Assembly (NCBI RefSeq): GCF_904067545.1
Contig: NZ_LR881183.1
Span: 310,001-374,000, forward strand
Length of the DNA stretch: 64,000 bases
Direction: 5' to 3'
Source: Thermococcus camini
GTDB taxonomy: Archaea; Methanobacteriota_B; Thermococci; Thermococcales; Thermococcaceae
Shown: in pieces, positions 1-64,000 of the stretch
How the letters are laid out: every line of letters starts with the position of its first letter
How positions within the stretch are numbered: position 1 is the first letter of the stretch
Notes under the pieces: generated by a model
The model's input: only the letters and a program-made list of their open reading frames with translations
Databases searched by the model: none
What the model was told of the DNA's origin: nothing
Program-made: the position numbers and the translations under genes

Positions 1-701
1 CTGAAAAGGCGGACGTTGTGCTGATAGACACCACCGGCTTCGTCACGGGAACGGGGGTTGAGCTGAAGCGCCTCAAAGCCGAACTCGTTAGGCCGGACAT
101 CATCGTTCTGCTTGAGCGGGCAGGGGAGATGGAATACCTGCGAAAGGTCCTCGCCCCGTACGGTGAAATCGTCACGCTCTCGGTCAGCCCCGCCGCGAGG
201 GAACACTCGCGCCGGGAACGCAGGGAAGTCCGGAAGGAGAAGTGGAAGGCGTACTTTTCAAACTCCAGGACTGTTGAGGTGGATCTGACGAAGGTGATTC
301 CTGGGGGTACGGAGCTCTTCCGCGGCAGACCCCTGAGGGAGGAGGAGCGCGAACTGCTCTCCACGCTCTTCAAATGGCTTGTGGTGGCCGGGTGGAAGGG
401 GGAGCACTACACCGTCGTCAAGGTCGATGCGGAGGGCTTTTCGAGGCAGTACGGCCGCCCAGCCATCCACACCGTTGATTTTGAGAGGCTGAGCAACCTC
501 CTCGTGGGTTTCATGGACGGAGAGGGTCTATGTATGGGTGTTGGCATACTGAAGTGGATAAACTTCAGCGGAATGAAGGCTCAGGTCCTCACCCCCCTCT
601 CTGAGGAAGAGGTTGAGAATGCAGTGGAACTGCGCTTTGGCCGTATACAGGTGCTTGAAAATGGCGAGGAACTTGGTCTCCTCAGGCGGGAGGAGCTGTA
701 G
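1..701 (+). CDS. Clp1-family polynucleotide 5'-kinase, C-terminal part (cut by window start)
   Basis: The gene is open at the left edge, with codons in phase from base 3, so the N-terminus and the P-loop lie outside the window. The visible 230 or so residues begin with a DVVLIDTTGFVTG segment, which fits the Walker B/clasp region of the Clp1/Grc3 RNA 5'-hydroxyl kinase family, then LRPD-like and ELEYL-like stretches and a beta-rich C-terminal domain. Family members phosphorylate the 5'-OH of RNA or DNA with ATP or GTP, probably in RNA processing or repair. The next gene follows on the same strand but has its own TATA box. The family call is reasonable; activity cannot be judged without the P-loop. 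Confidence 0.7.
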   Translation, partial: EKADVVLIDTTGFVTGTGVELKRLKAELVRPDIIVLLERAGEMEYLRKVLAPYGEIVTLSVSPAAREHSRRERREVRKEKWKAYFSNSRTVEVDLTKVIPGGTELFRGRPLREEERELLSTLFKWLVVAGWKGEHYTVVKVDAEGFSRQYGRPAIHTVDFERLSNLLVGFMDGEGLCMGVGILKWINFSGMKAQVLTPLSEEEVENAVELRFGRIQVLENGEELGLLRREEL

Positions 702-707
702 CAAAGA

Positions 708-749
708 TTTTTAAGTTAATAACCTAATCGAATTAGGTGAGCCTAATGG
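708..749 (+). promoter_or_regulatory. Promoter with DtxR-type palindromic operator
   Basis: A TATA-like TTTTTAAG lies at 708-715. The 20-base site at 730-749 has half-sites ATTAGG (732-737) and CCTAAT (742-747) separated by TGAG, and a further CCTAAT at 723-728. It overlaps the predicted start of transcription, the GGTGA ribosome-binding site (736-740) and the ATG (746). The half-sites resemble the TTAGG...CCTAA core bound by DtxR/MntR repressors. Regulation of the following gene by the regulator at 6295 is inference. Confidence 0.5.
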
Positions 750-1576
750 AATTCAAGGCCTTCATCGAGATAACCCGGCCCCACAACTGCGCCCTGGCCG
801 GAGTGGTGGGTATCCTCGGGTCGATCGTGGCGGTTGGTCACCTCCCCGACGCCCTGACGACGGCCCTCGTCTTCCTGGTGGTCACCCTGGGGTGCGCCGG
901 GGGCAACACCATAAACGACTACTTTGACTACGAGATAGATAAAATAAACCGTCCTGACAGACCGCTCCCCAGGGGTGCCATGGACAGGAGAACGGCGCTC
1001 TACTACTCCCTGCTGCTATTCGCGGTGGGGCTGGTGTTAGCGTACATGATAAACGTCTACGCCTTCTTGCTGGCCATTATAGCGTACGCCGCCATGTTCC
1101 TCTACGCCTGGAAGCTCAAACCTCTGCCCTTCGTCGGTAACCTCGTCGTTGCTGGCCTGACCGGTGCGACGCCGCTCTATGGTGCGGTCTCCGTTGAGCA
1201 CCTTGGCCTGGCCGGCTACCTGGCGGTGTGTGCCTTCCTGGTCAACGTGGCGCGCGAGGTTATAAAGGATATAGAGGATGTTGAAGGTGACCTTGCGAAG
1301 GGTGCCAGAACCCTGCCCATAGTGTGGGGGAAGAGGAACGCGGCCTACCTTGGTGCGGCCTTCGCGGTGCTGACGGTGGTGGCGTCTTTCCTCCCGATAA
1401 CGGCGGGGGTCGGTCTCGGCTACTACGCGATGGTGCCGGTTGACCTTATAATCCTCTACGCGGCATACCTCATACTCCGCTCCCAGGATAGGGAAGCGGC
1501 CCACAGCTCCCAGAAGCTGCTGAAGGTGAGCATATTCCTCGCTGTGATGGCTTTCCTGGTTGCGGCGCTGGTCTGA
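746..1576 (+). CDS. Geranylgeranylglyceryl-phosphate geranylgeranyltransferase (UbiA family)
   Basis: This 276-residue integral membrane prenyltransferase adds the second geranylgeranyl chain to geranylgeranylglyceryl phosphate, the second committed step of archaeal ether-lipid synthesis. Seen in the sequence: the first Asp-rich UbiA motif NDYFDYEIDKINRPDRP from residue 57, a second acidic motif KDIEDVEGD, and about eight hydrophobic segments. Length and motifs fit the archaeal DGGGP synthase branch of UbiA. The ATG at 746 is chosen because GGTGA ends five bases upstream; an upstream in-frame GTG at 737 is part of that ribosome-binding site. The promoter carries the ATTAGG/CCTAAT palindrome. 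Another UbiA role is possible but less likely in this organism. Confidence 0.88.
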   Translation: MEFKAFIEITRPHNCALAGVVGILGSIVAVGHLPDALTTALVFLVVTLGCAGGNTINDYFDYEIDKINRPDRPLPRGAMDRRTALYYSLLLFAVGLVLAYMINVYAFLLAIIAYAAMFLYAWKLKPLPFVGNLVVAGLTGATPLYGAVSVEHLGLAGYLAVCAFLVNVAREVIKDIEDVEGDLAKGARTLPIVWGKRNAAYLGAAFAVLTVVASFLPITAGVGLGYYAMVPVDLIILYAAYLILRSQDREAAHSSQKLLKVSIFLAVMAFLVAALV

Positions 1577-1608
1577 ACCCTGAGAAACTAGAACCGGAGG
1601 TGAAGTTC

Positions 1609-1989
1609 ATGGAGTTTAAGGATGAACTTGCGCGTGCGCTTGAGGGGGACGGTCTCTGGACCGTCGTTACGTTCAAAACACCCTACGGGCCCGGCATGAC
1701 CATTGAGAAACTCGCTGAGGCCGTGGAGAACGCCGGTTGGAGCGTTACGTTCAGGGCCAACTGGTGGACCGCGGACATACCCTACGGCCTCGCCAGGCTG
1801 GACCTCAGAAAAGGGGACAGGGAAAAGATACTCCTGGGCAAGTGGATTCTCGGAAGCGGCTGCGAGCTGATACGGCTGGAGAACATGCCCCTTGAGAAGG
1901 GCCGCGACGAGTTCTTCCGGATGGTGGACAGCATAACCTCTACGCTCATCCACGACCCGGTCATAAGAACGATGAGGGAGCAGTACTGA
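1609..1989 (+). CDS. Hypothetical protein, 126 residues
   Basis: A soluble protein with no signal peptide or membrane segment and no family I can name. It starts at ATG 1609, five bases after GGAGGTGA. It reads as alternating helices and strands, with Trp-rich stretches (GWSVTFRANWWTADIPYG) and a mid-protein Arg/Asp/Lys-rich segment. It lies 32 bases after the prenyltransferase and probably shares its transcript. It is convergent with the RPA operon. Its coding character is supported by the ribosome-binding site and by codon use like the neighbours. Confidence 0.6.
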   Translation: MEFKDELARALEGDGLWTVVTFKTPYGPGMTIEKLAEAVENAGWSVTFRANWWTADIPYGLARLDLRKGDREKILLGKWILGSGCELIRLENMPLEKGRDEFFRMVDSITSTLIHDPVIRTMREQY

Positions 1990-2037
1990 GCTTCCTTACC
2001 TTTCCTATTTCCAGTGCTCCGAGTTAAAAAGAGAATG

Positions 2038-2847
2038 TCAGAGGGGTTCGTAGTAGCCTATCTCCGGCTCGTATATCTCCCCATCCGCGAGGAGCTGTGT
2101 GATTGCGTCCTCGATGAGCCCCTCCTCGAAGTCGGAGGAGAGCTTCTTGACGATGAACTTGTGCGACAAAGCTTTGCCCTTCTCCTGGAGCAGGTCGAGG
2201 ACTGCCTTCTTGGCTTTCTCAAGCTCGGGGTTCTCCTCTTTGGCCTCTTCGGCTTCGATGATTTCCTCCTCTTCGAACAGAGCTTCCTCCGTGCTTCTCT
2301 GCTCAAGCATCATGGTGTAGAGCTCGTCTATCGTTATCAGCATCTCCTCGCTCACGCCCCGGTTCTTGGCGATGACCTTTGCCTTCGCGGTGATGCCGTA
2401 CTTGTCGTATATCTCAAAGGCCATCCTGGCCTTCTCTGCGTGCTCGACCTTCTCTTTGAGGGTCTCGAAGCGGTGGAGTATCCACATGTTGGGCTCGACT
2501 TTGGTTATTCCTTCAACGAGTATCTGCTTGTCCTCGCGCCACTCCCCGACCTTTCCGATTATCTGCACGAGGTCGCCCTTCTTCACGAGCCTCACAAAGC
2601 GCGTGTCGTCGCGGAAGCCGAGAACCCATATCGTCCCGGTTCCGTCGTCGATCTGGAGCTTGCCGTAGGTCTCGTCTTCGCTTATCACCGGCTCGCGGAC
2701 GACCGTGGCGACCACCTTGACGCGGTAAACCTTTCTGGCGTCCTTGGTTATCAGGTAGTTCGGCTCGAAGTCGCCCTCACTCCTGACGTAGTAGCCGTCG
2801 ATGATGTCCCTGATGTAGACCCTGCTCGCTGGCAGGCGCTTCTTCAT
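2038..2847 (-). CDS. Replication protein A, 32 kDa subunit (RPA32)
   Basis: Third gene of the euryarchaeal RPA operon. RPA32 is one of three subunits of the single-strand DNA-binding complex of Thermococcales, used in replication, recombination and repair. The 269-residue protein has an N-terminal OB-fold region (about residues 10-130, with IDDGTGTIWVLGF as the beta-strand core), an acidic linker of repeated Glu (about 185-210) and a C-terminal winged-helix-like segment (about 215-269) as in RPA32 families. The ATG at 2847 follows GGTGA, and the start overlaps the RPA14 stop as ATGA, so translation is coupled. The gene order RPA41-RPA14-RPA32 is the one known from Pyrococcus and Thermococcus. 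Confidence 0.9.
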   Translation of the reverse strand: MKKRLPASRVYIRDIIDGYYVRSEGDFEPNYLITKDARKVYRVKVVATVVREPVISEDETYGKLQIDDGTGTIWVLGFRDDTRFVRLVKKGDLVQIIGKVGEWREDKQILVEGITKVEPNMWILHRFETLKEKVEHAEKARMAFEIYDKYGITAKAKVIAKNRGVSEEMLITIDELYTMMLEQRSTEEALFEEEEIIEAEEAKEENPELEKAKKAVLDLLQEKGKALSHKFIVKKLSSDFEEGLIEDAITQLLADGEIYEPEIGYYEPL

Positions 2848-3221
2848 ATCTCCTCACCCCCGAAGAACTCCACGATGCCCTCCACCTTGGGCAGGACCTT
2901 CCTTTCGAGCTCCCTTATCTCCTCAAGGGCTTCCAGGTCAGCATTGCTGAAGTCCTGAACGACCTCGCCGTAGATGTGGGTTTCCTCCTCGTTCCTTATC
3001 ACGCGTCCTATGACCCTGACCACCTGCCCCTCCGCGGGAAGGACGTTCTCCTCGCTCTCTATGAGTATGACGCCGGTTCCGTCGTCGAGCCAGAAGGTGT
3101 AGTCCATCTTATCGACCTTGAATGCCTTGCCGATGAGTGAAATCCTTGTATCGTCGTCGCGTATCTCGCTTATCTTCCTCTCGACGGCGGGCTTTCTGCG
3201 CCTGAACCTGACTTCCTCCAT
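2844..3221 (-). CDS. Replication protein A, 14 kDa subunit (RPA14)
   Basis: A 125-residue single OB-fold subunit of the RPA heterotrimer. The visible core is FWLDDGTGVILIESEENV followed by GQVVRVIGRV, the strands of an OB fold, after an Arg/Lys-rich N-terminus. The start ATG (3221) is one base past the RPA41 stop, and its GGTGA is contained in the last RPA41 codons. A longer reading from 3239 would begin inside RPA41 and ignore that ribosome-binding site. The protein is acidic at its C-terminus and overlaps RPA32 by four bases. Identification rests on fold pattern plus operon position and is firm. Confidence 0.9.
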   Translation of the reverse strand: MEEVRFRRRKPAVERKISEIRDDDTRISLIGKAFKVDKMDYTFWLDDGTGVILIESEENVLPAEGQVVRVIGRVIRNEEETHIYGEVVQDFSNADLEALEEIRELERKVLPKVEGIVEFFGGEEI

Positions 3222-3222
3222 T

Positions 3223-4296
3223 TCACTCACCACCCTCAAGCTCCGTTAGGGCCTTTTTCAGCTCGGCCCTCACCCTGGCTATCTCGCGCCTCGGATCGAC
3301 CTCGTCCCAGCCAAAGGCCTTCAGTATGAGTCCCAGGAACTTGTCGTCCACGACGTTGCCCCTGACGACTATCTCCCTGCCCAGCAGGTAGTAATACTCG
3401 TCCTCCGCGAGCTTCCTTCCGGCCTCCCTGAGGGTCAATCCGCTCTCAACGAGCTCCCTGAGCTTTTCGGCTATCTCTTCGGGGTCCCTGCCGATAAGCT
3501 CCGCGGCATCGTCTCCGAATAGGGTCGTCCTTATGTAACCGGTCGAGTCGTCGAGGCCGAAGTCCATTATGGTTATCTTCGTGGGCTTCACCTCGCCGTG
3601 CTCCGGGCATATCCATGACTCCGTGGTCGGGTCGTAGTCCACCTTCCTCCTGCACTGCGGGCAGGCGTCGTAGACGGTAACGCGGTAGAGCCTCGCAATC
3701 GTTCCGCGAACCTCGATGAACCTCTCCCCTCCCATCAGCTCGCCTATCTTCCTTCTCTGATAGTTATAGCTCCTGACCTCCTCGAGCGGGGGTATCTCCT
3801 CGGCCCTCGGATCCTCCGGGTTCGGGATTATCCTCGTTCTGAAGTTGGCGTGGAGCTCTATACCGTTCCTGCCTTCTCTCACACTGGGGTCGATTATTTT
3901 GATGAGGTCCCCGGGGTTGAGCTCGTTGTAATACTTGGCGACGAGGCCGTCCCAGAGAACGAGCCGCGTCTTGCCTGTTGAGTCGTAGATTATGAGGTTG
4001 GCCACGTGGCCGGTTGAGCCGTCCCTCCTCTTGTACTCCCTCGGCGGGTACTTCCTTATTATTCTCGCAACGACGTTAACGCCGGTCATTCCAGGAACCA
4101 AGTCTGCTATGTGGAGGAGCTCTTCCCTTCCCTCAAGGCTGACCCCGAGTTCCTCGGCCAGCATAACGGCCGCGGCGTGCTCCGAGATGCCCTCGCGGAC
4201 CGCGATCTGGGTTATCTTTTCCTCGATTTCATCCCTCGAAAGGCCCTTCTGCCCCTCGATCATCTCGATAATCTGCTCTTTGGTCAGCACTCCCAT
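3223..4296 (-). CDS. Replication protein A, 41 kDa subunit (RPA41)
   Basis: The largest RPA subunit, 357 residues. Seen in order: an N-terminal helical domain (about 1-60, rich in Glu and Ile), an OB fold (about 65-155, LIIYDSTGKTRLVLWDG), then a second OB fold interrupted by a zinc-binding element with CPQC and, 19 residues later, CPEH, followed by MDFGLDDSTGYIRTTLFG. This layout matches euryarchaeal RPA41/RPA70-like proteins that bind single-stranded DNA. ATG 4296 is chosen since GGTGA ends five bases before it; GTG 4305 lies in the ribosome-binding site. A TATA box on the minus strand lies at about 4330-4338, giving a 5' leader of only about a dozen bases. Confidence 0.92.
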   Translation of the reverse strand: MGVLTKEQIIEMIEGQKGLSRDEIEEKITQIAVREGISEHAAAVMLAEELGVSLEGREELLHIADLVPGMTGVNVVARIIRKYPPREYKRRDGSTGHVANLIIYDSTGKTRLVLWDGLVAKYYNELNPGDLIKIIDPSVREGRNGIELHANFRTRIIPNPEDPRAEEIPPLEEVRSYNYQRRKIGELMGGERFIEVRGTIARLYRVTVYDACPQCRRKVDYDPTTESWICPEHGEVKPTKITIMDFGLDDSTGYIRTTLFGDDAAELIGRDPEEIAEKLRELVESGLTLREAGRKLAEDEYYYLLGREIVVRGNVVDDKFLGLILKAFGWDEVDPRREIARVRAELKKALTELEGGE

Positions 4297-4329
4297 AACA
4301 CTCACCTTGATGGTAATTGTGGGTTCGGG

Positions 4330-4338
4330 TATTTAAAC
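4330..4338 (-). promoter_or_regulatory. TATA box of the RPA operon
   Basis: On the minus strand the sequence reads AGGTTTAAATAC, a purine-led TATA element, ending about 33 bases before the RPA41 ATG. Transcription would begin near 4308-4312, just upstream of the GGTGA. The element is the only good candidate between scpB and RPA41. Confidence 0.55.
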
Positions 4339-4346
4339 CTTTCTCC

Positions 4347-4368
4347 AAACCCCCTCCTGAAGGGGTTT
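4347..4368. other. Hairpin between scpB and the RPA promoter
   Basis: Arms AAACCCC (4347-4353) and GGGGTTT (4362-4368) form a perfect seven-pair stem with an eight-base loop. It could end the scpB transcript or insulate the RPA promoter just downstream on the same strand. The T run is on the plus strand, which has no gene reading in from the left, so a simple terminator role is unproven. Confidence 0.35.
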
Positions 4369-4431
4369 TTCAAGAAACAGGCCCTGTTTTCTTCCAGTGG
4401 GCAGAAATAGGGGGATTTGGGGGCCAAGGAA

Positions 4432-5079
4432 TCACTCCTCGGCCTCAGGAACCTTTTCGACACTGCCGGATTCTCCGACCTCGGCGGCTTCACCGGGGGT
4501 TTCTTCGGATTCTCCGGACTCTTCATTGCCCCTTCCGTCTAGCTTCGCTATAAGGTCGCTGTACTCGGCATGAACCACCTTCCTGAAGGCCTCCTTGATT
4601 ATGTTTGGGTCGTTCTCGGGGAAGCCGTAGAGCTCGGCGAACTTCGGCGTCGTTCCGAGGAGCTTCGTTCTCTCGTATGGTTCGGCGTAGATGAGACCCA
4701 TTTCCAGGAGCTTCCTTATGTGCTCGTACGCCTGGCTCCCGCGGAGCTTCACCACCTTGCTCTGTTCTATCGGCTGAAGGTAGGCTATTAGCGCGAGGGT
4801 TTTGAGCTCTCCAGTCCGGAGGTCCGGCCTTGGCATCAGATGGACGACGCGCTGGCTGTACTCCTGCTTTATCTGCATGACATACTTGTCCCCTAGAACC
4901 CTGACGACCTCTATGGCACTCTTTCTCTCGGCGTACTCGGCCGCTATAAGTTCGATGAGCTTCTCCAGGTAGTCGAGTGACCTTATGCCGAGCGCCCTTG
5001 AGAGCTCCTTGACGCTCAGGGGCCTTCCAGAAACGAATAGGGCCGCTTCCACGAGTGCTTTGTCTTCAAGCAGTCCCAT
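4432..5079 (-). CDS. scpB: Segregation and condensation protein B (ScpB)
   Basis: ScpB is the winged-helix kleisin-binding subunit of the SMC-ScpAB condensin that organises and segregates chromosomes. The 215-residue protein has the family layout: N-terminal winged helix (EAALFVSGRPLSVKELSRALG), a middle beta segment (VVRVLGDKYVMQIK) and a second winged helix (TLALIAYLQPIEQSKVVKLRG followed by LLEMGLIYAE). The last 40 residues are a Glu/Gly/Ser-rich acidic tail. The ATG at 5079 follows GGTGA by five bases; GTG 5088 lies in the ribosome-binding site. scpA and smc are not in the window. It lies upstream of and parallel to the RPA operon but is separated from it by a promoter and hairpin. Confidence 0.9.
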   Translation of the reverse strand: MGLLEDKALVEAALFVSGRPLSVKELSRALGIRSLDYLEKLIELIAAEYAERKSAIEVVRVLGDKYVMQIKQEYSQRVVHLMPRPDLRTGELKTLALIAYLQPIEQSKVVKLRGSQAYEHIRKLLEMGLIYAEPYERTKLLGTTPKFAELYGFPENDPNIIKEAFRKVVHAEYSDLIAKLDGRGNEESGESEETPGEAAEVGESGSVEKVPEAEE

Positions 5080-5144
5080 TATTATCACCTCTCTCTGGAA
5101 CCTCGCCCGTGAGGACTATAACCTTTTCCCTATTTGACCGTAAA

Positions 5145-5153
5145 GTTTATAAA
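5145..5153 (+). promoter_or_regulatory. TATA box of the 5S rRNA/tRNA-Asp unit
   Basis: GTTTATAAA lies about 25-30 bases before the 5S rRNA 5' end, the expected distance for an archaeal promoter. No other TATA-like element separates the 5S gene from the tRNA, so both probably come from one transcript. Confidence 0.6.
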
Positions 5154-5177
5154 CTCATCACGGGAGGTCTGTACCGG

Positions 5178-5302
5178 TACGGCGGTCATAGCGGCGGGGT
5201 CACACCCGGTCTCGTTTCGACCCCGGAAGTTAAGCCCGCCAGCGATCCCGGGTGTACTGCCCTCCGAGAGGGGGCGGGAAACCGGGGACGCCGCCGGCCA
5301 CT
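5178..5302 (+). rRNA. 5S ribosomal RNA
   Basis: The sequence matches the archaeal 5S pattern. Helix I is formed by GGCGG at 5181-5185 and CCGCC at 5291-5295. The loop A/helix II region reads CATAGCGGCGGGG, the GAAGTTAAGCCC segment follows, and the CTCCGAGAGGG helix IV/loop closes it. It resembles Thermococcales 5S as I know it. The exact ends are uncertain by a few bases. It stands apart from 16S/23S genes and is followed after five bases by tRNA-Asp. Confidence 0.92.
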
Positions 5303-5307
5303 CAAAC

Positions 5308-5385
5308 GCCCGGGTGGTGTAGCCAGGCCCATCATACGGGACTGTCACTCCCGTGACTCGGGTTCAAATCCCGACCCGGGCGCCA
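5308..5385 (+). tRNA. tRNA-Asp (GTC)
   Basis: The acceptor stem GCCCGGG (5308-5314) pairs with CCCGGGC (5375-5381). The anticodon is GTC at 5344-5346 in loop CTGTCAC. The T loop is GTTCAAATC. The discriminator is G5382 and CCA (5383-5385) is encoded. There is no intron. It is five bases after the 5S rRNA, a common Thermococcales arrangement. Confidence 0.96.
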
Positions 5386-6095
5386 TTCTAACGACCCTTT
5401 GCTTCCCACGAAGCGTTGACGGAAAGTTTGTATCTCCTTTTCATGCTCAATTCTGTGTGATTTCTTATCAATTGGCTTTTTTAAAGTTGAGAACTTTTCA
5501 AGTTGCTCTTTGAGTGTAGGTTTAACTTTAAAAATCGACGCCCTTTGGGCGTCAAAAGAAAAGCAACCCCTTATTCAACGGATTCTTTACACGAGGTTCT
5601 CTCTTGAAAAGAGAACGTTTGGGATTTAAACCCCTCTCGCATTAATGCTCTTGCAAAGAGCTACCAACTCTTGGTGAAGCTTTTTCAAGTTTCTTTGGTA
5701 TCTTCAGATTTCTAGAGTGAGACTTCAATTCACATTAGGATTTGAGAGTACAGGAACTTTGCAAGCAAAGTTTCATCAAAGTTTGTGGTTCCCTTTAAAT
5801 TTGTCAGTTTGAGAGGGATTCCATCGAAACACGCCGGAGTGAATTTTGAAAATTCTGCTTTTGTTATTTTGCTTTTTAATGGGAGTTCAATTTTAACCGA
5901 CGCCCGAAGAGCGTCAAAGAAGAGGAACTCCTTGAGAAAGGCATTAATGGGGGAATTCAAATCCAAAACAGCTCGTAAAAGGAATCCTCTTGAGCTTTAG
6001 CATTCCAAAAATGAACCACGAGCCTTGATCAAACTCAACGGGACTGTCGTCCCATGCGTCGAGCAAAGCTCGACGTCGCGCAGGCGAAGTTTGTG
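5386..6095. repeat. AT-rich, hairpin-dense gap between two tRNA genes
   Basis: About 710 bases with no convincing gene; base composition is clearly AT-richer than around it. It holds many short, near-perfect inverted repeats: 5492-5504, 5537-5553 (GACGCCC-TTT-GGGCGTC), 5596-5616, 5647-5661 (GCTCTT-GCA-AAGAGC), 5755-5772 (AACTTTGC-AA-GCAAAGTT), 5841-5855 (GAATTTT-G-AAAATTC), 5899-5915 and 6058-6074 (GTCGAGC-AAA-GCTCGAC). Two stretches, near 5530-5580 and 5890-5950, are diverged direct copies sharing CGACGCCC...GCGTCAAA followed by a purine-rich run. The short open frames here (5785-6000 plus, 5730-5966 minus) have no ribosome-binding site and I do not call them genes. Confidence 0.6.
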
Positions 6096-6173
6096 TGGCG
6101 GGCCGGACGGGATTCGAACCCGCGGCCACGGGGTTAAAAGCCCCGCGCTCTAACCAGGCTGAGCTACCGGCCC
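6096..6173 (-). tRNA. tRNA-Lys (TTT)
   Basis: On the minus strand the acceptor GGGCCGG pairs with CCGGCCC, the anticodon loop is CTTTTAA with anticodon TTT, the T loop is GTTCGAATC, the discriminator is G and CCA is encoded (6096-6098). A TATA-like GCTTATAAAA on the minus strand at about 6200-6210 lies some 27 bases upstream. There is no intron. Confidence 0.96.
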
Positions 6174-6264
6174 ACACCCGATGGGATAACGGCCGGGAGA
6201 TTTTATAAGCTTTACCCTGAAACTTTGCGCAGGCAAGCATCCCTGCTGCGAAAACTACTTAAAC

Positions 6265-6289
6265 ATTTTTGGGTAGCCTAATCAGGTGA
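6265..6289 (+). promoter_or_regulatory. Weak DtxR-type palindrome and ribosome-binding site of the regulator gene
   Basis: The 20-base segment 6265-6284 has right half-site CCTAAT (6277-6282), a four-base spacer GTAG and a degenerate left arm TTTTGG (four of six match ATTAGG). GGTGA follows at 6285-6289, with TTG start five bases later. The position suits autoregulation; the similarity to the sites at 730-749 and 13881-13900 is by eye. Confidence 0.4.
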
Positions 6290-6294
6290 GGTCG

Positions 6295-6732
6295 TTGGAG
6301 GTAAGCAAGAGGGAAGAGGAGTACCTCGAGACCATGTACATCCTTCACAAGAACAAGGGAATTATCCGCGTCAAGGACATCGCCAAGATGATGCGCGTCA
6401 AGCCGCCGAGCGTGGTGGATGCCCTGAAGAAGCTCTCAGAGAAGGGATTGGTGGAGTACGAGAAGTACGACAGAATTCTACTGACCGACGCCGGCAGGGG
6501 GATAGCCGAGGCAACCTACTCGAAGCACCTGCTCCTGACGCAGTTCTTCATCGATATCCTGGGCATTCCGCCGGAGATAGCAGAGAGAGACGCCTGCCAG
6601 TTCGAGCACTACGTCAGCGAGATAACCGTGCAGAGGATAAGGGAGTTCGCCCAGTTCATTCAGGAGCAGTGTCCCTATGTCCTCAAACAGTTCATAAAAG
6701 AGAAGCTGGCCGAGAACGCCGAATCCGAGTGA
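6295..6732 (+). CDS. DtxR/MntR-family metal-dependent transcriptional regulator
   Basis: A 145-residue regulator with an N-terminal winged helix-turn-helix (VSKREEEYLETMYILHKNKG, then IAKMMRVKPPSVVDALKKL and the wing LVEYEKYDRILLTDAG) and a dimerisation/metal domain with the family's HLLLTQFFIDILGI, ERDACQFEHYVS and EQCPY segments that normally supply metal ligands (Cys, Glu, His). Such proteins bind DNA with Mn2+ or Fe2+ and repress uptake or homeostasis genes. The TTG at 6295 is five bases after GGTGA; GTG 6286 is within the ribosome-binding site. There is no SH3-like third domain, so it is the short type. Convergent with the permease gene. Confidence 0.85.
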   Translation: MEVSKREEEYLETMYILHKNKGIIRVKDIAKMMRVKPPSVVDALKKLSEKGLVEYEKYDRILLTDAGRGIAEATYSKHLLLTQFFIDILGIPPEIAERDACQFEHYVSEITVQRIREFAQFIQEQCPYVLKQFIKEKLAENAESE

Positions 6733-6774
6733 TTCTCTCAAACTTTTGCTATTCTTTAAGAAAGAAAAGTGGAA

Positions 6775-8154
6775 TCAAAAGACCCCGCCGAGGTAGGCGA
6801 AGTACGCCACAAATATCAGAGACAGGACGTACATCAACGGGTGTATCTCCTCTTTTCTGCCGCTGAAGAGCTTCAGCAGTGTGTAGCTGATGAAGCCGAT
6901 GCCTATTCCGTCCGCTATCGAGTAGGTGTAGGGTATGGTTATGAGCACGAGGAAGGCTGGTATGGCCTCGGTGTGATCGGCGAAGTTCACTTCCTTGATG
7001 GCGCTCATCATGTAGTAACCCACTATGACGAGCGCCGGAGCCGTTGCAAAGGCCGGTATGGCCTGGGCCAGCGGTGCTATGAAGAGGCCTATGCCAAGGA
7101 AGAGCAGGCCGGTGACGAGTGCCGTCATTCCCGTCCTTCCGCCCTCCTCTATTCCTGCCGCGCTCTCTATGTAGGTCGTGACGGTTGAGGTTCCGAGGAC
7201 TGCTCCCACGGTGGTGCCTATAGCATCGGTGAGGAGAACCTTCTCAGCGTCGGGAACCTTGCCCTCCTCAGTCAGGAAACCTGCCTTGGCGCTCAGGCCC
7301 GTAACCGTTCCCAGCGTGTCAAAGAAGTCCACCATGAAGAAGGCGAAGATAACGCCGAGCGCCCCTACGTTGAGGAGGCCCTGGAGGTCCATCTGCATGA
7401 ACGTGTAGCTGATGTCCGGTGTTGAGAACAGCTGGTTCGGCCAGGGGGCGACGCCGGTGGCCCAGCCGATGACGCTCGTAGTTATGATGGATATCAGGAG
7501 CGAGCCCTTAACGCGGAGTGCGATGAGAACCATCGTGAGGAAGAGCCCGAAGAAGAACAGCAGTATGTCGCCGCTCGCCAGAGCGGAGGTGTTCAGCCCG
7601 GTGAACTTGAGGGTTCCGATGAGGTTCACCTGGTTGTCGATGAGGAGCTCGGAGCCCTTCGGGGCGACGACCTTGGCCGAAAGCAGGCCGACATCGTTCA
7701 GACCTATGAAGGTCAGGAAGAGACCTATTCCGGCACCGACCGCGTACTTCTGGCTGAGCGGTATCGCGTGGATTATCGCGCTTCTCACTTTGGTGACGCT
7801 GAGGACTATGAAGATTAAACCCTCAACGAAGACCGCGGCGAGGGCAACGCGCCAGTCGTAGCCCATGCCTATGACCACGCTGTAGGCGAAGTAAGCGTTC
7901 AACCCCATTCCCGGGGCGAGGGCGAAGGGCTTCTTGGCGTAGAGGCCCATCAGAATGGTCGCGAAGCCAGCGGCCAGGGCGGTAACAGCTACGAGCGAGC
8001 TGAAAGCTTCCTTACCCATGGCATCGCTGAGTATGGATGGGTTCACGAAGAGAATGTACGCCATCGTCATGAAGGTGGTAACGCCCGCCAGGATCTCGGT
8101 CTTCATGTCCGTGCCGTGCCTATCAAACTCGAAGTAGTTCTCGAACCATCCCAT
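6775..8154 (-). CDS. NCS2-family purine permease (AzgA-like)
   Basis: A 459-residue membrane transporter of the NCS2 nucleobase family, closest to adenine/guanine/hypoxanthine permeases. Visible hallmarks are the N-terminal ENYFEFDRHGTDMKTEILAG, MTMAYILFVNP, the LAPGMGLNAYFAYSVV motif, DFFDTLGTVTGLSAKAG and about twelve to fourteen hydrophobic segments. It would import a purine base with H+ or Na+. ATG 8154 follows GGTGA by five bases. Standing alone, it may be regulated by purine supply, but I see no clear operator. Substrate within the family is not fixed by the sequence. Confidence 0.85.
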   Translation of the reverse strand: MGWFENYFEFDRHGTDMKTEILAGVTTFMTMAYILFVNPSILSDAMGKEAFSSLVAVTALAAGFATILMGLYAKKPFALAPGMGLNAYFAYSVVIGMGYDWRVALAAVFVEGLIFIVLSVTKVRSAIIHAIPLSQKYAVGAGIGLFLTFIGLNDVGLLSAKVVAPKGSELLIDNQVNLIGTLKFTGLNTSALASGDILLFFFGLFLTMVLIALRVKGSLLISIITTSVIGWATGVAPWPNQLFSTPDISYTFMQMDLQGLLNVGALGVIFAFFMVDFFDTLGTVTGLSAKAGFLTEEGKVPDAEKVLLTDAIGTTVGAVLGTSTVTTYIESAAGIEEGGRTGMTALVTGLLFLGIGLFIAPLAQAIPAFATAPALVIVGYYMMSAIKEVNFADHTEAIPAFLVLITIPYTYSIADGIGIGFISYTLLKLFSGRKEEIHPLMYVLSLIFVAYFAYLGGVF

Positions 8155-8256
8155 GAGCTTCACCCCTTGGTTTGACTTGTTTCTGCCTAATAACTTGGTT
8201 TTTTAAAGATTTTTTGACAGAAAAATGTCGAAGAAAAGGAAGACGGAACGTGAGCA

Positions 8257-9171
8257 CTATTTGGACGGAACCTTACCCTCGCCGCCCACCGCGGTGAAAC
8301 CTTCCGCGTAGGCTTTCACGACTTCCTTTTCCTCAGCGAGTATCATGAGAACCCTGACCAGATCCAGACCCTTCACCCGGGCGAATTCCACGTAGAGGTA
8401 CCGGTCATCTTTGCGGTAGAGTTTAACGCTGAGGGGCTTGAAGCAGTCGTTCTCCCGGGGTGTGGTCCAGAGTTTGGTCTCTTCGAAGCCCTGGGCTTTA
8501 ATGGAAGCCTCAAACCTCTCAATCAGCGTCTCTATCGGGCAGGTGCAGGTTGCGTTCAGCTCTATGGGAGTATCGAAGAAGATGTGGTAGTCCCTGAAGT
8601 CCGTCCAGGTCTTGGTCGGCGTCAAGACAGTAAATTTCCAGGTCGCGTTGGCCGTTGGAATGAACTTGACCGCGAAGTAGGCCTTTCCCGGCGGCAGTTC
8701 CAGCCACTGCCCTTTTCCTCCATCCCAGCACTCCGTTTAGTGTTTGGGAAAAGTCTCGTTAATCAAAGCTGCCTGGTAGAAGGATTGCCCGCTCTTTCTG
8801 CCCACCAGGGCCATTGTAAAGCCTCCCATGGAGCACGGCACAGTCAGGTTGAACTTCTCCGGCCAGTAGATGAGGTAGGCGTTCCAGCCTTCGGGTGGGG
8901 AGGTGTGGTTCATGTGGGGGTAAACGGCGAACCAGTCCTTCAGTGTGATTTCGGAGCCGTTGGTCACTTCGGTGATTCTATTGTCTACCCACCCGCCGAT
9001 TAGGGCGTTTTTCGGAGTCTTGGAACTGACATTGAGGGAGCATGTAACGTTTTATTGGTTCATCGGCGGGTTTTCCTCCCGTGTGCTTGGATGGAAACTG
9101 TCTCCCACCAGAACCGTCATGATCACCAGCGCAAGAACCAGCACTATGGCGCCAGCAAAGGCCTTTCTCAC
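8257..9171 (-). pseudogene. Membrane-anchored protein gene interrupted by two in-frame TAA codons
   Basis: One reading frame runs about 305 codons from GTG 9171 to 8257 but contains TAA at 9052-9054 and at 8737-8739. The first piece has a typical N-terminal anchor (RKAFAGAIVLVLALVIMTV). The second starts NVTCSLNVSSKTPKN and ends INETFPKH. The third opens TECWDGGKGQWLELPPGKAY and continues through CTCPIETLIERFEASIKAQG. The pieces join smoothly, have N-glycosylation sequons, and show no frameshift. I do not recognise the family; it looks like a surface protein. Most likely a recent pseudogene with two nonsense changes. The segment 8257-8625 could be made alone from TTG 8625, but has no good ribosome-binding site. 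Confidence 0.7.
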
Positions 9172-9262
9172 GAGTCCCACCGGCTCTATGTTTGGGCTCT
9201 CCTATTTAATCCTCTCTACTTTTGGGGGTGAAAGTTTTAATGGCATTGAGTTAAACCATATC

Positions 9263-10273
9263 TCACTCCGCTTCGAGCACCGAGAAGTTCCTCACCTCAA
9301 CATCTACTCTCTCTGGCATCTCCTCCACGATGAAGGGCAGCTCGTCGAGGAAGCGCTCCGCGAGGATAACACTGCCTTCGATTTCAAGCTTGAGCCTTAT
9401 CCTCCCCGGCAGGAGTTCGTAGTCGATGATTTCGGCGGTATCGCCGGGCTTCAAGTAAACGCTCTCCGGCCTGAAGAAGATTCTCACCCTCCCCTCTCTT
9501 TCGACGTTAAAGCACAGACTCCCGATGCAGGCCCTCCCGTTTTCCGCTTTAAGCTCCAGTATGTTGCTCAAGCCCAGAAAGCGCGCCACAAACTCGGTCT
9601 TTGGACGGTAGTAGAGCTCCAGCGGTTTCCCCACCTGCTCAACTCTTCCAAAGTTCATAACGGCAATCCTGTCGCTTACCGCCATCGCCTCCTCCTGGTC
9701 GTGGGTGACGTATATCGTCGTTATGCCGAGCTCGCGCTGGATTCTCTTTATCTCTCCCCTCAAACGCTCCCTTATCTTGGCGTCGAGGTTGCTGAGGGGC
9801 TCGTCGAGCAGGAGGACGTCGGGCTCAACCACTAAAGCCCTCGCGAGGGCAACCCTCTGCTGTTGTCCACCGCTCAGCTGCTCCGGATAGCGGTTTTCTA
9901 ATCCAGAAAGGCCGACCAGCTCAAGCGCCCATCTCACCTTCCTTTCGATTTCGGCCTTCGGGAGCTTTTTCATCTCCAGCCCGAAGGCGATGTTTTTGAA
10001 GACCGTCATGTGTGGAAACAGCGCGTAGTCCTGGAAGACTATGCCTATCCCGCGCTCGTAGGGGGGCAGATCGTTTATGGGCCTTCCATCGAATAGTATC
10101 TCTCCCCTATCCGGCTTTTCAAAGCCCGCTATCATTCTGAGCGTCGTGGTCTTTCCGCAGCCGCTCGGCCCGAGGAGCGTGAGAAACTCGCCGTCCTTAA
10201 CTGCCAGCTCGCCTATCTCAAGCCTGAAGTCCTCCCACTCCTTGACCACTCCTCGCAGCTCTACCCTCACCAT
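9263..10273 (-). CDS. ABC transporter ATP-binding protein (Fe3+/thiamine/polyamine type)
   Basis: A 336-residue importer ATPase. Walker A is GPSGCGKTT (near residue 34), the Q-loop is VFQDYALFPHMTV, the signature is LSGGQQQRVALARAL, Walker B is VLLLDEP and the switch is TIYVTHDQEEAM. A C-terminal TOBE-like domain of about 100 residues follows (FRPESVYLKPGD). This places it in the CUT1/FbpC/PotA-like class that energises uptake of iron, thiamine, polyamines or similar. Its start overlaps the permease stop by seven bases, so the two are coupled. No substrate-binding protein is adjacent, so substrate is open. Confidence 0.88.
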   Translation of the reverse strand: MVRVELRGVVKEWEDFRLEIGELAVKDGEFLTLLGPSGCGKTTTLRMIAGFEKPDRGEILFDGRPINDLPPYERGIGIVFQDYALFPHMTVFKNIAFGLEMKKLPKAEIERKVRWALELVGLSGLENRYPEQLSGGQQQRVALARALVVEPDVLLLDEPLSNLDAKIRERLRGEIKRIQRELGITTIYVTHDQEEAMAVSDRIAVMNFGRVEQVGKPLELYYRPKTEFVARFLGLSNILELKAENGRACIGSLCFNVEREGRVRIFFRPESVYLKPGDTAEIIDYELLPGRIRLKLEIEGSVILAERFLDELPFIVEEMPERVDVEVRNFSVLEAE

Positions 10274-11892
10274 ACTTCCTCACCTACCCTCTCGATTATC
10301 AGGAAACTGAGCGTTGAGACCGCCATAAGGAGAACTGATAGGGCAGAAGCGGAACCGAACTGCCTCGCCCCGAGGAACTTGTATATGGCCACAGTCATGG
10401 TGGTGTACTCTGGTTTGGCCAGCATGTAGGTCGCTCCCAGCTCCGCTATGCTCATGGCGAAGGCGAATATCGCGCCGACGACGACCCCACCCAAAGCCAG
10501 CGGAAGCTCCACCCTCAGGAAGGCCTTCCACTCTTTGGCTCCCAGGCTCAGCGCCGCCTCCCAGAGGTTCGGTCTTATCTTCTTTAAGGAGGTGGAAACC
10601 GCCCTTAAGACGAAGGGATAGGCTATGACGGTGTGGGCGGCGATGATTATCCAGGCGGTGAAGTAGAGCCTCGTGCTGTGGAAGACCCTTATGTATCCCA
10701 GGCCGAGGGTTATGGCTGAACTCGCCAGTGGGAGCATAACCAGGACATCGAAGAGTCGCTTTCCCCTGAAGTCCCAGCGGTGGAGGGCGTAGGCTATTGG
10801 CAGGGCAACGAGAACAGACAGAAATATCGTCGCCAGGCCGAAGGTCAGGGAGTTCCTTACCGCGTCGAGCGTCGTCGCCCCGAACATCGGGTTGTACTCG
10901 GTCGAGAATATCCTCCTGTACCATTCGAGGCTCCAGGCATCGTTGAAGCGCAGGGAGTCGTAGAGGACAGCTAAGAGCGGGGAAACTATGAAGAGGAAGA
11001 TGATTATGGAATAGACCCCAACGAACAGTCCCTTGAGGCTCAGCCAGTCGCGCCTCGTGAAGGGGCGGGGCTTTCTAAATACGCGCTGCTCCTCGCGCTT
11101 GGCGTATGCATCAAGCGCCCTAAGATAGAGGTACATGAAGCCCATGCTCAGGATTATCTGGATTATTGCCAGTGCCGAGCCGGTCTTGAAGTCCAGGAGA
11201 ACCATTATCGAGGTGAAGATGTCCACCTCTATGGTGGCATAGCGATAGCCGCCGATAATGAGGGGAATCGAGAAGCTCAGGAAGCAGAAGACAAAAGTCA
11301 GCATCGCGGAGGCAAAAATCGCCGGGGAAATCATCGGGAGGGTAACCTTTCTGAAGAGCGTCCAGCCTTTGGCCCCGAGTGCCATCGCCGCCTCCTCGTA
11401 GTGAGGATTAACGCGCTGCCACAGCGACGAGACCATGCGGATAACTATTGGGAAGTTGTAGAAGGCGTGGGCGAGGAGGATTCCCTTCCAGGAGTAGAGG
11501 ATTCCAAGGTCGCGGCCTATGAGCCCGGTTATGAAGCCGCTTTTTCCGAATAGGAGTATGTAGCCAAGGGCTACCATCACGCTGGGCATGACGAACGGGA
11601 CGGTTAGAATCGCCTTTATGGTGCCCTTTCCCGGAAAATCATAGCGGGCGAATATGTATGCCCCGGGAAGGCCGAGTGCAAGGGTAAGGAAGGTTGAGGC
11701 TATCGCCTGCCCTATCGTGAAGGCTATGACCCTCCTGTGGTAGTCGTTGGCCAGAACTGCGGAGATGTGCCTAAGGGTGAGGCCGTTCTCCCAGAGGCCG
11801 GTTTTTAGAATACTGGCTAACGGGACGTAGAAGAAGACCACGAGGAAGGCCAGCGGGATGAGCAGGAAGAGCTTCGAGAGCCTTGACCCCAT
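10267..11892 (-). CDS. ABC transporter permease, fused two-domain (FbpB/ThiP type)
   Basis: A 541-residue permease with two homologous halves, each carrying an EAA loop: EEAAMALGAKGWTLFRKV and, in the second half, EAALSLGAKEWKAFLRVELP. About twelve membrane segments. The fused form is typical of Fe3+ (FbpB), thiamine (ThiP) and related importers; with the downstream ATPase it makes a complete translocation unit. There is no GGTGA before ATG 11892; a TTTATA element lies about 23 bases upstream (11915-11920), so the mRNA is probably leaderless. The binding protein must be encoded elsewhere. Confidence 0.87.
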   Translation of the reverse strand: MGSRLSKLFLLIPLAFLVVFFYVPLASILKTGLWENGLTLRHISAVLANDYHRRVIAFTIGQAIASTFLTLALGLPGAYIFARYDFPGKGTIKAILTVPFVMPSVMVALGYILLFGKSGFITGLIGRDLGILYSWKGILLAHAFYNFPIVIRMVSSLWQRVNPHYEEAAMALGAKGWTLFRKVTLPMISPAIFASAMLTFVFCFLSFSIPLIIGGYRYATIEVDIFTSIMVLLDFKTGSALAIIQIILSMGFMYLYLRALDAYAKREEQRVFRKPRPFTRRDWLSLKGLFVGVYSIIIFLFIVSPLLAVLYDSLRFNDAWSLEWYRRIFSTEYNPMFGATTLDAVRNSLTFGLATIFLSVLVALPIAYALHRWDFRGKRLFDVLVMLPLASSAITLGLGYIRVFHSTRLYFTAWIIIAAHTVIAYPFVLRAVSTSLKKIRPNLWEAALSLGAKEWKAFLRVELPLALGGVVVGAIFAFAMSIAELGATYMLAKPEYTTMTVAIYKFLGARQFGSASALSVLLMAVSTLSFLIIERVGEEVW

Positions 11893-11976
11893 GGGGACAA
11901 CTCGGTTTTGAGGGTTTATAAGTCTTGATTGGGAAAGGTTGTTAACTCCGGCATGCTATTTATCATTGGTGATAGC

Positions 11977-13023
11977 ATGAAGGCTCCCGAGCTGGGGATA
12001 AGGATAGGTCGCTACGAGCACGGAAGGAGAAATTCAATAGCCGACCTGGGGGTTAAGGTTGGCAACTCAACGATAATCGAGGGAGACGATATTAGAACGG
12101 GAGTTACAGTCCTCGTCCCGCCGGTGAAGAATCCTTACCGGGAGAGGCTCTTCGCGGGGGTTTACACCTTCAACGGCTTTTCCAAACCGATCGGGTTTAT
12201 CCAGGTGGAGGAGCTCGGCTATCTCGAAACTCCTGTAGCACTCACGAGCACGCTCAACGGCTACCGCATTGCGGACGCGCTGATAAGCCTCTGGGCCAAA
12301 GAGAACCCCGAAGGGATATCTGTCAATCCCCTCGTGATGGAGTGCAACGATGGCTACCTGAACGATAATAAAAAGCGTGCCGTTAATGAGGAACACGTCT
12401 TTGAGGCCTTCAAAAACGCTTCACTCGACTTTGAGGAAGGCTCGGTTGGAGCCGGCACCGGGATGAGCGCCTTTGAGTTCAAGGGCGGAATAGGCTCGTC
12501 GTCGAGGGTCGTCGAGATTGGCGGTGAAAGCTATACCGTTGCATCGCTCGTCCTCAGCAACTTTGGCAAGAGGGAGGATTTGGTCATAGCTGGCGTTCTC
12601 GTCGGCCTTGAGCTGAAAGACTATCCCGGAAGGGGGCTCTCCATGAGGGGGAGCATATCGATTGTAATCGCCACAGACGCGCCGCTCACATCGAGGCAAC
12701 TCACGAGAGTGGCTAGGAGGGCAATCCTTGGCCTGGCCAGGACAGGCTCCTACGGTCACAACGGGAGCGGGGACATAGTTCTGGCCTTCTCGACAGCCCA
12801 GACCGTCCCGGGCGGTAAGGAAGTCCAGTCAATAGGCTTCTTGCCCGACGATGCCCTCAACAGGCTCTTTATAGCAGTGGCGGATTCCACTGAAGAGGCG
12901 ATAATCAACTCCCTCCTGCAGGCCAGGACGATGGGGGGCAGAAACGGCAGGATCCGCTACGCCCTTCCTGTTGATAGGCTTGTGGAAATCATGGAAAGAT
13001 ACGGGAGGATTGAGAGGGCTTAA
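11977..13023 (+). CDS. P1-family peptidase (DmpA/BapA-type aminopeptidase)
   Basis: A 348-residue Ntn-hydrolase-like enzyme of peptidase family S58. Relatives remove N-terminal D- or beta-amino acids from small peptides after self-cleavage. Seen: GIRIGRYEHGRRNSIADLGV at the N-terminus, VGAGTGMSAFEFKGGIGSSSR around residues 157-177, where family members cut themselves before the Ser nucleophile (one of 174-176), and a C-terminal ATDAPLTSRQLTRVARRA. ATG 11977 follows GGTGA by four bases; a longer reading from 11929 starts inside the promoter. It is divergent from the ABC genes and its stop overlaps the next gene's stop. Physiological substrate unknown. Confidence 0.85.
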   Translation: MKAPELGIRIGRYEHGRRNSIADLGVKVGNSTIIEGDDIRTGVTVLVPPVKNPYRERLFAGVYTFNGFSKPIGFIQVEELGYLETPVALTSTLNGYRIADALISLWAKENPEGISVNPLVMECNDGYLNDNKKRAVNEEHVFEAFKNASLDFEEGSVGAGTGMSAFEFKGGIGSSSRVVEIGGESYTVASLVLSNFGKREDLVIAGVLVGLELKDYPGRGLSMRGSISIVIATDAPLTSRQLTRVARRAILGLARTGSYGHNGSGDIVLAFSTAQTVPGGKEVQSIGFLPDDALNRLFIAVADSTEEAIINSLLQARTMGGRNGRIRYALPVDRLVEIMERYGRIERA

Positions 13024-13865
13024 ACCCGTATCTCCTCGTATTTCTTTTTCATCAGGATTGCATCGCCCTCGATGTTCGGGCTCTCGCTTATGACCACTCC
13101 CTTGACTTTGAACTCCTTGAGAACCCTCAGCAGGTCTTTCCAGTTCATGTCACTCTCCTGGAGGTTCAGGTGGTTCCTCTCCCCCTTTGCTGTGTAGTTT
13201 ATGCCGCTTATGTGGATGTGCATGTTGTCTAAGGCATCTCTTCCAAGGCGGTCCTCCATCAAGGAGAGCATCTCACGCCATTCCTCAACGCTGTTGCATT
13301 TGCCTTTGTTCCTGGCATGGGCGTGGGCGAAGTCTATCGTTGGCAGGACCCTCTCTATCTCTTCGCTCAGCTTTACCAGCTCCATCAGGTCTCCGAACTG
13401 CGTGGGCTTTCCTGTCAGCTCGGGCCTTATCCACACCTCTATGCCCCTGTCCTGGAGGTTCTTTACGATGTCCTTTATCTCGCCTTTGATTTTTTCGTAG
13501 ACCTTCGCAGGGTCCTGCTTGAGGTAGTAACCGGCGTGAAAAACGACGCTCCATCCGCCCGCTTCATGGAGCCGCTCGGCGCTCTGGATTATCCTTCTCT
13601 TGCTGGCCTCGATCTTGGCCTTCTCGGCCGCGTTGAGATTGATGTAGTAAGGTGCGTGGGCCGTCAGGAGGACGTCATGCTTCTTCGCCACGTACTTTAT
13701 TTTCTTGGCCAGCTCCGGTTTTAGATTGACCCCCCTGACGAACTCAAGCTCCATCGCATCGAGCCCGAGGTTTCTCACGTGGATTATTCCGTCTATAGTT
13801 GAACGTTTTGGGGTTGAGATGGGTATTCCTGCGGTGCCGAATCGAAGCCTGTCAACTTTAAACAT
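13020..13865 (-). CDS. Endonuclease IV-like TIM-barrel protein
   Basis: A 281-residue protein of the AP endonuclease 2/xylose isomerase-like superfamily, closest to endonuclease IV (Nfo). Candidate metal ligands appear in the expected order: TAHAPYYINL, VVFHAGYY, IRPELTGK, PTIDFAHAHAR, MHIHISG and ISESP. Endonuclease IV cuts DNA 5' of abasic sites using zinc or manganese. A sugar-isomerase-like role cannot be excluded. ATG 13865 follows GGTGA by five bases. The promoter carries a perfect 8+8 palindrome (13881-13900) of the ATTAGG/CCTAAT type, which suggests metal-linked control. Confidence 0.75.
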   Translation of the reverse strand: MFKVDRLRFGTAGIPISTPKRSTIDGIIHVRNLGLDAMELEFVRGVNLKPELAKKIKYVAKKHDVLLTAHAPYYINLNAAEKAKIEASKRRIIQSAERLHEAGGWSVVFHAGYYLKQDPAKVYEKIKGEIKDIVKNLQDRGIEVWIRPELTGKPTQFGDLMELVKLSEEIERVLPTIDFAHAHARNKGKCNSVEEWREMLSLMEDRLGRDALDNMHIHISGINYTAKGERNHLNLQESDMNWKDLLRVLKEFKVKGVVISESPNIEGDAILMKKKYEEIRV

Positions 13866-13880
13866 GCTCATCACCCAAAA

Positions 13881-13900
13881 GAATTAGGGGAACCTAATTC
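13881..13900 (-). promoter_or_regulatory. Perfect ATTAGG/CCTAAT palindrome at a promoter
   Basis: GAATTAGG and CCTAATTC are exact inverted arms separated by GGAA. The site lies just downstream of a TATA-like GGTTTAT (about 13901-13909 on the minus strand) and upstream of GGGTGA, so bound protein would block initiation of the endonuclease IV-like gene. The core matches the DtxR/MntR half-site pattern and the site at 730-749. Confidence 0.55.
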
Positions 13901-13906
13901 ATAAAC

Positions 13907-14968
13907 CTATCGCTCTATCGATTCGCCGAGGATCTCCTCGAGTTTTGCCAGATTATCGTCCAGCTCCCTCTCCAGGTGCTCCAGCTTGCTCCTGAGCTTT
14001 TTGAGTTCCGTCTCCCTTTCCTCGATGAGTCTCTGGAGCTCCCACAGCTCCTTTTCCATGTCATTGATGCCTGTTAGAACCTCGTCGCGCCTCTCTTCAA
14101 GCTCCGCCAACTTTTTCCGTTCCTCCTCTATCCTCCGCGCCCTCTCCTCGAGGTTGTCGATGAGCCACTCCGCGGTCTTTCGGTACTTCCCCTCCAGGCC
14201 GGGGTGTATCTTCTTCATGAGGGATATGAACTCCTCTGGCTTTCTAAGTGCGACGGAGCTGTCCCCGACGAATTCCTGGGCGATGGTTTCGTGCAGGCGC
14301 AGCCTCTTAACGGGTTTTTGGAGCTTCGAGGCCTTCGAGCGAACTTCCATCTCTTCGCTCCGTATCCTGGCCGAGAGGATCTTTATCTCCGTCTTCACCT
14401 CTTCCAGCCCGTGCTGGCGGCGCGATTCCTCAATCTTCGCCCGCTTCTTCTTAGCCTTCTCCCGGAGCGCGCGGATCTCGTCCGTGAGTTCTTCAATGCT
14501 TCTCCTTATGGCTTTCTCCTCCGATAGAATCTCCCGTATTCTGAGGTCCTCCAGCCCCTTCTCCGCCAGTTCGTTGTAGTACTTCACGTAGTCCTCGTTC
14601 AGCTCCTTCAGCAGGCGGTTTATTGCGTAAACGTCCTTCTCGAAGAGGATTATGAGGTACCTACCGTGTCCCACGTGTAGCTTGGCTAAATCCGGAAGGC
14701 GCTTTCCGAGGTCGTCCATATCGCCGATGCTCTCCAGGGCGTTCCTGAGGGAGGTGACGTAGTTCCTCCTCTCCGCGGTCACGATTTTCCTGATGTTGTC
14801 GTCAACGTTCTTCGGGATCTCCTTCCTTTCAAGGGAGTCTATCCTCTTCAGGATCTCCCGAAGCTTTTTCTCCAGGCGTTTATTGTACTTTTTTCTTATT
14901 TTCTCGGCTTCTTTCGCGGCCTTCTTTCTCCTCTTATCGTACTCATCAAGCGCTTGCTCCAGCCTCAA
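13907..14968 (-). CDS. Coiled-coil protein, 353 residues
   Basis: Not recognised. Almost entirely charged alpha-helix: an N-terminal coiled coil (about 1-70, KKAAKEAEKIRKKYNK), a short globular part (about 85-130, LAKLHVGHGRYLIILFEKDVYAINRLL), a central coiled coil (about 150-215) and a long C-terminal coiled coil (about 265-350). It starts at TTG 14968, inside the last 23 bases of the DUF373 gene, so the two are translationally linked. A structural or scaffolding role is possible, but I cannot assign one. No P-loop is seen, so it is not an SMC/Rad50 ATPase. Confidence 0.65.
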   Translation of the reverse strand: MRLEQALDEYDKRRKKAAKEAEKIRKKYNKRLEKKLREILKRIDSLERKEIPKNVDDNIRKIVTAERRNYVTSLRNALESIGDMDDLGKRLPDLAKLHVGHGRYLIILFEKDVYAINRLLKELNEDYVKYYNELAEKGLEDLRIREILSEEKAIRRSIEELTDEIRALREKAKKKRAKIEESRRQHGLEEVKTEIKILSARIRSEEMEVRSKASKLQKPVKRLRLHETIAQEFVGDSSVALRKPEEFISLMKKIHPGLEGKYRKTAEWLIDNLEERARRIEEERKKLAELEERRDEVLTGINDMEKELWELQRLIEERETELKKLRSKLEHLERELDDNLAKLEEILGESIER

Positions 14969-16079
14969 CTCTCTCCCATCCCCTAACTTTTCCCCTCATG
15001 TAGATTCCAACAAGAACCGCCACCGCGACGTCTGCCAGCGCAAACAGAAGCTTCGTGAAGACCTCTATGTCGGAGAGCGTCAGTATGGCCATCGCGTAGC
15101 GGGTGGTGAGGTCTATCGTCACCCACAGGGCCGGCATCATGAGAAGCGTGGAGGTGTAGTACCAGATGTGGTGGTCCTTCCTCAGGTAGGACTGTATCAC
15201 CTTACCGGTTATCATGACCGCCACCCCTATTATCAGGGAGGGGTTGAGTGCGTTGATGTAGATCAGCATCGCGAGGAGCGGCGTTCCCGGATAACTGCCT
15301 ATCAGGTCCAAGGAGTACTCCTCAAGCCGGAAGTAGGCGTTTATCGCACCACCTATGATGACCAGCGCTCCTGCTATGACCGAGATGACGAAGACGAACT
15401 GCTTGGCTATGGTCTCGCGGACGTTGAACCGGAAGCCCTTGGTGAAGAAGTAGCCGCCGATAAAGAGGAGTATCGTACCTGTTATCGTGGCGGAGATTAT
15501 CTTTACGCTCTCGGGATACCAGACGCCGATAAGGCGGGCGATTCCATAGAGCAGGAGTATCATCCCGGGAATGCCGAGGACCACCTTCGCCACCTCGGGG
15601 TCGCTCAGTATCTCCTTCAAATACCTGTAGATGATGTAGTACGTCGTCTCTATGCCCTCGCTCTGTTTGACCACGACGCGGTGGGAGCTTATTATCGGCA
15701 CTTTCGATGTGATTATCGGGAATATCTGCTCGTCTTCGGCGCCGTCTGTTACTGTGATGACGCCATCCGCAGGGAACCTCTCGAGAACCAGCTCCAGCTG
15801 CCTGGCGAGCTCCAGGTCGCTCTTGACACCCACCTTCGGGTGGCCGGTTATGAGGGCCACCTGGACGTCATCAAACTCCCCGCTCTCTTTCAGGCTGTCG
15901 TACAGCTTAACTGCGGCATAAACAACGTTGGCATCGCTGTCCTCGGGATCGGCAAGGCTGAGCTTTAGGGCGGCGTCGATACAGGCCTCTCGCCCGATGA
16001 CCGGCCCCTCAACGCCCGCCTTCTCTCCAAAGTCGTCATCGCGGTCTATAGCGAGAATCAGTGCTTTAATATCAACCAC
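14946..16079 (-). CDS. DUF373-family membrane protein
   Basis: A 377-residue archaeal protein of DUF373. The first 140 or so residues are soluble and conserved in the family (LAIDRDDDFG at the N-terminus, ITGHPKVG, VTDGAEDEQIFPII, SSHRVVVKQSEG) and the rest holds about seven to eight membrane segments. Function is unknown in the family; the acidic DRDDDFG motif suggests metal or nucleotide binding. The start overlaps the upstream thiamine-binding-like gene by eight bases, and the coiled-coil gene overlaps its end, so the three form one operon. Confidence 0.85.
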   Translation of the reverse strand: MVDIKALILAIDRDDDFGEKAGVEGPVIGREACIDAALKLSLADPEDSDANVVYAAVKLYDSLKESGEFDDVQVALITGHPKVGVKSDLELARQLELVLERFPADGVITVTDGAEDEQIFPIITSKVPIISSHRVVVKQSEGIETTYYIIYRYLKEILSDPEVAKVVLGIPGMILLLYGIARLIGVWYPESVKIISATITGTILLFIGGYFFTKGFRFNVRETIAKQFVFVISVIAGALVIIGGAINAYFRLEEYSLDLIGSYPGTPLLAMLIYINALNPSLIIGVAVMITGKVIQSYLRKDHHIWYYTSTLLMMPALWVTIDLTTRYAMAILTLSDIEVFTKLLFALADVAVAVLVGIYMRGKVRGWERVEAGASA

Positions 16080-16374
16080 CCCTGACCTTTTCCATCACGG
16101 ATTTCACCTTGTCCTCCATTTTTCTTTCCACATCGCGCCTGTCGTCTATCCTCACGGTTGTAGAGACCCTCTCGGCCCCGAGCTCGAACATGAGTTCATG
16201 GGCCTGCTCTAGTATTTCAAACGCGTCCCTTACGGTTGGAACCTCTATTATTGTTGCCATCGGGGTCAGTTGATATTTAACACCCTTTCTCTCTAAAAGC
16301 TTTACCACCTCTGCGACGTACCTGCTCAGGCTTTTCTGGCCGAGGGGAACGATGACGAACTCTACTATCACCAC
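16072..16374 (-). CDS. MTH1187/YkoF-type thiamine-binding domain protein
   Basis: A 100-residue ferredoxin-like-fold protein of the MTH1187 family (former DUF77). Seen: EFVIVPLGQKSLSRYVAEV at the start, YQLTPMATIIEVPTVRDAFEIL in the middle and RVSTTVRIDDRRD near the end, matching the family. Members bind thiamine or related small molecules and form oligomers. The GTG at 16374 gives the standard N-terminus; an open frame continues to 16620, but that extension overlaps the divergent AMMECR1 gene and has no family character. First gene of the operon with DUF373 and the coiled-coil protein. Confidence 0.8.
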   Translation of the reverse strand: MVIVEFVIVPLGQKSLSRYVAEVVKLLERKGVKYQLTPMATIIEVPTVRDAFEILEQAHELMFELGAERVSTTVRIDDRRDVERKMEDKVKSVMEKVRGG

Positions 16375-16468
16375 TTTCGACACCCGACTTAACTTCCTTC
16401 GGCAATTTTTTAAGCTTTGCGGGAAAGGTAAATAACCCTTCCCACCGTATGAGCCGTGGGTGAGGGCG

Positions 16469-17086
16469 ATGTACAAGATCAAGGACGACTGGGGGGAGTT
16501 CCTCGTCAGGCTCGCAAGGAGAGCTATAGAGGAGTACGTTAGAAACGGCAGAACGATAAAACCGCCAGAGGATACGCCCCCGAAGCTGTGGGAGAAGATG
16601 GGCGTCTTCGTGACTATCAACAGGCGTCACGCTCCTCCGCAAATGGCCCTTAGGGGATGCATAGGCTTCCCTTTGCCGATATATCCCCTGGTTGAGGCTA
16701 CTATAAAGGCCGCCATATACGCTGCTGTCGACGACCCGCGCTTCCCGCCAGTGAGGGAGAGCGAGCTGAACGACCTGGTTATTGAGGTGAGCGTCCTGAC
16801 GCCACCTGAGCCAATTGAGGGACCGCCGGAAGAAAGGCCGAAGAATATTAAGGTCGGTAGGGACGGTCTGATAGTCGAGAAGGGAATTTACTCCGGTTTA
16901 CTGCTCCCACAGGTTCCGATAGAGTGGGGCTGGGACGAGGAGGAGTTTTTAGCCCAGACCTGCTGGAAGGCTGGATTACCTCCAGACTGCTGGCTCGACG
17001 AGGACACGAAGGTCTACCGCTTCACGGCTGAGATATTTGAAGAGGAGAAACCAGGAGGGCCGGTGAGGAGGAAGCCGCTGGTTTAA
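16469..17086 (+). CDS. AMMECR1-domain protein
   Basis: A 205-residue soluble protein of the AMMECR1 family, conserved in archaea and eukaryotes. The family motif LRGCIGF is visible (here ALRGCIGFPLPIYPL, about residue 60), followed by AAVDDPRFPPV and the IEWGWDEEEFLAQTCWKAG segment. Function is not established; a link to radical SAM or tRNA-related chemistry has been proposed for relatives from domain fusions. ATG 16469 follows GGTGA by five bases. Its stop overlaps the end of the convergent methyltransferase gene by four bases. Confidence 0.9.
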   Translation: MYKIKDDWGEFLVRLARRAIEEYVRNGRTIKPPEDTPPKLWEKMGVFVTINRRHAPPQMALRGCIGFPLPIYPLVEATIKAAIYAAVDDPRFPPVRESELNDLVIEVSVLTPPEPIEGPPEERPKNIKVGRDGLIVEKGIYSGLLLPQVPIEWGWDEEEFLAQTCWKAGLPPDCWLDEDTKVYRFTAEIFEEEKPGGPVRRKPLV

Positions 17087-18438
17087 CCCTTTCTCATCTT
17101 CGCTATGAAAAAGGAGTTGCAGTCGTGCCTGTGCGTCCACGCTCTAAAGACTTTATCGCCGATTTCAAGAAAGCCCCGGTCGCCCCAGCCGAAAGGATAG
17201 TCCATCAGCTCAAGCCCGACCCTCTCAACGGCAAACAGAACGTTCTCCTCGTCCTCGTCTATTCTAATCGAGCACGTAGAGTAGGTCATCTCACCGCCGT
17301 CGCGAAGGTTCTCGTAGGCGTTTCTGAGCATATTTCTCTGGACGTTTATTATGCGCTTGATTTTCTCCTCGTTGAAGCGCCACTTCACCTCAGGGAACTG
17401 CCGGTAGGTTCCCGAGCTTGAACACGGCGCATCGAGGATGATTTTGTCGAACTTCTCTTTATCCCTGAAGCTCTGGCCGTCGGCGTGAACAAGCTTGACG
17501 TTTTTGATTCCGAGGAGCTTCATCTTCTCCTTCATGCGCATGAGCCTGTCGTAGGAGTAGTCGACCGCGATTATTTCGCCTTTGTTCTCCATTAGCGAGG
17601 CAGCATGGAAAGTCTTGCTCCCCGGTGCTGAGGCCAAATCCAGAACCCTCTCGCCGGGTTCGGGAGCCAAAACGTGTGCAACATAGGCAGAGGCCAGATC
17701 CTGGATAACGAACTTCCCTTCCCTGTACCAGTCGAGCCTCGTTACCGGAGTCTTGTATTCGAGGATCTTCAAAACGTCCGGGACAGGGGTTAAGGCAGTC
17801 CTCACACCGTTCTCCTCAAGGTAGTCCCTTAGCGAGTCCACGTCGGTCTTGAGGGTGTTTGCCCTCACGTAGTAGCGCTGAGCTTTGTTGTTGCTGAGGA
17901 GCAAACGGACAACCTCGTCGTAACCAAGGAGGTCTATAGCGTACTCGACGTACCACCTCGGGTGGGAGAATCGGACGGAGAGCCACTCGATTTTATCCCT
18001 TTCCTTAAGTCTCTTAAGTGCCTTCTCCACGTCGAACTTCTCTATCGAGTGCATCAGCGCGTTCACGAACTTTGCCCTTGAGAAATCAAAGCGCTCCTTA
18101 ACTACCCGGATTATTGAGTCGGTCGCCACAGCCGGCGGAACTTTCCGGAAGTGGATTTCAAAGGTGCCTATCCTCAGAAGGCTGGCCAGATATGGATCGA
18201 GGTCTTCGACCGTTGAGCCTTTGAGGACGGAGTTTATTATGAAGTCTATCTTTTTTCTCCACTTCTCTATCTCGAAGACGTAGGCGTGAGCCAGTCCGCG
18301 CGCCTTGTCCCTGTCCCTACCCGCCACGCGCTTAAAAACCCTCTCAAGCGCGTGCTTCGATGAGAGTTCACGCTCCTCAACTAAGCTTAAAGCGTCCGCC
18401 ACCACTTCCTGAAAGCTCACGCGGTAAAACAGCTCCAT
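17083..18438 (-). CDS. RNA cytosine-C5 methyltransferase, RsmB/NOL1 family with NusB domain
   Basis: A 451-residue SAM-dependent enzyme. It has an N-terminal NusB-like helical domain (about 1-135), a linker and a catalytic Rossmann domain: SAM motif VLDLASAPGSKTFHAA, motif IV DAPCSSSGTYR and motif VI TYSTCSI with the two cysteines used in m5C formation. The substrate is most likely rRNA or tRNA. The start ATG 18438 precedes ELFYRVSFQEVV; a longer reading reaches 18813 but overlaps the divergent gene. A TTTAAAAAG element lies 21-30 bases upstream and there is no GGTGA, so the mRNA is probably leaderless. Confidence 0.88.
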   Translation of the reverse strand: MELFYRVSFQEVVADALSLVEERELSSKHALERVFKRVAGRDRDKARGLAHAYVFEIEKWRKKIDFIINSVLKGSTVEDLDPYLASLLRIGTFEIHFRKVPPAVATDSIIRVVKERFDFSRAKFVNALMHSIEKFDVEKALKRLKERDKIEWLSVRFSHPRWYVEYAIDLLGYDEVVRLLLSNNKAQRYYVRANTLKTDVDSLRDYLEENGVRTALTPVPDVLKILEYKTPVTRLDWYREGKFVIQDLASAYVAHVLAPEPGERVLDLASAPGSKTFHAASLMENKGEIIAVDYSYDRLMRMKEKMKLLGIKNVKLVHADGQSFRDKEKFDKIILDAPCSSSGTYRQFPEVKWRFNEEKIKRIINVQRNMLRNAYENLRDGGEMTYSTCSIRIDEDEENVLFAVERVGLELMDYPFGWGDRGFLEIGDKVFRAWTHRHDCNSFFIAKMRKG

Positions 18439-18540
18439 GGACGGGGCTTTGAGCCCGAGTTTAAAAAGGTGGTGGTGCGTTATACTCTGGCCACCGAAAC
18501 ACTTATTACCTTCGGAAGTGGGGTTTTGTAAGGGGATTTT

Positions 18541-19095
18541 ATGAAGTGGGGAAACATGATAGCTATTGTTTTGCTGCTGGTGATTGCATTCTCGGCCTTT
18601 CATCTCTACGTCCAGAAAGAGCGTCTGAACGCCCTGATTGAGGGGCAGATGGACTGTGAGAGGGGCTGGCTCCACACCGTGACTTTTTCCACGATGGTTG
18701 ATCTCCAGTTCCACTCCAAGAATGCGCTTGGGGCACTCGACTCGAATTCCATCCCGGCCTTTAACCTTTCCACGGTTGAACTTGAACGGGACTTTCTGAG
18801 GCTCCTCAACCACCTTCTTGAGGCTGAGAGCTATCTCAGACTGGACACCTTCAATGAGTCGGTTTTTAAGATGGCCGACACGGGGGGATGTATGGAGTTT
18901 CTAAACGCGTCAAGAACTGCTTTTCTCAATGGAACTGCCAACATCTCTGCCGTCCGTGAGGGATTAAGCCTGATCCACGACTTTGCAACGGAGTGGCGGA
19001 GGAACGGCAACTATCCCAGTGAGGAGCTTTTGAAGGCCAACGTTGAGCTTCAGGAGAAGTGCAGTGCCCTTATACAGAAAGTTGAAAATCCATGA
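18541..19095 (+). CDS. Membrane-anchored hypothetical protein, 184 residues
   Basis: One N-terminal membrane segment (MIAIVLLLVIAFSAFHLYV, about residues 6-24) and a helical extracellular part of about 155 residues with sequons NLST, NESV, NAS, NGTANIS. Three cysteines (about residues 39, 120 and 174) could form a disulfide. I do not recognise the family. It is divergent from the methyltransferase gene and precedes the polymerase gene by 82 bases, which has its own promoter region. Likely a surface or pseudo-periplasmic protein. Confidence 0.6.
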   Translation: MKWGNMIAIVLLLVIAFSAFHLYVQKERLNALIEGQMDCERGWLHTVTFSTMVDLQFHSKNALGALDSNSIPAFNLSTVELERDFLRLLNHLLEAESYLRLDTFNESVFKMADTGGCMEFLNASRTAFLNGTANISAVREGLSLIHDFATEWRRNGNYPSEELLKANVELQEKCSALIQKVENP

Positions 19096-19177
19096 TTGTC
19101 CCTTTCCGCTGCTATTCTTTATTTAAGCATGGCGAAGTTTATTAGTTCTGGATTCGATAATCCCACAGGTGTTGGTC

Positions 19178-22100
19178 ATGATCCTCGATGCCGACTACAT
19201 CACTGAGGACGGAAAACCCGTCGTAAGGATATTCAAGAAGGAGAACGGCGAGTTCAAGATCGAATACGACCGCGAGTTCGAGCCGTACATCTACGCCCTC
19301 CTGAGGGACGATTCCGCGATTGAGGAGATCAAGAAGATAACCGCCGAGCGCCACGGAAAAGTTGTCAAGGTCAAGCGCGCCGAGAAGGTTAGGAAGAAGT
19401 TCCTCGGCAGGCCAATAGAGGTCTGGAAGCTCTACTTCACACACCCGCAGGACGTGCCAGCCATTAGGGACGAGATAAGGAAGCATCCCGCTGTGGTGGA
19501 CATCTACGAGTACGACATACCCTTCGCCAAACGCTACCTCATCGACAAGAACCTCGTCCCTATGGAGGGTGACGAGGAGCTCAAGATGATGTCCTTCGAC
19601 ATCGAGACGCTCTACCACGAGGGCGAGGAGTTTGCCGAGGGGCCGATTCTGATGATAAGCTACGCCGACGAGAATGAGGCGAGGGTTATAACGTGGAAGA
19701 AGATTGACCTGCCCTACGTTGACGTTGTCTCAACCGAGAAAGAGATGATAAAGCGCTTCCTCAAGGTCGTGAAGGAGAAGGATCCGGACGTTCTCATAAC
19801 CTACAACGGAGACAACTTCGACTTCGCCTACCTAAAAAAGCGCTCCGAGAAGCTCGGGATAAAGTTCGTCCTCGGCAGGGACGGGAGCGAGCCGAAGATA
19901 CAGCGCATGGGAGATCGGTTTGCGGTCGAGGTGAAGGGGAGAATACACTTTGACCTGTATCCAGTCATAAGGAGGACGATAAACCTTCCAACATACACCC
20001 TTGAGGCGGTTTACGAGGCAGTCTTTGGAAAGCCGAAGGAGAAGGTTTATGCAGAGGAGATTGCCAGGGCCTGGGAGACCGGCGAGGGGCTTGAAAGGGT
20101 GGCAAGATACTCGATGGAGGACGCTAAAGTTACTTTTGAACTCGGCAGGGAGTTCTTCCCGATGGAGGCCCAGCTTTCGAGGCTGATAGGTCAGAGCCTC
20201 TGGGACGTTTCGAGGTCAAGCACCGGCAACCTCGTGGAGTGGTTCCTCCTGAGGAAGGCCTACGAGAGAAACGAACTTGCCCCAAACAAACCCAGCGAGA
20301 GAGAACTGGCGAGGCGGCGCGGGGGCTACGCTGGCGGCTACGTCAAAGAACCAGAACGGGGATTATGGGGCAATATCGTGTATTTAGACTTCCGCTCTCT
20401 CTATCCCTCCATCATAATCACCCACAACGTCTCGCCGGATACGCTCAACCACGAGGGCTGTAAGGAGTACGATGTTGCCCCAGAGGTGGGCCACAAGTTC
20501 TGCAAGGACTTTCCCGGTTTCATCCCGAGCCTTTTGGGTTCCCTCCTCGACGAGAGGCAGAAGATAAAGAGGAAAATGAAGGCCACGATAGACCCGATCG
20601 AGAAGAAGCTTCTCGATTACAGGCAACGCGCCATCAAGATTCTGGCAAACAGCCTGCTGCCGGAGGAGTGGGTTCCGGTAATCGTAGGAGATGAAGTTAA
20701 ACTTGTCCGCATAGGGGAGTTCGTTGATGCACTGATGAAGACTGATTTGGAGTTGGTGATGAGGGAGGGCGACACGGAATTTCTTGAAGTTAAAGGAATC
20801 CGTACCCTGTCATTCAACAGGAAGTCAAAGAAAGCACGCACGATGCCTGTGAAGGCCGTAATCAGGCATCGTTATGCCGGGGACGTTTACGAGATAGTCC
20901 TCAGCTCAGGGAGGAAGATAAGGGTAACCACTGGCCACAGCCTCTTCGCGTACAGGAACGGCGAACTCGTAGAGGTAACCGGTGGCGAAGTCAAACCCGG
21001 GGATCTCCTGGCGGTGCCGAAGAGAATAAACCTCCCCGAAAGGAAGGACAGGCTCAACATCGTTGAACTGCTCCTCAAAATTCCGGAGAGTGAAACCGAA
21101 GACATAGTCATGACCATCCCCGTTAAGGGAAGGAAGAACTTCTTCAGGGGGATGCTGAGAACCCTCCGCTGGATTTTTGGGGAAGAGAAAAGGTTGAGGA
21201 CCGCCAGACGCTATTTGGAACACCTTGAAAGGCTCGGCTACGTAAAGCTCAGGAAAATCGGCTATGAGGTCGTTGATGAAGAGGGACTTGAAAGTTACAG
21301 GAAACTGTACGAAAAGCTCGCCCAAACGGTTCGATACAACGGCAACAGGAGGGAATACATCGTTGATTTCAACGCCATCCGCGACGTTATCCACCTGATG
21401 CCCGAGGAGGAACTTAAGGAGTGGCTGATTGGAACCAGAAACGGGTTCAGGATGAGACCGTTCATAGACGTTAACGAGGACTTTGCAAAGCTCCTTGGAT
21501 ACTACGTGAGCGAGGGGAACGCGAGAAAGTGGAAAAACCATACTGGTGGCTGGAGCTACACGGTAAAGCTTTACAACGAGGAGAAGAGCGTTCTCAACGA
21601 TATGGAAAGGCTGGCATCGAAATTCTTTGGAAGAACGAGACGTGGAAAGAACTACGTTGAAATCCCGAGGAAGATGGCTTACATCATCTTCGAGGGACTC
21701 TGCGGGGTGCTGGCTGAAAATAAGAAGGTTCCAGAGGTTATTTTCACATCGCCGGAGAATGTGCGCTGGGCCTTCCTTGAGGGATACTTCATCGGCGACG
21801 GCGACGTTCACCCGAGCAAGAGGGTTCGCCTCTCAACGAAGAGCGAGCTTTTGGCAAACGGCCTCGTCCTGCTCCTCAACTCGCTGGGCGTTTCGGCAGT
21901 TAAGCTCCGCCACGATAGTGGAGTTTACAGGATCTACGTGAACGAAGAGCTCCCGTTCACAGAATACCGGAAGAAAAAGAACGTCTACTACTCCCATGTC
22001 ATACCCAAGGAAATACTCAAAGAAACCTTCGGAAAGGCCTTCCAGAAAAACATGAGCCATGAAAAGTTCAGGGAGCTCGTTGAGAGCGGGAAGCTTGACG

Positions 22101-23116
22101 AAGAAAGGGCCGAGAGAATAGAGTGGCTTCTCAATGGGGACATAGTTCTTGACAGAGTTGTTGATGTTAAGAGGGAACACTACGAGGGACACGTCTACGA
22201 CCTGAGTGTTGAAGGTGATGAGAACTTCCTGGCCGGCTTTGGGCTCCTCTACGCCCACAACAGCTACTACGGCTACTACGGCTACGCCAGGGCGAGATGG
22301 TACTGCAGGGAGTGCGCCGAGAGCGTTACGGCGTGGGGCAGGGAGTACATAGAAACCACCATTCACGAGATAGAGGGGAAGTTCGGGTTTAAAGTACTCT
22401 ACGCAGACACGGACGGCTTTTTCGCGACGATACCAGGAGAGAACGCCGAGACGGTCAAGACGAAGGCCAGGGAGTTCTTAAAATACATCAACGCCAAACT
22501 GCCCGGCCTTTTGGAGCTCGAATATGAGGGCTTCTACCTGAGGGGCTTCTTCGTTACCAAGAAGAAGTACGCCGTGATAGACGAGGAGGGCAAGATAACC
22601 ACGCGCGGGCTTGAAATAGTCAGGCGCGACTGGAGCGAGATAGCGAAGGAGACCCAGGCAAGGGTTCTGGAGGCTATTCTCAGGCACGGTGACGTGGAAG
22701 AAGCGGTGAGGATAGTCAAGGAAGTAACGGAAAAGCTGAGCAAATACGAGGTTCCGCCGGAGAAGCTGGTCATCCACGAGCAGATAACCAGAGAGCTGAA
22801 GGACTACAAGGCCACAGGCCCGCACGTGGCCATAGCGAAGCGCCTCGCCGCAAGGGGGGTAAAGATACGCCCCGGCACGGTGATAAGCTACATCGTCCTC
22901 AAGGGCTCCGGGCGGATAGGCGACAGGGCGATTCCCTTCGACGAGTTCGACCCGACGAAGCACAAATACGACGCGGAGTATTACATAGAGAACCAGGTTC
23001 TGCCGGCTGTGGAGAGGATTCTAAGAGCTTTTGGCTACAAGAAGGAGGAGCTCAGGTATCAGAAGACAAGGCAGGTTGGGCTTGGCGCGTGGCTGAAGGT
23101 GAAGGGGAAGAAGTGA
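19178..23116 (+). CDS. Family B DNA polymerase precursor with one intein
   Basis: The 1,312-residue precursor gives a 775-residue polymerase after removal of a 537-residue intein. Exonuclease motifs are [21 protein letters not shown] and YSMEDAKVT. Polymerase motifs are [20 protein letters not shown] (A), [13 protein letters not shown] (B, split by the intein) and YADTDGFF (C). The N-terminus [19 protein letters not shown] is typical of Thermococcus PolB, a replicative/repair enzyme with proofreading and uracil-read-ahead. ATG 19178 is chosen by homology; GGTGT ends five bases before it. The gene lies alone between unrelated genes. The mature enzyme should be active if splicing works. Confidence 0.97.
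20651..22261 (+). mobile_element. PolB intein with LAGLIDADG homing endonuclease (pol-b site)
   Basis: The intein is residues 492-1028 of the precursor, inserted in polymerase motif B between KILAN and S. It starts with Ser ([10 protein letters not shown]), has a block [13 protein letters not shown], two LAGLIDADG-type motifs, [11 protein letters not shown] and [12 protein letters not shown], each with an acidic residue, and ends [23 protein letters not shown] with the +1 residue Ser. All splicing residues appear intact, and both endonuclease motifs keep their acidic residue, so homing may be active. Size and site match known inteins of other Thermococcus polymerases. Confidence 0.95.
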
Positions 23117-23132
23117 ACGCCAAGCTCCTTCG

Positions 23133-23834
23133 CTAACTCTTCTTTTCTGTCCTCCTCAGCACCTCTAAAATCCCCTCAACGTTTGGCACCTCAAAGCCCC
23201 TCTCGTGGATCTTCCTTATTTCCTCGGCTTCAGGGTTTATCCAGACCGCCCAGAGACCGGCCCTTAAAGCACCCTCGAAGTCCTCCGCATAGGTATCGCC
23301 TATGTGGATTGCCTCGTTCGGAGAAACATTGAAAACCCTGAGCGGCTTCTCGAACATCTCCGGCATCGGCTTGTAAACCAGAACCTCGTCGGCGAAGAAG
23401 GTTTTGTCAATGTAGTCCGTAAGCCCGAACCTTTCGAGCAAAAGCCTCGTGTAGGAGCCGGGCCAGAACATCACGTTTCCTGTGACAGTGACCTTCAGGC
23501 CCTTTCTCCTGACGCCTTTGAGGGCTTCTCTTGCCCCCGGAAGGACTATATCGTCGCCGACCTTCAGGACGGCCCTCGCAGCGGCCCTTTTGACGAGTTC
23601 CACATCTATCCCCAAAAGCTCTGCGAGCATCTCCTGGCTCTCTTCGAGTGCCCTGGCCGGATTTCCTACGGTTTTTGCACGCATTCGCTTTATCCTCTCA
23701 CGGGTGAGCATCATTCCCTCGACGACGTCTATTATGCACGCTCCCATCAGCTTGGAGAGCTCAACGGCCATGGCGTCGAGCATGACGTTGATGTCCAGCA
23801 GCGTGTTCCAGACGTCGAATGAAACGAGCTTCAT
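23133..23834 (-). CDS. HAD-family hydrolase
   Basis: A 233-residue haloacid dehalogenase superfamily phosphatase. Motif I is SFDVWNTLLD (nucleophile Asp near residue 6), motif II is VTGNVM, motif III Lys is in VYKPMPEMF and motif IV is IHIGDTYAEDFEGA. The helical cap (about 15-85) sits between motifs I and II, the C1 type. Substrate unknown; relatives dephosphorylate small metabolites. ATG 23834 follows GGTGA by five bases. It lies 17 bases from the polymerase end, convergent. Confidence 0.85.
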   Translation of the reverse strand: MKLVSFDVWNTLLDINVMLDAMAVELSKLMGACIIDVVEGMMLTRERIKRMRAKTVGNPARALEESQEMLAELLGIDVELVKRAAARAVLKVGDDIVLPGAREALKGVRRKGLKVTVTGNVMFWPGSYTRLLLERFGLTDYIDKTFFADEVLVYKPMPEMFEKPLRVFNVSPNEAIHIGDTYAEDFEGALRAGLWAVWINPEAEEIRKIHERGFEVPNVEGILEVLRRTEKKS

Positions 23835-23873
23835 GCTCATCACCGGTTTGGATTCCCTTCGGAGGATAAAAAC

Positions 23874-24902
23874 TCAACGGTCATTCTCCCTGCCCGCGAG
23901 ATAAATGAGGCCCTTCATGAGGCCCGCCTCCCTGAGAACCGTTTTTAGATTCCTGAACCTGGAACGCATGACGAAGAGCTCGTAGAAGCCCTCCAGATTG
24001 CCCCAGTGGCCGTAGGCCGATAACGCCAGATACATAACCTCCTTGGGCTTGAGCTTTCTCCCAAGGCTTTCGTTCAGGGCTTTAAGTCCCGGCTTTATCC
24101 TCTCAAGAAGTCCCTCCCTCGTTATGAGGTGGAGCATGAGGTCTTCAACTGTTGGCTTCTTCCACTCTATCGTCTCGTCCTCGAAGGGCAGGCCGATTAT
24201 CAGCGGAACCACCTCGGTTTTTCCTACGAAGTAGCCAACGGATGTTCTCCTGTGTTTAAAACCCGAGAGCTTTCCGGCTATCGAGGCCAGAGCAATCTCT
24301 CTGTCCTCATCGACGTCGATAGCCACTCCGATCCTCTCAACGGTGAAGTCGAATACATCCATTGCCCTCAGGAAGTTCCCGAGGTTTCTGATTACACCTG
24401 AGTTGCCCTCGCTCGGAATTATTGCCAGGTAATAGCCATCCTCCCGCTTCAGCAGGTCGAAGTTGTCGCGCTCAAAGACCCTCTCTATAAACCTCAGGCT
24501 GTAAGGTGCCTTCCTACTCTCCTTGAACTCAAAGAGCTTCTTGAAGACTGCCTTGAAGAATTTGGCGTCGGTTTTCCCCTCGACGAAGAGGACGCTTGTC
24601 CTTGCTTCTTCCCCTGAAAAGTTCCCCCTCACATCGAAGTCGAGGTACTTCCTCAGCTCATAGGTCTCCTTGAGGGTGAGGCTCTTCCCCGTATCGGAAT
24701 ATATCAGGACGTTCTCCTCGCCCCGCCTGAACTTCCAGGTTATCAAGTCGATAAGCTCAAGGCTCGCCGTAACGACGGTCTCCTCCCCCCTTAGGGAATC
24801 CACGAAATCGATGAGTTCATCTCGGTTTTTCCTGTATTCGGGAAATAGGATGGCCTTCTCGTCGACGAAGGCCTCGAAGCGGTTTCCAGTTATGAGCTTC
24901 AT
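23874..24902 (-). CDS. TOPRIM-like protein (DUF3226-type)
   Basis: A 342-residue protein. The middle part carries a TOPRIM-like pattern: SVLFVEGKTDAKFFKAVF with a conserved Glu (about residue 107) and later GVAIDVDEDRE with the Asp-x-Asp pair (about residues 195-197), as in DUF3226/OLD-type TOPRIM domains that bind metal and cut or bind DNA. The N-terminal 100 residues and the C-terminal helical 90 residues are not recognised. Start ATG 24902 directly abuts the upstream gene's TGA, with GGTGA inside that gene's end, so the pair is one operon. Nuclease activity is inference. Confidence 0.65.
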   Translation of the reverse strand: MKLITGNRFEAFVDEKAILFPEYRKNRDELIDFVDSLRGEETVVTASLELIDLITWKFRRGEENVLIYSDTGKSLTLKETYELRKYLDFDVRGNFSGEEARTSVLFVEGKTDAKFFKAVFKKLFEFKESRKAPYSLRFIERVFERDNFDLLKREDGYYLAIIPSEGNSGVIRNLGNFLRAMDVFDFTVERIGVAIDVDEDREIALASIAGKLSGFKHRRTSVGYFVGKTEVVPLIIGLPFEDETIEWKKPTVEDLMLHLITREGLLERIKPGLKALNESLGRKLKPKEVMYLALSAYGHWGNLEGFYELFVMRSRFRNLKTVLREAGLMKGLIYLAGRENDR

Positions 24903-25442
24903 TCACTTCACCATGTCAACGGTTATGGCACCTATCACCGCGAAGGTGCTTATAAGTATGGTCGTGTTGACGTACTGGCCGGGTGTGAAGTCGGCCAGGC
25001 TGTTGATTCCGTACACATATATCAGAACGGCCGATATCAGGTAGGCTATAGCAGTTACTGTCAGGAGTCTCTTCGGGATATGGAAGAGCTCCTCCCTCTT
25101 CAGGTTCCCTATTCTGGATTTGGTTATGAACAGGTACGCAACCCCTAACGTCATGAGGAGTACCGCGATTGAACGTTCAACTGAGATGTCCTTGGCTGTC
25201 TCCCACAGCTCCTCCGTGAAGAGAAATGGAAGGGCGAAGGTGACCGCTCCAATGATTTCCTGGGCTATGTCGTCCCAGCCGAGCTTGTCGGGGGTTTTCC
25301 TGGCCCTGCTCTCTTTCCGCAGCTCTTCTATGCTCTCGTATATCTCTTTCAGCTTCTCTTCCATCCCGGTTCGCCTTTTGTTTTCAGTCTGATGCTCAGG
25401 TTCGGGGTTCATCATCCGGTCAGCATTGGATTCACTCATCAT
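24903..25442 (-). CDS. DUF2391-like membrane protein
   Basis: A 179-residue protein with a hydrophilic, charged N-terminus including a short coiled coil (EKLKEIYESIEELRKESRAR) and four membrane segments (AVTFALPFLF, SIAVLLMTLGVAYLFI, LLTVTAIAYLISAVLIYVYGI, TTILISTFAVIGAITVDMV). The pattern fits the DUF2391/TIGR02587-type integral membrane family, function unknown. The start is ATG 25442 or 25439, about 25 bases after a TATA element with no ribosome-binding site, implying a leaderless transcript. Translationally coupled to the TOPRIM-like gene downstream. Confidence 0.6.
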   Translation of the reverse strand: MMSESNADRMMNPEPEHQTENKRRTGMEEKLKEIYESIEELRKESRARKTPDKLGWDDIAQEIIGAVTFALPFLFTEELWETAKDISVERSIAVLLMTLGVAYLFITKSRIGNLKREELFHIPKRLLTVTAIAYLISAVLIYVYGINSLADFTPGQYVNTTILISTFAVIGAITVDMVK

Positions 25443-25465
25443 CGCAGAAGTAACTTTCGGGGAAA

Positions 25466-25475
25466 GGTTATAAAG
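25466..25475. promoter_or_regulatory. TATA element between divergent genes, usable in both directions
   Basis: AGGTTATAAA contains the self-complementary TTATAA. Rightward, it lies about 27 bases before a start site near the GGTGA of the S-layer-like gene. Leftward, it lies about 25 bases before the ATG of the DUF2391-like gene. No second TATA element is evident in the 64-base gap apart from a weaker CTTTAAAT at 25487-25494. Confidence 0.4.
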
Positions 25476-25506
25476 GTTGAGATGCACTTTAAATCGGTGA
25501 TAGACG

Positions 25507-26976
25507 ATGAAAAGGGCTTTGGTTCTGTTTATGGGCCTGGTGGTTCTGGGCCTGCTCCTTACGCCGATTAACGCAGCGATTACGGGGATCAACTCCTCGA
25601 ACACGGTGATAGTCCTCCCGACCACAAAGATAGTCAATGGAACTCCCCTCCATATAGGTGAGGACGCTATAACTGGTTCAAGACTCGGTGCTTTTCTTGT
25701 TCTTCAGGGGGTTTCTCAGGGGACTTACACGAAGACAGTTTCTGTCCCTGTGGAGTACCACAGCGTAATTATTCCAGATGAAAACCAGACCTACAGGCTC
25801 AATTCCCGAGACATGCCCGACGTTGGCCTCAACGTCAGCGATGAACCCGTTGGGCATGCGGTGGTCGTTCAGGTGGATTTCTCGCGCGTTAACTTCAACT
25901 CGACGAGGGGCACGGTGGAGTTCCACGATGGCAGCGTGAAGATAATCTTCAACGAGAACACGACTCCCCTCGATATCGGCGGCGATTACGAGATCGTTTC
26001 CACGACCGTTGACGGGAAGGACACGATGTACTTCTACTCCTACAGTAAGGTTGATTCTGAATCCAAGTCTCTCGGTGAGTCCGTCTCTGCCGGCGGGTGG
26101 AGCATAAAGTTCGTAGACATAAACCAGCAGGTTTCCAAGATGCTCGTTGACCTCACCTATCCCAGCGGCGTCGTCAAGCAGAAGACCATGGCCAAGGATA
26201 AGTACTACGTGATGTACGTTGATTCCAGTGGTGCCGAGGACTTCGAGGAGTACGATGCCTATCCCACCGCCAGGCTCAATGAGCTCCTGAAGGGTGGTGC
26301 CAGGAAGGTTTTCCTGTTTACCCCAAGGGACTTTTTTGTGGGTATAAACAACGCCCAGATGGTTACGTGCGATTATGAATACTACGAAAAGGTCAAGCAG
26401 TATCAGGATGGTGAGGTTTACACAGGTCAGTGGGTCTGGGACATTGATCCGGACGCGGGCCTCTACACGGTCTATCTCCATGTGAACACAAGTCTTCAGG
26501 CGTTTCCGAGGGTTTTTGTTGGGCCGGGGGAGGCCCTTAAACTTCCGACCGGCTGGGGCATTGAGCTAACCCCCGTCTTCACAAGGAACGATAAGGGCAC
26601 CGTTACCGGTGTGGAAGGCTACCGCTTCGTGCGATCCGTTTCGGTGTCCAGGCAGGTCTCCATAACGGCCCCCACTGTTCAGGCCACTGAGGACGTTTAC
26701 TCGTTCATCGTTAACGATACCGGGCTTCTGAGCCTGCCCTCGGATAGAAACGTCATCATAGTTGGCGGCTGGGTTAGCAACAGGGCATGGGCGCTGCTGG
26801 AGAAGGCCTATGGGGAGGCCACAATCCGGGCTATCAAGGATGAGGTCATGGAGAAGGGCTACGTTGTGAAGGTGCTTGACAACCCAGGCAATCCCGGCTA
26901 CAAGGTCATAATACTCGCGGGCAGGACGTACGCGGAAACCAGAAAAGCCGTGGATGAGTTTATGGAAGAAATGTGA
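25507..26976 (+). CDS. S-layer-like secreted protein
   Basis: A 489-residue protein with a clear signal peptide (MKRALVLFMGLVVLGLLLTPINAA, cleavage near 23-24), a beta-rich body with many sequons, and a C-terminal domain VNDTGLLSLPSDRNVIIVGGWVSN through ILAGRTYAETRKAVDEFM that resembles the S-layer C-terminal domain of methanogen and Thermococcales S-layer proteins. It is probably a surface-layer or S-layer-associated glycoprotein rather than the main lattice protein. ATG 25507 is six bases after GGTGA. A T-rich stretch (about 26980-27010) after the stop could end transcription. Confidence 0.75.
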   Translation: MKRALVLFMGLVVLGLLLTPINAAITGINSSNTVIVLPTTKIVNGTPLHIGEDAITGSRLGAFLVLQGVSQGTYTKTVSVPVEYHSVIIPDENQTYRLNSRDMPDVGLNVSDEPVGHAVVVQVDFSRVNFNSTRGTVEFHDGSVKIIFNENTTPLDIGGDYEIVSTTVDGKDTMYFYSYSKVDSESKSLGESVSAGGWSIKFVDINQQVSKMLVDLTYPSGVVKQKTMAKDKYYVMYVDSSGAEDFEEYDAYPTARLNELLKGGARKVFLFTPRDFFVGINNAQMVTCDYEYYEKVKQYQDGEVYTGQWVWDIDPDAGLYTVYLHVNTSLQAFPRVFVGPGEALKLPTGWGIELTPVFTRNDKGTVTGVEGYRFVRSVSVSRQVSITAPTVQATEDVYSFIVNDTGLLSLPSDRNVIIVGGWVSNRAWALLEKAYGEATIRAIKDEVMEKGYVVKVLDNPGNPGYKVIILAGRTYAETRKAVDEFMEEM

Positions 26977-27029
26977 AACTTATTTTATCTTATTTTCAGA
27001 TTTTACACTTTTTATTCGAGCTTAGAGAT

Positions 27030-27055
27030 CACCGTATTTTCCGATTTAAACGGTG
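27030..27055. other. Inverted repeat upstream of an MFS transporter
   Basis: CACCGT (27030-27035) and ACGGTG (27050-27055) are exact inverted arms with a 14-base AT-rich gap. It lies about 45 bases before the TATA box of the MFS gene and after the T-rich end of the S-layer-like gene. It may be an operator or part of a terminator. Confidence 0.3.
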
Positions 27056-27128
27056 AGTAATCCTCTGTTTCACTAATAAACTTTTCGGTCGGTTAGGTTT
27101 ATATACTCAAATCGCGGTCTAAACGTTC

Positions 27129-28307
27129 ATGTCACTGCAGAACTACCGCGGGTTCGGGAGGGACGCATGGCTGCTCGTTGCTTACTCCTTCGCCTCCGCC
27201 TTCGGGGGCAACATAGCCTGGTTTATCTTCCCGTTCTACCTCAAATCGCTCGGCTTCGACTACACCAACATAGGTGTGGTCTTCTCGCTCTCAACGCTGG
27301 CTCAGGCGGCGGTTCTGCTGTTTTCGGGCCCATTCGGCGCGAGAGTGGGCTACAAGAGAACCGTTCTCCTTGGAGTGAGTATGATGTTCCTCGGGAGGCT
27401 CGCCCAGGTTCTCCACCCGACCCTCTGGATGCTCGCCCTGGGCGGCGTCCTGATAGGGATAGGCGTGGCTCTTGAGTCTCCTTCATTCATGGCGCTGCTC
27501 AGCGGGGAGGTGGAGGACGGGAAGAGGCACTACCTGTTTAGCCTCTCTTCGGGAATTGGTACAATTGCATCGGCCCTCGGAATACTCATCGCGGGCTTTC
27601 TCTCGCGCTGGTTGAGCTATGGCCATGTGTTCTCCCTGGTTCTCGCGGTCATACCGGTTCGGTTCGCGATAGTTATCTTCGTCAGGCCCGTGCTTGAGAG
27701 GCACTCCCGCGGGCTGAACATCGACAGGAGCCTTCTCGTCAGAATAGGCCGCTTCGCCCTCCCGGGGGCACTGATAGGTCTTGGTGCGGGGATAGCGATT
27801 CCCTACATGGGGCTCTGGTTCAACGGGCGCTTCGGGACGAGCCTGGAGAGCATCGGCTGGCTCTTCGCCTTCCAGCAGTTCATAATGGGGGTCGGGATGT
27901 TCCTGCTGCCCATGATAGCCGACAGGTTCGGCAGCGTTAAGACGATCGTCTCCTTCAACGGGACGGCGAGCCTCCTCATAGGCGCCCTTCCTTTCTCGCC
28001 GGCCTTTCCAGTGGCGGCGGTCGTATACATCCTCAGGACGATACTGATGAACATAGTCAACCCGATATGGAACTCCTTCATGATGGGGTTCTTCGAGGAA
28101 GAGGAGCGCTCCACCGCGATGGCCCTCAACAGCCTGGCCTGGACTGCGACCTTTGGAGTGGGCCAGTACGTGGGCGGCGTTCTCTTCGACAGGTCCCTGG
28201 TCTGGCCGTTCCTGATAACCGCCTTCATGTACAGCCTCTCGATGTTGGTGTTCTGGGGCTTCTTCGGCAGGGTGGGGACAAAAGGTTATAAGCCGGAGCA
28301 GGCCTAG
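27129..28307 (+). CDS. MFS transporter
   Basis: A 392-residue major facilitator with twelve hydrophobic segments, the loop 2-3 motif GPFGARVGYKRTVLLG (the family's GxLaDrxGrkxxl motif) and a central cytoplasmic loop (about 190-205). Similar proteins export drugs or metabolites; substrate cannot be told. TTTATATA at 27098-27105 lies 24 bases before ATG 27129 and there is no GGTGA, so a leaderless mRNA is likely. Codon use is like the housekeeping neighbours. Confidence 0.8.
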   Translation: MSLQNYRGFGRDAWLLVAYSFASAFGGNIAWFIFPFYLKSLGFDYTNIGVVFSLSTLAQAAVLLFSGPFGARVGYKRTVLLGVSMMFLGRLAQVLHPTLWMLALGGVLIGIGVALESPSFMALLSGEVEDGKRHYLFSLSSGIGTIASALGILIAGFLSRWLSYGHVFSLVLAVIPVRFAIVIFVRPVLERHSRGLNIDRSLLVRIGRFALPGALIGLGAGIAIPYMGLWFNGRFGTSLESIGWLFAFQQFIMGVGMFLLPMIADRFGSVKTIVSFNGTASLLIGALPFSPAFPVAAVVYILRTILMNIVNPIWNSFMMGFFEEEERSTAMALNSLAWTATFGVGQYVGGVLFDRSLVWPFLITAFMYSLSMLVFWGFFGRVGTKGYKPEQA

Positions 28308-28341
28308 GTCTCTCAGACGAGAGATTTCTAAGGTGATGCTC

Positions 28342-30567
28342 ATGGTGGTTAAGGACTGTCCCGAGTGCCACGGAACCGGGAAGGTTAAGGCTGGCGAGAA
28401 GGAGTGCCCCGTTTGTGAGGGCTGGGGTTACGTTCCTGCCGATTTTAAGGTTGGAGAGAAGCTGAAGGGCTATCGCAACCTCGACTACATCGGCGTTGAG
28501 GACGAGGTTGATGAGATACCCTGTCCGGAGTGCCACGGCAAGGGTGTAGTGCCGGTTTACGACACCTGCCCGACCTGCGGTGGAACCGGCCGCGTTCTGG
28601 CCTGCGACATCTGCGGCAAGGTGAAAGAACCCTGGGAACCGGGTATGGAGACCACCTGGGTCTGCCCGGACTGCATGCGCAAGTACAAGGTCGTCTACGT
28701 TCTCGACAAGACCTGTGACCTTGAGGATATTGAGATTGGGGGCATTTATAAGGGCACAATCGACCGTGTCGAGCGCTTTGGCGTCTTCGTCAAACTCAAT
28801 CCGCACGTCAGGGGACTTATACGGAGGAAAGACCTCCTCGGCGGCAGGGAGTACAAGCCCGGCGACGGGATACTCGTTCAGGTTCTCGATGTAAAGCCCG
28901 ACAGGGGTGAGGTGGACTTCATAGAGTCCGCCCTCAAACACTACAAGGAGGTAGTCGTCAGAAAGGAGCTTCCGGTAACGCTCATCGGCGACCTCCGCAA
29001 GGACATGGCGGGCCAGACTGTCAGGCTTCGCGGCAGGGTTACCCAGATACAGGTCACCGGAGGGCCGACGGTCTTCACGATAACAGATGGAACCGGCATA
29101 ACCTGGGCGGCCGCCTTTGAAGCCCCTGGAGTTAGGGCCTATCCGAACATCAACGTCGGGGACGTTGTGGAGATAATCGGGAAGATAGCCTTCCACTCCG
29201 GCGAGATTCAGATCGAGACCAGCGACATGGCGAGGCTCTGGGGACCGGAGGCTGCCGAGGTCAAGAGACGCATAGAGGAAGAGCTGGACAGGCGCGCCCA
29301 GCCCCAGGACGTGGGCTTCCTGGTGGAGAGCGAGGTTTTAGAGAAGCTCAAGCCCAAGATAATGAAGGCGGCTTTAATGATACGTCGCGCCATCCTGGAG
29401 GGCAGGCCGATACTGCTGAGGCACCATGCCGACGCGGACGGCTACACCTCGGGCCTGGCCCTTGAGTATGCAATAGTTCCGCTTATCGAGGAGATCTCGC
29501 CGGATTCCGGTGCCAGGTGGAAGCTCTTCAAGCGCAGACCGAGCAGAGCTCCTTTCTACGAGCTGGAGGATGTGCTCAAGGACATCATATTTATGGTTGA
29601 GGATCACGAGAAGTTCGGCGATCCGCTCCCGCTCCTCGTCATCGTCGATAACGGCGGAACGAGCGAGGACATTCCAGCTTACAAGCGCATAAGGGCCTAC
29701 GGCGTCCCGATAGTGGTCATAGACCACCACGATCCGCGCGAGTGGATCAGCGAGGACAGGGCGAAGGTTGATGACTACGTCGATGTGCACGTCAATCCCC
29801 ACCACATAAAGCGCGGCTACTACGAATTAACGGCCGGAATGCTGGCAACGGAAGTGGCGCGCTTCATCAACCCCGAGGTCGAGGACAGGATAAAGCACCT
29901 TCCAGCGATAGCCGGAACCGGCGACAGGAGCAAGGCCCCGGAGTTCTACCAGTACCTTGAGATAGCGAAGAAGGCTAAGGGCCTAACCGAGGAGGATCTG
30001 AAGAAGATAGCCGAGGTGATAGACCACGAGGCCTACTTCTGGAAGTTCATGGACGGGCACGGCGTAATAGACGAGATTCTTCTCCTCACGGGCAACCTCC
30101 AGAGGCACCGCGAGCTCATCAACGCCATCTACCCGGAGGTCAAGGAGAAGCAGGAGAAGGCTTTGAAAGCTTCCCTGCCCCACGTCAAGAGCGTTGTCCT
30201 GCCGAACGGGATAAGGTTCAACACGATAGACATCGAGCTCTTTGCTCCAAAGTTCAGCTATCCGAGCCCGGGTAAGCTATCCGGCCTTATACACGATCAC
30301 TTCAAGGAGAAGTACGGCGAGGATGCGCCGATTCTAACGCTCGCCTACGGCCCGGACTTCGCGGTTGTGAGAGCCGCCGACGGAATGGCAGCTTACGGCT
30401 TTGACCTGAACGAGATAATTCCAAAGCTCCAGGAGGCCCTTCCGAGCGCTGGAATTGAAGGCGGCGGCCACAGCTACGCCGGCTCGATAAAGTTCTTTGA
30501 GGGCATGAGGAAGGAGGTTTTGGAAGAATTCGCGAAGCAGGTCGTCAAGCTGAAGAAGACGGGTTGA
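28342..30567 (+). CDS. DHH phosphoesterase with DnaJ-like zinc finger, S1 and OB domains
   Basis: A 741-residue multidomain protein. In order: four DnaJ-type Cys repeats (CPECHGTG, CPVCEGWG, CPECHGKG, CPTCGGTG; about residues 6-85), a second zinc ribbon (CDICGK and CPDCMRK), an S1 RNA-binding domain (about 135-195, GTIDRVERFGVFVKL), an OB fold (about 220-290) and a RecJ-like DHH/DHHA1 catalytic part (RHHADADGYTSGLA, IVDNGG, VIDHHDP, and C-terminal GIEGGGHSYAGS). It is expected to be an Mn2+-dependent nuclease or nano-RNase acting on RNA or DNA. ATG 28342 follows GGTGA by five bases. Related to, but longer than, the GINS-associated nuclease. Confidence 0.85.
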   Translation: MVVKDCPECHGTGKVKAGEKECPVCEGWGYVPADFKVGEKLKGYRNLDYIGVEDEVDEIPCPECHGKGVVPVYDTCPTCGGTGRVLACDICGKVKEPWEPGMETTWVCPDCMRKYKVVYVLDKTCDLEDIEIGGIYKGTIDRVERFGVFVKLNPHVRGLIRRKDLLGGREYKPGDGILVQVLDVKPDRGEVDFIESALKHYKEVVVRKELPVTLIGDLRKDMAGQTVRLRGRVTQIQVTGGPTVFTITDGTGITWAAAFEAPGVRAYPNINVGDVVEIIGKIAFHSGEIQIETSDMARLWGPEAAEVKRRIEEELDRRAQPQDVGFLVESEVLEKLKPKIMKAALMIRRAILEGRPILLRHHADADGYTSGLALEYAIVPLIEEISPDSGARWKLFKRRPSRAPFYELEDVLKDIIFMVEDHEKFGDPLPLLVIVDNGGTSEDIPAYKRIRAYGVPIVVIDHHDPREWISEDRAKVDDYVDVHVNPHHIKRGYYELTAGMLATEVARFINPEVEDRIKHLPAIAGTGDRSKAPEFYQYLEIAKKAKGLTEEDLKKIAEVIDHEAYFWKFMDGHGVIDEILLLTGNLQRHRELINAIYPEVKEKQEKALKASLPHVKSVVLPNGIRFNTIDIELFAPKFSYPSPGKLSGLIHDHFKEKYGEDAPILTLAYGPDFAVVRAADGMAAYGFDLNEIIPKLQEALPSAGIEGGGHSYAGSIKFFEGMRKEVLEEFAKQVVKLKKTG

Positions 30568-30650
30568 AAGCGCTTTTCTTTTCTTTCAATGCTAAACCTT
30601 TTTAACATCACAGACTGATGTATTGATGAGCAATGTTTGGAGGAATGTTG

Positions 30651-30905
30651 ATGAAAATCGTTCTTGAAATTACCTTCAGAATGGGCGGCGTTTCTTATCG
30701 CGGCCACCGCTGGGAAGATGATGCCCTTGTTTTCGAGTTCGAGCGCCTTGGGGATGCATTCATTCAGGTCCTCAGCACTCGGAAGGTTGAGGAGGAAGTT
30801 GAGAAAAGGCCATCAGCCGTGATCGTTGAGCTGAAGACCAAGGAAGGCGGGAAGATATTCGAGGCCGTCAATGAGGGCGGTGTTTATCGGGCCATGGAGC
30901 CTTGA
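30651..30905 (+). CDS. Small hypothetical protein, 84 residues
   Basis: A soluble alpha/beta protein (MKIVLEITFRMGGVSYRGHRWEDDALVFEFERL) of unknown family. Three in-frame ATGs exist (30633, 30645, 30651); the third is preferred because GGAGG precedes it by seven bases. The C-terminal codons overlap the end of the convergent PEGA protein gene by 22 bases. No domain or partner is apparent. Confidence 0.55.
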   Translation: MKIVLEITFRMGGVSYRGHRWEDDALVFEFERLGDAFIQVLSTRKVEEEVEKRPSAVIVELKTKEGGKIFEAVNEGGVYRAMEP

Positions 30906-33148
30906 CCGTCTCGACTTTTAGGTCTTTTTCTGATCCCTACCGGCAGTAGTGCGATTATGACTGCCATTCCTGGTCCACAGATGGATTTTTCGGTTTTGGC
31001 ACCAGGATTGTCCTCCGTTTCGTTCTCCTCGAAGAACTTTTGTGCCGGATTCGACGTCGTGGTAGGTACCTTTTCTAGTACTTCCCCGATGGTGACTACG
31101 TCCCCGTCTTTAAGGGCTACTGTGATGGAATAATTCTGGTACCCGTCTTTTTTCAATTCGACGGCATACTGCCCAGGGGGTAGTTCCACTTCTAATGGAG
31201 TATCCCCTTTGAACGTCCCGTTGATGAACACCGATGCGCTGGGATTGCTTTCTATCTTTAGCGTGGCGGATTGAGGGGGGAGCGTTATGTGAAGCGTGAC
31301 GTTCTTTCCATAGAAACCGTGTATATCCTTCACCACAGTCCTGAACCCTTCCTTGGTCACTTTTAGAGTGTACGAACCGCGTAATATGGCCTTTAGTGGC
31401 GATTTCCCAGAGATGGAGATGTTTTTATCCTGTTCCATGAGGACTATAGTGGAGTTTGGAGGAGTGGTTGTTATGGTGACGTACGCTGGTCCAAATACAT
31501 AGTGTACGTGGTCTGGTTTTATCTCCACATCGTAGGTGTATGGTACGAATCCCTTGTGTTGGAACCTGACTATATGGACTCCCGCGGGGAGAGTGTACAT
31601 CTTAGGTCCTGCTCCAACGTACTTGCCATCTATGTAAACGTGGGTTTCGTTCGCTATGTCTGGAAACTCAAGCTTTCCGGCAGGCCCTGGATCCCGGATT
31701 GTTGTTATCTGAGGTATTCCCTCCGTTTTCCTGATGAACTTGATATCCCCTTCAGGGGGATTGAATTTTAGGGTGTGAATTATCTCATCAAAGTCTCCTG
31801 TGTACTGCCTGACATCAACGTTCCACTTTTTGAGTTCGAACTTGAAATGCCCCGAGTACAGGTGGCGCTTTTTCAGTTCTCTAACTGCTGTTATATTGTC
31901 GTACGGGACTTCAACCACCAGAATGCCCTCGATCTGGTTGGCGTACATCTCGTCGGCAAACCCGTGCACTTCCAAGAAAAGCATCATTGAGTCGTCTAGC
32001 GGGGCAACGTCCATGAGCCATATCTGTGGTCTGGTGGGATTTGTGTTGGTTGGGATACCTATTAGTTCTCCGTCTATGGTATTACCTCTTATCTCTCCCA
32101 CGAACACGTTGAAATTACCGGTGTACATCTCCTGGATTAGATAGCGCTTGCTATTATGTTCGAGAGTGTAACCAAGACTTAGGGTGAGATTTGTAGTGGG
32201 AGAAGCCAGCTCTCTGAACGAATATGAGACGACATTAAGATTCCTATCAAGCTTTAGTTTCCATAATCCATCTTTGGATTGAACCGTGGTGTTGGGGGTA
32301 TGGGACCATACTCCAAATGTGCCTTCAAGAACCACGTTCCCGTCTTCCGTTACCTTAACTTTTGAAATGTCCAGTTCCAGCCCTTTAACGGGGATCCTGT
32401 TCTCGTAGGTTACGTAGGCCCTTTTCTGAACGATATCCAGCTGGGGAGTTATCTCCACGAGAATAATGGCTGTCTGGGGCGTTCCGAAACTCCAGGAAGT
32501 TCCCGCCAGGAGGAAGTTTCCATTTTTCAGCTTGACGATGCGTGATATCCCGTCCATAGATCGGCCGCCGAGGGCATATCCTTTCTCGATTTCGCCGGTC
32601 TTAGAGTTTAATAAGGCGATGAATGCATCGCCACCTGAGTATATACTTCCATCCCCAATAATCAGGATCTTGTTGTTTACCTTCACGGTTCTCAGTATTG
32701 ACGATGAACACTTGGTGAGGTACGCCTTGGCCCAGTTCACTCTCCCGCTCCGGCTTACGTTCGCTATCCAGAAACCACTCAGGTAATCGACTTTCATCAC
32801 ATCATCAATCTTGGACCTCAAGTGGCCCCAAATCAGAAAACTGTTGTTGAACGGCATCACATGGGATCCTCCAAAATAGTAATCTGTATCGTGTCCTGAT
32901 ACCGTCACTTCGTAATTGAAGAGCGGTTCTACATCTCCCGGAGCCCTGGCTTCCACGATGGTCATACTAGAGTTCTCCTCAAATGCCCAGTAAATCCTAT
33001 CCCCCTTCCAAGAAACACCCCATATTAACGGGGGTTGCCCATTAACGTGATAGAGCACTGAATTCACACTGGTGTTTCCTGCTTCTAAAGGTACTGAAAT
33101 TATTGTAGTTATTGCTAGGATTAGAACTATTGCTAGAATCTTCTTCAT
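30884..33148 (-). CDS. Surface protein with propeller-like, PEGA and CGP-CTERM domains
   Basis: A 754-residue secreted protein. It has a signal peptide (MKKILAIVLILAITTIISVPLEAG), a large beta-rich N-terminal region (about 30-420) with propeller-like repeats (GGDAFIALLNSKTGEIEKGYALGG), then two or three PEGA-type modules (HVYIDGKYVGAGPKMYTLPAG; SASVFINGTFKGDTPLEVEL), a Thr/Ser/Glu linker and a CGP-CTERM anchor (CGPGMAVIIALLPVGIRKR). PEGA modules are common in surface proteins. The CGP-CTERM signal is known in Thermococcaceae and probably ties the protein to the membrane. ATG 33148 is six bases after GGTGA. Composition is AT-richer than the neighbours. Confidence 0.8.
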   Translation of the reverse strand: MKKILAIVLILAITTIISVPLEAGNTSVNSVLYHVNGQPPLIWGVSWKGDRIYWAFEENSSMTIVEARAPGDVEPLFNYEVTVSGHDTDYYFGGSHVMPFNNSFLIWGHLRSKIDDVMKVDYLSGFWIANVSRSGRVNWAKAYLTKCSSSILRTVKVNNKILIIGDGSIYSGGDAFIALLNSKTGEIEKGYALGGRSMDGISRIVKLKNGNFLLAGTSWSFGTPQTAIILVEITPQLDIVQKRAYVTYENRIPVKGLELDISKVKVTEDGNVVLEGTFGVWSHTPNTTVQSKDGLWKLKLDRNLNVVSYSFRELASPTTNLTLSLGYTLEHNSKRYLIQEMYTGNFNVFVGEIRGNTIDGELIGIPTNTNPTRPQIWLMDVAPLDDSMMLFLEVHGFADEMYANQIEGILVVEVPYDNITAVRELKKRHLYSGHFKFELKKWNVDVRQYTGDFDEIIHTLKFNPPEGDIKFIRKTEGIPQITTIRDPGPAGKLEFPDIANETHVYIDGKYVGAGPKMYTLPAGVHIVRFQHKGFVPYTYDVEIKPDHVHYVFGPAYVTITTTPPNSTIVLMEQDKNISISGKSPLKAILRGSYTLKVTKEGFRTVVKDIHGFYGKNVTLHITLPPQSATLKIESNPSASVFINGTFKGDTPLEVELPPGQYAVELKKDGYQNYSITVALKDGDVVTIGEVLEKVPTTTSNPAQKFFEENETEDNPGAKTEKSICGPGMAVIIALLPVGIRKRPKSRDGQGSMAR

Positions 33149-33235
33149 TACTTATCACCACAGTTTTTGATTCAGATGTGAATGATAGTGAAAGGTTTTA
33201 AAGTCTTTTCGATGATGACTTCATCGGTGATGCCT

Positions 33236-33451
33236 ATGTACATGGTGGAGTTCAAGCTTCGCTTTGGGGACAGGAAGTGGTACGTCAGAAGGCTCGTTGA
33301 AGCCTCGAGCGTTGAGGAGGCCGAGGAGAAAGCGAAGCGCTACGCCGAGCTTATGAACAGGGGAGAAGTGAAGTGGGAGTTCAGCTACGTTATAGGGACT
33401 GAGAGGCCGCTCATGATAGGGGAAGAAGAGCTAAGGAAGCTTGGCGCTTGA
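33236..33451 (+). CDS. Small hypothetical protein, 71 residues
   Basis: A basic and acidic mixed alpha/beta protein (MYMVEFKLRFGDRKWYVRRLVEASSVEEAEEKAKRYAELM, shown here only as its N-terminal character: strands then a helix). It starts at ATG 33236, five bases after GGTGA; upstream in-frame ATG codons lack that spacing. The layout beta-beta-alpha-beta suggests a compact domain, but no family is recognised. It is divergent from the PEGA protein gene and convergent with the MFS gene. Confidence 0.55.
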   Translation: MYMVEFKLRFGDRKWYVRRLVEASSVEEAEEKAKRYAELMNRGEVKWEFSYVIGTERPLMIGEEELRKLGA

Positions 33452-33515
33452 TTTTATACCTTTTGTTGGCCCCATCTGACTCCTCTGGGTTTGGAAAGAA
33501 AAGCGAAGAAGAGAG

Positions 33516-34697
33516 TCACTGCTCCCTCACGAAGGCCATTAGGAGCATGGCAACGAAGTTCATCAGAGCTGCGAAGGTGAAGGCGTAGGCCAGTGAGTAG
33601 CTTCCCCAGAGCCAGCCCGCTATCACCGACGCCGGAAGGACAAAGATTCCGAAGACCGTGTGGTAGGCGCCTATTATAGTTCCCTTCTCGTATTCCCTCG
33701 CCAGATCCGCCATGTATGCCCTCGGAATCGTATCCTCGATGGCGATGTAAATCCCGTAAAGCACGAAGGCCGCTATGAGCGTGTAGAGGTCCCTCGCGTA
33801 GGTGAAAGCCAGAGCCGCCAAAGCCGCAACGCCGAAGCCCAGGGTTATCATCCTCTTCTTGCCGAAGGTGTCGGAGTAGGTTCCGAGGGGATAGGCCGAG
33901 AGGGCGTAAATGAGGTTGAAGAGTGCGTAGAATGCCATACTCTGAACCACGGAGTAGCCGAGCTCCTGAGCTTTCCACATCGTGAAGGCGTAGCTGTACC
34001 TTCCGAGTGCACCTATAGCCACCACCGCGAGGAAGAGCTGCAGGTTCCTGTCCCTCAGTGTGGATATGCCCTTTATCTTCTTCTTGACCTCACCGCCCCG
34101 GTCCTTCACTAGGAGGATTATCACGAGGAGCGATATCGCGCCGGGAACCGCGGAGAGCAGGAAGATGTAGCGGTAGGCCGTTTCAGCTGGCAGGCTTTTG
34201 AGAAGCTCTATCAGGCCGATTGCAACGAGCGGTCCGGCGACGGCTCCGAGGGTGTCCATCATCCTGTGGAAGCCGAAGGACTTTCCGGTCTTCCCTTTTT
34301 CGCTCGATTCCGCTATAAGCGCATCCCTGGGGGCTGTTCTTACCCCCTTTCCTATCCTGTCCACCGCGCGCAGGAGGAGGAAGTCCCACCAGTAGCGGGT
34401 GAAAGCTAAGGCTCCTTTGGCGAGGGTTGAGAGGGCGTAACCGGCGAAGACAAAGGCCTTTCTCTTTCTAAAGCGGTCGCTCACGTAGCCAAAGGCAACC
34501 TTGAACAGCGAGCTCATGCTCTCTATCGCGCCCATAACTGAACCGCCGAGCAGCTTCCCGGTACCGAGGACCTCCATCAGGTAGCTCGGCATTATCGGCA
34601 TTATCATCTCGCTGCTCATGTCGTTGAGGAAGCTGACGATTCCAAGTAAGAAGACGTTCCAGCTTATTCCGAATATCTTCTTCTCCCTTTCCTCCAT
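33516..34697 (-). CDS. MFS exporter, PadR-linked
   Basis: A 393-residue major facilitator with twelve hydrophobic segments. Seen: FGISWNVFLLGIVSFLNDMSSEMI in the first helix, the loop motif YVSDRFRKRKAFVFAGY and RIGKGVRTAPRDALIAES after helix four, a signature seen in a group of archaeal and bacterial MFS exporters. The gene lies three bases after padR on the same strand, so it is very probably controlled by that regulator and removes a toxic compound. Substrate unknown. Confidence 0.82.
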   Translation of the reverse strand: MEEREKKIFGISWNVFLLGIVSFLNDMSSEMIMPIMPSYLMEVLGTGKLLGGSVMGAIESMSSLFKVAFGYVSDRFRKRKAFVFAGYALSTLAKGALAFTRYWWDFLLLRAVDRIGKGVRTAPRDALIAESSEKGKTGKSFGFHRMMDTLGAVAGPLVAIGLIELLKSLPAETAYRYIFLLSAVPGAISLLVIILLVKDRGGEVKKKIKGISTLRDRNLQLFLAVVAIGALGRYSYAFTMWKAQELGYSVVQSMAFYALFNLIYALSAYPLGTYSDTFGKKRMITLGFGVAALAALAFTYARDLYTLIAAFVLYGIYIAIEDTIPRAYMADLAREYEKGTIIGAYHTVFGIFVLPASVIAGWLWGSYSLAYAFTFAALMNFVAMLLMAFVREQ

Positions 34698-34700
34698 CCC

Positions 34701-34991
34701 TTATTCCCCCAGCAGTTCCGTGCAGAGCTCCTTCAACCTTTCCCTGCCCTCGTCTAGGGTTTTCCGGCCGATTTTCGTTATCTCGTAAACCCTAACCCGT
34801 CTCCCGCCCCGGACCTCCCAGTGGCTCTTAAGGAGGCTTTCCTTCTCAAGGGCGTGGAGGAGGGGATATATGGTTCCAGGGCTGACGTGGTAGCCGTGCC
34901 TCCCAAGCTCTTCCATCATGAAGGAGCCCGTGACGGGTTCTTCGCTCGCGTGGTGGAGTATGTGCAGGGTGAGAAAATCTCGGTACTTCAT
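34701..34991 (-). CDS. PadR-family transcriptional regulator
   Basis: A 96-residue winged-helix protein: MKYRDFLTLHILHHASEEPVTG, then GYHVSPGTIYPLLHALEKESLL, the diagnostic PadR recognition helix and wing, and a short C-terminal dimerisation helix (GRKTLDEGRERLKELC). PadR proteins usually repress their own operon and an exporter until a ligand binds. ATG 34991 is five bases after GGTGT. First gene of an operon with the MFS exporter. The promoter carries an ATATCG palindrome where the repressor could bind. Confidence 0.88.
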   Translation of the reverse strand: MKYRDFLTLHILHHASEEPVTGSFMMEELGRHGYHVSPGTIYPLLHALEKESLLKSHWEVRGGRRVRVYEITKIGRKTLDEGRERLKELCTELLGE

Positions 34992-35002
34992 ATCTAACAC
35001 CG

Positions 35003-35019
35003 ATATCGAAATACGATAT
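35003..35019 (-). promoter_or_regulatory. Candidate PadR operator
   Basis: ATATCG (35003-35008) and CGATAT (35014-35019) are exact inverted arms with spacer AAATA. The site lies between a TATA-like TTTTTTAAA (about 35023-35035, minus strand) and the padR ribosome-binding site, covering the expected start of transcription. Autoregulation is inferred from position. Confidence 0.5.
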
Positions 35020-35040
35020 TTTGGTTTAAAAAATTTTGGC

Positions 35041-35427
35041 TCATTCGAGCACGTGCTTCTCCAGGACGTAGCAGTGGAAAATGCCTTCAAAGACCTTCTC
35101 GCTCCTCTCGTTGAAGACATCACCATTCACAATTTTCTTTTTTCCGTGATCTTCACTCACCTGGGCCTTAGCAATCAGCTTTTCACCGACCTTAACTGGC
35201 TTCAGGAACTTCACTTCAGCCTTCCCGAGCACGACCGTTGGCTCGTTCACAGCGAGCATTGCCGCGTAGTCGGCTAAGCCGAAGGTGAAGCCCCCGTGAA
35301 CCAGCCCGTACTCATCGACGGCCATCTCTTCAGTCGTCTCCAGAAGGACTTCTGCGTAGTTCTTCTCGATTTTCACGGGCTTTCCAACCAGTCTTTTGGA
35401 GGTCAGCCTGTGAGTCCTCTGCTCCAT
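35041..35427 (-). CDS. Hotdog-fold thioesterase-like protein
   Basis: A 128-residue protein of the PaaI/4HBT hotdog superfamily. The family motif region is DEYGLVHGGFTFGLADYAAMLAVNEP (long helix with the HGG turn), followed by strands AEVKFLKPVKVGEKLIAKAQV. Such enzymes hydrolyse acyl-CoA thioesters; the substrate is unknown. ATG 35427 follows GGTGA by five bases. It stands alone on the minus strand, upstream of padR but with its own promoter. Confidence 0.82.
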   Translation of the reverse strand: MEQRTHRLTSKRLVGKPVKIEKNYAEVLLETTEEMAVDEYGLVHGGFTFGLADYAAMLAVNEPTVVLGKAEVKFLKPVKVGEKLIAKAQVSEDHGKKKIVNGDVFNERSEKVFEGIFHCYVLEKHVLE

Positions 35428-35525
35428 CGGCATCACCGTTTAGGGTTCTCGCGGGTGCTTAAACATCTAACGGAGTTATGCAAAGGTTTATTTATTCCAG
35501 CGCCCTAAAAAAGTTAGGTGATAGC

Positions 35526-35924
35526 TTGCACCCACTGAAACGGGCCGTTGAGTATAAAGGTTCAGTTGAGTTCACCCGGAGCGAGCTCGTCGGGATACTG
35601 GCCTTCAGCCTCCGCCTGATGGATGTAAAGACCGCGAAGGAGCTTATAGCGAAGTCTCTGGAGGAGGGCCTCCTTGAGGAAAGAGATGGGCTTCTGGTGG
35701 TCAACAAAAGCCTGCTCGCGGAGGAAGAGGCCGAGGAGGACCTCTTCAACGAGATGGTGACTCATATCGCAGATTCCCTAGGCTGGGAGCGGGAGGAGGT
35801 TCTTGAGGGAATAAAAGCCCTCCGCGAGCGCTACGGCGACCTCGACGAGAAGGTTCTCGCCTATCTCCTCGGCATGGACAAGGGGGTGGATATGTCGAGG
35901 TTTAAAGACAGGCTCGAGCTGTGA
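35526..35924 (+). CDS. DUF2240-family archaeal protein
   Basis: A 132-residue helical protein that fits DUF2240: LHPLKRAVEYKGSVEFTRSEL, then GILAFSLRLMDVKTAKELIAKS, LLEERDGLLVV, an acidic stretch and a C-terminal helical part. The first half looks like a winged helix. Function unknown. The TTG at 35526 follows GGTGA by four bases, and a reading from an upstream ATG (35478) would run through the TATA region. Divergent from the thioesterase-like gene. Confidence 0.75.
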   Translation: MHPLKRAVEYKGSVEFTRSELVGILAFSLRLMDVKTAKELIAKSLEEGLLEERDGLLVVNKSLLAEEEAEEDLFNEMVTHIADSLGWEREEVLEGIKALRERYGDLDEKVLAYLLGMDKGVDMSRFKDRLEL

Positions 35925-35988
35925 GGGTTCCCTTCTACTCCGCAAACCGTTTTAACGATTCCACCGAATTCTGTTTTGGGGTGGTGCT

Positions 35989-36525
35989 ATGCCCGGGGAG
36001 GCGCTCATAGTTGTGGACATGCAGAGGGATTTCATGCCCGGGGGCGCTTTGCCGGTTCCGGAGGGGGACAAAATAATCCCCCGGTGCAACGAGTACATCA
36101 GGGAGTTCAGAAAAAGGGGGGCTTTAATAGTTGCCACCCGTGACTGGCATCCCGAGAACCACGTCAGCTTTAGGGAGCATGGAGGGATATGGCCGAAGCA
36201 CTGCGTTCAAAACACCCCCGGGGCGGAGTTCGTCGTTGAACTGCCCGCCGACGCGGTGATAATCTCGAAAGCTACGGAACCGGATAAGGAGGCCTATTCG
36301 GGATTTGAGGGAACGGACCTGGCCGATATACTGAGGAGAAACGAGGTAAGGAGGGTTTACATCTGCGGCGTCGCCACGGAGTACTGCGTTAGAGCCACCG
36401 CCCTCGACGCTTTAAAGCACGGCTTCGAAGTTTACCTGCTTCGCGATGCGGTGAAGGGAATCAAACCCCAGGATGAGGAACGGGCTTTGAAGGAGCTTGA
36501 GAATGCCGGCGTAAAGGTTCTTTAG
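35989..36525 (+). CDS. Nicotinamidase (isochorismatase family)
   Basis: A 178-residue cysteine hydrolase that converts nicotinamide to nicotinic acid in NAD salvage. Catalytic and metal motifs are present: VVDMQRDFMPGGAL (Asp10), ATRDWHPENHVSF (metal Asp and His), a Lys in SKATEPDKEAYSGF, and GVATEYCVRATALDA with the nucleophile Cys near residue 132. The cis-peptide motif GVA is seen. Length and motifs match Pyrococcus nicotinamidase. Its last 65 bases overlap the end of the convergent permease-like gene. Confidence 0.92.
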   Translation: MPGEALIVVDMQRDFMPGGALPVPEGDKIIPRCNEYIREFRKRGALIVATRDWHPENHVSFREHGGIWPKHCVQNTPGAEFVVELPADAVIISKATEPDKEAYSGFEGTDLADILRRNEVRRVYICGVATEYCVRATALDALKHGFEVYLLRDAVKGIKPQDEERALKELENAGVKVL

Positions 36526-37504
36526 AGACCACCCTCTTCCATTCTTTGAGGAGGACGAGGAGAAGATTGAGCACTATCGGACCTATTATGAGGCCCTTTA
36601 CTCCCATGGCCCACGTTCCGCCTATCATTCCGATGAATACGAGGGTCTCGTCGAGGTTCGCGTCTTTGGCGACCATCATCGGCCTTATCGTGTAGTCCGG
36701 CATCGGGGAAACAAGGAGGAAGCCGTAGATCGCTATCCCAACTGCGTGGAGGTACATGGCATCCTTGGCGAAGTACGCGGCTGCGATTAGCCATATCATC
36801 CAGCCCTCGAAGAGGGGAACAAAGGAGAAGATGAAGGTCAGGAAGCCCGCCACTATAGCTGTGTAGAGGTCGGAGACCCCGAACAGGAGAAAGCCAAACG
36901 TCATCAGAACACCTTTTATGACGTTCAAGACCAGCCAGGCCCTCACCAGCGCCCCCAGGGTCTTATTGAGGCTTTCCAGGATTCTCTCACCCAGTTCGCG
37001 GTTCTTTCCCGGGAGGGATAGGTGAATCTGCTTCGAAATCTCCTCGGCGTATGCGAGGGAATAGTAGAACGTGAGCAGGAAGACCAGGAGCTGGAGGATG
37101 TAACGGGGCAGTGAGAGGGTCTCGTGGGATATGTACTCCGAGACCCTGGGTATGAGCTGGTCCGAGAAGCGCTCGAGGAATGTCAGAACCTCCGGCGGAA
37201 GGGGCTGGCTCATCAGCCAGTCAAAGAACTCGACGATGCTGTCGTAGAAGGAGGACGCCACCTTGACGGATATCAGCAGCATCTCGAAGGTCACCGCGCC
37301 TCCCAGGCCGACGGTTCCGGCTGTGAGGATCGCTGCGGACGTCTTTCTGCTCATCCTGCCACTCAGCCGGCGGTGGATTGGGTATGCGGCGTAGGCGAGG
37401 ACGATACCAAAGAATATCGGGGTGATAAGGGGGCTGACCGTTTCCCACGAGAGGTACGTTATTATGAGAATCGCCGCCGTCCAGGCGATTAGTTCCGCCC
37501 GCAT
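36461..37504 (-). CDS. AI-2E-family transporter-like membrane protein
   Basis: A 347-residue protein with about eight membrane segments, the family's central amphipathic region, and the conserved C-terminal stretch DYTIRPMMVAKDANLDETLVFIGMIGG...GLIIGPIVLNLL. AI-2E family proteins include TqsA-like exporters and Na+/H+ antiporters; the archaeal role is not known. ATG 37504 has no clear GGTGA. The 3' end overlaps the nicotinamidase gene by 65 bases on the opposite strand, an unusually long convergent overlap for this window. Confidence 0.82.
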   Translation of the reverse strand: MRAELIAWTAAILIITYLSWETVSPLITPIFFGIVLAYAAYPIHRRLSGRMSRKTSAAILTAGTVGLGGAVTFEMLLISVKVASSFYDSIVEFFDWLMSQPLPPEVLTFLERFSDQLIPRVSEYISHETLSLPRYILQLLVFLLTFYYSLAYAEEISKQIHLSLPGKNRELGERILESLNKTLGALVRAWLVLNVIKGVLMTFGFLLFGVSDLYTAIVAGFLTFIFSFVPLFEGWMIWLIAAAYFAKDAMYLHAVGIAIYGFLLVSPMPDYTIRPMMVAKDANLDETLVFIGMIGGTWAMGVKGLIIGPIVLNLLLVLLKEWKRVVSKEPLRRHSQAPSKPVPHPGV

Positions 37505-37559
37505 CGTCCCTCGACAGGTTTATTAGCCTCCCCCTTATAAACCCTGTGTGGTGAAGCGA

Positions 37560-37883
37560 ATGGAAAAGGAGCTTGTGGAGAAGGTTTCGGTCTATATAAA
37601 CCGCGCGGAGCATTATGCCAGGGAAAAGCACTTTCAAATGGCGCATGGGACATATATGGACGCTCTGTATGCGATTGGAGCATACCTGGTATACCGCGAT
37701 ATGGGAATACTCCTCCCGGCGGACCAGCTCGTGGGGGTTCTGAGGAGCAGGTATCCCGAGGTTTATGATATTATAGCGCGCTACGCCGGGGCGACCCGCG
37801 TCGATGAGGCAACGATAACCGCTTTAAGGGAGGACGTTGAGAGGCTCAGGGGAATGATGACTTTGCCGAGTCCTGAGGGGTGA
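37560..37883 (+). CDS. Hypothetical helical protein (DUF357/HEPN-like)
   Basis: A 107-residue all-helical protein. The first half (VSVYINRAEHYAREKHFQMAHGTYMDALYAIGAYLVYRDMGIL) resembles helical bundles of the DUF357 or HEPN type, though the catalytic RxxxxH of HEPN nucleases is not seen. ATG 37560 follows GGTGA by five bases. It is divergent from the AI-2E gene, and its end overlaps the end of the next minus-strand gene by 38 bases. Function unknown. Confidence 0.5.
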   Translation: MEKELVEKVSVYINRAEHYAREKHFQMAHGTYMDALYAIGAYLVYRDMGILLPADQLVGVLRSRYPEVYDIIARYAGATRVDEATITALREDVERLRGMMTLPSPEG

Positions 37884-38325
37884 TGAGGTTCAGCGGCTGA
37901 CCCATCGACGACAGGAGCTCGCCTTCTCCATTTCCCTCCTTCCTCCGGCACGCCCTCGCGGCATCCCTGAGTGTCTCCGCCAGTCCAGGGTTCCCGTGGA
38001 GAGTGACCACCACCGCGCCGCCGTCTGCCGGGTGGAACGTTATCTCTATGACGCCCATAATTCGGCCGACGTCGATTCTCGATGGCACCATCCTCACTAG
38101 AAAAGCACTCTTCTCCATTCGACCCCATACCGCCGTTATCTCGATGAGTCCGCGGGAGTAGAAGATGTTCATGAATGGAAGTGGGTCTTCCGTCGGCGTC
38201 AAAGGGTGGGCCACATCACCGTAGAAAAGGGCCTTTCCCCGTGCCGTTCCAATGTAGATAGAACTGCAGAGGTCATCTATGTAACGACCCAAAGTTTCAT
38301 AAACTACATTAACCGAGTCACTCAA
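37846..38325 (-). CDS. Hypothetical protein, 159 residues
   Basis: A soluble alpha/beta protein with no recognised motif. It begins SDSVNVVYETLGRYIDDLC and has a central stretch LIEITAVWGRMEKSAFLVRMV and GVIEITFHPADGGAVVVTLHG that looks like a beta sheet of an SRPBCC-like or ferredoxin-like fold. A TTG at 38325, five bases after GGTGA, is preferred to the ATG at 38337 that is part of the ribosome-binding region. Divergent from the 38392 gene; the two could share control. Confidence 0.5.
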   Translation of the reverse strand: MSDSVNVVYETLGRYIDDLCSSIYIGTARGKALFYGDVAHPLTPTEDPLPFMNIFYSRGLIEITAVWGRMEKSAFLVRMVPSRIDVGRIMGVIEITFHPADGGAVVVTLHGNPGLAETLRDAARACRRKEGNGEGELLSSMGQPLNLITPQDSAKSSFP

Positions 38326-38391
38326 TGCTATCACCATGATATACTTTGTCGTGGGAAGTATATTGGTAATTACCCGTTAACGGTGGTTTCC

Positions 38392-39075
38392 ATGAAGATC
38401 GTTGCAGCTGACACCGGTGGCGCACTGCTCACGGAGGACTATGAACCTGTTGGCCTGATAGCGACGGCGGCGGTACTCGTGGAGAAGCCATACAGGACGG
38501 CAACGCTGAGCGTGGTTCGCTACGCTGATCCGTTCAACTACGATATGAGCGGCAGGCAGGCTATCCGGGACGAGGCGTTCCTGGCCGTTGAACTCGCGAG
38601 GGAGGTCAAGCCCGACGTGATACACCTCGACTCGACGATAGGTGGAATTGAGGTCAGGAAGCTCGACGAGCCGACGATAGATGCCCTTACCATAACCGAC
38701 CGGGGCAAAGAGGTGTGGAAGGACCTCGCTAAAGACCTTCAACCCTTGGCGAAGAAGTTCTGGGAGGAGACTGGCATTGAAATAATCGCCATCGGCAAGT
38801 CCAGCGTCCCGGTGAGGATAGCTGAGCTCTACTCGGGCCTCTACACAGCCAAGTGGGCGATTGACTACGCTAAGGAGCACGGCAAGGCCATCGTCGGCCT
38901 GCCTAGATATATGGAAGTTGAAATCCGACCCGGAAAAATTTACGGGGAAAGCTTAGACCCGCGCGAGGGTGGCCTCTTCGGGGAAATTAAGGCGGAAACG
39001 GAAGGGATCGGCTGGGAGCTGTATCCAAACCCGCTCGTGAGGAGGTATATGGTTCTGGAAGTGTGGAAGGAGTAA
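38392..39075 (+). CDS. DUF4152-like conserved archaeal protein
   Basis: A 227-residue protein conserved in Thermococcales. The N-terminus MKIVAADTGGALL and later HLDSTIGGIEVRKLDE and ITDRGKEVWKDLAKDLQPLA suggest an RNase H-like alpha/beta fold with acidic residues (Asp7, Asp84, Asp105 region), but no activity is known to me. It likely belongs to DUF4152. ATG 38392 has a GGTGG sequence eight bases before it. An open frame runs upstream to 38206 but overlaps the divergent gene and is not used. Confidence 0.65.
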   Translation: MKIVAADTGGALLTEDYEPVGLIATAAVLVEKPYRTATLSVVRYADPFNYDMSGRQAIRDEAFLAVELAREVKPDVIHLDSTIGGIEVRKLDEPTIDALTITDRGKEVWKDLAKDLQPLAKKFWEETGIEIIAIGKSSVPVRIAELYSGLYTAKWAIDYAKEHGKAIVGLPRYMEVEIRPGKIYGESLDPREGGLFGEIKAETEGIGWELYPNPLVRRYMVLEVWKE

Positions 39076-39115
39076 ACGATTTAACGTCCTCCTCCAATAT
39101 TTCGTTGGTGGTCAC

Positions 39116-39292
39116 ATGCCAGTCATTACCATCAGGGTAAACGTTCCTGAGAACACCGACCCCGAAGAGCTGAAGAGGCTCTTAGAGCTTGAGCTGATTC
39201 GAAGGGAGCTCGTGAAGGGGCGGAAACTACCAAGGGGGGACTTCAGGAAGCTCAGGGGAATTTTAGGAAAAGCGGAGCTTGAGAGCTTGTGA
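39116..39292 (+). CDS. Small antitoxin-like protein, 58 residues
   Basis: A short gene: ATG 39116, TGA 39290-39292. The protein starts MPVITIRVNVPENTDPEELK, a strand plus helix, followed by a basic segment (LIRRELVKGRKLPRGDFRKLRG). Strand-helix-helix starts of this kind are usual in VapB-type antitoxins of archaea, in which the basic tail binds the toxin. No toxin gene follows; the next gene is IorA on the other strand. It lies 40 bases after the DUF4152-like gene with GGTGG before the start. Function is inference. Confidence 0.5.
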   Translation: MPVITIRVNVPENTDPEELKRLLELELIRRELVKGRKLPRGDFRKLRGILGKAELESL

Positions 39293-39318
39293 ATTTTGAA
39301 AGTTAAGAAAGAAAAAGT

Positions 39319-41223
39319 TCAACCCTTCCCCAGCTCGCTCGGGAACTTTATGGCATCGAACGGACACGTCTGGTTGCATACGCCGCAGCCGGTGCAGAGC
39401 AGGGAATCTATGCGCACCTTGTTCGTCTCCGGGTCATAAACGAGCGCCGGACAGCCGGTTAAGAGTATGCACGCCTTGCAGCCGGTGCACTTCTCCTCGA
39501 CGACGAGCGGTATCTCGCCTATCTCACCGCGCCTTATGACCGGGATGACACACTCTTGCTTCGCTATTATGACAGCAGGCCCCTCAATCTGCATGGCCTC
39601 TTTTATGGCCTCCCTCGTTGCCTTGAGGTCGTAGGGGTCAACGGTTTTCACGTACTTTACTCCGAGAGCCTTGACGAGGGCCTCGATGTCGATCTCGTTG
39701 AACTTCCTGCCGGTTTCGCTACCTCCGGTTCCGGGGTGGGGCTGATGACCCGTCATCGCGGTGGTTCTGTTGTCGAGTATCATAACTAAGACGTTCAGGT
39801 TCTTGTAGACAGCATCGACCAGCGGCTGGATTCCGTTGTGGAAGAAGGTCGAGTCGCCGATGGTGGCGATTATCTTCTTGTCCATGACGACGCTCTGGCC
39901 GTTCGCTAAACTTATGCTAGCTCCCATCACATATTCAGTCCAGATGGCTTCGAGCGGCGGAAGGAGCGACAACGCGTAGCAGCCTATGTCGCCGTGAATC
40001 GGGACGGAATAGCGGCCCAGCTTCAAATCCCTCAGCGCGTCCAGCGCCGCCCTGTATGAGCCCCTGTGCGGACAGCCGGGGCACATCACCGGCGGCCTCT
40101 TCGGGGCGAGGCTTTCTGCCAGTTTCACTTCCTCGGGCTTTTCGTAGGTTTCACCTTCTTCGCCGATAAGCCTCAGAAGGGCGTTCCTCACAAGGGAAGG
40201 CGTCAACTCACCCTCCATCGGCAGATGCCCGGTTCTCTTGCCGTAGATGGGCACGTTGAGCCCGGCCTCGTAGGCCGCTATTTTAACCTCCTCCTCGAGG
40301 AAGGGAGCGCCATCCTCAATGACTATTGCAAAGTCAACTCCCCTGAGGAACTCGACGACCAGCTTCCTCGGGAGCGGGTGGGGAGTTGAGAGCTTGAGAA
40401 CCTTGAAATCTCCGCCGATCTTCGGGAGAATTTCCCTCACGTAGTTGTAGGGCGCGCCCTCAACGATGATTCCGATTCTACCGTTCCCTTCGACCCGGTT
40501 GAAGGGCATCGAGCTGAACTCCCCCTCTATCTTCGCGAGGGTCTCGTTCAGCCAGCGGTGCCTCCTCCTGTTGCCCTCCATGCTGGCCCTGACGTATCTT
40601 TCAATGTCCTTCTTAAAGACCGGCTTCCTGTCGAGTTCGATGAACTCGCCGACCTCCACGTCAGCTGTGGTGTGGTTAACCCTGGTAGTCGTTCTGAAGA
40701 TTACCGGGACTTTGTATTTCTCGCTCAGCTCGTAGGCGTAGATGATTAAATCGTGGGCCTCCTGCGGATCGGCGGGCTCAAGAACCGGGAGGAGTGAGAT
40801 TTTCCCATAATACCTGTCGTCCTGCTCGGTCTGGCTGGTGTGCGGACCGGGGTCATCTGCAACGAGGATGACCAGGCCACCCTCAACACCGGAATACGCC
40901 AAACTCATGAGCGGGTCGGCGGCAACGTTCAGGCCGACGCACTTCATAGTTACGAGCGCCCTAAGGCCTGTGTAGGCGACTCCAGCGGCTTCCTCTAAAG
41001 CCACCTTCTCGTTGGGCGCCCACTCTGCGAAGACCTCGGGCTTCAGATGGGCCATCGTCTCGATGACCTCAGTTGATGGAGTTCCCGGATAACCCGTGGC
41101 GAAGGCAATGCCGCTCTCAAGGGCACCGTAGGCTATCGCCTCGTTCCCCATGAGAAGTTTCCTTTCCCTCTTTTTGGTCTTGGGCTCGACCGAGTCAGAA
41201 GGGTAAGCCTTAACCGCTTCCAT
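39319..41223 (-). CDS. iorA: Indolepyruvate:ferredoxin oxidoreductase, alpha subunit
   Basis: A 634-residue subunit that oxidises aryl pyruvates from aromatic amino-acid breakdown to aryl-acetyl-CoA, reducing ferredoxin. Seen: N-terminal pyrimidine-binding domain (ATGYPGTPSTEVIETM), TPP-binding domain (GDIGCYALSLLPP, GDSTFFHNGIQPLVDAVYKNLNVLVMILDN) and two C-terminal [4Fe-4S] clusters (CTGCKACILLTGCP and CTGCGVCNQTCPFDA). Length and order match Thermococcales IorA. ATG 41223 has GGTGG upstream. The beta subunit is not adjacent in this window, although it is required for activity. Confidence 0.93.
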   Translation of the reverse strand: MEAVKAYPSDSVEPKTKKRERKLLMGNEAIAYGALESGIAFATGYPGTPSTEVIETMAHLKPEVFAEWAPNEKVALEEAAGVAYTGLRALVTMKCVGLNVAADPLMSLAYSGVEGGLVILVADDPGPHTSQTEQDDRYYGKISLLPVLEPADPQEAHDLIIYAYELSEKYKVPVIFRTTTRVNHTTADVEVGEFIELDRKPVFKKDIERYVRASMEGNRRRHRWLNETLAKIEGEFSSMPFNRVEGNGRIGIIVEGAPYNYVREILPKIGGDFKVLKLSTPHPLPRKLVVEFLRGVDFAIVIEDGAPFLEEEVKIAAYEAGLNVPIYGKRTGHLPMEGELTPSLVRNALLRLIGEEGETYEKPEEVKLAESLAPKRPPVMCPGCPHRGSYRAALDALRDLKLGRYSVPIHGDIGCYALSLLPPLEAIWTEYVMGASISLANGQSVVMDKKIIATIGDSTFFHNGIQPLVDAVYKNLNVLVMILDNRTTAMTGHQPHPGTGGSETGRKFNEIDIEALVKALGVKYVKTVDPYDLKATREAIKEAMQIEGPAVIIAKQECVIPVIRRGEIGEIPLVVEEKCTGCKACILLTGCPALVYDPETNKVRIDSLLCTGCGVCNQTCPFDAIKFPSELGKG

Positions 41224-41412
41224 ATTACCACCGCTCAAACTTGTATCGAAGGGTTAAAACTCTACCTTCAGAAAAACCCCGAGGAAAACTGAAAAATTTT
41301 CGAGACCTATCCTCTTCCTGCCGTGGTCGGGGTTATAAGGGTTTGCAGGTTTTCTGAAAAGCCTCCTCGGGAAGCTTAAATACATCGGCGCGTAGATTAT
41401 AACGTGGTGATT

Positions 41413-41700
41413 ATGAAGGTCAGAGAGCTTATTGAGATAGTCGATGAGACCATAGCCAACCTGAAGATAGCGATAATCGCCAATCAAAACAGGGCCTTTG
41501 AGAGCCCGCACACGAGCTACGAGTTCACCCAGCGTGCCCTTGAGCTCCAGGAGGATTTGGATGACCTGATGAAGGCGAGAGAGATGCTCGCCAAGCTCGA
41601 CCCCGAGAGCGAAGTCGAGGGGCACTTCTCGGGGGAGGAGCTTGAGGAGTTTTTAAAGCTCCTGGAACTTCTTAGGAAAGCCGATGCGCACGCCTTCTAA
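41413..41700 (+). CDS. Small helical hypothetical protein, 95 residues
   Basis: All-helical, acidic, with heptad-like patterns (RELIEIVDETIANLKIAIIANQNRAF; QRALELQEDLDDLMKAREMLAKL; EELEEFLKLLELL). No family recognised. GGTGA ends two bases before ATG 41413, a short spacing; a GTG at 41404 is an alternative. It lies 14 bases before the MazG-like gene on the same strand, so they probably share a transcript and may interact. Confidence 0.6.
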   Translation: MKVRELIEIVDETIANLKIAIIANQNRAFESPHTSYEFTQRALELQEDLDDLMKAREMLAKLDPESEVEGHFSGEELEEFLKLLELLRKADAHAF

Positions 41701-41714
41701 GCCGGGGTGGTGGC

Positions 41715-42041
41715 ATGGACTTCCGGGAGCTTGAGGAGAAGCTTGTGGCATTCCGCGATGCACGTGGCTGGGCTGAGTACCACAAGCCCAAAAACCTTGC
41801 CATCTCTGCCGCTGTCGAGCTGGGGGAACTCCTTGAGCACTTCCAGTGGGAAAGTGATTGGGAGATACTCAAAGCCATCAAAGACCCGGCCAAGAAGGAA
41901 GCCATAGCGGACGAGATTGCCGATGTCATTATCTACCTCACACTACTCGCCCATGAGCTCGGCATAGACCTCGGCGAAGCTGTTGAGAGGAAGCTGAGGA
42001 AGAACGGGGAGAAGTACCCTGTCGAAAAAATTGGAGAATAG
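41715..42041 (+). CDS. MazG-like nucleotide pyrophosphohydrolase
   Basis: A 108-residue member of the all-alpha NTP pyrophosphatase (MazG) superfamily. The metal-binding EExxE...ExxD pattern is visible in AISAAVELGELLEHFQW and later AIADEIADVIIYLTLLA. Small MazG-like enzymes remove non-canonical or damaged nucleotides from the pool. It starts at ATG 41715 after GGTGG. Second gene of a two-gene unit; convergent with the CGP-CTERM cluster. Confidence 0.82.
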   Translation: MDFRELEEKLVAFRDARGWAEYHKPKNLAISAAVELGELLEHFQWESDWEILKAIKDPAKKEAIADEIADVIIYLTLLAHELGIDLGEAVERKLRKNGEKYPVEKIGE

Positions 42042-42053
42042 GTGGTTCACTTT

Positions 42054-42728
42054 TCACATACCGCGCCTCTTCCATCTCAGGGTTAATGGGGCCAATGTTA
42101 ATCCAACTAACAAAGCTGGACCGCAGGTTTTCTTGTCTTCCTGTCTTGGGTTTGTTGTGGAGGTGGTGGCCGTTGGGTAGGGTGGAGGGATTTTCAGTTT
42201 TGGTGGATTCCACTCGCAGGTTACGTTTGAGGGGTTGTGGCACTCGAATAGTACGTACGCGCTTGTGCTGATGTAATCCTGGTACAGGCGGATCACAACC
42301 GACGATTCGTCCATTAAGAGAACCCAGTCTGTAATGTGGTTGCTCCAGTTGTTGGGCAGGGTGGGCAGGTAGTTTTCCAAGCCCCACTGGTATTCTTCTA
42401 GGACTTTAGTGGTGTTCCATGCGGTTATGTTAAAGAGCGTTTGGTTGCACTTCGGGCACTTTGGGAGTATCTTTTCGTGAATTATGCCATCGTTGTAGCA
42501 GTACACTACCCTCTCGTGGGTCTCGTTGTATGGATAAGTTATGTATATCTCCTCTATCCCGGGGCTTTCGAAGGGGTTCCAGGGCGGGAGTGGTCCCTTG
42601 CCTTCGATTGAGACCAAATAAACGCTCTGGTTCTCCTTCACCATGTCCCAGAGGCCAAGGGCCGTTGCGGGGCTGGCTGGTGCAAAAATCATGAAAAGGA
42701 GCAGTGAAGAGATTACAAAGAGTTTCAT
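42054..42728 (-). CDS. CGP-CTERM surface protein, tandem paralog 5
   Basis: A 224-residue secreted protein and last of five tandem paralogs. It has a signal peptide (LFVISSLLLFMIFAPASPATA), the family blocks LWDMV, PPWNPFESPGI, YPYNETHERVV, VLEEYQWGLENYLP, ITDWVLLMDESSVVIRLYQ and FECHNPSNVTCEW, a Pro/Thr linker, and a CGP-CTERM anchor (CGPALLVGLTLAPL then KRR). Several N-glycosylation sequons. Start ATG 42728 has no strong ribosome-binding site; a degraded protease-tail segment precedes it. More diverged than paralogs 1-3. Function unknown; probably a surface-anchored partner of the cluster's protease. Confidence 0.75.
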   Translation of the reverse strand: MKLFVISSLLLFMIFAPASPATALGLWDMVKENQSVYLVSIEGKGPLPPWNPFESPGIEEIYITYPYNETHERVVYCYNDGIIHEKILPKCPKCNQTLFNITAWNTTKVLEEYQWGLENYLPTLPNNWSNHITDWVLLMDESSVVIRLYQDYISTSAYVLFECHNPSNVTCEWNPPKLKIPPPYPTATTSTTNPRQEDKKTCGPALLVGLTLAPLTLRWKRRGM

Positions 42729-42791
42729 GAAGGATCCAACGCCCGTTTGGGCTGGATTCTGGGTGGTGGAGGTTGCCGGTTCATTGGTTCA
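42729..42791 (-). pseudogene. Degraded protease-tail remnant before paralog 5
   Basis: After the paralog 4 stop the sequence reads TAGTGAACCAATGA, and one frame then gives PAQTGVGSFMKL running into the paralog 5 start. This resembles the protease tail TGPYTGVGYYM. The TAGTGAACCAATG string also follows paralog 3 (43489-43501). The match is short and only supported by its place in the repeated series. Confidence 0.4.
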
Positions 42792-43430
42792 CTACCTCTT
42801 CACCCGTTTTATCAGCAGAGGGGCTAACCCCAGCCCAATCAGCAACCCTGGGCCGCAGGTTTCTTTTCCGTGTGAGGTTGTGTCTTCGGTCCTTGAGGTT
42901 TCCGGTTTCTGTGGTGGTTTGGATCCTGAGACTCTGCATGATGGGTTTTGTGGTGTTAGGCAGACGATTTCGTCGTAGATTCCTTCATATTTTGTCGGGT
43001 ATATCCTTATAATGATGGAGTGCCCTCCCATGAGGGTTACCCACCTTGTAATGTTTTCGGGATCAACGCAGGGGGACGATGAGGGCTGAATATGATTCTG
43101 GTAGTATCCAACTACCTTATCGAGATCCCAGGTGACTATTGTGAAATTGTATCTCGGATACGCTGGAATATATTCCTGTTCAATGCTTCCGTTTGAATGA
43201 TAACTGACCATCTTGTAGTGGGTGTCGTTGAATGGATAAACGACTTGGATTTCATAGATTTCAGAGTCGTTGAATGGATTACACGGCATTTTGGGGCCTG
43301 AGCCGAATATAAAAACGTCGATTACGGTTTCGTTTTTGTTTATGACGTCCCAGAGGCTGAGTGCCGTGATGACGCTAGTGGAAGACATTAGGAGAAATCC
43401 AAGAAATAAAGAAATCAGGAGACGCCTCAA
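42792..43430 (-). CDS. CGP-CTERM surface protein, tandem paralog 4
   Basis: A 212-residue secreted protein, the most diverged of the five. Signal peptide LLISLFLGFLLMSSTSVITA; family blocks LWDVI, CNPFNDSEIYEIQVVYPFNDTH, WDLDKVVGYYQNHIQ, ITRWVTLMGGHSIIIRIYP; Pro/Thr/Ser linker; CGP-CTERM anchor (CGPGLLIGLGLAPLLIKRVKR). It lacks the YQWGLENYLP block. It starts at TTG 43430, seven bases after GGTGA. Its 3' flank repeats that of paralog 3. Role unknown. Confidence 0.72.
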   Translation of the reverse strand: MRRLLISLFLGFLLMSSTSVITALSLWDVINKNETVIDVFIFGSGPKMPCNPFNDSEIYEIQVVYPFNDTHYKMVSYHSNGSIEQEYIPAYPRYNFTIVTWDLDKVVGYYQNHIQPSSSPCVDPENITRWVTLMGGHSIIIRIYPTKYEGIYDEIVCLTPQNPSCRVSGSKPPQKPETSRTEDTTSHGKETCGPGLLIGLGLAPLLIKRVKR

Positions 43431-43498
43431 TCTGACCTCACCTCCAGGTAGAATCCCTGAGTGGGGCTATTGTGGCGGGTTGTCGGTCCATTGGTTCA
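43431..43498 (-). pseudogene. Degraded protease-tail remnant before paralog 4
   Basis: After the paralog 3 stop the sequence continues TGAACCAATGGACCG, and a discontinuous frame gives PHSG and, after one shift, YLEVR before GGTGA. This recalls the tails PHTGVGYYMR and TGVGYLMEVVWG. Weak by itself, but it sits at the same place as the clearer remnants. Its end supplies the GGTGA of paralog 4. Confidence 0.35.
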
Positions 43499-44188
43499 CT
43501 ACCTCTTCTGTTTTGTGAGTAGGGTAATTAACACCAATCCAATCAGCAAACCCGGCCCGCAGGTTTTCTCCTCTTGTTTTGGGGTGGTTGTTGTCGTTGG
43601 GGGTATCATCGAGTGTGTCTCGACGATTGGTTCGCTCCAGTTGCACGTCATGTTCTCTGGGTTCCGGCATTGAAAGGTTATGTAAACGCATATTTCTGTG
43701 CAGTCCCCGTATAGTGTTACTTGGAACTTACTCGCGTTTATCCAGACTTCCCAGCGGGATATTCTCCTCACCCAGTATTTTTCGGGCCATTCAACGCCGT
43801 CCACGACCTCCCCTGTTATGTTTGGGAGGTAGTTCTCCAGGCCCCACTGGTACTCTGCTAGTACCTCGGTTGTGTTCCACACTGAAAAGTTGAAGGGAGT
43901 TTTGTCCCAGTACTGTGGGTATCGGGGACTCACTTCCTCAGCCCATTTGCCATCGTATGCTGAATACGAGACAGAAAACACGTGCTCTTCGTCAAGGACG
44001 TACCTGATTTCTACCACGGTTATGGCTGAGTGGTTTAGGGGATCTTTAGGGGGCTTTCCACTGGTGAATGCGGTCACGCTCACGGAATACATTTCCCTGC
44101 TGGTGTTTATGTGTTCCCAGACGTTTACCGCACTAACCTGGGGGGTGAGGAGTAAAAGGAAAAGAATCACCAAGCCAGGTCTTTTCAT
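43499..44188 (-). CDS. CGP-CTERM surface protein, tandem paralog 3
   Basis: A 229-residue secreted protein. Signal peptide (PGLVILFLLLLTPQVSA), then VNVWEHI, PPKDPLNHSAITVVEIRYV, VLAEYQWGLENYLPNITGE, ISRWEVWINASKFQVTLYGDC, YITFQCRNPENMTCNW, a poly-Thr linker and the CGP-CTERM anchor (CGPGLLIGLVLITLLTKQKR). Sequons are frequent. ATG 44188 is six bases after GGGTGA supplied by the protease-tail remnant. Closest in layout to paralogs 1 and 2. Two Cys in LYGDCTEIC match the GGHCGEC pair of paralogs 1 and 2. Confidence 0.76.
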   Translation of the reverse strand: MKRPGLVILFLLLLTPQVSAVNVWEHINTSREMYSVSVTAFTSGKPPKDPLNHSAITVVEIRYVLDEEHVFSVSYSAYDGKWAEEVSPRYPQYWDKTPFNFSVWNTTEVLAEYQWGLENYLPNITGEVVDGVEWPEKYWVRRISRWEVWINASKFQVTLYGDCTEICVYITFQCRNPENMTCNWSEPIVETHSMIPPTTTTTPKQEEKTCGPGLLIGLVLITLLTKQKR

Positions 44189-44194
44189 GCTATG

Positions 44195-44289
44195 TCACCC
44201 CTCTTCTGGCGTTTTGATGAGGAACCTCATATAGTACCCGACGCCAGTATGCGGTGTGTTTGGTTGTGGACATACTGACGATCATGGAT
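44195..44289 (-). pseudogene. Protease-tail remnant before paralog 3
   Basis: One frame reads PQPNTPHTGVGYYMRFLIKTPEEG and stops with TGA (44195-44197) that forms the GGGTGA ribosome-binding site of paralog 3. It matches the protease C-terminus TGPYTGVGYYM. An in-frame stop lies just upstream, so only about 28 codons remain. Not translated on its own as far as I can see. Confidence 0.6.
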
Positions 44290-44970
44290 TCACCTCTTTA
44301 CCCGTTTTATCATGAGGGGAACTAAAATTAACCCGATTAATACTGCCGGTCCGCAAATTGCGTTTTCTTCCCTTGTCGTGCTTGTTGTTATGTCTTTTGG
44401 CGCCCATGGGGGAGTTATCACCCTAAAAACTGGCTTCCTCCACTGGCAGGTTACATTGTTCCCTTCTCTCCGGCATTCGAAGGTAATGTACTGCTCGCAC
44501 TCGCCACAATGCCCACCATAAAGGACAACCTTGAACTTGCTTGCTGAGAGTGTGACTTCCCACCTGGTTATTGTGCTGTTCCAGTAGCCCTTATGCCAGT
44601 GTTTTCCACTAACGTTCGGCAGGTAATTCACAACGCCCCACTGGTATTCTTTGAGGATCTTTGAGAGGTTCCAGTCTGTTATGTTGAAGGGTTTTGGGTT
44701 TCCGTGTTTGGGGAAGAAGCCTTCCTTCCATTTTCCTCCTTCGTAATATTTGTTGAACGTGTGGGTTTCGTTGTATTTGTAGCCTATGTTAATCCAGGTT
44801 ATGGAAGAGTCATTGAAGGGATTCCACGGTGGAACCCCAGTAAGACTGTATCCTTCAATGTTGACGTAGTAAATGGGCTTATCGATCAAACCTTCCCACA
44901 CGCGTACACCATTTACTAATGGGACTGAGAGTAGCAGGGCAAAAACAAAAATTGAAAAGCGAACCCCCAC
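44290..44970 (-). CDS. CGP-CTERM surface protein, tandem paralog 2
   Basis: A 226-residue secreted protein, very like paralog 1: signal peptide (FSIFVFALLLSVPLVNG), VRVWEGL, PPWNPFNDSSITWINIGYKYNETH, EYQWGVVNYLPNVSG, HWHKGYWNSTITRWEVTLSA, FKVVLYGGHCGECEQYITFEC, NNVTCQWRKPVFRVITPPWAP, TTSTTREEN linker and CGP-CTERM anchor (CGPAVLIGLILVPLMIKRVKR). Starts at GTG 44970, four bases after GGTGA that ends the protease-tail remnant. The GGHCGEC segment may bind metal or form a disulfide. Function unknown. Confidence 0.78.
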   Translation of the reverse strand: MGVRFSIFVFALLLSVPLVNGVRVWEGLIDKPIYYVNIEGYSLTGVPPWNPFNDSSITWINIGYKYNETHTFNKYYEGGKWKEGFFPKHGNPKPFNITDWNLSKILKEYQWGVVNYLPNVSGKHWHKGYWNSTITRWEVTLSASKFKVVLYGGHCGECEQYITFECRREGNNVTCQWRKPVFRVITPPWAPKDITTSTTREENAICGPAVLIGLILVPLMIKRVKR

Positions 44971-44974
44971 AGCA

Positions 44975-45061
44975 TCACCCCCAGTTAACCCTTAGATAGT
45001 AGCCTACTCCAGTGTACGGGCCAACCTTTGGAGTATAGCCTACTGGTAGGTTGGTTTTCAT
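44975..45061 (-). pseudogene. Protease-tail remnant before paralog 2 (28 codons)
   Basis: The clearest remnant: from ATG 45061 it reads MKTNLPVGYTPKVG, then PYTGVGYYLRVNWG and TGA (44975-44977). It matches the last residues of both cluster proteases (TAKTGPYTGVGYYMIVNRG; VPRTGPYTGVGYLMEVVWG). The terminal GGGTGA is the ribosome-binding site of paralog 2. It could be expressed as a tiny peptide, but I see no ribosome-binding site before 45061. Confidence 0.65.
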
Positions 45062-45081
45062 CTTATCATCTCTCACAATAG

Positions 45082-45783
45082 TTATTTGTTCTTTCTCCTT
45101 TCCAGCGCTGGAATAAGAGCCAGCACAATTATCAAAACAGGGCCGCAGATTGTGTTTTCTTCCCTTGTCGTGCTCGTTGTTGTGTTCTTTGGCGCCCACG
45201 GAGGAGCTATGAACCTGAAGACCGGCTTCCCCCACTGGCAAGTTACGTTGGTTCCATTTCTCCAGCATTGGAAGGTAATGTACTGTTCACACTCACCACA
45301 ATGCCCGCCGTAGAGGGTTACTTTGAATGTGGTCGCGTTGAGTTCGACTTCCCATCTGGTTATAGTACTGTTCCAGTAACCTTTAGGCCAGTACTTTCCC
45401 GTAACATTTGGCAGGTAGTTCTCAACCCCCCACTGGTACTGCTTGATAACTTCTGGTAAATTCCAGTCCGAAAGGTTGAACGGTACTTTTGGTGTCCAGT
45501 GGCTTTTAGGGACGAAGTACGTGATGTCTTCTACCCATCTTCCCCCTTCGTAGTGAAACTCCCTATAATGAGTCTCGTTGTAGGGCAAATTAATCACGGC
45601 GTACTCTATCTCTGAATCGTTGAGGGGATCCCATGGTGGGATTCCCCTTTTCAAAAATGAGTCGCCCCTAATGTACATGAACAGATAGGTTTGGTTTTGG
45701 TCGAGTTTCTCCCACACGTTGATTGCCCCGGCTGGTTGCATGAGCATTAAAAAGGCAAAAAGCAATGGGAGGAATCGCTTCAT
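45082..45783 (-). CDS. CGP-CTERM surface protein, tandem paralog 1
   Basis: A 233-residue secreted protein, first of the five. Signal peptide (LPLLFAFLMLMQPAGA), INVWEKL, PPWDPLNDSEIEYAVINLPYNETHY, QYQWGVENYLPNVTG, YWPKGYWNSTITRWEVEL, FKVTLYGGHCGECEQYITFQC, TNVTCQWGKPVFRFIAPPWAP, TTSTTREEN linker and a CGP-CTERM anchor (CGPVLIIVLALIPALERRKNK). It follows the short protease gene directly; the protease's last codons (CGG GGG TGA) provide its ribosome-binding site, so the two are co-translated. That pairing suggests a functional partner of the protease. Confidence 0.8.
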   Translation of the reverse strand: MKRFLPLLFAFLMLMQPAGAINVWEKLDQNQTYLFMYIRGDSFLKRGIPPWDPLNDSEIEYAVINLPYNETHYREFHYEGGRWVEDITYFVPKSHWTPKVPFNLSDWNLPEVIKQYQWGVENYLPNVTGKYWPKGYWNSTITRWEVELNATTFKVTLYGGHCGECEQYITFQCWRNGTNVTCQWGKPVFRFIAPPWAPKNTTTSTTREENTICGPVLIIVLALIPALERRKNK

Positions 45784-45787
45784 TTTC

Positions 45788-46891
45788 TCACCCCCGGTTG
45801 ACGATCATGTAGTAGCCAACACCCGTGTATGGTCCTGTTTTTGCTGTGTAGTTGGCTGGGAATTGAGCGTCTTCGTTTCCATCAAAGTTGAGGTCCAAAT
45901 ATAAGCCCGCATCTATATCGTAGACATAATGATGCCCCAGAGTGTGTCCTTTTGCAAGGAGTGCAAACACAACCTCCCACGCAGATTCATGAACTTGAGG
46001 AACACCATCGATCCAGTATTCACTCTGCCAGTGAGTGGGCATAATTGAGTCAAGTGTGTTAAATTTAGGTCCACCATACATCACTATCAGTTCGAGCAGT
46101 CCATATCCGGTTTTTTCTTCGAGTTCTCTGGAAACGTTTTCGAGCTGTTCTTTGAAAACTGCGTAGTCTTTTGGTGTGCTTATCTCCGTCCACAGGTCAC
46201 CGGCTTCCATTACCGTCTTCATCTTCTCGAATTCTATGCCGTATTTACTCCAAAGAAGATCCTTTAGAGCCCCATAGGTGAACCCGTCCATTTTATTATC
46301 GTTATTTGGATCCCATAAGAAAGGCGCACCGTACTCGTCACCTATGCCGAAGACGAAGTGGCCAAGCTCATGTGCCATACCTCCATACCATCCCTTGTTT
46401 AACGGGCCACCATACCAGTCCCACGGGAAGAGAATGTATCCCTCCTCCTTTCTATTGAGATTCTTTACCCACTTCCAGTACCAGAAACCATGAATGGTTT
46501 TTGGTGTTATGTTAGTCCTCAACGTCATCCTTATCATGTAGTCCTCCCATTCCTCGCTCTCCTCGGACACATTGTTCTTTATGCTAACCTCTGTTATCAT
46601 CGCGTACCCGTCGGTGTAGTCGTAGATGACCTGACTTGCCTTCTGGAATCCCCATAAGAGTTGGGTGAGCTCGGTTTGATTTGCATCCCAGCCAACGGCC
46701 ACGGTAGGTTTAATACCCAGAACATCGCTCAGCGCGGGATTCTTCCCTATGAACAGCTCAACCGCGTTCGGAACACCGTCGCGGTCGTAGTCGCCGTAAG
46801 CGTCCTTTTCAATGAGACCCTCGTAGATTGCTAGATCATCAACCCAGAACCCGTCCGATGGATCGAACCTCTCCATGGTTCTTCCTTTCAT
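45788..46891 (-). CDS. Short metalloprotease-domain protein without signal peptide
   Basis: A 367-residue protein homologous to the last 380 or so residues of the large protease at 48712-52581. It shares a Ca-binding DYDRDGVPNAVELFIGKNP loop, VIYDYTDGYAMITEV, the zinc motif HELGHFVFGIGDEY (HELGH near residue 174), the TVM...EISTPKDY block and the tail TGPYTGVGYYM. The motif has the HExxHxxxGxxDE form known from CLCA-type metzincin-like proteases. There is no signal peptide, so it may be a truncated copy, cytoplasmic or non-functional. ATG 46891 has GGAAGTGA before it; ATG 46876 is an alternative. Confidence 0.72.
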   Translation of the reverse strand: MKGRTMERFDPSDGFWVDDLAIYEGLIEKDAYGDYDRDGVPNAVELFIGKNPALSDVLGIKPTVAVGWDANQTELTQLLWGFQKASQVIYDYTDGYAMITEVSIKNNVSEESEEWEDYMIRMTLRTNITPKTIHGFWYWKWVKNLNRKEEGYILFPWDWYGGPLNKGWYGGMAHELGHFVFGIGDEYGAPFLWDPNNDNKMDGFTYGALKDLLWSKYGIEFEKMKTVMEAGDLWTEISTPKDYAVFKEQLENVSRELEEKTGYGLLELIVMYGGPKFNTLDSIMPTHWQSEYWIDGVPQVHESAWEVVFALLAKGHTLGHHYVYDIDAGLYLDLNFDGNEDAQFPANYTAKTGPYTGVGYYMIVNRG

Positions 46892-46917
46892 TTTCACTTC
46901 CTTTCCTCTATCTCAAT

Positions 46918-47784
46918 TTATTTTCTCCAGCAGGGCAGTCCGTATTCTGTTTTTTCTATCGTTCCGTTGTTGTGAATTGTAATTTTGTACACGGTTCTGC
47001 ATTCTCCTAGCTCCTCGGCGATGCTCCAAGGATCGGGGTTGAGAACGGTTTCATTCTTCGTTACGAGGATACCCCACGCGGACTCAAAGTACCGGGAAAC
47101 GTTGGCTGGAAGGCTTGTGTTTCCAATCTGGGGAAGGTCAAGCTTTGGAATATAACCACCGACGATTCCGATGGGATATTCTATTTCTAGGATGTCATGA
47201 GTGCTGTTATACTGCATGATTTTGAGGATAAAAGCTAAGAGGCACTTGTCCTCTGAGGGAAAGACTAGGTAGCCCCCTGTAACGTTAGTGTGTCCCAGTC
47301 TCACGAGTTCCCAGCTTTCTCCAAGGGTGACTCTGCACTTTGGACAGATGGTTATGAACCTCTGGCAGGGAACAGAATTCTGCATCAGTTCCTCAAGAGA
47401 GTTTCCTTTAAAGACCCTTACCGTGCCATTGGATTTTACTATCAGTCCTGCTTTAACGCGCTCAAGGTTCTCAACACTTTTTGCTTCAAATGAGAGGGGT
47501 GAATAGTCAGCGTACGTTTTAACGCTTCTGACGTGGTGTTCCACCTCTGGAATTATGTTTCCTTTCAGTTTGAGAATGTGAAGTGTTAGGTTTCCGTTCT
47601 GATATACTGCCAGCCTCCACTCGTCCTCTTGATATTGCATGAGGATTATTCCTTCGGTAGCCCCTGCATTGTTTAGAACACAGGAGGGCGTATTGAAGCA
47701 GGAGGTAATCTCATGCCGTTCCCAGACTACCCATGATGAGAAGACGAGGAAAGCTATGATAATGATGAGGACAGTCTTCCTCAT
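46918..47784 (-). CDS. Membrane-anchored hypothetical protein B (paralog of 47813-48715)
   Basis: A 288-residue protein with an N-terminal anchor (TVLIIIIAFLVFSSWVV) and an extracellular beta-rich domain. It shares with its neighbour the pattern W.(F/L)A.Y....L.V...., a V(E/K)T..(N/D)YSPL block and a following helix (SVENLERVKAGLIVK). Six or more cysteines (CPKC; CRTV; PCW near the C-terminus). Not recognised. It begins ATG 47784 in a GGGGATGAG context identical to that of the neighbour's start, which marks a duplication. Located between the two proteases. Confidence 0.65.
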   Translation of the reverse strand: MRKTVLIIIIAFLVFSSWVVWERHEITSCFNTPSCVLNNAGATEGIILMQYQEDEWRLAVYQNGNLTLHILKLKGNIIPEVEHHVRSVKTYADYSPLSFEAKSVENLERVKAGLIVKSNGTVRVFKGNSLEELMQNSVPCQRFITICPKCRVTLGESWELVRLGHTNVTGGYLVFPSEDKCLLAFILKIMQYNSTHDILEIEYPIGIVGGYIPKLDLPQIGNTSLPANVSRYFESAWGILVTKNETVLNPDPWSIAEELGECRTVYKITIHNNGTIEKTEYGLPCWRK

Positions 47785-47807
47785 CCCCAGACCACCTCCA
47801 ACAAACA
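47780..47807 (-). pseudogene. Protease-tail remnant before the 46918-47784 gene
   Basis: Bases 47781-47807 read CLLEVVWG then TGA, the same end as the large protease (LMEVVWG then TGA), overlapping the next ATG as ATGA. The 21 bases 47780-47800 are identical to 48711-48731 at the real protease end. It shows that the duplicated unit included the protease tail. Confidence 0.65.
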
Positions 47808-47812
47808 GGACT

Positions 47813-48715
47813 TTAAGTTTCTTGTTTGTTGCACTTTAGGGGTGTGTCTTCTGTTTTCCTATTGAGGTGCCAAGTTGGAAGCCTTTCTTTCATTGAAATT
47901 CCCTTGAAGTATTTTTCAACAGATACCCAATTTAATCCTGCGTTCGGGAAAAAGCAGTAGCTCTCAATTTTGGCAAAACTGGTGTTATTGGTCAAATGAT
48001 GAGTGGAAACGTTGAGGATAGCTTCAATCAATTGCCCGTTGAGCTTAAACGAGCCATGATAAAAGGTCTTGCCCGACCCTGTTATCGTAACGTCTGAGTA
48101 GTAAACGGCGAGGATTGAAGTATGTTCTCCATTAGGTATTTCGATGACAGGTATAAAAGAAGGTTTATTGCTTAGACTGGGAATTACTAAAACATCTTCC
48201 GTACCGATTTCATAGGCGCGGGAATCCACATGAAGATAGGTTTTTATCCAAAGTTCTTTTTTGGCGTATAGTATGGCAATCCTTCTGATTGTTTTGTTGT
48301 CGTACTGTTTAAGGATTTGCTCTACCGTTGGGAAGTTTGGTGGGTTTTGTTCTGTATACCATTTTCCGGCGAAGAGTAGTGATGGAGTTCCTTCTGGCAC
48401 TTTTTCGAGGAGTTTTAAGTCAAGGGTAAGTGGAGAATAGTTTAATTGTGTTTCCACGGTTTTTGTTTTCCTGGTTCTGAAAAATAGCGGAGAATTCTGA
48501 CTAATGTAATAAACTTTGAGTTCCTGAGTTTTAGGGTTGTACGTTGCGAACTGCCAGCAATCCTTGTCGTGATAGACGGCAATGAGCTTTTCACTGTTGG
48601 AAATTCCTGCTAACTTATAAGTACCCTCTGCCGAGGAAAGTTGATGGTAAGTGTAGGCATTGTATGCGAAAAAAGAAAGGAGCAAAATCAGGAGAAAAAC
48701 AAAAAGAGATCTCAT
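47813..48715 (-). CDS. Membrane-anchored hypothetical protein A
   Basis: A 300-residue protein with an N-terminal anchor (LFVFLLILLLSFFAYNAYTY) and an extracellular domain (DKDCWQFATYNPKTQELKVYYIS, VETQLNYSPLTLDLKLLEKV, GTEDVLVIPSLSNKPSFIPVIEI). No family recognised. Its ATG overlaps the large protease's TGA (ATGA), so the two are translated together. It could be a partner, inhibitor or substrate of the protease. Paralogous to 46918-47784. AT-rich codon use compared with housekeeping genes. Confidence 0.65.
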   Translation of the reverse strand: MRSLFVFLLILLLSFFAYNAYTYHQLSSAEGTYKLAGISNSEKLIAVYHDKDCWQFATYNPKTQELKVYYISQNSPLFFRTRKTKTVETQLNYSPLTLDLKLLEKVPEGTPSLLFAGKWYTEQNPPNFPTVEQILKQYDNKTIRRIAILYAKKELWIKTYLHVDSRAYEIGTEDVLVIPSLSNKPSFIPVIEIPNGEHTSILAVYYSDVTITGSGKTFYHGSFKLNGQLIEAILNVSTHHLTNNTSFAKIESYCFFPNAGLNWVSVEKYFKGISMKERLPTWHLNRKTEDTPLKCNKQET

Positions 48716-51700
48716 CCCCAGACCACCTCCATGAGGTAACCAACGCCTGTATAAGGCCCAGTTCTAGGAACAAAACCTAAATCAACAACAGAGTCAATTT
48801 GGATTCCATTGGACATAATTATATTCTGTGGTCTGCATGCATATGCCCCTTTGCTGGGATCCTCAAGTGGTACGCATGCGTTTATTTCCAGATTCTCGCT
48901 TGTGAGAATTTTGTACAGTGTTTCCCATCCTGAAGAATGCCACTTATCTGGATCGTTCGGGTCTCCCCATTGGTCTGGGAGCATGTCTGTGTCTGTAGTG
49001 TATCCCATGTTTATCCAGGCATTTTGGTATTTTTGCCATAACTGATAAGTCCAGTTTCTAAACATCTTGTAGTCTCTTGGGGTACTAAGTTCACTCCATT
49101 CCCACTGCTTGTTCATTACTGTATGTAAGCTAAGCATTTTTCCAGTGAGGATTAAATATATTTCGGGAGTTTCAGGCCCCACGAATTCTGTTAATACTGC
49201 TGGATACCATTCTCCATATTTGTGCCCATGCCAGTCTAGATATTCATCACGCAACCAGAAGACATAATGGCCAAGTTCGTGCCCCAACATTTCTCCCCAG
49301 TCTTCTTCCCCTATTGAGCCCCAAAAGTTTCCTCCCCAAAATTTCTCAGACATCATTATATGTATGAATGCTTTCTCTTGGGGAGATACCCCAGGATCTC
49401 TTTTCATCCAGTATCCTCCGACTACAGCTTTTGGCCATCCAGGATATAGGAGTTCTCCTGATGTTTGAGGAATTTGCCATGTAGTGTCATGTACTCTCAC
49501 ATCTGCTACGTCCCAGTTTCTCTTCTTGTCCCAGATCCTGACTTGTGTAATCATTGCGTAGCCGTCCGTGTAGTCGTAGATGAAGTCACTTGCCCTTCTG
49601 ATGCTGTAAATCAGGTTTTTCTTGTCTTCTTCGCTCATCGTCCATTCTACTGATATGTTCAGTTCAATGCCGAGGATATCTCTCTTCGCCGGATCTTTTC
49701 CAATAAATAGTTCAACACTGTTTGGAACACCGTCTCCATCGTAGTCATAGTATGTGTCGTCACTCGTTGGTGAGAACTTGTTGGTTCCAAGCTCTTTGTT
49801 AAGCTCCAGCTCTCTGTGGAATGGTATCCCATCGCCGTCGGCGTCGTTCAGTTTGATGAGGAACCATATTTCTGCATCGTCCTCATCAACGTCCGTTGAG
49901 GTTGCAACGGCGTCAAAGGTCAGCGAGCTCGTCTCAGTTGAGGTTTCTGAACTCGAAACTGACTCGGTGCTGAGGGTTTTAACGTTCTCAGTTTCGTTCC
50001 TGAAGATTAACGTCGCCTCGTATCTGGCACCCTTTCCGATTCTGGCTGTTGCATTGGTTGTGACATTGCTCACATTGGTGCCGTTGCCTTCCCCTCCCGT
50101 GGACATTGCGTTCACTTCCTCGTTTAGTTTCATTGCCCTCACTTTGGCGTTTCGTTTGTTGATGATGAGAACCTTCCTATGGGTCCCGTTGGGGAGTGAG
50201 AGCGTGAAGAGTACAGCTTCCTCAGGGTTTGTGTACCGATAAAGGATTCCGCTCTTGTGATCCCTTAGTTCTAAAGATTCTATCCCGTCCCAGCCCTGAA
50301 CGTTCGTGATGTTAACGACGCTTAAATCATAGCCAAGGGCCTCAAGTTCATCATAGTACTTGGAGAAAGGCTCAATGTCGGTGCTTGGGTTTATATCACC
50401 ACAGGAACCGTCGCCACAGCCACTCAGATGGCCGTAACCGAAGTATTCCTTATGATCGTTGGGATAGTCGTCTCCGCTCCAGGTTCCGGTTAGAGTGTTA
50501 AACACTATATGGGCAAATGGAGAGGATGTTGGTGAGATGTCCAGCACGTTTTCTCCATCGTTCAGGTTTAACCACAAATCTACAGTCTCTGCGTTGTCTG
50601 GGATGTCAAAGGTGAACTTTGCTATTGCCTGCTCATCTATGTTGCTGAAAATATTTTCTCTGAGGAGGGTTCTCTTTTCGTAGTCTGTGGTCATATATGC
50701 AAGTTGTGAATTGTATACTTCTTGATATTTTCCGTTTATAAGTGTAAACGCTTTTAAGCTGACGTCTCCGCTAACTGCATCGAGTTCCCGGTACCTAAAT
50801 ATGTAGACAGTTACCGTTGCATCTGTAAACGGCTCTATATCCTCCGCGTTGCACCACCCATCCCTGTCACTGTCTGCAATAACTGTGACGTTCATTCTGT
50901 AGGTTTCTCCAGTCTTTCCGTACTTGTCCACGGGGGCGAACTCGACGGTAACGTTCTCCCGACAGTTGGTGTAACTGTATAGGACGAGATAGAACCCTCC
51001 AGATTCTCCTGAGGGCACCTGGGGAACGAGAAAACTGAAGCGTCCGCCAACGTTTACCCACACGTTTACAGTATCCCCATCAGGGTCGTAAACATAAACC
51101 TGGCCGGTGTTGTTGTCGTTGGCGTACACCTGGCCTGGAAATTCAACGCTCTCAATCCTCGGTGGGGAGTTGGGCCTCACGTAGATCTTTCTGCTCCACT
51201 CGCTCGTTGAGCCGTCTTCAGCGGTCATTATTATCGTGAAGTTGTGATAGCCTGCAGTTGGCCGGCTCCAGATTAGATAAAATCCGTCATACTGGTTATG
51301 GGCGTAGATGAATCCTCTACTGAACTCATCAACTTTAGCCCCATCAACCAAAAGCGTGAGCTGTATATCTTGAGTTGTATCTGTTGGATTTTTGGCTGTG
51401 ATGTTGAACCTCAGGGGATAATCCATTACCGGAGTGTTATACCTTACTTCACTGATATATGGGTGGGGAGTAGCGTCTACGTGGAATGTCTTTCCAATGG
51501 TGGCAGTTTCTCCGTTGTAGTCCGGGACGAACTTGACTACCAGCGTGTGGTTTCCGGGAGTTGCTGTCCATGCCCCGTAAACGTTGTAGTATCTTATACT
51601 GTATTTTCTCACGCTCACGTCTCTTTCAGTCTTTACCAGCGTACCGTCTACGTATACCTCTATAGTTCCGGTCCCGTCGAGTGCACCCCTGTTGTCCAGC

Positions 51701-52581
51701 TTCAAGGTCAGCGACATGTATTCCCCGTCTATCGGCGGATCTGGTTGTATTGTGATCCCCTCAATGGCAATCTCCGGTGATGCCTGGTACTGGTATCTTG
51801 AAATCACATTACCCCAGCGGTCTATAAGGTACAGGACATCGCCATCGTTGTTTAGTATCGCACTTTCTGGGGAGCTGGCTATCAAAATTTTTATGGGGGT
51901 GTACGGGGGTGCGGAACTGCTGAGTTCTATTGAATGGTCCCTGCCAAAAGCGTCGGTGCACTCTTCTTTGGGAGTGCTGTTCATCCAGCAGCTTGGGTTG
52001 CCGTATGCATAATCATCGAGAAGGTGCCACCCTTCCAGGCTCTGAGATATAGAGCTGGGGTTGTACAGGTAGGTGTACTCGCCGGTTCCATCGTTGGTTA
52101 GATAATCAACGTCTATTATTTGAACCGCTGAGCTGGTTGAAAGGAGTTCGACCTTGAACTCGTTGTTGATGCTCTCCGTTGATTGGACTGAATATGTGCT
52201 GCTTTCTTTTTCCCTTTGAATGGCTTCCAGCGCTCTCCTTGGATTCCTCCAGAGGTAAGTTTTTATTATAGTGGGCTCGGTGCCGTTGTACCACCAGATC
52301 TGGAATATCAAGTTAGTTCCGTTCCAGTGTGCATTTCTGATTCTCATGTTCTCTGAGATTACCATCTCCCCGTTCAGCGTGCCGTTTAGAAGGGCTTCCA
52401 TTAGCGTCAGTATTGCTCTTCTTTCCTCCGGGGTGGCGTTCTGGAGGGCGTTAAGGTACCTCTCGAAGAACGGGTTAATAATGCCCCCCCCGTTTTGGGT
52501 CTCTGATACTGCTCCGGTTGTCTGTGGCAGGCCGCTCAGTACGAGCAACACGGCGAGAACCACTACAACCAGCCGCCTCAT
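48712..52581 (-). CDS. Large secreted metalloprotease with lamin-tail, CARDB-like and Ca-binding modules
   Basis: A 1,289-residue exported protein. In order: signal peptide (RRLVVVVLAVLLVLSGLPQTTGA), a lamin-tail-like domain (about 145-260, IIDVDYLTNDGTGEYTYLYNPSS), a CARDB-like domain (about 265-370), further Ig-like domains, Ca loops (DSDRDGWCNAEDIEPF, DADGDGIPFHRELEL, DYDGDGVPNSVELFIGKDP) and a C-terminal zinc protease domain with HELGHYVFWLRDEY (HELGH at residues 1101-1105) and tail TGPYTGVGYLMEVVWG. The active-site motif is of the HExxH...DE type but lacks the usual Gly (here Trp). ATG 52581 follows GGTGA by five bases. Substrate unknown. Confidence 0.8.
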   Translation of the reverse strand: MRRLVVVVLAVLLVLSGLPQTTGAVSETQNGGGIINPFFERYLNALQNATPEERRAILTLMEALLNGTLNGEMVISENMRIRNAHWNGTNLIFQIWWYNGTEPTIIKTYLWRNPRRALEAIQREKESSTYSVQSTESINNEFKVELLSTSSAVQIIDVDYLTNDGTGEYTYLYNPSSISQSLEGWHLLDDYAYGNPSCWMNSTPKEECTDAFGRDHSIELSSSAPPYTPIKILIASSPESAILNNDGDVLYLIDRWGNVISRYQYQASPEIAIEGITIQPDPPIDGEYMSLTLKLDNRGALDGTGTIEVYVDGTLVKTERDVSVRKYSIRYYNVYGAWTATPGNHTLVVKFVPDYNGETATIGKTFHVDATPHPYISEVRYNTPVMDYPLRFNITAKNPTDTTQDIQLTLLVDGAKVDEFSRGFIYAHNQYDGFYLIWSRPTAGYHNFTIIMTAEDGSTSEWSRKIYVRPNSPPRIESVEFPGQVYANDNNTGQVYVYDPDGDTVNVWVNVGGRFSFLVPQVPSGESGGFYLVLYSYTNCRENVTVEFAPVDKYGKTGETYRMNVTVIADSDRDGWCNAEDIEPFTDATVTVYIFRYRELDAVSGDVSLKAFTLINGKYQEVYNSQLAYMTTDYEKRTLLRENIFSNIDEQAIAKFTFDIPDNAETVDLWLNLNDGENVLDISPTSSPFAHIVFNTLTGTWSGDDYPNDHKEYFGYGHLSGCGDGSCGDINPSTDIEPFSKYYDELEALGYDLSVVNITNVQGWDGIESLELRDHKSGILYRYTNPEEAVLFTLSLPNGTHRKVLIINKRNAKVRAMKLNEEVNAMSTGGEGNGTNVSNVTTNATARIGKGARYEATLIFRNETENVKTLSTESVSSSETSTETSSLTFDAVATSTDVDEDDAEIWFLIKLNDADGDGIPFHRELELNKELGTNKFSPTSDDTYYDYDGDGVPNSVELFIGKDPAKRDILGIELNISVEWTMSEEDKKNLIYSIRRASDFIYDYTDGYAMITQVRIWDKKRNWDVADVRVHDTTWQIPQTSGELLYPGWPKAVVGGYWMKRDPGVSPQEKAFIHIMMSEKFWGGNFWGSIGEEDWGEMLGHELGHYVFWLRDEYLDWHGHKYGEWYPAVLTEFVGPETPEIYLILTGKMLSLHTVMNKQWEWSELSTPRDYKMFRNWTYQLWQKYQNAWINMGYTTDTDMLPDQWGDPNDPDKWHSSGWETLYKILTSENLEINACVPLEDPSKGAYACRPQNIIMSNGIQIDSVVDLGFVPRTGPYTGVGYLMEVVWG

Positions 52582-52660
52582 CCATATCACCATTAACGGT
52601 CGTTGCATTCTAGGTATTGGAGAATTGTGAATAAAAACATTGCGGGAACGAATCAAATTA

Positions 52661-53119
52661 TCACTCAAAGTGTTGTCCAAACGCCTCCCTCAGCCTCTCG
52701 ACCTCTTCCTCCCTCAGCCTGTTCTTTACCCAGCGCTCCCTCATGCTCAGGTTCTCGTCTTCCAAATCAAGGACTGCCTTCCTGACGCCGCCCCTCGGGT
52801 GAGCGCAGTCCCCTTCCCAGCGGGGAATCACTTGGAGGTGAATGTGCGGAACGGTCTGGCCGGCCGCTCTTCCGAGGTTCATCCCCACGTTGAACCCGTC
52901 CGGCTTGAAGGCTTCTCTCAGCTTCTCCATCGCCAGCTCCATGCCCCTTATCAGGGCGACCTTTTCTTCCCCGCTCAGCTCTTCCCAGCTCTCGACGTGC
53001 CTCCTGGGGACGACCAGCAGGTGTCCCCGGTTCGCCGGGTATGAGTCGAGGAGTATTCTAATCAGCTCGTCCTCGTAAAGGATTGCCTCGGGCCTTGCGC
53101 TGCAGAAAGGGCATTCCAT
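52661..53119 (-). CDS. HIT-family hydrolase
   Basis: A 152-residue histidine-triad protein. The N-terminal CPFCSARPEAILYED has the Cys pair of the zinc-type HIT group, and the triad HIHLQVIPRW (QTVPHIHLQV) is intact. HIT proteins hydrolyse dinucleoside polyphosphates or AMP-amino acid adducts. ATG 53119 lies five bases after GGTGG. It is followed downstream by the protease gene, but 80 bases and a separate promoter region intervene. Confidence 0.87.
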   Translation of the reverse strand: MECPFCSARPEAILYEDELIRILLDSYPANRGHLLVVPRRHVESWEELSGEEKVALIRGMELAMEKLREAFKPDGFNVGMNLGRAAGQTVPHIHLQVIPRWEGDCAHPRGGVRKAVLDLEDENLSMRERWVKNRLREEEVERLREAFGQHFE

Positions 53120-53174
53120 CGCCACCACCAAAGGCTTAAAACGGGTTCCCGATAAAAAGCCCTCGGTGAGTGCG

Positions 53175-53396
53175 GTGGGCGATACCTTGGATGTTATGAA
53201 GAAAAGCTACCAGAGGTTCCTGGCCGTCGGCCTCGGCCTCATGCTGATCGCGTTCCTTCTGATGATATGGCAGCCGCTGGGCAGACAGAACTCGCTAATA
53301 CTGGCGGTGATAGTCTTCCTGGTGGCGTTTCTGCCGCTGGAGTTTGCACGCAGGATAGCTAGAAAGATGGCCCTCATGGCTCTGAAGGGTGAATAG
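53175..53396 (+). CDS. Small membrane protein, 73 residues
   Basis: Two hydrophobic segments (FLAVGLGLMLIAFLLMIWQPL; LILAVIVFLVAFLPLEFA) joined by a short loop, with basic ends. The start is GTG 53175, five bases after GGTGA; an earlier GTG (53166) belongs to that region. Unknown function. It lies just before the proteasome-exosome operon but is separated from it by about 75 bases with its own promoter-like sequence. Confidence 0.6.
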   Translation: MGDTLDVMKKSYQRFLAVGLGLMLIAFLLMIWQPLGRQNSLILAVIVFLVAFLPLEFARRIARKMALMALKGE

Positions 53397-53473
53397 AAAA
53401 GCTTAATTAGACCGCCCGAGAATTACGGGAAGAGTGTAGAGGAGTGACGATAATTCGTTAGAGGTGATGTAAA

Positions 53474-54256
53474 ATGGCGTTTGTACCACCACAGGCAGGC
53501 TACGACAGGGCCATTACTGTTTTCAGCCCTGATGGAAGGCTCTTCCAGGTGAACTATGCCCGGGAGGCAGTGAAGAGGGGCGCCACCGCCGTCGGCGTCA
53601 AGTGGAAGAACGGCGTCGTCCTCGCGGTGGAGAAGAGGATAACGAGCAAGCTCATCGAGCCGAGCAGCTACGAAAAGATTTTTCAGATCGACGACCACAT
53701 TGCGGCCGCTCCGAGCGGAATAATCGCCGATGCAAGGGTTCTCGTTGACAGGGCCAGGCTTGAGGCCCAGGTTTACAGGCTTACCTACGGCGAACCCGTT
53801 CCGCTCACCGTTCTGGTGAAGAAGATATGCGACCTCAAGCAGGCCCACACCCAGTACGGCGGTGTGAGGCCCTTCGGTGCGGCCCTTCTTATGGCCGGTG
53901 TGAACGACAAACCGGAGCTCTACGAGACCGACCCCAGCGGGGCCTACTTCGAGTGGAAGGCAGTTGCCATAGGCAGCGGAAGGAACACCGCCATGGCAAT
54001 CTTCGAGGAGCACTACACCGACGACATAGACATGGAAGGTGCGATAAAGCTGGCCATAATGGCCCTCGCAAAGACCCTTGAGGAGCCGAGCGCTGATTCG
54101 ATAGAGGTGGCCTTCATAACAATGGAGGACAGGCGCTGGAAGAAGCTCTCCAGGGAGGAGGTCGAGGGATACCTCTCTGAGATACTGGAAGAGGTCAAGG
54201 AAGAGGAAGTCGAGGAGAGGGAAGAGGACTACTCCGAACTCGACCAGAACTACTGA
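53474..54256 (+). CDS. psmA: Proteasome alpha subunit
   Basis: A 260-residue 20S proteasome alpha subunit, whose rings form the gate for the protein-degrading core. The alpha N-terminal signature [24 protein letters not shown] is complete, followed by [20 protein letters not shown]. The C-terminus is acidic and Glu-rich. ATG 53474 has GGTGA six bases before it. First gene of the operon with SBDS and the exosome subunits, the known archaeal exosome-proteasome association. The beta subunit is not present here. Confidence 0.96.
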
Positions 54257-54267
54257 GGTGACGGGCG

Positions 54268-54978
54268 ATGCCCATAAGCGTGGATAAAGCCGTTATCGCC
54301 CGTCTGAAGACGCACGGCGAGACGTTTGAGATACTCGTTGACCCGTACCTTGCGAGGGACTTCAAGGAGGGCAGGGACGTCCAGATAGAGGACGTCCTCG
54401 CTACCCCTTATGTTTTCAAGGACGCCCACAAGGGTGACAAGGCCAGCGAGCACGAGATGGAGAAGATATTCGGCACCAGCGACCCCTACGAGGTGGCCAA
54501 GGTAATCCTCCGCAAGGGAGACGTCCAGCTCACCGCGGAGCAGAGGCGGCAGATGATAGAGGACAAGAGGCGCTACATAGCGACGGTAATACACAGGCAC
54601 GCGGTTGACCCCAGGACGGGTTTTCCCCACCCCGTTGACAGGATTCTAAGGGCGATGGAAGAAGCTGGGGTCCACGTTGATCTGTTCAAGGACGCCGAGG
54701 CACAGATTCCGGGAGTCATCAAGGCTATACGACCGCTCCTCCCGATAAAGATGGAGATGAAGGTCATCGCCGTGAAGGTGCCCGGTGATTACGTCGGAAA
54801 GGCCTACGGAGAGGTCAGGAAGTTCGGAAAGATAAAGCGCGAGGAGTGGGGAAGCGACGGCTCGTGGATGTTCCTCATCGAGATTCCGGGAGGAATTGAG
54901 GAGGAGTTTTATGAGAAACTTAACGCCCTCACGAGGGGCGAGGCGGTAACTAAACTGATAGAGAGGAAGGGACTATGA
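54268..54978 (+). CDS. SBDS-family ribosome maturation protein
   Basis: A 236-residue archaeal homolog of the Shwachman-Bodian-Diamond protein, involved in late 60S-type subunit maturation and RNA metabolism. The three domains are visible: FYSH ([29 protein letters not shown]), a helical middle ([25 protein letters not shown]) and the C-terminal ferredoxin-like part ([30 protein letters not shown]). ATG 54268 has GGTGA seven bases upstream. Between psmA and rrp4, as in many euryarchaea. Confidence 0.95.
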
Positions 54979-55745
54979 GGCGGATTTTTGTAAAGAGTAG
55001 GGAACTTGTGGTCCCGGGCACTTTACTTGCCCAGGGGCCGTTTAAGAACGGAAGAGGGACCTTCAGGGAAGGCAACAGGATATACTCCACCGTCGTGGGG
55101 CTCGTTGAGATAAGGGGCGACACTATACGTGTTATCTCGCTCGAGGGGCCGTACATACCCGAGGTCGGCGACAACGTCATAGGGAAGATAGTGGACGTCA
55201 GGTTCTCCAACTGGACGGTTGACATAGGCGCCCCGTACCAGGCGGGCCTCCGCGTTCAGGACGCCACGGAGGAGCGCATCGACCTCGCAAAGACAGACCT
55301 GCGCAGGATATTCGACATAGGGGACATAATCTACGCCAGGATAAAGGCGTACAACGAGATAAACCAGATAGACCTCACCACGAAGGGCATGCCCTTCAGG
55401 GGCGGTCCCCTGCGCGGGGGGCAGATAGTGGAGATAACCCCCTCCAAGGTGCCCAGGCTCATAGGCAAGGGCGGTTCGATGATAAACCTCATCAAGAAGC
55501 TGACCGGCACGAGGATAATCGTCGGCCAGAATGGCTGGGTGTGGGTCAGCGGAAAGAATGAAGAGCTCGAAAAGCTGGCCATCGATGCCATCCTCAAGGT
55601 GAACAGGGAGAGCCACACTCAGGGGCTGACCGACAGGGTCAAGGAGCTTCTCATGACCAGGCTCCAGGAGCTCAAGGAGCGGGGAGTTATTGAGGAGATA
55701 CCGCAGATTGAGGAACCAACCGCTGGAAAGGGTGAGGGAGAATGA
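54975..55745 (+). CDS. rrp4: Exosome RNA-binding subunit Rrp4
   Basis: A 256-residue cap subunit of the archaeal exosome. An N-terminal domain ([19 protein letters not shown]), an S1 domain (about 60-140, [20 protein letters not shown]) and a KH domain ([24 protein letters not shown]) are present in the usual order. The cap guides RNA to the Rrp41/42 ring. Start and stop codons overlap the neighbours (ATGA), so translation is coupled. Confidence 0.95.
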
Positions 55746-56491
55746 TGGGCAAGCCCGAGGATTTAAAGCTCATAGATGAGAACGGAAAGAGAGTAGATGG
55801 GAGAAAGAAGTACGAACTGAGGCCCATTAAGATGGAAGTTGGTGTTCTAAAGAACGCTGATGGCTCCGCCTACGTTGAGTGGGGTAAGAACAAGATCCTG
55901 GCCGCGGTTTACGGACCGAGGGAGATACACCCCAAGCACCTCCAGAGGCCGGACAGAGCAATCTTGCGCGTCCGCTACAACATGGCCCCATTCAGCGTCG
56001 AGGAGAGGAAGAAGCCCGGCCCGGACAGGAGAAGCGTTGAGATAAGCAAGGTCATAAGGGGCGCCCTTGAGCCTGCTTTAATCCTCGAGATGTTCCCGAG
56101 AACGGCCATAGACGTCTTCATAGAGGTTCTGCAAGCTGATGCAGGAACGCGCGTCGCTGGAATAACTGCGGCCTCACTCGCCCTCGCCGACGCGGGTGTG
56201 CCGATGCGGGACCTCGTCGCCGCCTGTGCCGCTGGCAAGATAGAGGGCGAGATAGTGCTCGACCTCAACAAGGACGAGGACAACTACGGTGAGGCCGATG
56301 TTCCGGTGGCGATAATGCCGCTCAAGAACGACATAACACTGCTCCAGATGGACGGGTACCTCACGAAGGATGAGTTTGTCGAGGCGGTGAGGCTCGCCAT
56401 CAAGGGTGCCAAGGCGGTCTACCAGAAGCAGCGCGAGGCGCTGAAGGTCAAGTATCTCAAAATAGCCGAGGAGGTCGGTGGAGGTGAGTGA
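55742..56491 (+). CDS. rrp41: Exosome catalytic subunit Rrp41
   Basis: A 249-residue RNase PH-like subunit that degrades RNA by phosphorolysis. Family hallmarks: [53 protein letters not shown] with [14 protein letters not shown], and the catalytic Asp region [19 protein letters not shown]. Start ATG 55742 overlaps the Rrp4 TGA; ATG 55745 is equally placed. Confidence 0.95.
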
Positions 56492-56492
56492 G

Positions 56493-57302
56493 ATGGAGAT
56501 AATGGCGGGCATAATGCGCGACCACATCCTCGCGCTCCTCAAGGAAGGCAAGCGCGTGGACGGCCGCGGCCTCGAGGACTACAGGGACCTCGAAATCAAG
56601 GTCAACGTCATAGAGAAGGCCGAGGGCTCCGCGTGGGTCAGGCTCGGCAATACCCAGGTTCTCGTGGGTGTTAAGGTGGACATGGGAGAGCCCTTCCCCG
56701 ACCTCCCGGACAGGGGCGTCATAACGACCAACGTGGAGCTCGTTCCCCTTGCCTCCCCGAGCTTTGAGCCCGGTCCGCCGGACGAAAACGCCATAGAACT
56801 CGCCCGTGTGGTTGACAGGGGTATAAGGGAGAGCCAGGCGGTTGAGCTTGAGAAGCTCGTCATAGTTCCGGGCAAGCTCGTCCGCGTCGTTTTCATAGAC
56901 GTCCACGTCCTCGACCACGACGGCAACCTCCTCGACGCGAGTGGCATCGGTGCGATAGCGGCCCTGCTCAGCACCAGGATGCCAAGGGTGGCCTACAACG
57001 AGGAGACCGACGAGGTCGAGGTTCTCGACGAGTACGAGCCCCTCCCGGTCAGGAGGATACCGATACCGGTTACCATGGCCAAGATCGGTCCGAACATCCT
57101 CGTTGACCCGAACCTCGATGAGGAGCGCGTCATGGACGGCAGGATAATCATAACCACCGACGAGAACGGAATGATATCCTCCGTCCAGAAGAGTGAGGGC
57201 GGTTCGTTCAAGCTTGAGGAGGTCATGTACGCGGTTGACACCGCGATAAAGAAGGCCGCCGAGATAAGGGAGAAGGTTCTTGAGGCCGTTAAGGCCGAGT
57301 GA
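56493..57302 (+). CDS. rrp42: Exosome structural subunit Rrp42
   Basis: A 269-residue RNase PH-fold partner of Rrp41 that completes the hexameric ring but lacks phosphorolysis residues. Seen: RVDGRGLEDYRDLEIKVNVIEKA, GSAWVRLGNTQVLVGVKV, ELVPLASPSFEPGPPDENAIEL and FIDVHVLDHDGNLLDASGIGAI. ATG 56493 is two bases after the Rrp41 stop and five after GGTGA. Last clear exosome gene of the operon. Confidence 0.95.
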   Translation: MEIMAGIMRDHILALLKEGKRVDGRGLEDYRDLEIKVNVIEKAEGSAWVRLGNTQVLVGVKVDMGEPFPDLPDRGVITTNVELVPLASPSFEPGPPDENAIELARVVDRGIRESQAVELEKLVIVPGKLVRVVFIDVHVLDHDGNLLDASGIGAIAALLSTRMPRVAYNEETDEVEVLDEYEPLPVRRIPIPVTMAKIGPNILVDPNLDEERVMDGRIIITTDENGMISSVQKSEGGSFKLEEVMYAVDTAIKKAAEIREKVLEAVKAE

Positions 57303-57325
57303 CCTTTTCCCCTTTGGTGATTTTT

Positions 57326-57613
57326 ATGAGCCTTGTGGACGCCATCGCGGTGGTCGTGATGGTTCTCTTCACGCTCCAGTTTCTTGCACTGGCGGTTAGG
57401 GGTGGTTCGAAAAAGGAGCTTTTCCTGACGTTAGCTCTCTTCTCGATTACCCTCGGCGTCTGGCTCATCTACAACGCCTCCTTCACCTGGGGGTGGGACT
57501 TTTACACCTACGTACCCCTTGCTTTCGCGGTCGCCACCTTTCTCCTGAGCGTTTTTGGACTTTATCGGCTGCGCGAGGAGGAAGGACTGGGCGAATTTCA
57601 GAAAGAGATATAA
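57326..57613 (+). CDS. Small three-segment membrane protein
   Basis: A 95-residue protein with three hydrophobic segments (AIAVVVMVLFTLQFLALAV; LFLTLALFSITLGVWLIY; YVPLAFAVATFLLSVFGLY) and a charged C-terminus. ATG 57326 is five bases after GGTGA. It lies 23 bases after rrp42 and may be read through from the exosome operon, but its role is unknown. Confidence 0.6.
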   Translation: MSLVDAIAVVVMVLFTLQFLALAVRGGSKKELFLTLALFSITLGVWLIYNASFTWGWDFYTYVPLAFAVATFLLSVFGLYRLREEEGLGEFQKEI

Positions 57614-57664
57614 ACACAAATGCCCAAAATAATCCAGCCTTATGATTAATTGGGGGGAACGGTT

Positions 57665-58063
57665 ATGGGATTGTTTGACAGCCTTAAGAAGAAGGACGAA
57701 AAGCCCAAGAAGAAGCCGCCGGCGGCGGTTAAGAAGAGTGTTGCCGCTCCCAGGCATGACATCGATGTCGTTCCTCTTGAGGAGGATGTTATTGCTAAGG
57801 AGATAGTCAAGCCCCAGATCAGGTACCTCAAGAAGATCGTCGTCACCAGCTACGCCGACCTTGAGAGAATCTCGGAGGAGCTCCAGAACGGCAACATAGT
57901 TCTCGTTGACCTCACCCCGCTCGAGGTCAAACCGGAGGTTCTTGAGAAGGTCGCGGAGCAGCTCAAGGGAATGGTCGGGGCCCTTGGCGGTCAGGCCGCT
58001 AAAATATGCAAGCACGAAATAAAGCTCATTCTCGTCCCGTCGGACATCAAGATAGCCAAGTGA
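57665..58063 (+). CDS. SepF-like cell-division protein
   Basis: A 132-residue archaeal SepF (DUF552) protein. The N-terminus MGLFDSLKKKDEKPKKK is an amphipathic membrane-binding segment; the globular domain has KKIVVTSYADLERISEELQNGNIVLVDLTPL and the glycine-containing helix and strand GALGGQAAKICKHEIKLILVPSDI. SepF anchors FtsZ to the membrane in archaea. ATG 57665 follows a GGGGGGAA sequence. The genome presumably has ftsZ elsewhere. Confidence 0.85.
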   Translation: MGLFDSLKKKDEKPKKKPPAAVKKSVAAPRHDIDVVPLEEDVIAKEIVKPQIRYLKKIVVTSYADLERISEELQNGNIVLVDLTPLEVKPEVLEKVAEQLKGMVGALGGQAAKICKHEIKLILVPSDIKIAK

Positions 58064-58142
58064 TTTCCTTTTTGGCCCTTTCTACTTCTGCCTACCATGG
58101 ATTTATAAAGGGGTCGGCCCCTCTATTCTCCGGTGGTGCGAG

Positions 58143-58802
58143 ATGACGGAAGGTGAGAAACCCAGGGTCGATGTGGGAGAGGCGGATGATATCCAGGTCA
58201 TCTCTCTTGGGGACTGTCCGATCTGCGGCGGCAAGGGCACGCTCAAGGCCATGCAGTACATCCACGAGATACCATACTTCGGCAAAGTCATGGAGAGCAC
58301 GATATTCTGTGAGAAATGTGGCTACAGGAACGCTGACGTTGTGATGCTGGAGGACAGGCCCCCGAAGCTCTACAGCGTAAAGGTTGAGGAGGAGAAGGAC
58401 CTCTTCACCCGTGTTGTGAGAAGCAAGAGCGGGACGATAGAGCTGGAGGAAATCGGCGTCAAGATAGAGCCCGGCCCCGCGGCGGAGGGCTTCGTCAGCA
58501 ACGTCGAGGGCGTTCTTGAGCGCGTTCGCGAGACCCTCCTCATGGCGAGGGAGTTCAAAAAGCAGGATGGCGACGAGGAAGCGGTGCGCAGGGCGGACGA
58601 AATCCTCGAGTACATCAACGCCGTTAAGGAGGGCAAAAAACCTCTGACGGTCAGGATAATGGATCCCCTCGGCAACAGCGCCCTCGTCGGTGAGAAGGTG
58701 AAGAGCCGCCTCCTGACGCAGGAGGAAATCGACAGCCTCAGCCTCGGCCCCTACGTCACGGTCGAGCCAGAGGCTGGAGAGGACCCCGAAGGCAGCTCTT
58801 AG
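58143..58802 (+). CDS. ZPR1-type zinc-finger protein
   Basis: A 219-residue protein of the archaeal ZPR1 family. It has one four-Cys zinc finger (CPICGGKG... and FCEKCGYRN), then a beta-rich ZPR1 domain (VVRSKSGTIELEEIGVKIEPGPAAEGFVSNVEGVLER) and MDPLGNSALVG. Eukaryotic ZPR1 binds elongation factor 1A; the archaeal role is unclear. It follows SepF by 79 bases. The stop overlaps the end of the convergent ASCH-like gene by four bases. Confidence 0.88.
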   Translation: MTEGEKPRVDVGEADDIQVISLGDCPICGGKGTLKAMQYIHEIPYFGKVMESTIFCEKCGYRNADVVMLEDRPPKLYSVKVEEEKDLFTRVVRSKSGTIELEEIGVKIEPGPAAEGFVSNVEGVLERVRETLLMAREFKKQDGDEEAVRRADEILEYINAVKEGKKPLTVRIMDPLGNSALVGEKVKSRLLTQEEIDSLSLGPYVTVEPEAGEDPEGSS

Positions 58803-59323
58803 AGATAGACCGCCTCCCTGGACAGGAGGTCCTCGATAAGATCCCTTACCCACTCCTTTCGGCTTTTTCTTGAGAGATGGATTATGCCCTCAACCTGGAC
58901 TCCGTAGCGCTCCCTCATCTCCTCCCTGCTCATGGGCTCCCTGAAGAGGAACGGCCTCTCTATTGTGAAGGCGTAGCCGTACCCTTTGATGTACTCTCCA
59001 AGCCAGCGCTTTCCGTTTTCCCCGTGAACCAGGGTTAAACCGCTGGTTTCCTTCGTCATCTCCCACAGCGTGTCCAGGTCTGCCCTTATGACCTCTCCGA
59101 CCTCAAAGCCCCCCGCTATGGTGCCCCTTTTTGTCAGGGTCTGCTCCTCGTGGAGGCCGAGCCTTCTCAGCGTATCTCTGAGCTCGTATGGGTTCCCCCT
59201 AGCCACGTAGAGAAAGACTGTGTCCCCCTCCCCGAACGCCCGGCTCTTCCTGAGCTCTACCGTTTTCAGTCCCCGGAATATAAGCTCCGCATAGACCTGG
59301 TGGAGCGCTATCACGTGCTCCAT
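58799..59323 (-). CDS. ASCH/PUA-like domain protein
   Basis: A 174-residue protein. The N-terminus MEHVIALHQVYAELIFRGLKTVELRKSRAFGEGDTVFLYVA matches the ASCH-type fold in pattern (residues here given only to show GLKTVELRK as the conserved ligand segment). Such domains bind RNA or nucleotides. The C-terminal part is an Arg/Glu-rich helix. A function cannot be given. It is on the minus strand, divergent from the 59393 gene. Confidence 0.65.
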   Translation of the reverse strand: MEHVIALHQVYAELIFRGLKTVELRKSRAFGEGDTVFLYVARGNPYELRDTLRRLGLHEEQTLTKRGTIAGGFEVGEVIRADLDTLWEMTKETSGLTLVHGENGKRWLGEYIKGYGYAFTIERPFLFREPMSREEMRERYGVQVEGIIHLSRKSRKEWVRDLIEDLLSREAVYL

Positions 59324-59392
59324 GGTTTCACCGCCCTTCCCTCGCGGATAAGCTTTTAAAACCTTCGATGATTACTATTGATGGGGGTTATG

Positions 59393-59746
59393 ATGGGCAG
59401 AGTCAAAGTGCTTCCCAAGCGGGGTGAGTTTTCCTTAGTAGTGCTGTCTCTCATGCTTTCACTGGTCTTTTATGGGAGTGGCTTCAGGTTCTTGGGAATG
59501 TTCTTTATGATTTTTGGATTCACGTTCGTCTTCTTTTCGTTTGAACGTGTAATCTTTGCTGGGACTTACAAGGTTCGGGTCAAGAAAAAGGGAGCCGTCT
59601 TTGAGGTGGAGATCTTTCAAGATAAGAGAAGGGTGTGGCGCGGAAACGTATCGGATTACGCTGAGTTCGGTGATGTTGCCTTTGATGTAAGGGGCGGAAG
59701 GGTGGCGGTCGTTTACATGGGGAAGGAAGTAGGGCTGCTCCCGTGA
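59393..59746 (+). CDS. Two-segment membrane protein with beta domain, first of a tandem pair
   Basis: A 117-residue protein with two hydrophobic segments (LVVLSLMLSLVFYGSGF; MFFMIFGFTFVFFSF) and a small C-terminal beta-rich domain (YKVRVKKKGAVFEVEIF). ATG 59393 follows GGGGG by five bases; ATG 59381 and 59390 are alternatives. It lies 27 bases before a similarly built gene. Architecture recalls YdbS/PH-domain-like membrane proteins, but I cannot place it in a family. Confidence 0.6.
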   Translation: MGRVKVLPKRGEFSLVVLSLMLSLVFYGSGFRFLGMFFMIFGFTFVFFSFERVIFAGTYKVRVKKKGAVFEVEIFQDKRRVWRGNVSDYAEFGDVAFDVRGGRVAVVYMGKEVGLLP

Positions 59747-59773
59747 GAGGGATTTGTCCGGGCGGTGGGCCCC

Positions 59774-60187
59774 ATGGAGGTCTGGGCAGAAAAGGTCCAC
59801 GTAAGGAACGAAAGACTTTGGAAGCTCGGCCTGTCCTATCTGGCAATCTCGCTGGTTCTTCTCGCGGCGAGCGTCGGCAGATGGCCGGTTCTGCCGTTAA
59901 TGAACGTTTTTATTGCATTAGCTTTCCTCGTCCTTGCATCCCGTTTCAGGGCGGTGAGGGTAACCTGTGAAGGAGAAACGCTCCTCCTCGTCCCCAACTA
60001 CTCGACCTCCCCCCTGGTAGTCAGGAGGCCCGGAGGGGAGGTTCTTTTCAGGGAGTTCTTCCCGCTCTTATGGGAGAATGAACTGGAAACTCCCTGCGGA
60101 ACGCTCAGGGTTAAAGCCATTCCCCACCGCTTCGGAAAGGTCGAGCTTTTGATAAGGGCTGGAGAAAATGAAGTCAGACTTCCCTGA
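59774..60187 (+). CDS. Two-segment membrane protein with beta domain, second of a tandem pair
   Basis: A 137-residue protein with two hydrophobic segments (LSYLAISLVLLAASVGRW; LMNVFIALAFLVLASRFRAV) and a beta-rich C-terminal half (VTCEGETLLLVPNYSTSPLVVRRPGGEVLF shown by pattern only: strands with an Arg/Gly turn). ATG 59774 follows GGTGG by five bases. Similar build to the preceding gene suggests an old duplication or a two-part complex. Its end overlaps the homoserine dehydrogenase gene by 14 bases. Confidence 0.6.
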   Translation: MEVWAEKVHVRNERLWKLGLSYLAISLVLLAASVGRWPVLPLMNVFIALAFLVLASRFRAVRVTCEGETLLLVPNYSTSPLVVRRPGGEVLFREFFPLLWENELETPCGTLRVKAIPHRFGKVELLIRAGENEVRLP

Positions 60188-61184
60188 GATGCAGGGAAGC
60201 CTTTATGATGTCGCTCACCACTCCGCTGGCAGTCTCCTTCAATCCCGCCCCGGCCCCCTTGATGACCAGCTCGCCGAGCAGATCGGTTCTCATTATCGCA
60301 ACGTTCTCGTGGCTCTCAACTGCGAGGGGGCTTCCGAGCGGTACCTCCCTCGGTTCGACGACGACCTTTCCCTTCTCCACGGCGGCAACGAGCCTTATCG
60401 TTCTTCCGCGCTCCCGAGCCCTCCTCACCTCCCCGGATGTGACCTCCGCTATTCCCTTGACCGCTATATCGTCAAATGTTATCGGGTGGAATGCGAGGCA
60501 GTGGAGGATTGTTGCCTTGTAGCCCGCATCGATGCCCAGGACATCGCCGCTTGGGTCTCTTTCGGCTATTCCGAGTCTTTGGGCGGTTTTTAGGGCCCTC
60601 TCGAAGTCCTGCCCCATCTCCATCTGGCTCAGGATGAAGGTTGTGGTGGCGTTCAGAACGGCCTCCATGCCCTCAATTGAGTCCGCAAGGATGCCCTCGC
60701 GCAGGAGGGTGATGATCGGCGTGCCCGCCATCACGGTGGCCTCGAAGAGGTACGGAAGGTCCCTCTTCTCGGCTTCCTCTGTGAGGTCGGCGTAGTGAAA
60801 GGCCAGGGGCGGTTTGTTGCTCGTAACGACGGCTTTGCCGTCCTTCAGCGCCGCCAGATGCCACTCGTGGGCGTTTTTATCGTTGGTCACGTCCACGATT
60901 ATATGGGCGTCTATTTCCCTCACGGCCTCCTCCGGCGTGAAATTGTACACCTCGTAATCGCTGGTCCAGGCCGAGAGCTTCCCGAAGTTCTCCTTTACCA
61001 TGAGTGCTTCTCTGAGGTCTATACCCTCTGGAAGCCACACCGTTCCGCTCGTGTCGGAGATGCTCACAACGCGAAACCTGAGGCCGTATTTCTCCCTGAA
61101 AAGGGCCTCCTTCTCAAGCAGAACCTCCGCCACAGCCCTCCCAACGTTCCCAAAACCGAAGAGTGATAGCTTAACTTCCCTCAC
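60174..61184 (-). CDS. Homoserine dehydrogenase
   Basis: A 336-residue enzyme that reduces aspartate semialdehyde to homoserine for Thr and Met synthesis. NAD(P)-binding Rossmann motif SLFGFGNVGRAVAEVL, catalytic region VTSNKPPLAFHYADL, substrate segment EATVMAGTPIITLLRE, then VLNATTTFILSQMEMG and DPSGDVLGIDAGYKATIL. No ACT regulatory domain, so feedback control by Thr is not expected in the usual way. GTG 61184 is five bases after GGTGA; a longer reading to 61232 ignores it. Confidence 0.93.
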   Translation of the reverse strand: MREVKLSLFGFGNVGRAVAEVLLEKEALFREKYGLRFRVVSISDTSGTVWLPEGIDLREALMVKENFGKLSAWTSDYEVYNFTPEEAVREIDAHIIVDVTNDKNAHEWHLAALKDGKAVVTSNKPPLAFHYADLTEEAEKRDLPYLFEATVMAGTPIITLLREGILADSIEGMEAVLNATTTFILSQMEMGQDFERALKTAQRLGIAERDPSGDVLGIDAGYKATILHCLAFHPITFDDIAVKGIAEVTSGEVRRARERGRTIRLVAAVEKGKVVVEPREVPLGSPLAVESHENVAIMRTDLLGELVIKGAGAGLKETASGVVSDIIKASLHLREV

Positions 61185-61228
61185 GCACATCACCGTAAGA
61201 AGAGGGAGAAAAAAGGGCTTAAATCCTT

Positions 61229-62074
61229 TCACTTGTTGAGGATCACTTTTATGATGTCCATGTCCCTGACGATGCCGACGAGCTCGCCCTCGCCCCGGAT
61301 GACGGGCAGCTGCTCTATCTCGTACTTGACCATCTTCTGGGCGACGTCGTAGACGCTCATGTGCGGTGTCGCAACGACCAGCTCGCGGTTCATTATGTCC
61401 TCAACGGGCTTCTTCGGCAGCTGGAGTTCGGCCTTCTCGAAGAGGAGCGTCGGGTTGCTCTCGAGTATCCAGTCCTCCTCGCTCGAGGCGGAGAGGGAGG
61501 TGCTCTTCATGACGCGGATGACCTCGCTGTCCTTCAACAGGTCAGTCTCGTCCACCATTCCGATTAGGTTGCCTTCGTCGTCGATGACCGGGATGGCCAT
61601 GGCGTTGCACAGGAGGAGGGCCTTGAGAGCGGCTTTGAGGGGTGTTCCCCTCCAGACGACGCCCACGTTCTTCTGATAATAGTTCTCTATTGTCACGTTC
61701 TTCAGCTTCTCGTTCTTGGCGAGGTATCTGCGCACTATATCGCCGACCGTTAGAACGCCTATAACCCTGTTCTCCTCGTCAACGACGACGACACGCCTGT
61801 AGTCCATCTCCAGCATTGCCCTGACGGCCTTCCTGAGGTCGTCGTTGGGCCTTACGGTCGGGACGTCCCTCTTAACCAGCATCGCCAGCTGCTCCTCATC
61901 AGGATGAAGCAGAACCCTCTTTATACTTATGATCCCGACGAGAGCCTTGGTGTTCTTGTTGATTACAGGGAATGACCTTACCTTATGCTTCCTGAAGAGA
62001 TCGAGGGCGTATTCCCTCGTGGCTGGAAGCTCCACAACCACCGGCTCCGAAGTCATCAAAGTCTTCACGCGCAT
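61229..62074 (-). CDS. Protein with four CBS domains
   Basis: A 281-residue protein made of two CBS pairs: each has the pattern (T)xxVxTVxPxxxLxxAxxxM...(V)xVxDxxxxLxGxxxxxD, for example VPTVRPNDDLRKAVRAMLEMDYRRVVVVDEENRVIGVLTVGDIV and AIPVIDDEGNLIGMVDETDLL (given in parts). CBS pairs bind AMP, ATP or SAM and sense energy state. No catalytic domain is attached. ATG 62074 follows GGTGA by five bases. Function unknown; it is upstream of the homoserine dehydrogenase gene. Confidence 0.85.
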   Translation of the reverse strand: MRVKTLMTSEPVVVELPATREYALDLFRKHKVRSFPVINKNTKALVGIISIKRVLLHPDEEQLAMLVKRDVPTVRPNDDLRKAVRAMLEMDYRRVVVVDEENRVIGVLTVGDIVRRYLAKNEKLKNVTIENYYQKNVGVVWRGTPLKAALKALLLCNAMAIPVIDDEGNLIGMVDETDLLKDSEVIRVMKSTSLSASSEEDWILESNPTLLFEKAELQLPKKPVEDIMNRELVVATPHMSVYDVAQKMVKYEIEQLPVIRGEGELVGIVRDMDIIKVILNK

Positions 62075-62156
62075 TTCCTTCACCACCGCTTTAAGTTAAA
62101 GCGCCCTCCTCCTATTTTAAGCTTTTCATTCAAAAATTGACAAAAAGTGGGAGGCA

Positions 62157-63365
62157 TTAACCAGCCAGAACCGCGAGGAAAACACCTGCCGCGACGGCGG
62201 TTCCGATAACGCCGGCAACGTTCGGACCCATCGCGTGCATGAGTATGAAGTTCCCGGGATCCTCCTCGCTTGCCATCCTCTGGACGACGCGCGCGCTCAT
62301 TGGAACCGCCGAAACTCCGGCCGCCCCTATCATCGGGTTTATCCTTCCTCCGGAGAGCTTCATCATGAGCTTTCCGAAGAGCACGCCTCCTGCTGTGGCG
62401 CTGGCGAAGGCGACGATACCGAGGCCGAGGATCATCAGGGTCTCCTGGGTGAGGAAGCTGTCGGCCCTCATGGTCGAACCAACACCGAGGCCGAGGAATA
62501 TGGTGACGATGTTCATGAGCTCCTCCTGGGCGGCCCTGCTGAGCCTCTCGACGACGCCGCTCTCCCTGAACAGGTTGCCTATCATGAGCATTCCAACGAG
62601 CGGTGCTGCACTGGGAACGAGGAGGCCGATAACGATCATACTGACTATCGGGAATATTATCTTCTCCCTCTTTGACACGGGCCTGAGCTGCTCCATTCTG
62701 ATTTTTCTCTCCTCCTTGCTCGTGAGGGCCCTGATAATCGGTGGCTGGATCAGCGGGACCAGGCTCATGTAGGAGTATGCCGCAACCGCTGTCGCTCCAA
62801 GTATCTCGGGCGCGAGCTTCGTGGTGAGGTATATCGTCGTCGGTCCATCGGCGCCGCCGATGATGCCTATCGAAGCAGCCTGGTGCAGGTTGAAGCCGAG
62901 GGCCAGGGCGGTGAGCATGGCTATGAACACACCTATCTGGGCAGCGGCACCCATCAGGGCGGTCTTTGGATCGGCTATCATCGGCCCGAAGTCGGTCATG
63001 GCTCCGAGGCCGAAGAATATCAGGAGCGGCACTATCTCCGTCCTGATGAGGGTGTAGTAGATTATGTCAAAGATACCTGGAGGGCCGTACTGCTGGTTGA
63101 GGTAGCTCAGCGTTGCGAAGATGTTGTCGGCTATGCCCTCGGGCAGGTTCGGGGCTATGGGCCAGTTGGCCAGGTGGCCGAGCGGGATGTTCACCAGCAC
63201 GGCGCTTATACCTATCGGGAGGAGCAGAAGGGGCTCCATCTCGTAGCGTATGGCCAGGTAAACGAGCGCCAGACCGACGGCTATCATCACCACGTTGCCC
63301 GGGCTGAGGTTGAGCAGCCCCATTCCCTGGAAGAACGCTATTATCGATTCCACCAGTCCCGCCAT
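62157..63365 (-). CDS. Na+-transporting methylmalonyl-CoA/oxaloacetate decarboxylase, beta subunit
   Basis: A 402-residue carboxybiotin decarboxylase with about ten membrane segments that couples decarboxylation to Na+ export. Family blocks seen: [32 protein letters not shown]-like (here [17 protein letters not shown]), [20 protein letters not shown] and [42 protein letters not shown]. Conserved Asp (GADGP and TDFGP) fit the Na+/carboxybiotin site. ATG 63365 follows GGTGA. With the biotin carrier and the small subunit upstream it forms a decarboxylase operon; the carboxyltransferase gene is outside the window. Confidence 0.93.
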
Positions 63366-63371
63366 CTGTCC

Positions 63372-63830
63372 TCACCCGAGTTCTATCAGTGCCTGTCCTG
63401 TATCGACTGTGTCGCCTTCCTTGACGAGGATCTTCTTAACCACTCCATCCTTTGGAGCGGGGATTTCGTTTTCCATCTTCATTGCTTCCAGGACCACTAA
63501 TCCCTGTCCGGTTTTGACCTGCTCGCCCTCCTTCACGAGGATTCTCAGAATCTTGCCAGGCATTGGGGCGGTGACGACGCCCTCCCCCGCTGGAGCAGGG
63601 GTTGCCGGCGCGGCCGGGGCAACCGGGACGGCCGTGGGGACTGGAACGCTCGGGGCACTTGGGGCGCTCGCGGCAGGAACCGCGCTCAGGGCACCCACGT
63701 CGATTCCGAGTCCCTTCGCTTCAACGGTGTACTCCCTGTCTTCAAAGGCGACCTTAAAGCGGCCGCCTCCGAGTTCCTCGACCTCAACCTCGTACTCAAC
63801 ACCATCTACGATGACCTTAACCTTCGCCAT
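63372..63830 (-). CDS. Biotin carboxyl carrier subunit of the decarboxylase
   Basis: A 152-residue biotin carrier. A small N-terminal beta region, a Pro/Ala linker (about 53-85), and a C-terminal biotinyl domain with VVTAPMPGKILRILVKEGEQV and the biotin-lysine motif EAMKMEN (Lys near residue 118). It carries CO2 between the carboxyltransferase and the membrane decarboxylase. ATG 63830 directly follows the upstream gene's stop (63833-63835), with GGTGA inside that stop region. Confidence 0.93.
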   Translation of the reverse strand: MAKVKVIVDGVEYEVEVEELGGGRFKVAFEDREYTVEAKGLGIDVGALSAVPAASAPSAPSVPVPTAVPVAPAAPATPAPAGEGVVTAPMPGKILRILVKEGEQVKTGQGLVVLEAMKMENEIPAPKDGVVKKILVKEGDTVDTGQALIELG

Positions 63831-63832
63831 CT

Positions 63833-64000
63833 TCACCACTTCCCAATTTCATAGTTGAAGTCCTCAACTTCCTCCATGCCCGACTGAACGCCGTAGAGGC
63901 GCCAGGCGTCTGAAACCTTTCTTCTGAATGGCAGGGGCCTGAGCTGGGCGGCCTTCTCGGCAGTGTATGCGAGAACCGCAGCGGTTACAACCGCGAGGTC
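63833..64000 (-). CDS. Small (delta-type) subunit of the decarboxylase, C-terminal part
   Basis: Open at the right edge. The visible 55 residues read from DLAVVTAAVLAYTAEKAAQL through RPLPFRRKVSDAWRLYGVQS to NYEIGKW and TGA at 63833-63835. The first residues look like the end of a membrane segment, as in OadG/MmdD-type small subunits that hold the complex on the membrane. Ribosome-binding site of the biotin carrier lies at its end. The N-terminus is outside the window. Confidence 0.6.
   Translation of the reverse strand, partial: DLAVVTAAVLAYTAEKAAQLRPLPFRRKVSDAWRLYGVQSGMEEVEDFNYEIGKW

Follow-up and report, generated by a model that had tools for sequence, protein, structure and literature searches.

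Organization of the locus

The window analyzed here is the whole stretch of 64,000 nucleotides from Thermococcus camini, and all coordinates are positions within it. The earlier note on this DNA described five tandem CGP-CTERM surface proteins at 42054-45783, and five complete open reading frames on the minus strand fill that interval exactly. They are the tail end of a larger unit (42054-52680), with every gene on the minus strand, that runs from a secreted protein of 1,322 aa (PROT) through two N-terminally anchored proteins and P369 to the five CGP proteins. The earlier note does not mention the peptidase gene upstream, the orphan copy of the peptidase domain, the other two anchored partners or the traces of peptidase genes that lie between paralogs. 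The flanking genes, HIT-family-like and MazG-like, are named from the appearance of their sequences, and the HIT/MazG locus is syntenic in more than 10 genomes.

41715-42041, plus strand: MazG-like gene, conserved right border with synteny in other genomes
45788-46897, minus strand: P369, an orphan C-terminal domain (CT) without a signal peptide and with its own junction segment
46918-47784, minus strand: O288, a second N-terminally anchored partner-like protein, orphan
47813-48715, minus strand: O300, cognate partner of PROT, with an N-terminal membrane anchor and an ectodomain; 4-nt overlap with the PROT stop
48712-49740, minus strand: CT of PROT, a metzincin-like predicted peptidase, toxin-like (A2 profile, E=1e-106)
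48712-52680, minus strand: PROT, 1322-aa ORF counted from the first TTG, a secreted carrier with a predicted C-terminal metallopeptidase
52661-53131, minus strand: HIT-family-like gene, conserved left border with synteny in other genomes

Scans of the locus for sigma-70 promoters and terminators, with models not designed for archaea, scored no higher than shuffled sequence, and no T5, T6 or T7 machinery was seen there. Searches of plasmids, phages and viral contigs returned no relatives of CT and thus give no sign of a mobile element.

The five CGP-CTERM proteins

The proteins are numbered by coordinate, opposite to the order of transcription.

42054-42728, minus strand: CGP1, orphan partner, complete ORF; 84% identical to a relative in genome G058
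42792-43430, minus strand: CGP2, orphan partner with a TTG start; 91% identical to an orphan in G016 (L055)
43499-44188, minus strand: CGP3, orphan partner; 82% identical to a relative in G031
44290-44970, minus strand: CGP4, orphan partner; nearest relative in G060 (79%), and 79% identity with the cognate partner of L048
45082-45783, minus strand: CGP5, cognate partner of P369, 4 nt downstream of it; nearest relative in G050 (71%)

As the earlier note held, these are divergent surface domains of one uncharacterized family. CGP5 consists of a signal peptide, an ectodomain and a CGP-CTERM anchor, and all five proteins carry the expected C-terminal Cys-Gly-Pro, hydrophobic segment and basic end; in a genome-wide scan with the CGP-CTERM model TIGR04288, three exceed the cut-off and two fall slightly under it. 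Full-length alignment yields 28 invariant columns, including W27, H71, Y113-Q114, C163, C171 and the CGP at 202-204. The shared blocks described previously are found in CGP3-CGP5, but CGP2 lacks EYQWG.ENYLP and the ITRWEV block is variant in CGP1 and CGP2. The reported sequons are likewise real, at 6-9 N-glycosylation sites per ectodomain compared to the 1.3-1.8 expected from shuffled sequence. Pairwise identity is 58% for the pair at 45082 and 44290 and 28-43% for the remaining pairs; the description of paralogs 1 and 2 as close and 4 and 5 as diverged is accurate in transcription order but not by coordinate.

In Pfam and NCBIfam searches with the five proteins and their neighbors, the ectodomains were matchless and the CGP tail was the sole match. 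A PDB sequence search with the CGP proteins gave no match beyond the tail of an archaeal endoglucanase. With a structure model of the CGP5 ectodomain (pLDDT 87), no Foldseek match had an E of 0.1 or less; VIA ranked the C. difficile putative lipoprotein 4exr first (Z 7.0, 123 residues, rmsd 4.3), a similarity too weak to use, and these fold searches matched no known inhibitor.

A predicted secreted metallopeptidase

The true start of PROT is probably an internal ATG ahead of MRRLVVVVLAVLLVLSG. The protein features an LTD-like domain (E=5.5e-6) and weak CBM60/CARDB matches, bears HELGHYVFWLRDEY and ends in GPYTGVGY. The motif HExxHxxxxxx[DE][DE]Y is kept in all 28 CTs that reach it, and a Met that never varies, within TVM/TIM, resembles a Met-turn. 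Taken as a sequence motif only, this combination of HExxH, acidic ligand and Met-turn fits Metzincin/M64, with a spacing one residue longer than the classical HExxHxxGxxH/D. Peptidase family M64 (PF09471) is the commonest, if weak, Pfam match of the CTs (4 of 16, best E=0.0061); P369 and PROT themselves gave no M64 match at E up to 1, and a PDB sequence search with CT gave no match. Metzincins head the fold matches of CT (Foldseek best E=0.025, prob 0.97; VIA Z 8.9), and because the underlying model is of low confidence (pLDDT 53.5), the metzincin assignment rests jointly on the motif, the weak M64 similarity and the weak fold matches. Together they suggest that CT has peptidase activity.

Peptidase tips and partners travel together

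Across a comparison set of 94 Thermococcaceae genomes, CT is patchily distributed and found in 21. Partner genes are present in all 21 genomes with CT and in 2 of the 73 without it (Fisher p=5e-19). Thirty CTs could be read through to their 3' end, and behind all 30 an anchored-ectodomain gene lies at -17 to +6 nt. Partners occur in two topologies, with either a C-terminal CGP anchor or an N-terminal anchor. O300 belongs to the latter (family A5, present in 16 of the 94 genomes), as does O288, which is 84% and 78% identical to orphans in G058 and G037, respectively, with dN/dS of 0.22-0.28. CT distances correlate with those of CGP partners (Mantel r=0.86, p=5e-5), a correlation to which shared ancestry contributes, and with those of N-anchored partners (r=0.53). 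Each CGP type pairs with a different neighboring peptidase-domain variant, and the earlier phrase "against a changing partner" is therefore apt.

CT and partner move between carriers as one cassette, with a boundary at a defined site.

49660-49760, minus strand: recombination junction, a conserved YYDYDGDGVPNSVELFIGKDPAKRDILGI segment between carrier and CT, recognized by a drop in identity

The carriers of L049, L050 and L056 are 85-90% identical up to this junction, where identity drops from 80% to 30%; their CTs are 36-47% identical, and their partners belong to the CGP-A, CGP-B and N-anchor families, respectively. L048 and L054 present the converse case (carriers 55%, CTs 81%, partners 68%). 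DNA identity with L052 (87%) ends at the junction, at window position 49683 or thereabouts, and at the HIT/MazG locus of G028 the carrier is kept (87% DNA identity) to about residue 997 and is followed by a different CT and partner. P369 and PROT are 67% identical in DNA across 238 nt at the junction, and the P369 type of CT forms the tip of a full carrier, L059 in G055 (77%).

Orphan partners record lost peptidases

Remnants of CT 3' ends are retained between the CGP genes.

44978-45082, minus strand: 3'-end remnant of a lost CT, about 34 codons, upstream of CGP4 (A2 E=2.4e-10)
44198-44257, minus strand: second lost-CT 3'-end remnant, about 19 codons, upstream of CGP3; 95% identical to the L049 CT tail
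42726-42746, minus strand: TGVGSFM, perhaps a very short remnant of a CT tail that continues into the start of CGP1 (marginal, with score 19.7 and background P=0.005)

The remnant before CGP4 is 92% identical to the L048 CT over 24 aa (86% DNA identity over 66 bp), and the partner of that CT is CGP4-like; the remnant before CGP3 matches L049 (95% DNA identity over 58 bp), whose partner is CGP3-like. Because these matched remnants precede CGP4 and CGP3, we conclude that each of these two partners outlasted its peptidase. Candidate CT tails before CGP2 and O288 (P about 0.008) are left out of account, since the residues that match, LEVR and LEVVWG, overlap a GGAGGTG ribosome-binding site and are indistinguishable from a Shine-Dalgarno sequence.

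Orphan retention extends beyond T. camini. The complete genome G031 holds partners, including the CGP3 relative (82%), and no peptidase, while other genomes feature heterogeneous arrays of about nine partner genes behind one peptidase. Orphan partners are under purifying selection (dN/dS 0.15-0.28). We reject local tandem duplication, as the closest relatives of CGP1-CGP5 lie in five different genomes (G058, G016, G031, G060 and G050). The CGP copies accreted as old, separate lineages, and at least three (CGP5, CGP4 and CGP3) demonstrably come from behind their own peptidase tips.

These results divide the earlier interpretation of a surface domain diversifying against a changing partner: the divergent array and the changing partner stand, whereas local tandem duplication and positive selection do not. 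Within orthologous pairs, purifying selection acts on the ectodomain, and the linker and anchor change more rapidly; to support the note's reading, the rate comparison that it suggested would have had to show the reverse.

A proposed toxin-immunity mechanism

We propose that the CGP proteins are probably immunity proteins displayed at the cell surface, and that the toxin they counter is a secreted metallopeptidase, polymorphic through the swapping of its tip. PROT would combine a constant N-terminal region with an exchangeable, metzincin-like peptidase tip, and the directly downstream gene would supply a partner that stays with the producing cell, anchored to the outside of its membrane through a CGP-CTERM tail or an N-terminal helix, and that binds the matching tip there and so blocks it. 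A new cassette of tip and immunity gene would enter via recombination at the junction, removing the old tip and leaving the old immunity gene, which may still be of use against relatives with the old tip. Repeated rounds would yield the array of O288, CGP4, CGP3, CGP2 and CGP1, with P369-CGP5 as a complete stored cassette. The tip would be toxic and inhibited by its partner, and its putative targets are surface proteins of competing Thermococcus. Killing by a protease from outside the cell is unusual among polymorphic toxins, which counts against a toxin. We are evenly divided on the broader picture of an archaeal kin-discrimination locus, in which the metallopeptidase acts at the surface as a weapon against relatives and needs no entry into the target cell, arrays of anchored inhibitors or decoys stand outside the membrane, and two-topology surface immunity sets strain survival.

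Alternatively, the partner could be a membrane tether, receptor or foldase for a secreted peptidase, in which case tip and partner must match and no conflict between cells is involved. Such a partner would also adjoin its tip in every case with translational coupling, co-vary with it and be membrane-anchored. We nevertheless find this reading unlikely, as a tether or foldase has no use for peptidase-less partners under purifying selection in G031 or for long heterogeneous arrays behind a single peptidase, and the matched remnants indicate that partners were retained after the loss of their peptidase. Slightly less likely still is an inhibitor for self-protection against a nutritional or S-layer-remodeling peptidase, with variants reflecting substrate range rather than antagonism. 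Thermococcus uses peptides as food and secreted proteases are common there, and the biochemistry would be identical to that of immunity; yet patchiness (21 of 94 genomes), the exchange of tips at a single site and the keeping of unmatched inhibitors point to conflict rather than to nutrition. Finally, an adhesin-like surface domain that was duplicated in tandem and diversifies in response to some partner, for example a virus or another cell, would account for divergent ectodomains, sequons and surface anchors, but this is highly improbable given that the copies are nearer to genes of five other genomes than to one another, dN/dS is far under 1 with the ectodomain better conserved than the anchor, and the peptidase cassette context is left unexplained.

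Relationship to known systems

To our knowledge, inter-archaeal conflict is scarcely documented and weapon-and-shield systems of heat-loving Thermococcus archaea are almost unstudied. The immunity interpretation proposes a specific role for a group of CGP-CTERM proteins hitherto without one, and it lends itself to testing, given that the partner ectodomains are small and that some species of the order are genetically tractable.

Like bacterial polymorphic toxin systems (CDI, Rhs and T6SS auxiliary clusters), the unit pairs a conserved N-terminal carrier and an exchangeable C-terminal domain with a matched partner gene directly downstream, and it includes orphan tips and orphan genes for putative immunity proteins. 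It differs in being archaeal, in its predicted secreted metzincin as putative toxin and in its membrane-anchored external ectodomains as partners. In Vibrio cholerae, orphan immunity arrays arise by successive effector displacement (PMC5361080); orphan partner arrays, displaced effector 3' ends, orphan tips and inter-strain cassette exchange are common to both.

The VARTIG module (PMC8416519) is likewise restricted to Thermococcales and organized like a polymorphic toxin system, with a large secreted protein first, a hypervariable C-terminus and many small downstream membrane proteins. The VARTIG C-terminal Ig domain ends in DNNxxxGG, and the authors, who could identify no toxin, considered this the main weakness in arguing for a toxin system (PMC8416519). 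Here, in contrast, the tip is an HExxH peptidase ending in GPYTGVGY at the HIT/MazG locus. The VARTIG (arCOG07710) motif D[ND]NxxxG[GD] occurs in none of 28 peptidases and in none of 29 partners, and with an HExxH peptidase domain rather than Ig as the variable C-terminus, we reject membership in VARTIG. For the Thermococcales unit described here a candidate effector, the HExxH peptidase, can be named; its matched partner is encoded next to it, its tips are swapped allelically at a single chromosomal site, and earlier swaps have left traces.

Peptidase family M64 (IgA peptidase, PF09471) shares the HExxH metallopeptidase motif, without a confident full-domain match to CT. Tox-MPTase and other zincin domains of polymorphic toxins also place an HExxH metallopeptidase as the C-terminal effector domain, but on RHS-, T6SS- and TcdB-type carriers and mostly listed without immunity partners (PMC3482391); unlike that group, the CT described here is M64/adamalysin-like and carries HExxHxxxxxxDEY.

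The gene run

The five CGP-CTERM paralogs that the earlier note had placed at 42054-45783 are complete and genuine minus-strand genes at those coordinates, and their proteins align from end to end and carry the CGP-CTERM tails; no family in Pfam or NCBIfam covers their ectodomains. They form the 3' half of a longer co-directed run, whose remaining members are, in transcription order:

48712-52680, minus strand: PROT, first; a secreted carrier (1322 aa) with an exchangeable C-terminal metallopeptidase domain, or tip (CT)
47813-48715, minus strand: O300, second; N-terminally anchored partner protein
46918-47784, minus strand: O288, third; N-terminally anchored partner-like protein
45788-46897, minus strand: P369, fourth; orphan CT, followed by CGP5, CGP4, CGP3, CGP2 and CGP1

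PROT comprises a leader, a lamin-tail-like domain, and the CT, which contains HELGHYVFWLRDEY and has TGPYTGVGYLMEVVWG as its tail. In P369 the CT stands alone, with the leader absent. As listed, PROT has a TTG start about 33 residues ahead of the hydrophobic leader (52590-52680), and translation probably begins at an ATG further downstream.

A peptidase tip and its adjacent partner

In an alignment of sixteen CTs of related loci, HExxH, a Met within TVM/TIM (reminiscent of a Met-turn) and the C-terminal GPYTGVGY tail do not vary. Among all CTs, this tail is nearly invariant even where they are less than 35% identical, and it may serve in processing, in the substrate cleft or as recombination homology. 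A profile search found the domain in 21 of 94 Thermococcaceae genomes, including one (G019) with a 3'-end remnant only, and gave no match in the other searched genomes of the class. In all 30 CTs with a readable 3' end, a gene for a small membrane-anchored ectodomain protein follows at -17 to +6 nt. This partner has either a leader, ectodomain and C-terminal CGP anchor, as in CGP1-CGP5, or N-terminal positive residues and a helix ahead of the ectodomain, as in O300; both designs would place the ectodomain outside, where a secreted peptidase would act. Partners occur in 21/21 CT-bearing genomes versus 2/73 CT-less ones (p=5e-19). The two are G031, a complete genome with relatives of O300 (88%) and CGP3 (82%) and no peptidase, and G050, an incomplete assembly.

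Many CTs contain GGAGGTG inside their last codons (MEVVWG, stop overlapping ATGA), as seen at 48712-48715. The CT tail probably also provides the partner gene with its ribosome-binding site, which may account for the survival of short tails.

Tip exchange

Carriers of loci L049, L050 and L056 are 85-90% identical across ~1000 residues. At a single conserved segment identity falls to ~30-45%, and each of the three loci has a partner from a different group. For L048 and L054 the relation is the other way round (carrier 55%, CT 81%, partner 68%). The clearest swap is L052 of genome G028, at the same site, bordered by HIT-family-like and MazG-like genes, as the window's unit; synteny at this site extends over more than 10 genomes with varying contents. 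The L052 carrier gene, interrupted by stops and frameshifts and compared in pieces, matches PROT at 87% DNA identity as far as PROT residue ~997; beyond it the CT resembles the L048/P369 type (63-67% to L048, 29-36% to the PROT CT), and a CGP protein serves as partner where PROT has O300. Since CT and partner are decoupled from the carrier, the two travel together. Their distances correlate for CGP-type partners (Mantel r=0.86, p=5e-5) and N-anchored ones (r=0.53), a correlation that is partly shared ancestry. The swapped-tip carrier of L052 (10371-14267 of that locus) is now a pseudogene, with several stops and frameshifts; the CGP partner gene that follows it is intact.

Traces of lost tips in the array

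Local tandem duplication is not supported for the array: by identity and in a tree, each of the five genes has a closer relative in a different genome than among the genes beside it. CGP4 is preceded by ~34 codons from the 3' end of a CT; their best match is the L048 CT (92% aa, 86% DNA), and the L048 partner is 79% identical to CGP4. Ahead of CGP3 are ~19 codons that match the L049 CT tail at 95% identity in both protein and DNA, and the L049 partner is CGP3-like (57%). In both cases, therefore, remnant and surviving partner represent the same pair. CGP5 retains a complete CT, P369, of a type that is the active tip of a full carrier in L059. For CGP1 the trace is 7 residues long and marginal, and upstream of CGP2 and O288 no CT remnant is distinguishable from a ribosome-binding site. 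Immunity arrays of the Vibrio cholerae T6SS, built by successive effector displacement, follow the same pattern (PMC5361080).

At the HIT/MazG site of L055 (G016; 9510-11083), the carrier is reduced to its first ~27 codons; next comes a CGP3-like gene that is broken, and then the CGP2 ortholog (91%), which is intact. L095 (G018), L096 (G032) and L098 (G029) hold heterogeneous tandem arrays of ~9 N-anchored partner genes from several subfamilies behind one peptidase, which exceed the window's CGP array in size.

Proposed function

Carriers and tips are exchanged as modules, matched partners lie adjacent, orphan partners (those without their peptidase) are under selection, and tip remnants persist. 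In the closest orphan pairs, dN/dS is 0.15-0.28 (pairwise averages, not site-wise), and orphans look like maintained genes. In these pairs the ectodomain is 75-93% identical and the linker plus anchor 39-72%, and pairwise averages over the ectodomain give no sign of positive selection within a type.

Judged by its genes, the module is a putative polymorphic toxin system, as every genomic feature tested for such a system was found, with toxicity and neutralisation putative. We consider it probable that the tip has peptidase activity and would harm the surface of competing Thermococcus, and that the partner, anchored outside, would block it. Less probably, the partner could be an inhibitor of a nutritional protease; as a tether or foldase for the peptidase, it would leave orphan partners unexplained.

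VARTIG (PMC8416519) was rejected as the identity of the module, as the module has neither the VARTIG motif nor an Ig tip; the paper's main text makes no mention of such a peptidase. Its authors' chief caveat, the lack of an identifiable toxin, is not shared by the PROT module, which has a candidate effector, the peptidase.

Structural models

Modelling of the CT gave a low-confidence structure (pLDDT 53.5) that matches metzincins best, for example ADAMTS4 and ADAM17 (Foldseek probability 0.97 at E 0.025; VIA Z 8.9), and M64 is the commonest Pfam lead for CTs. Both agree with the CT sequence motif, and the family assignment is tentative. The CGP5 ectodomain (45169-45726) is modelled as a single mixed alpha/beta domain (pLDDT 87), for which a fold search gave no convincing known relative. 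Its weak likeness to 4exr, a putative lipoprotein of C. difficile (VIA Z 7.0, next match 4.4), could be a lead to the partner fold.
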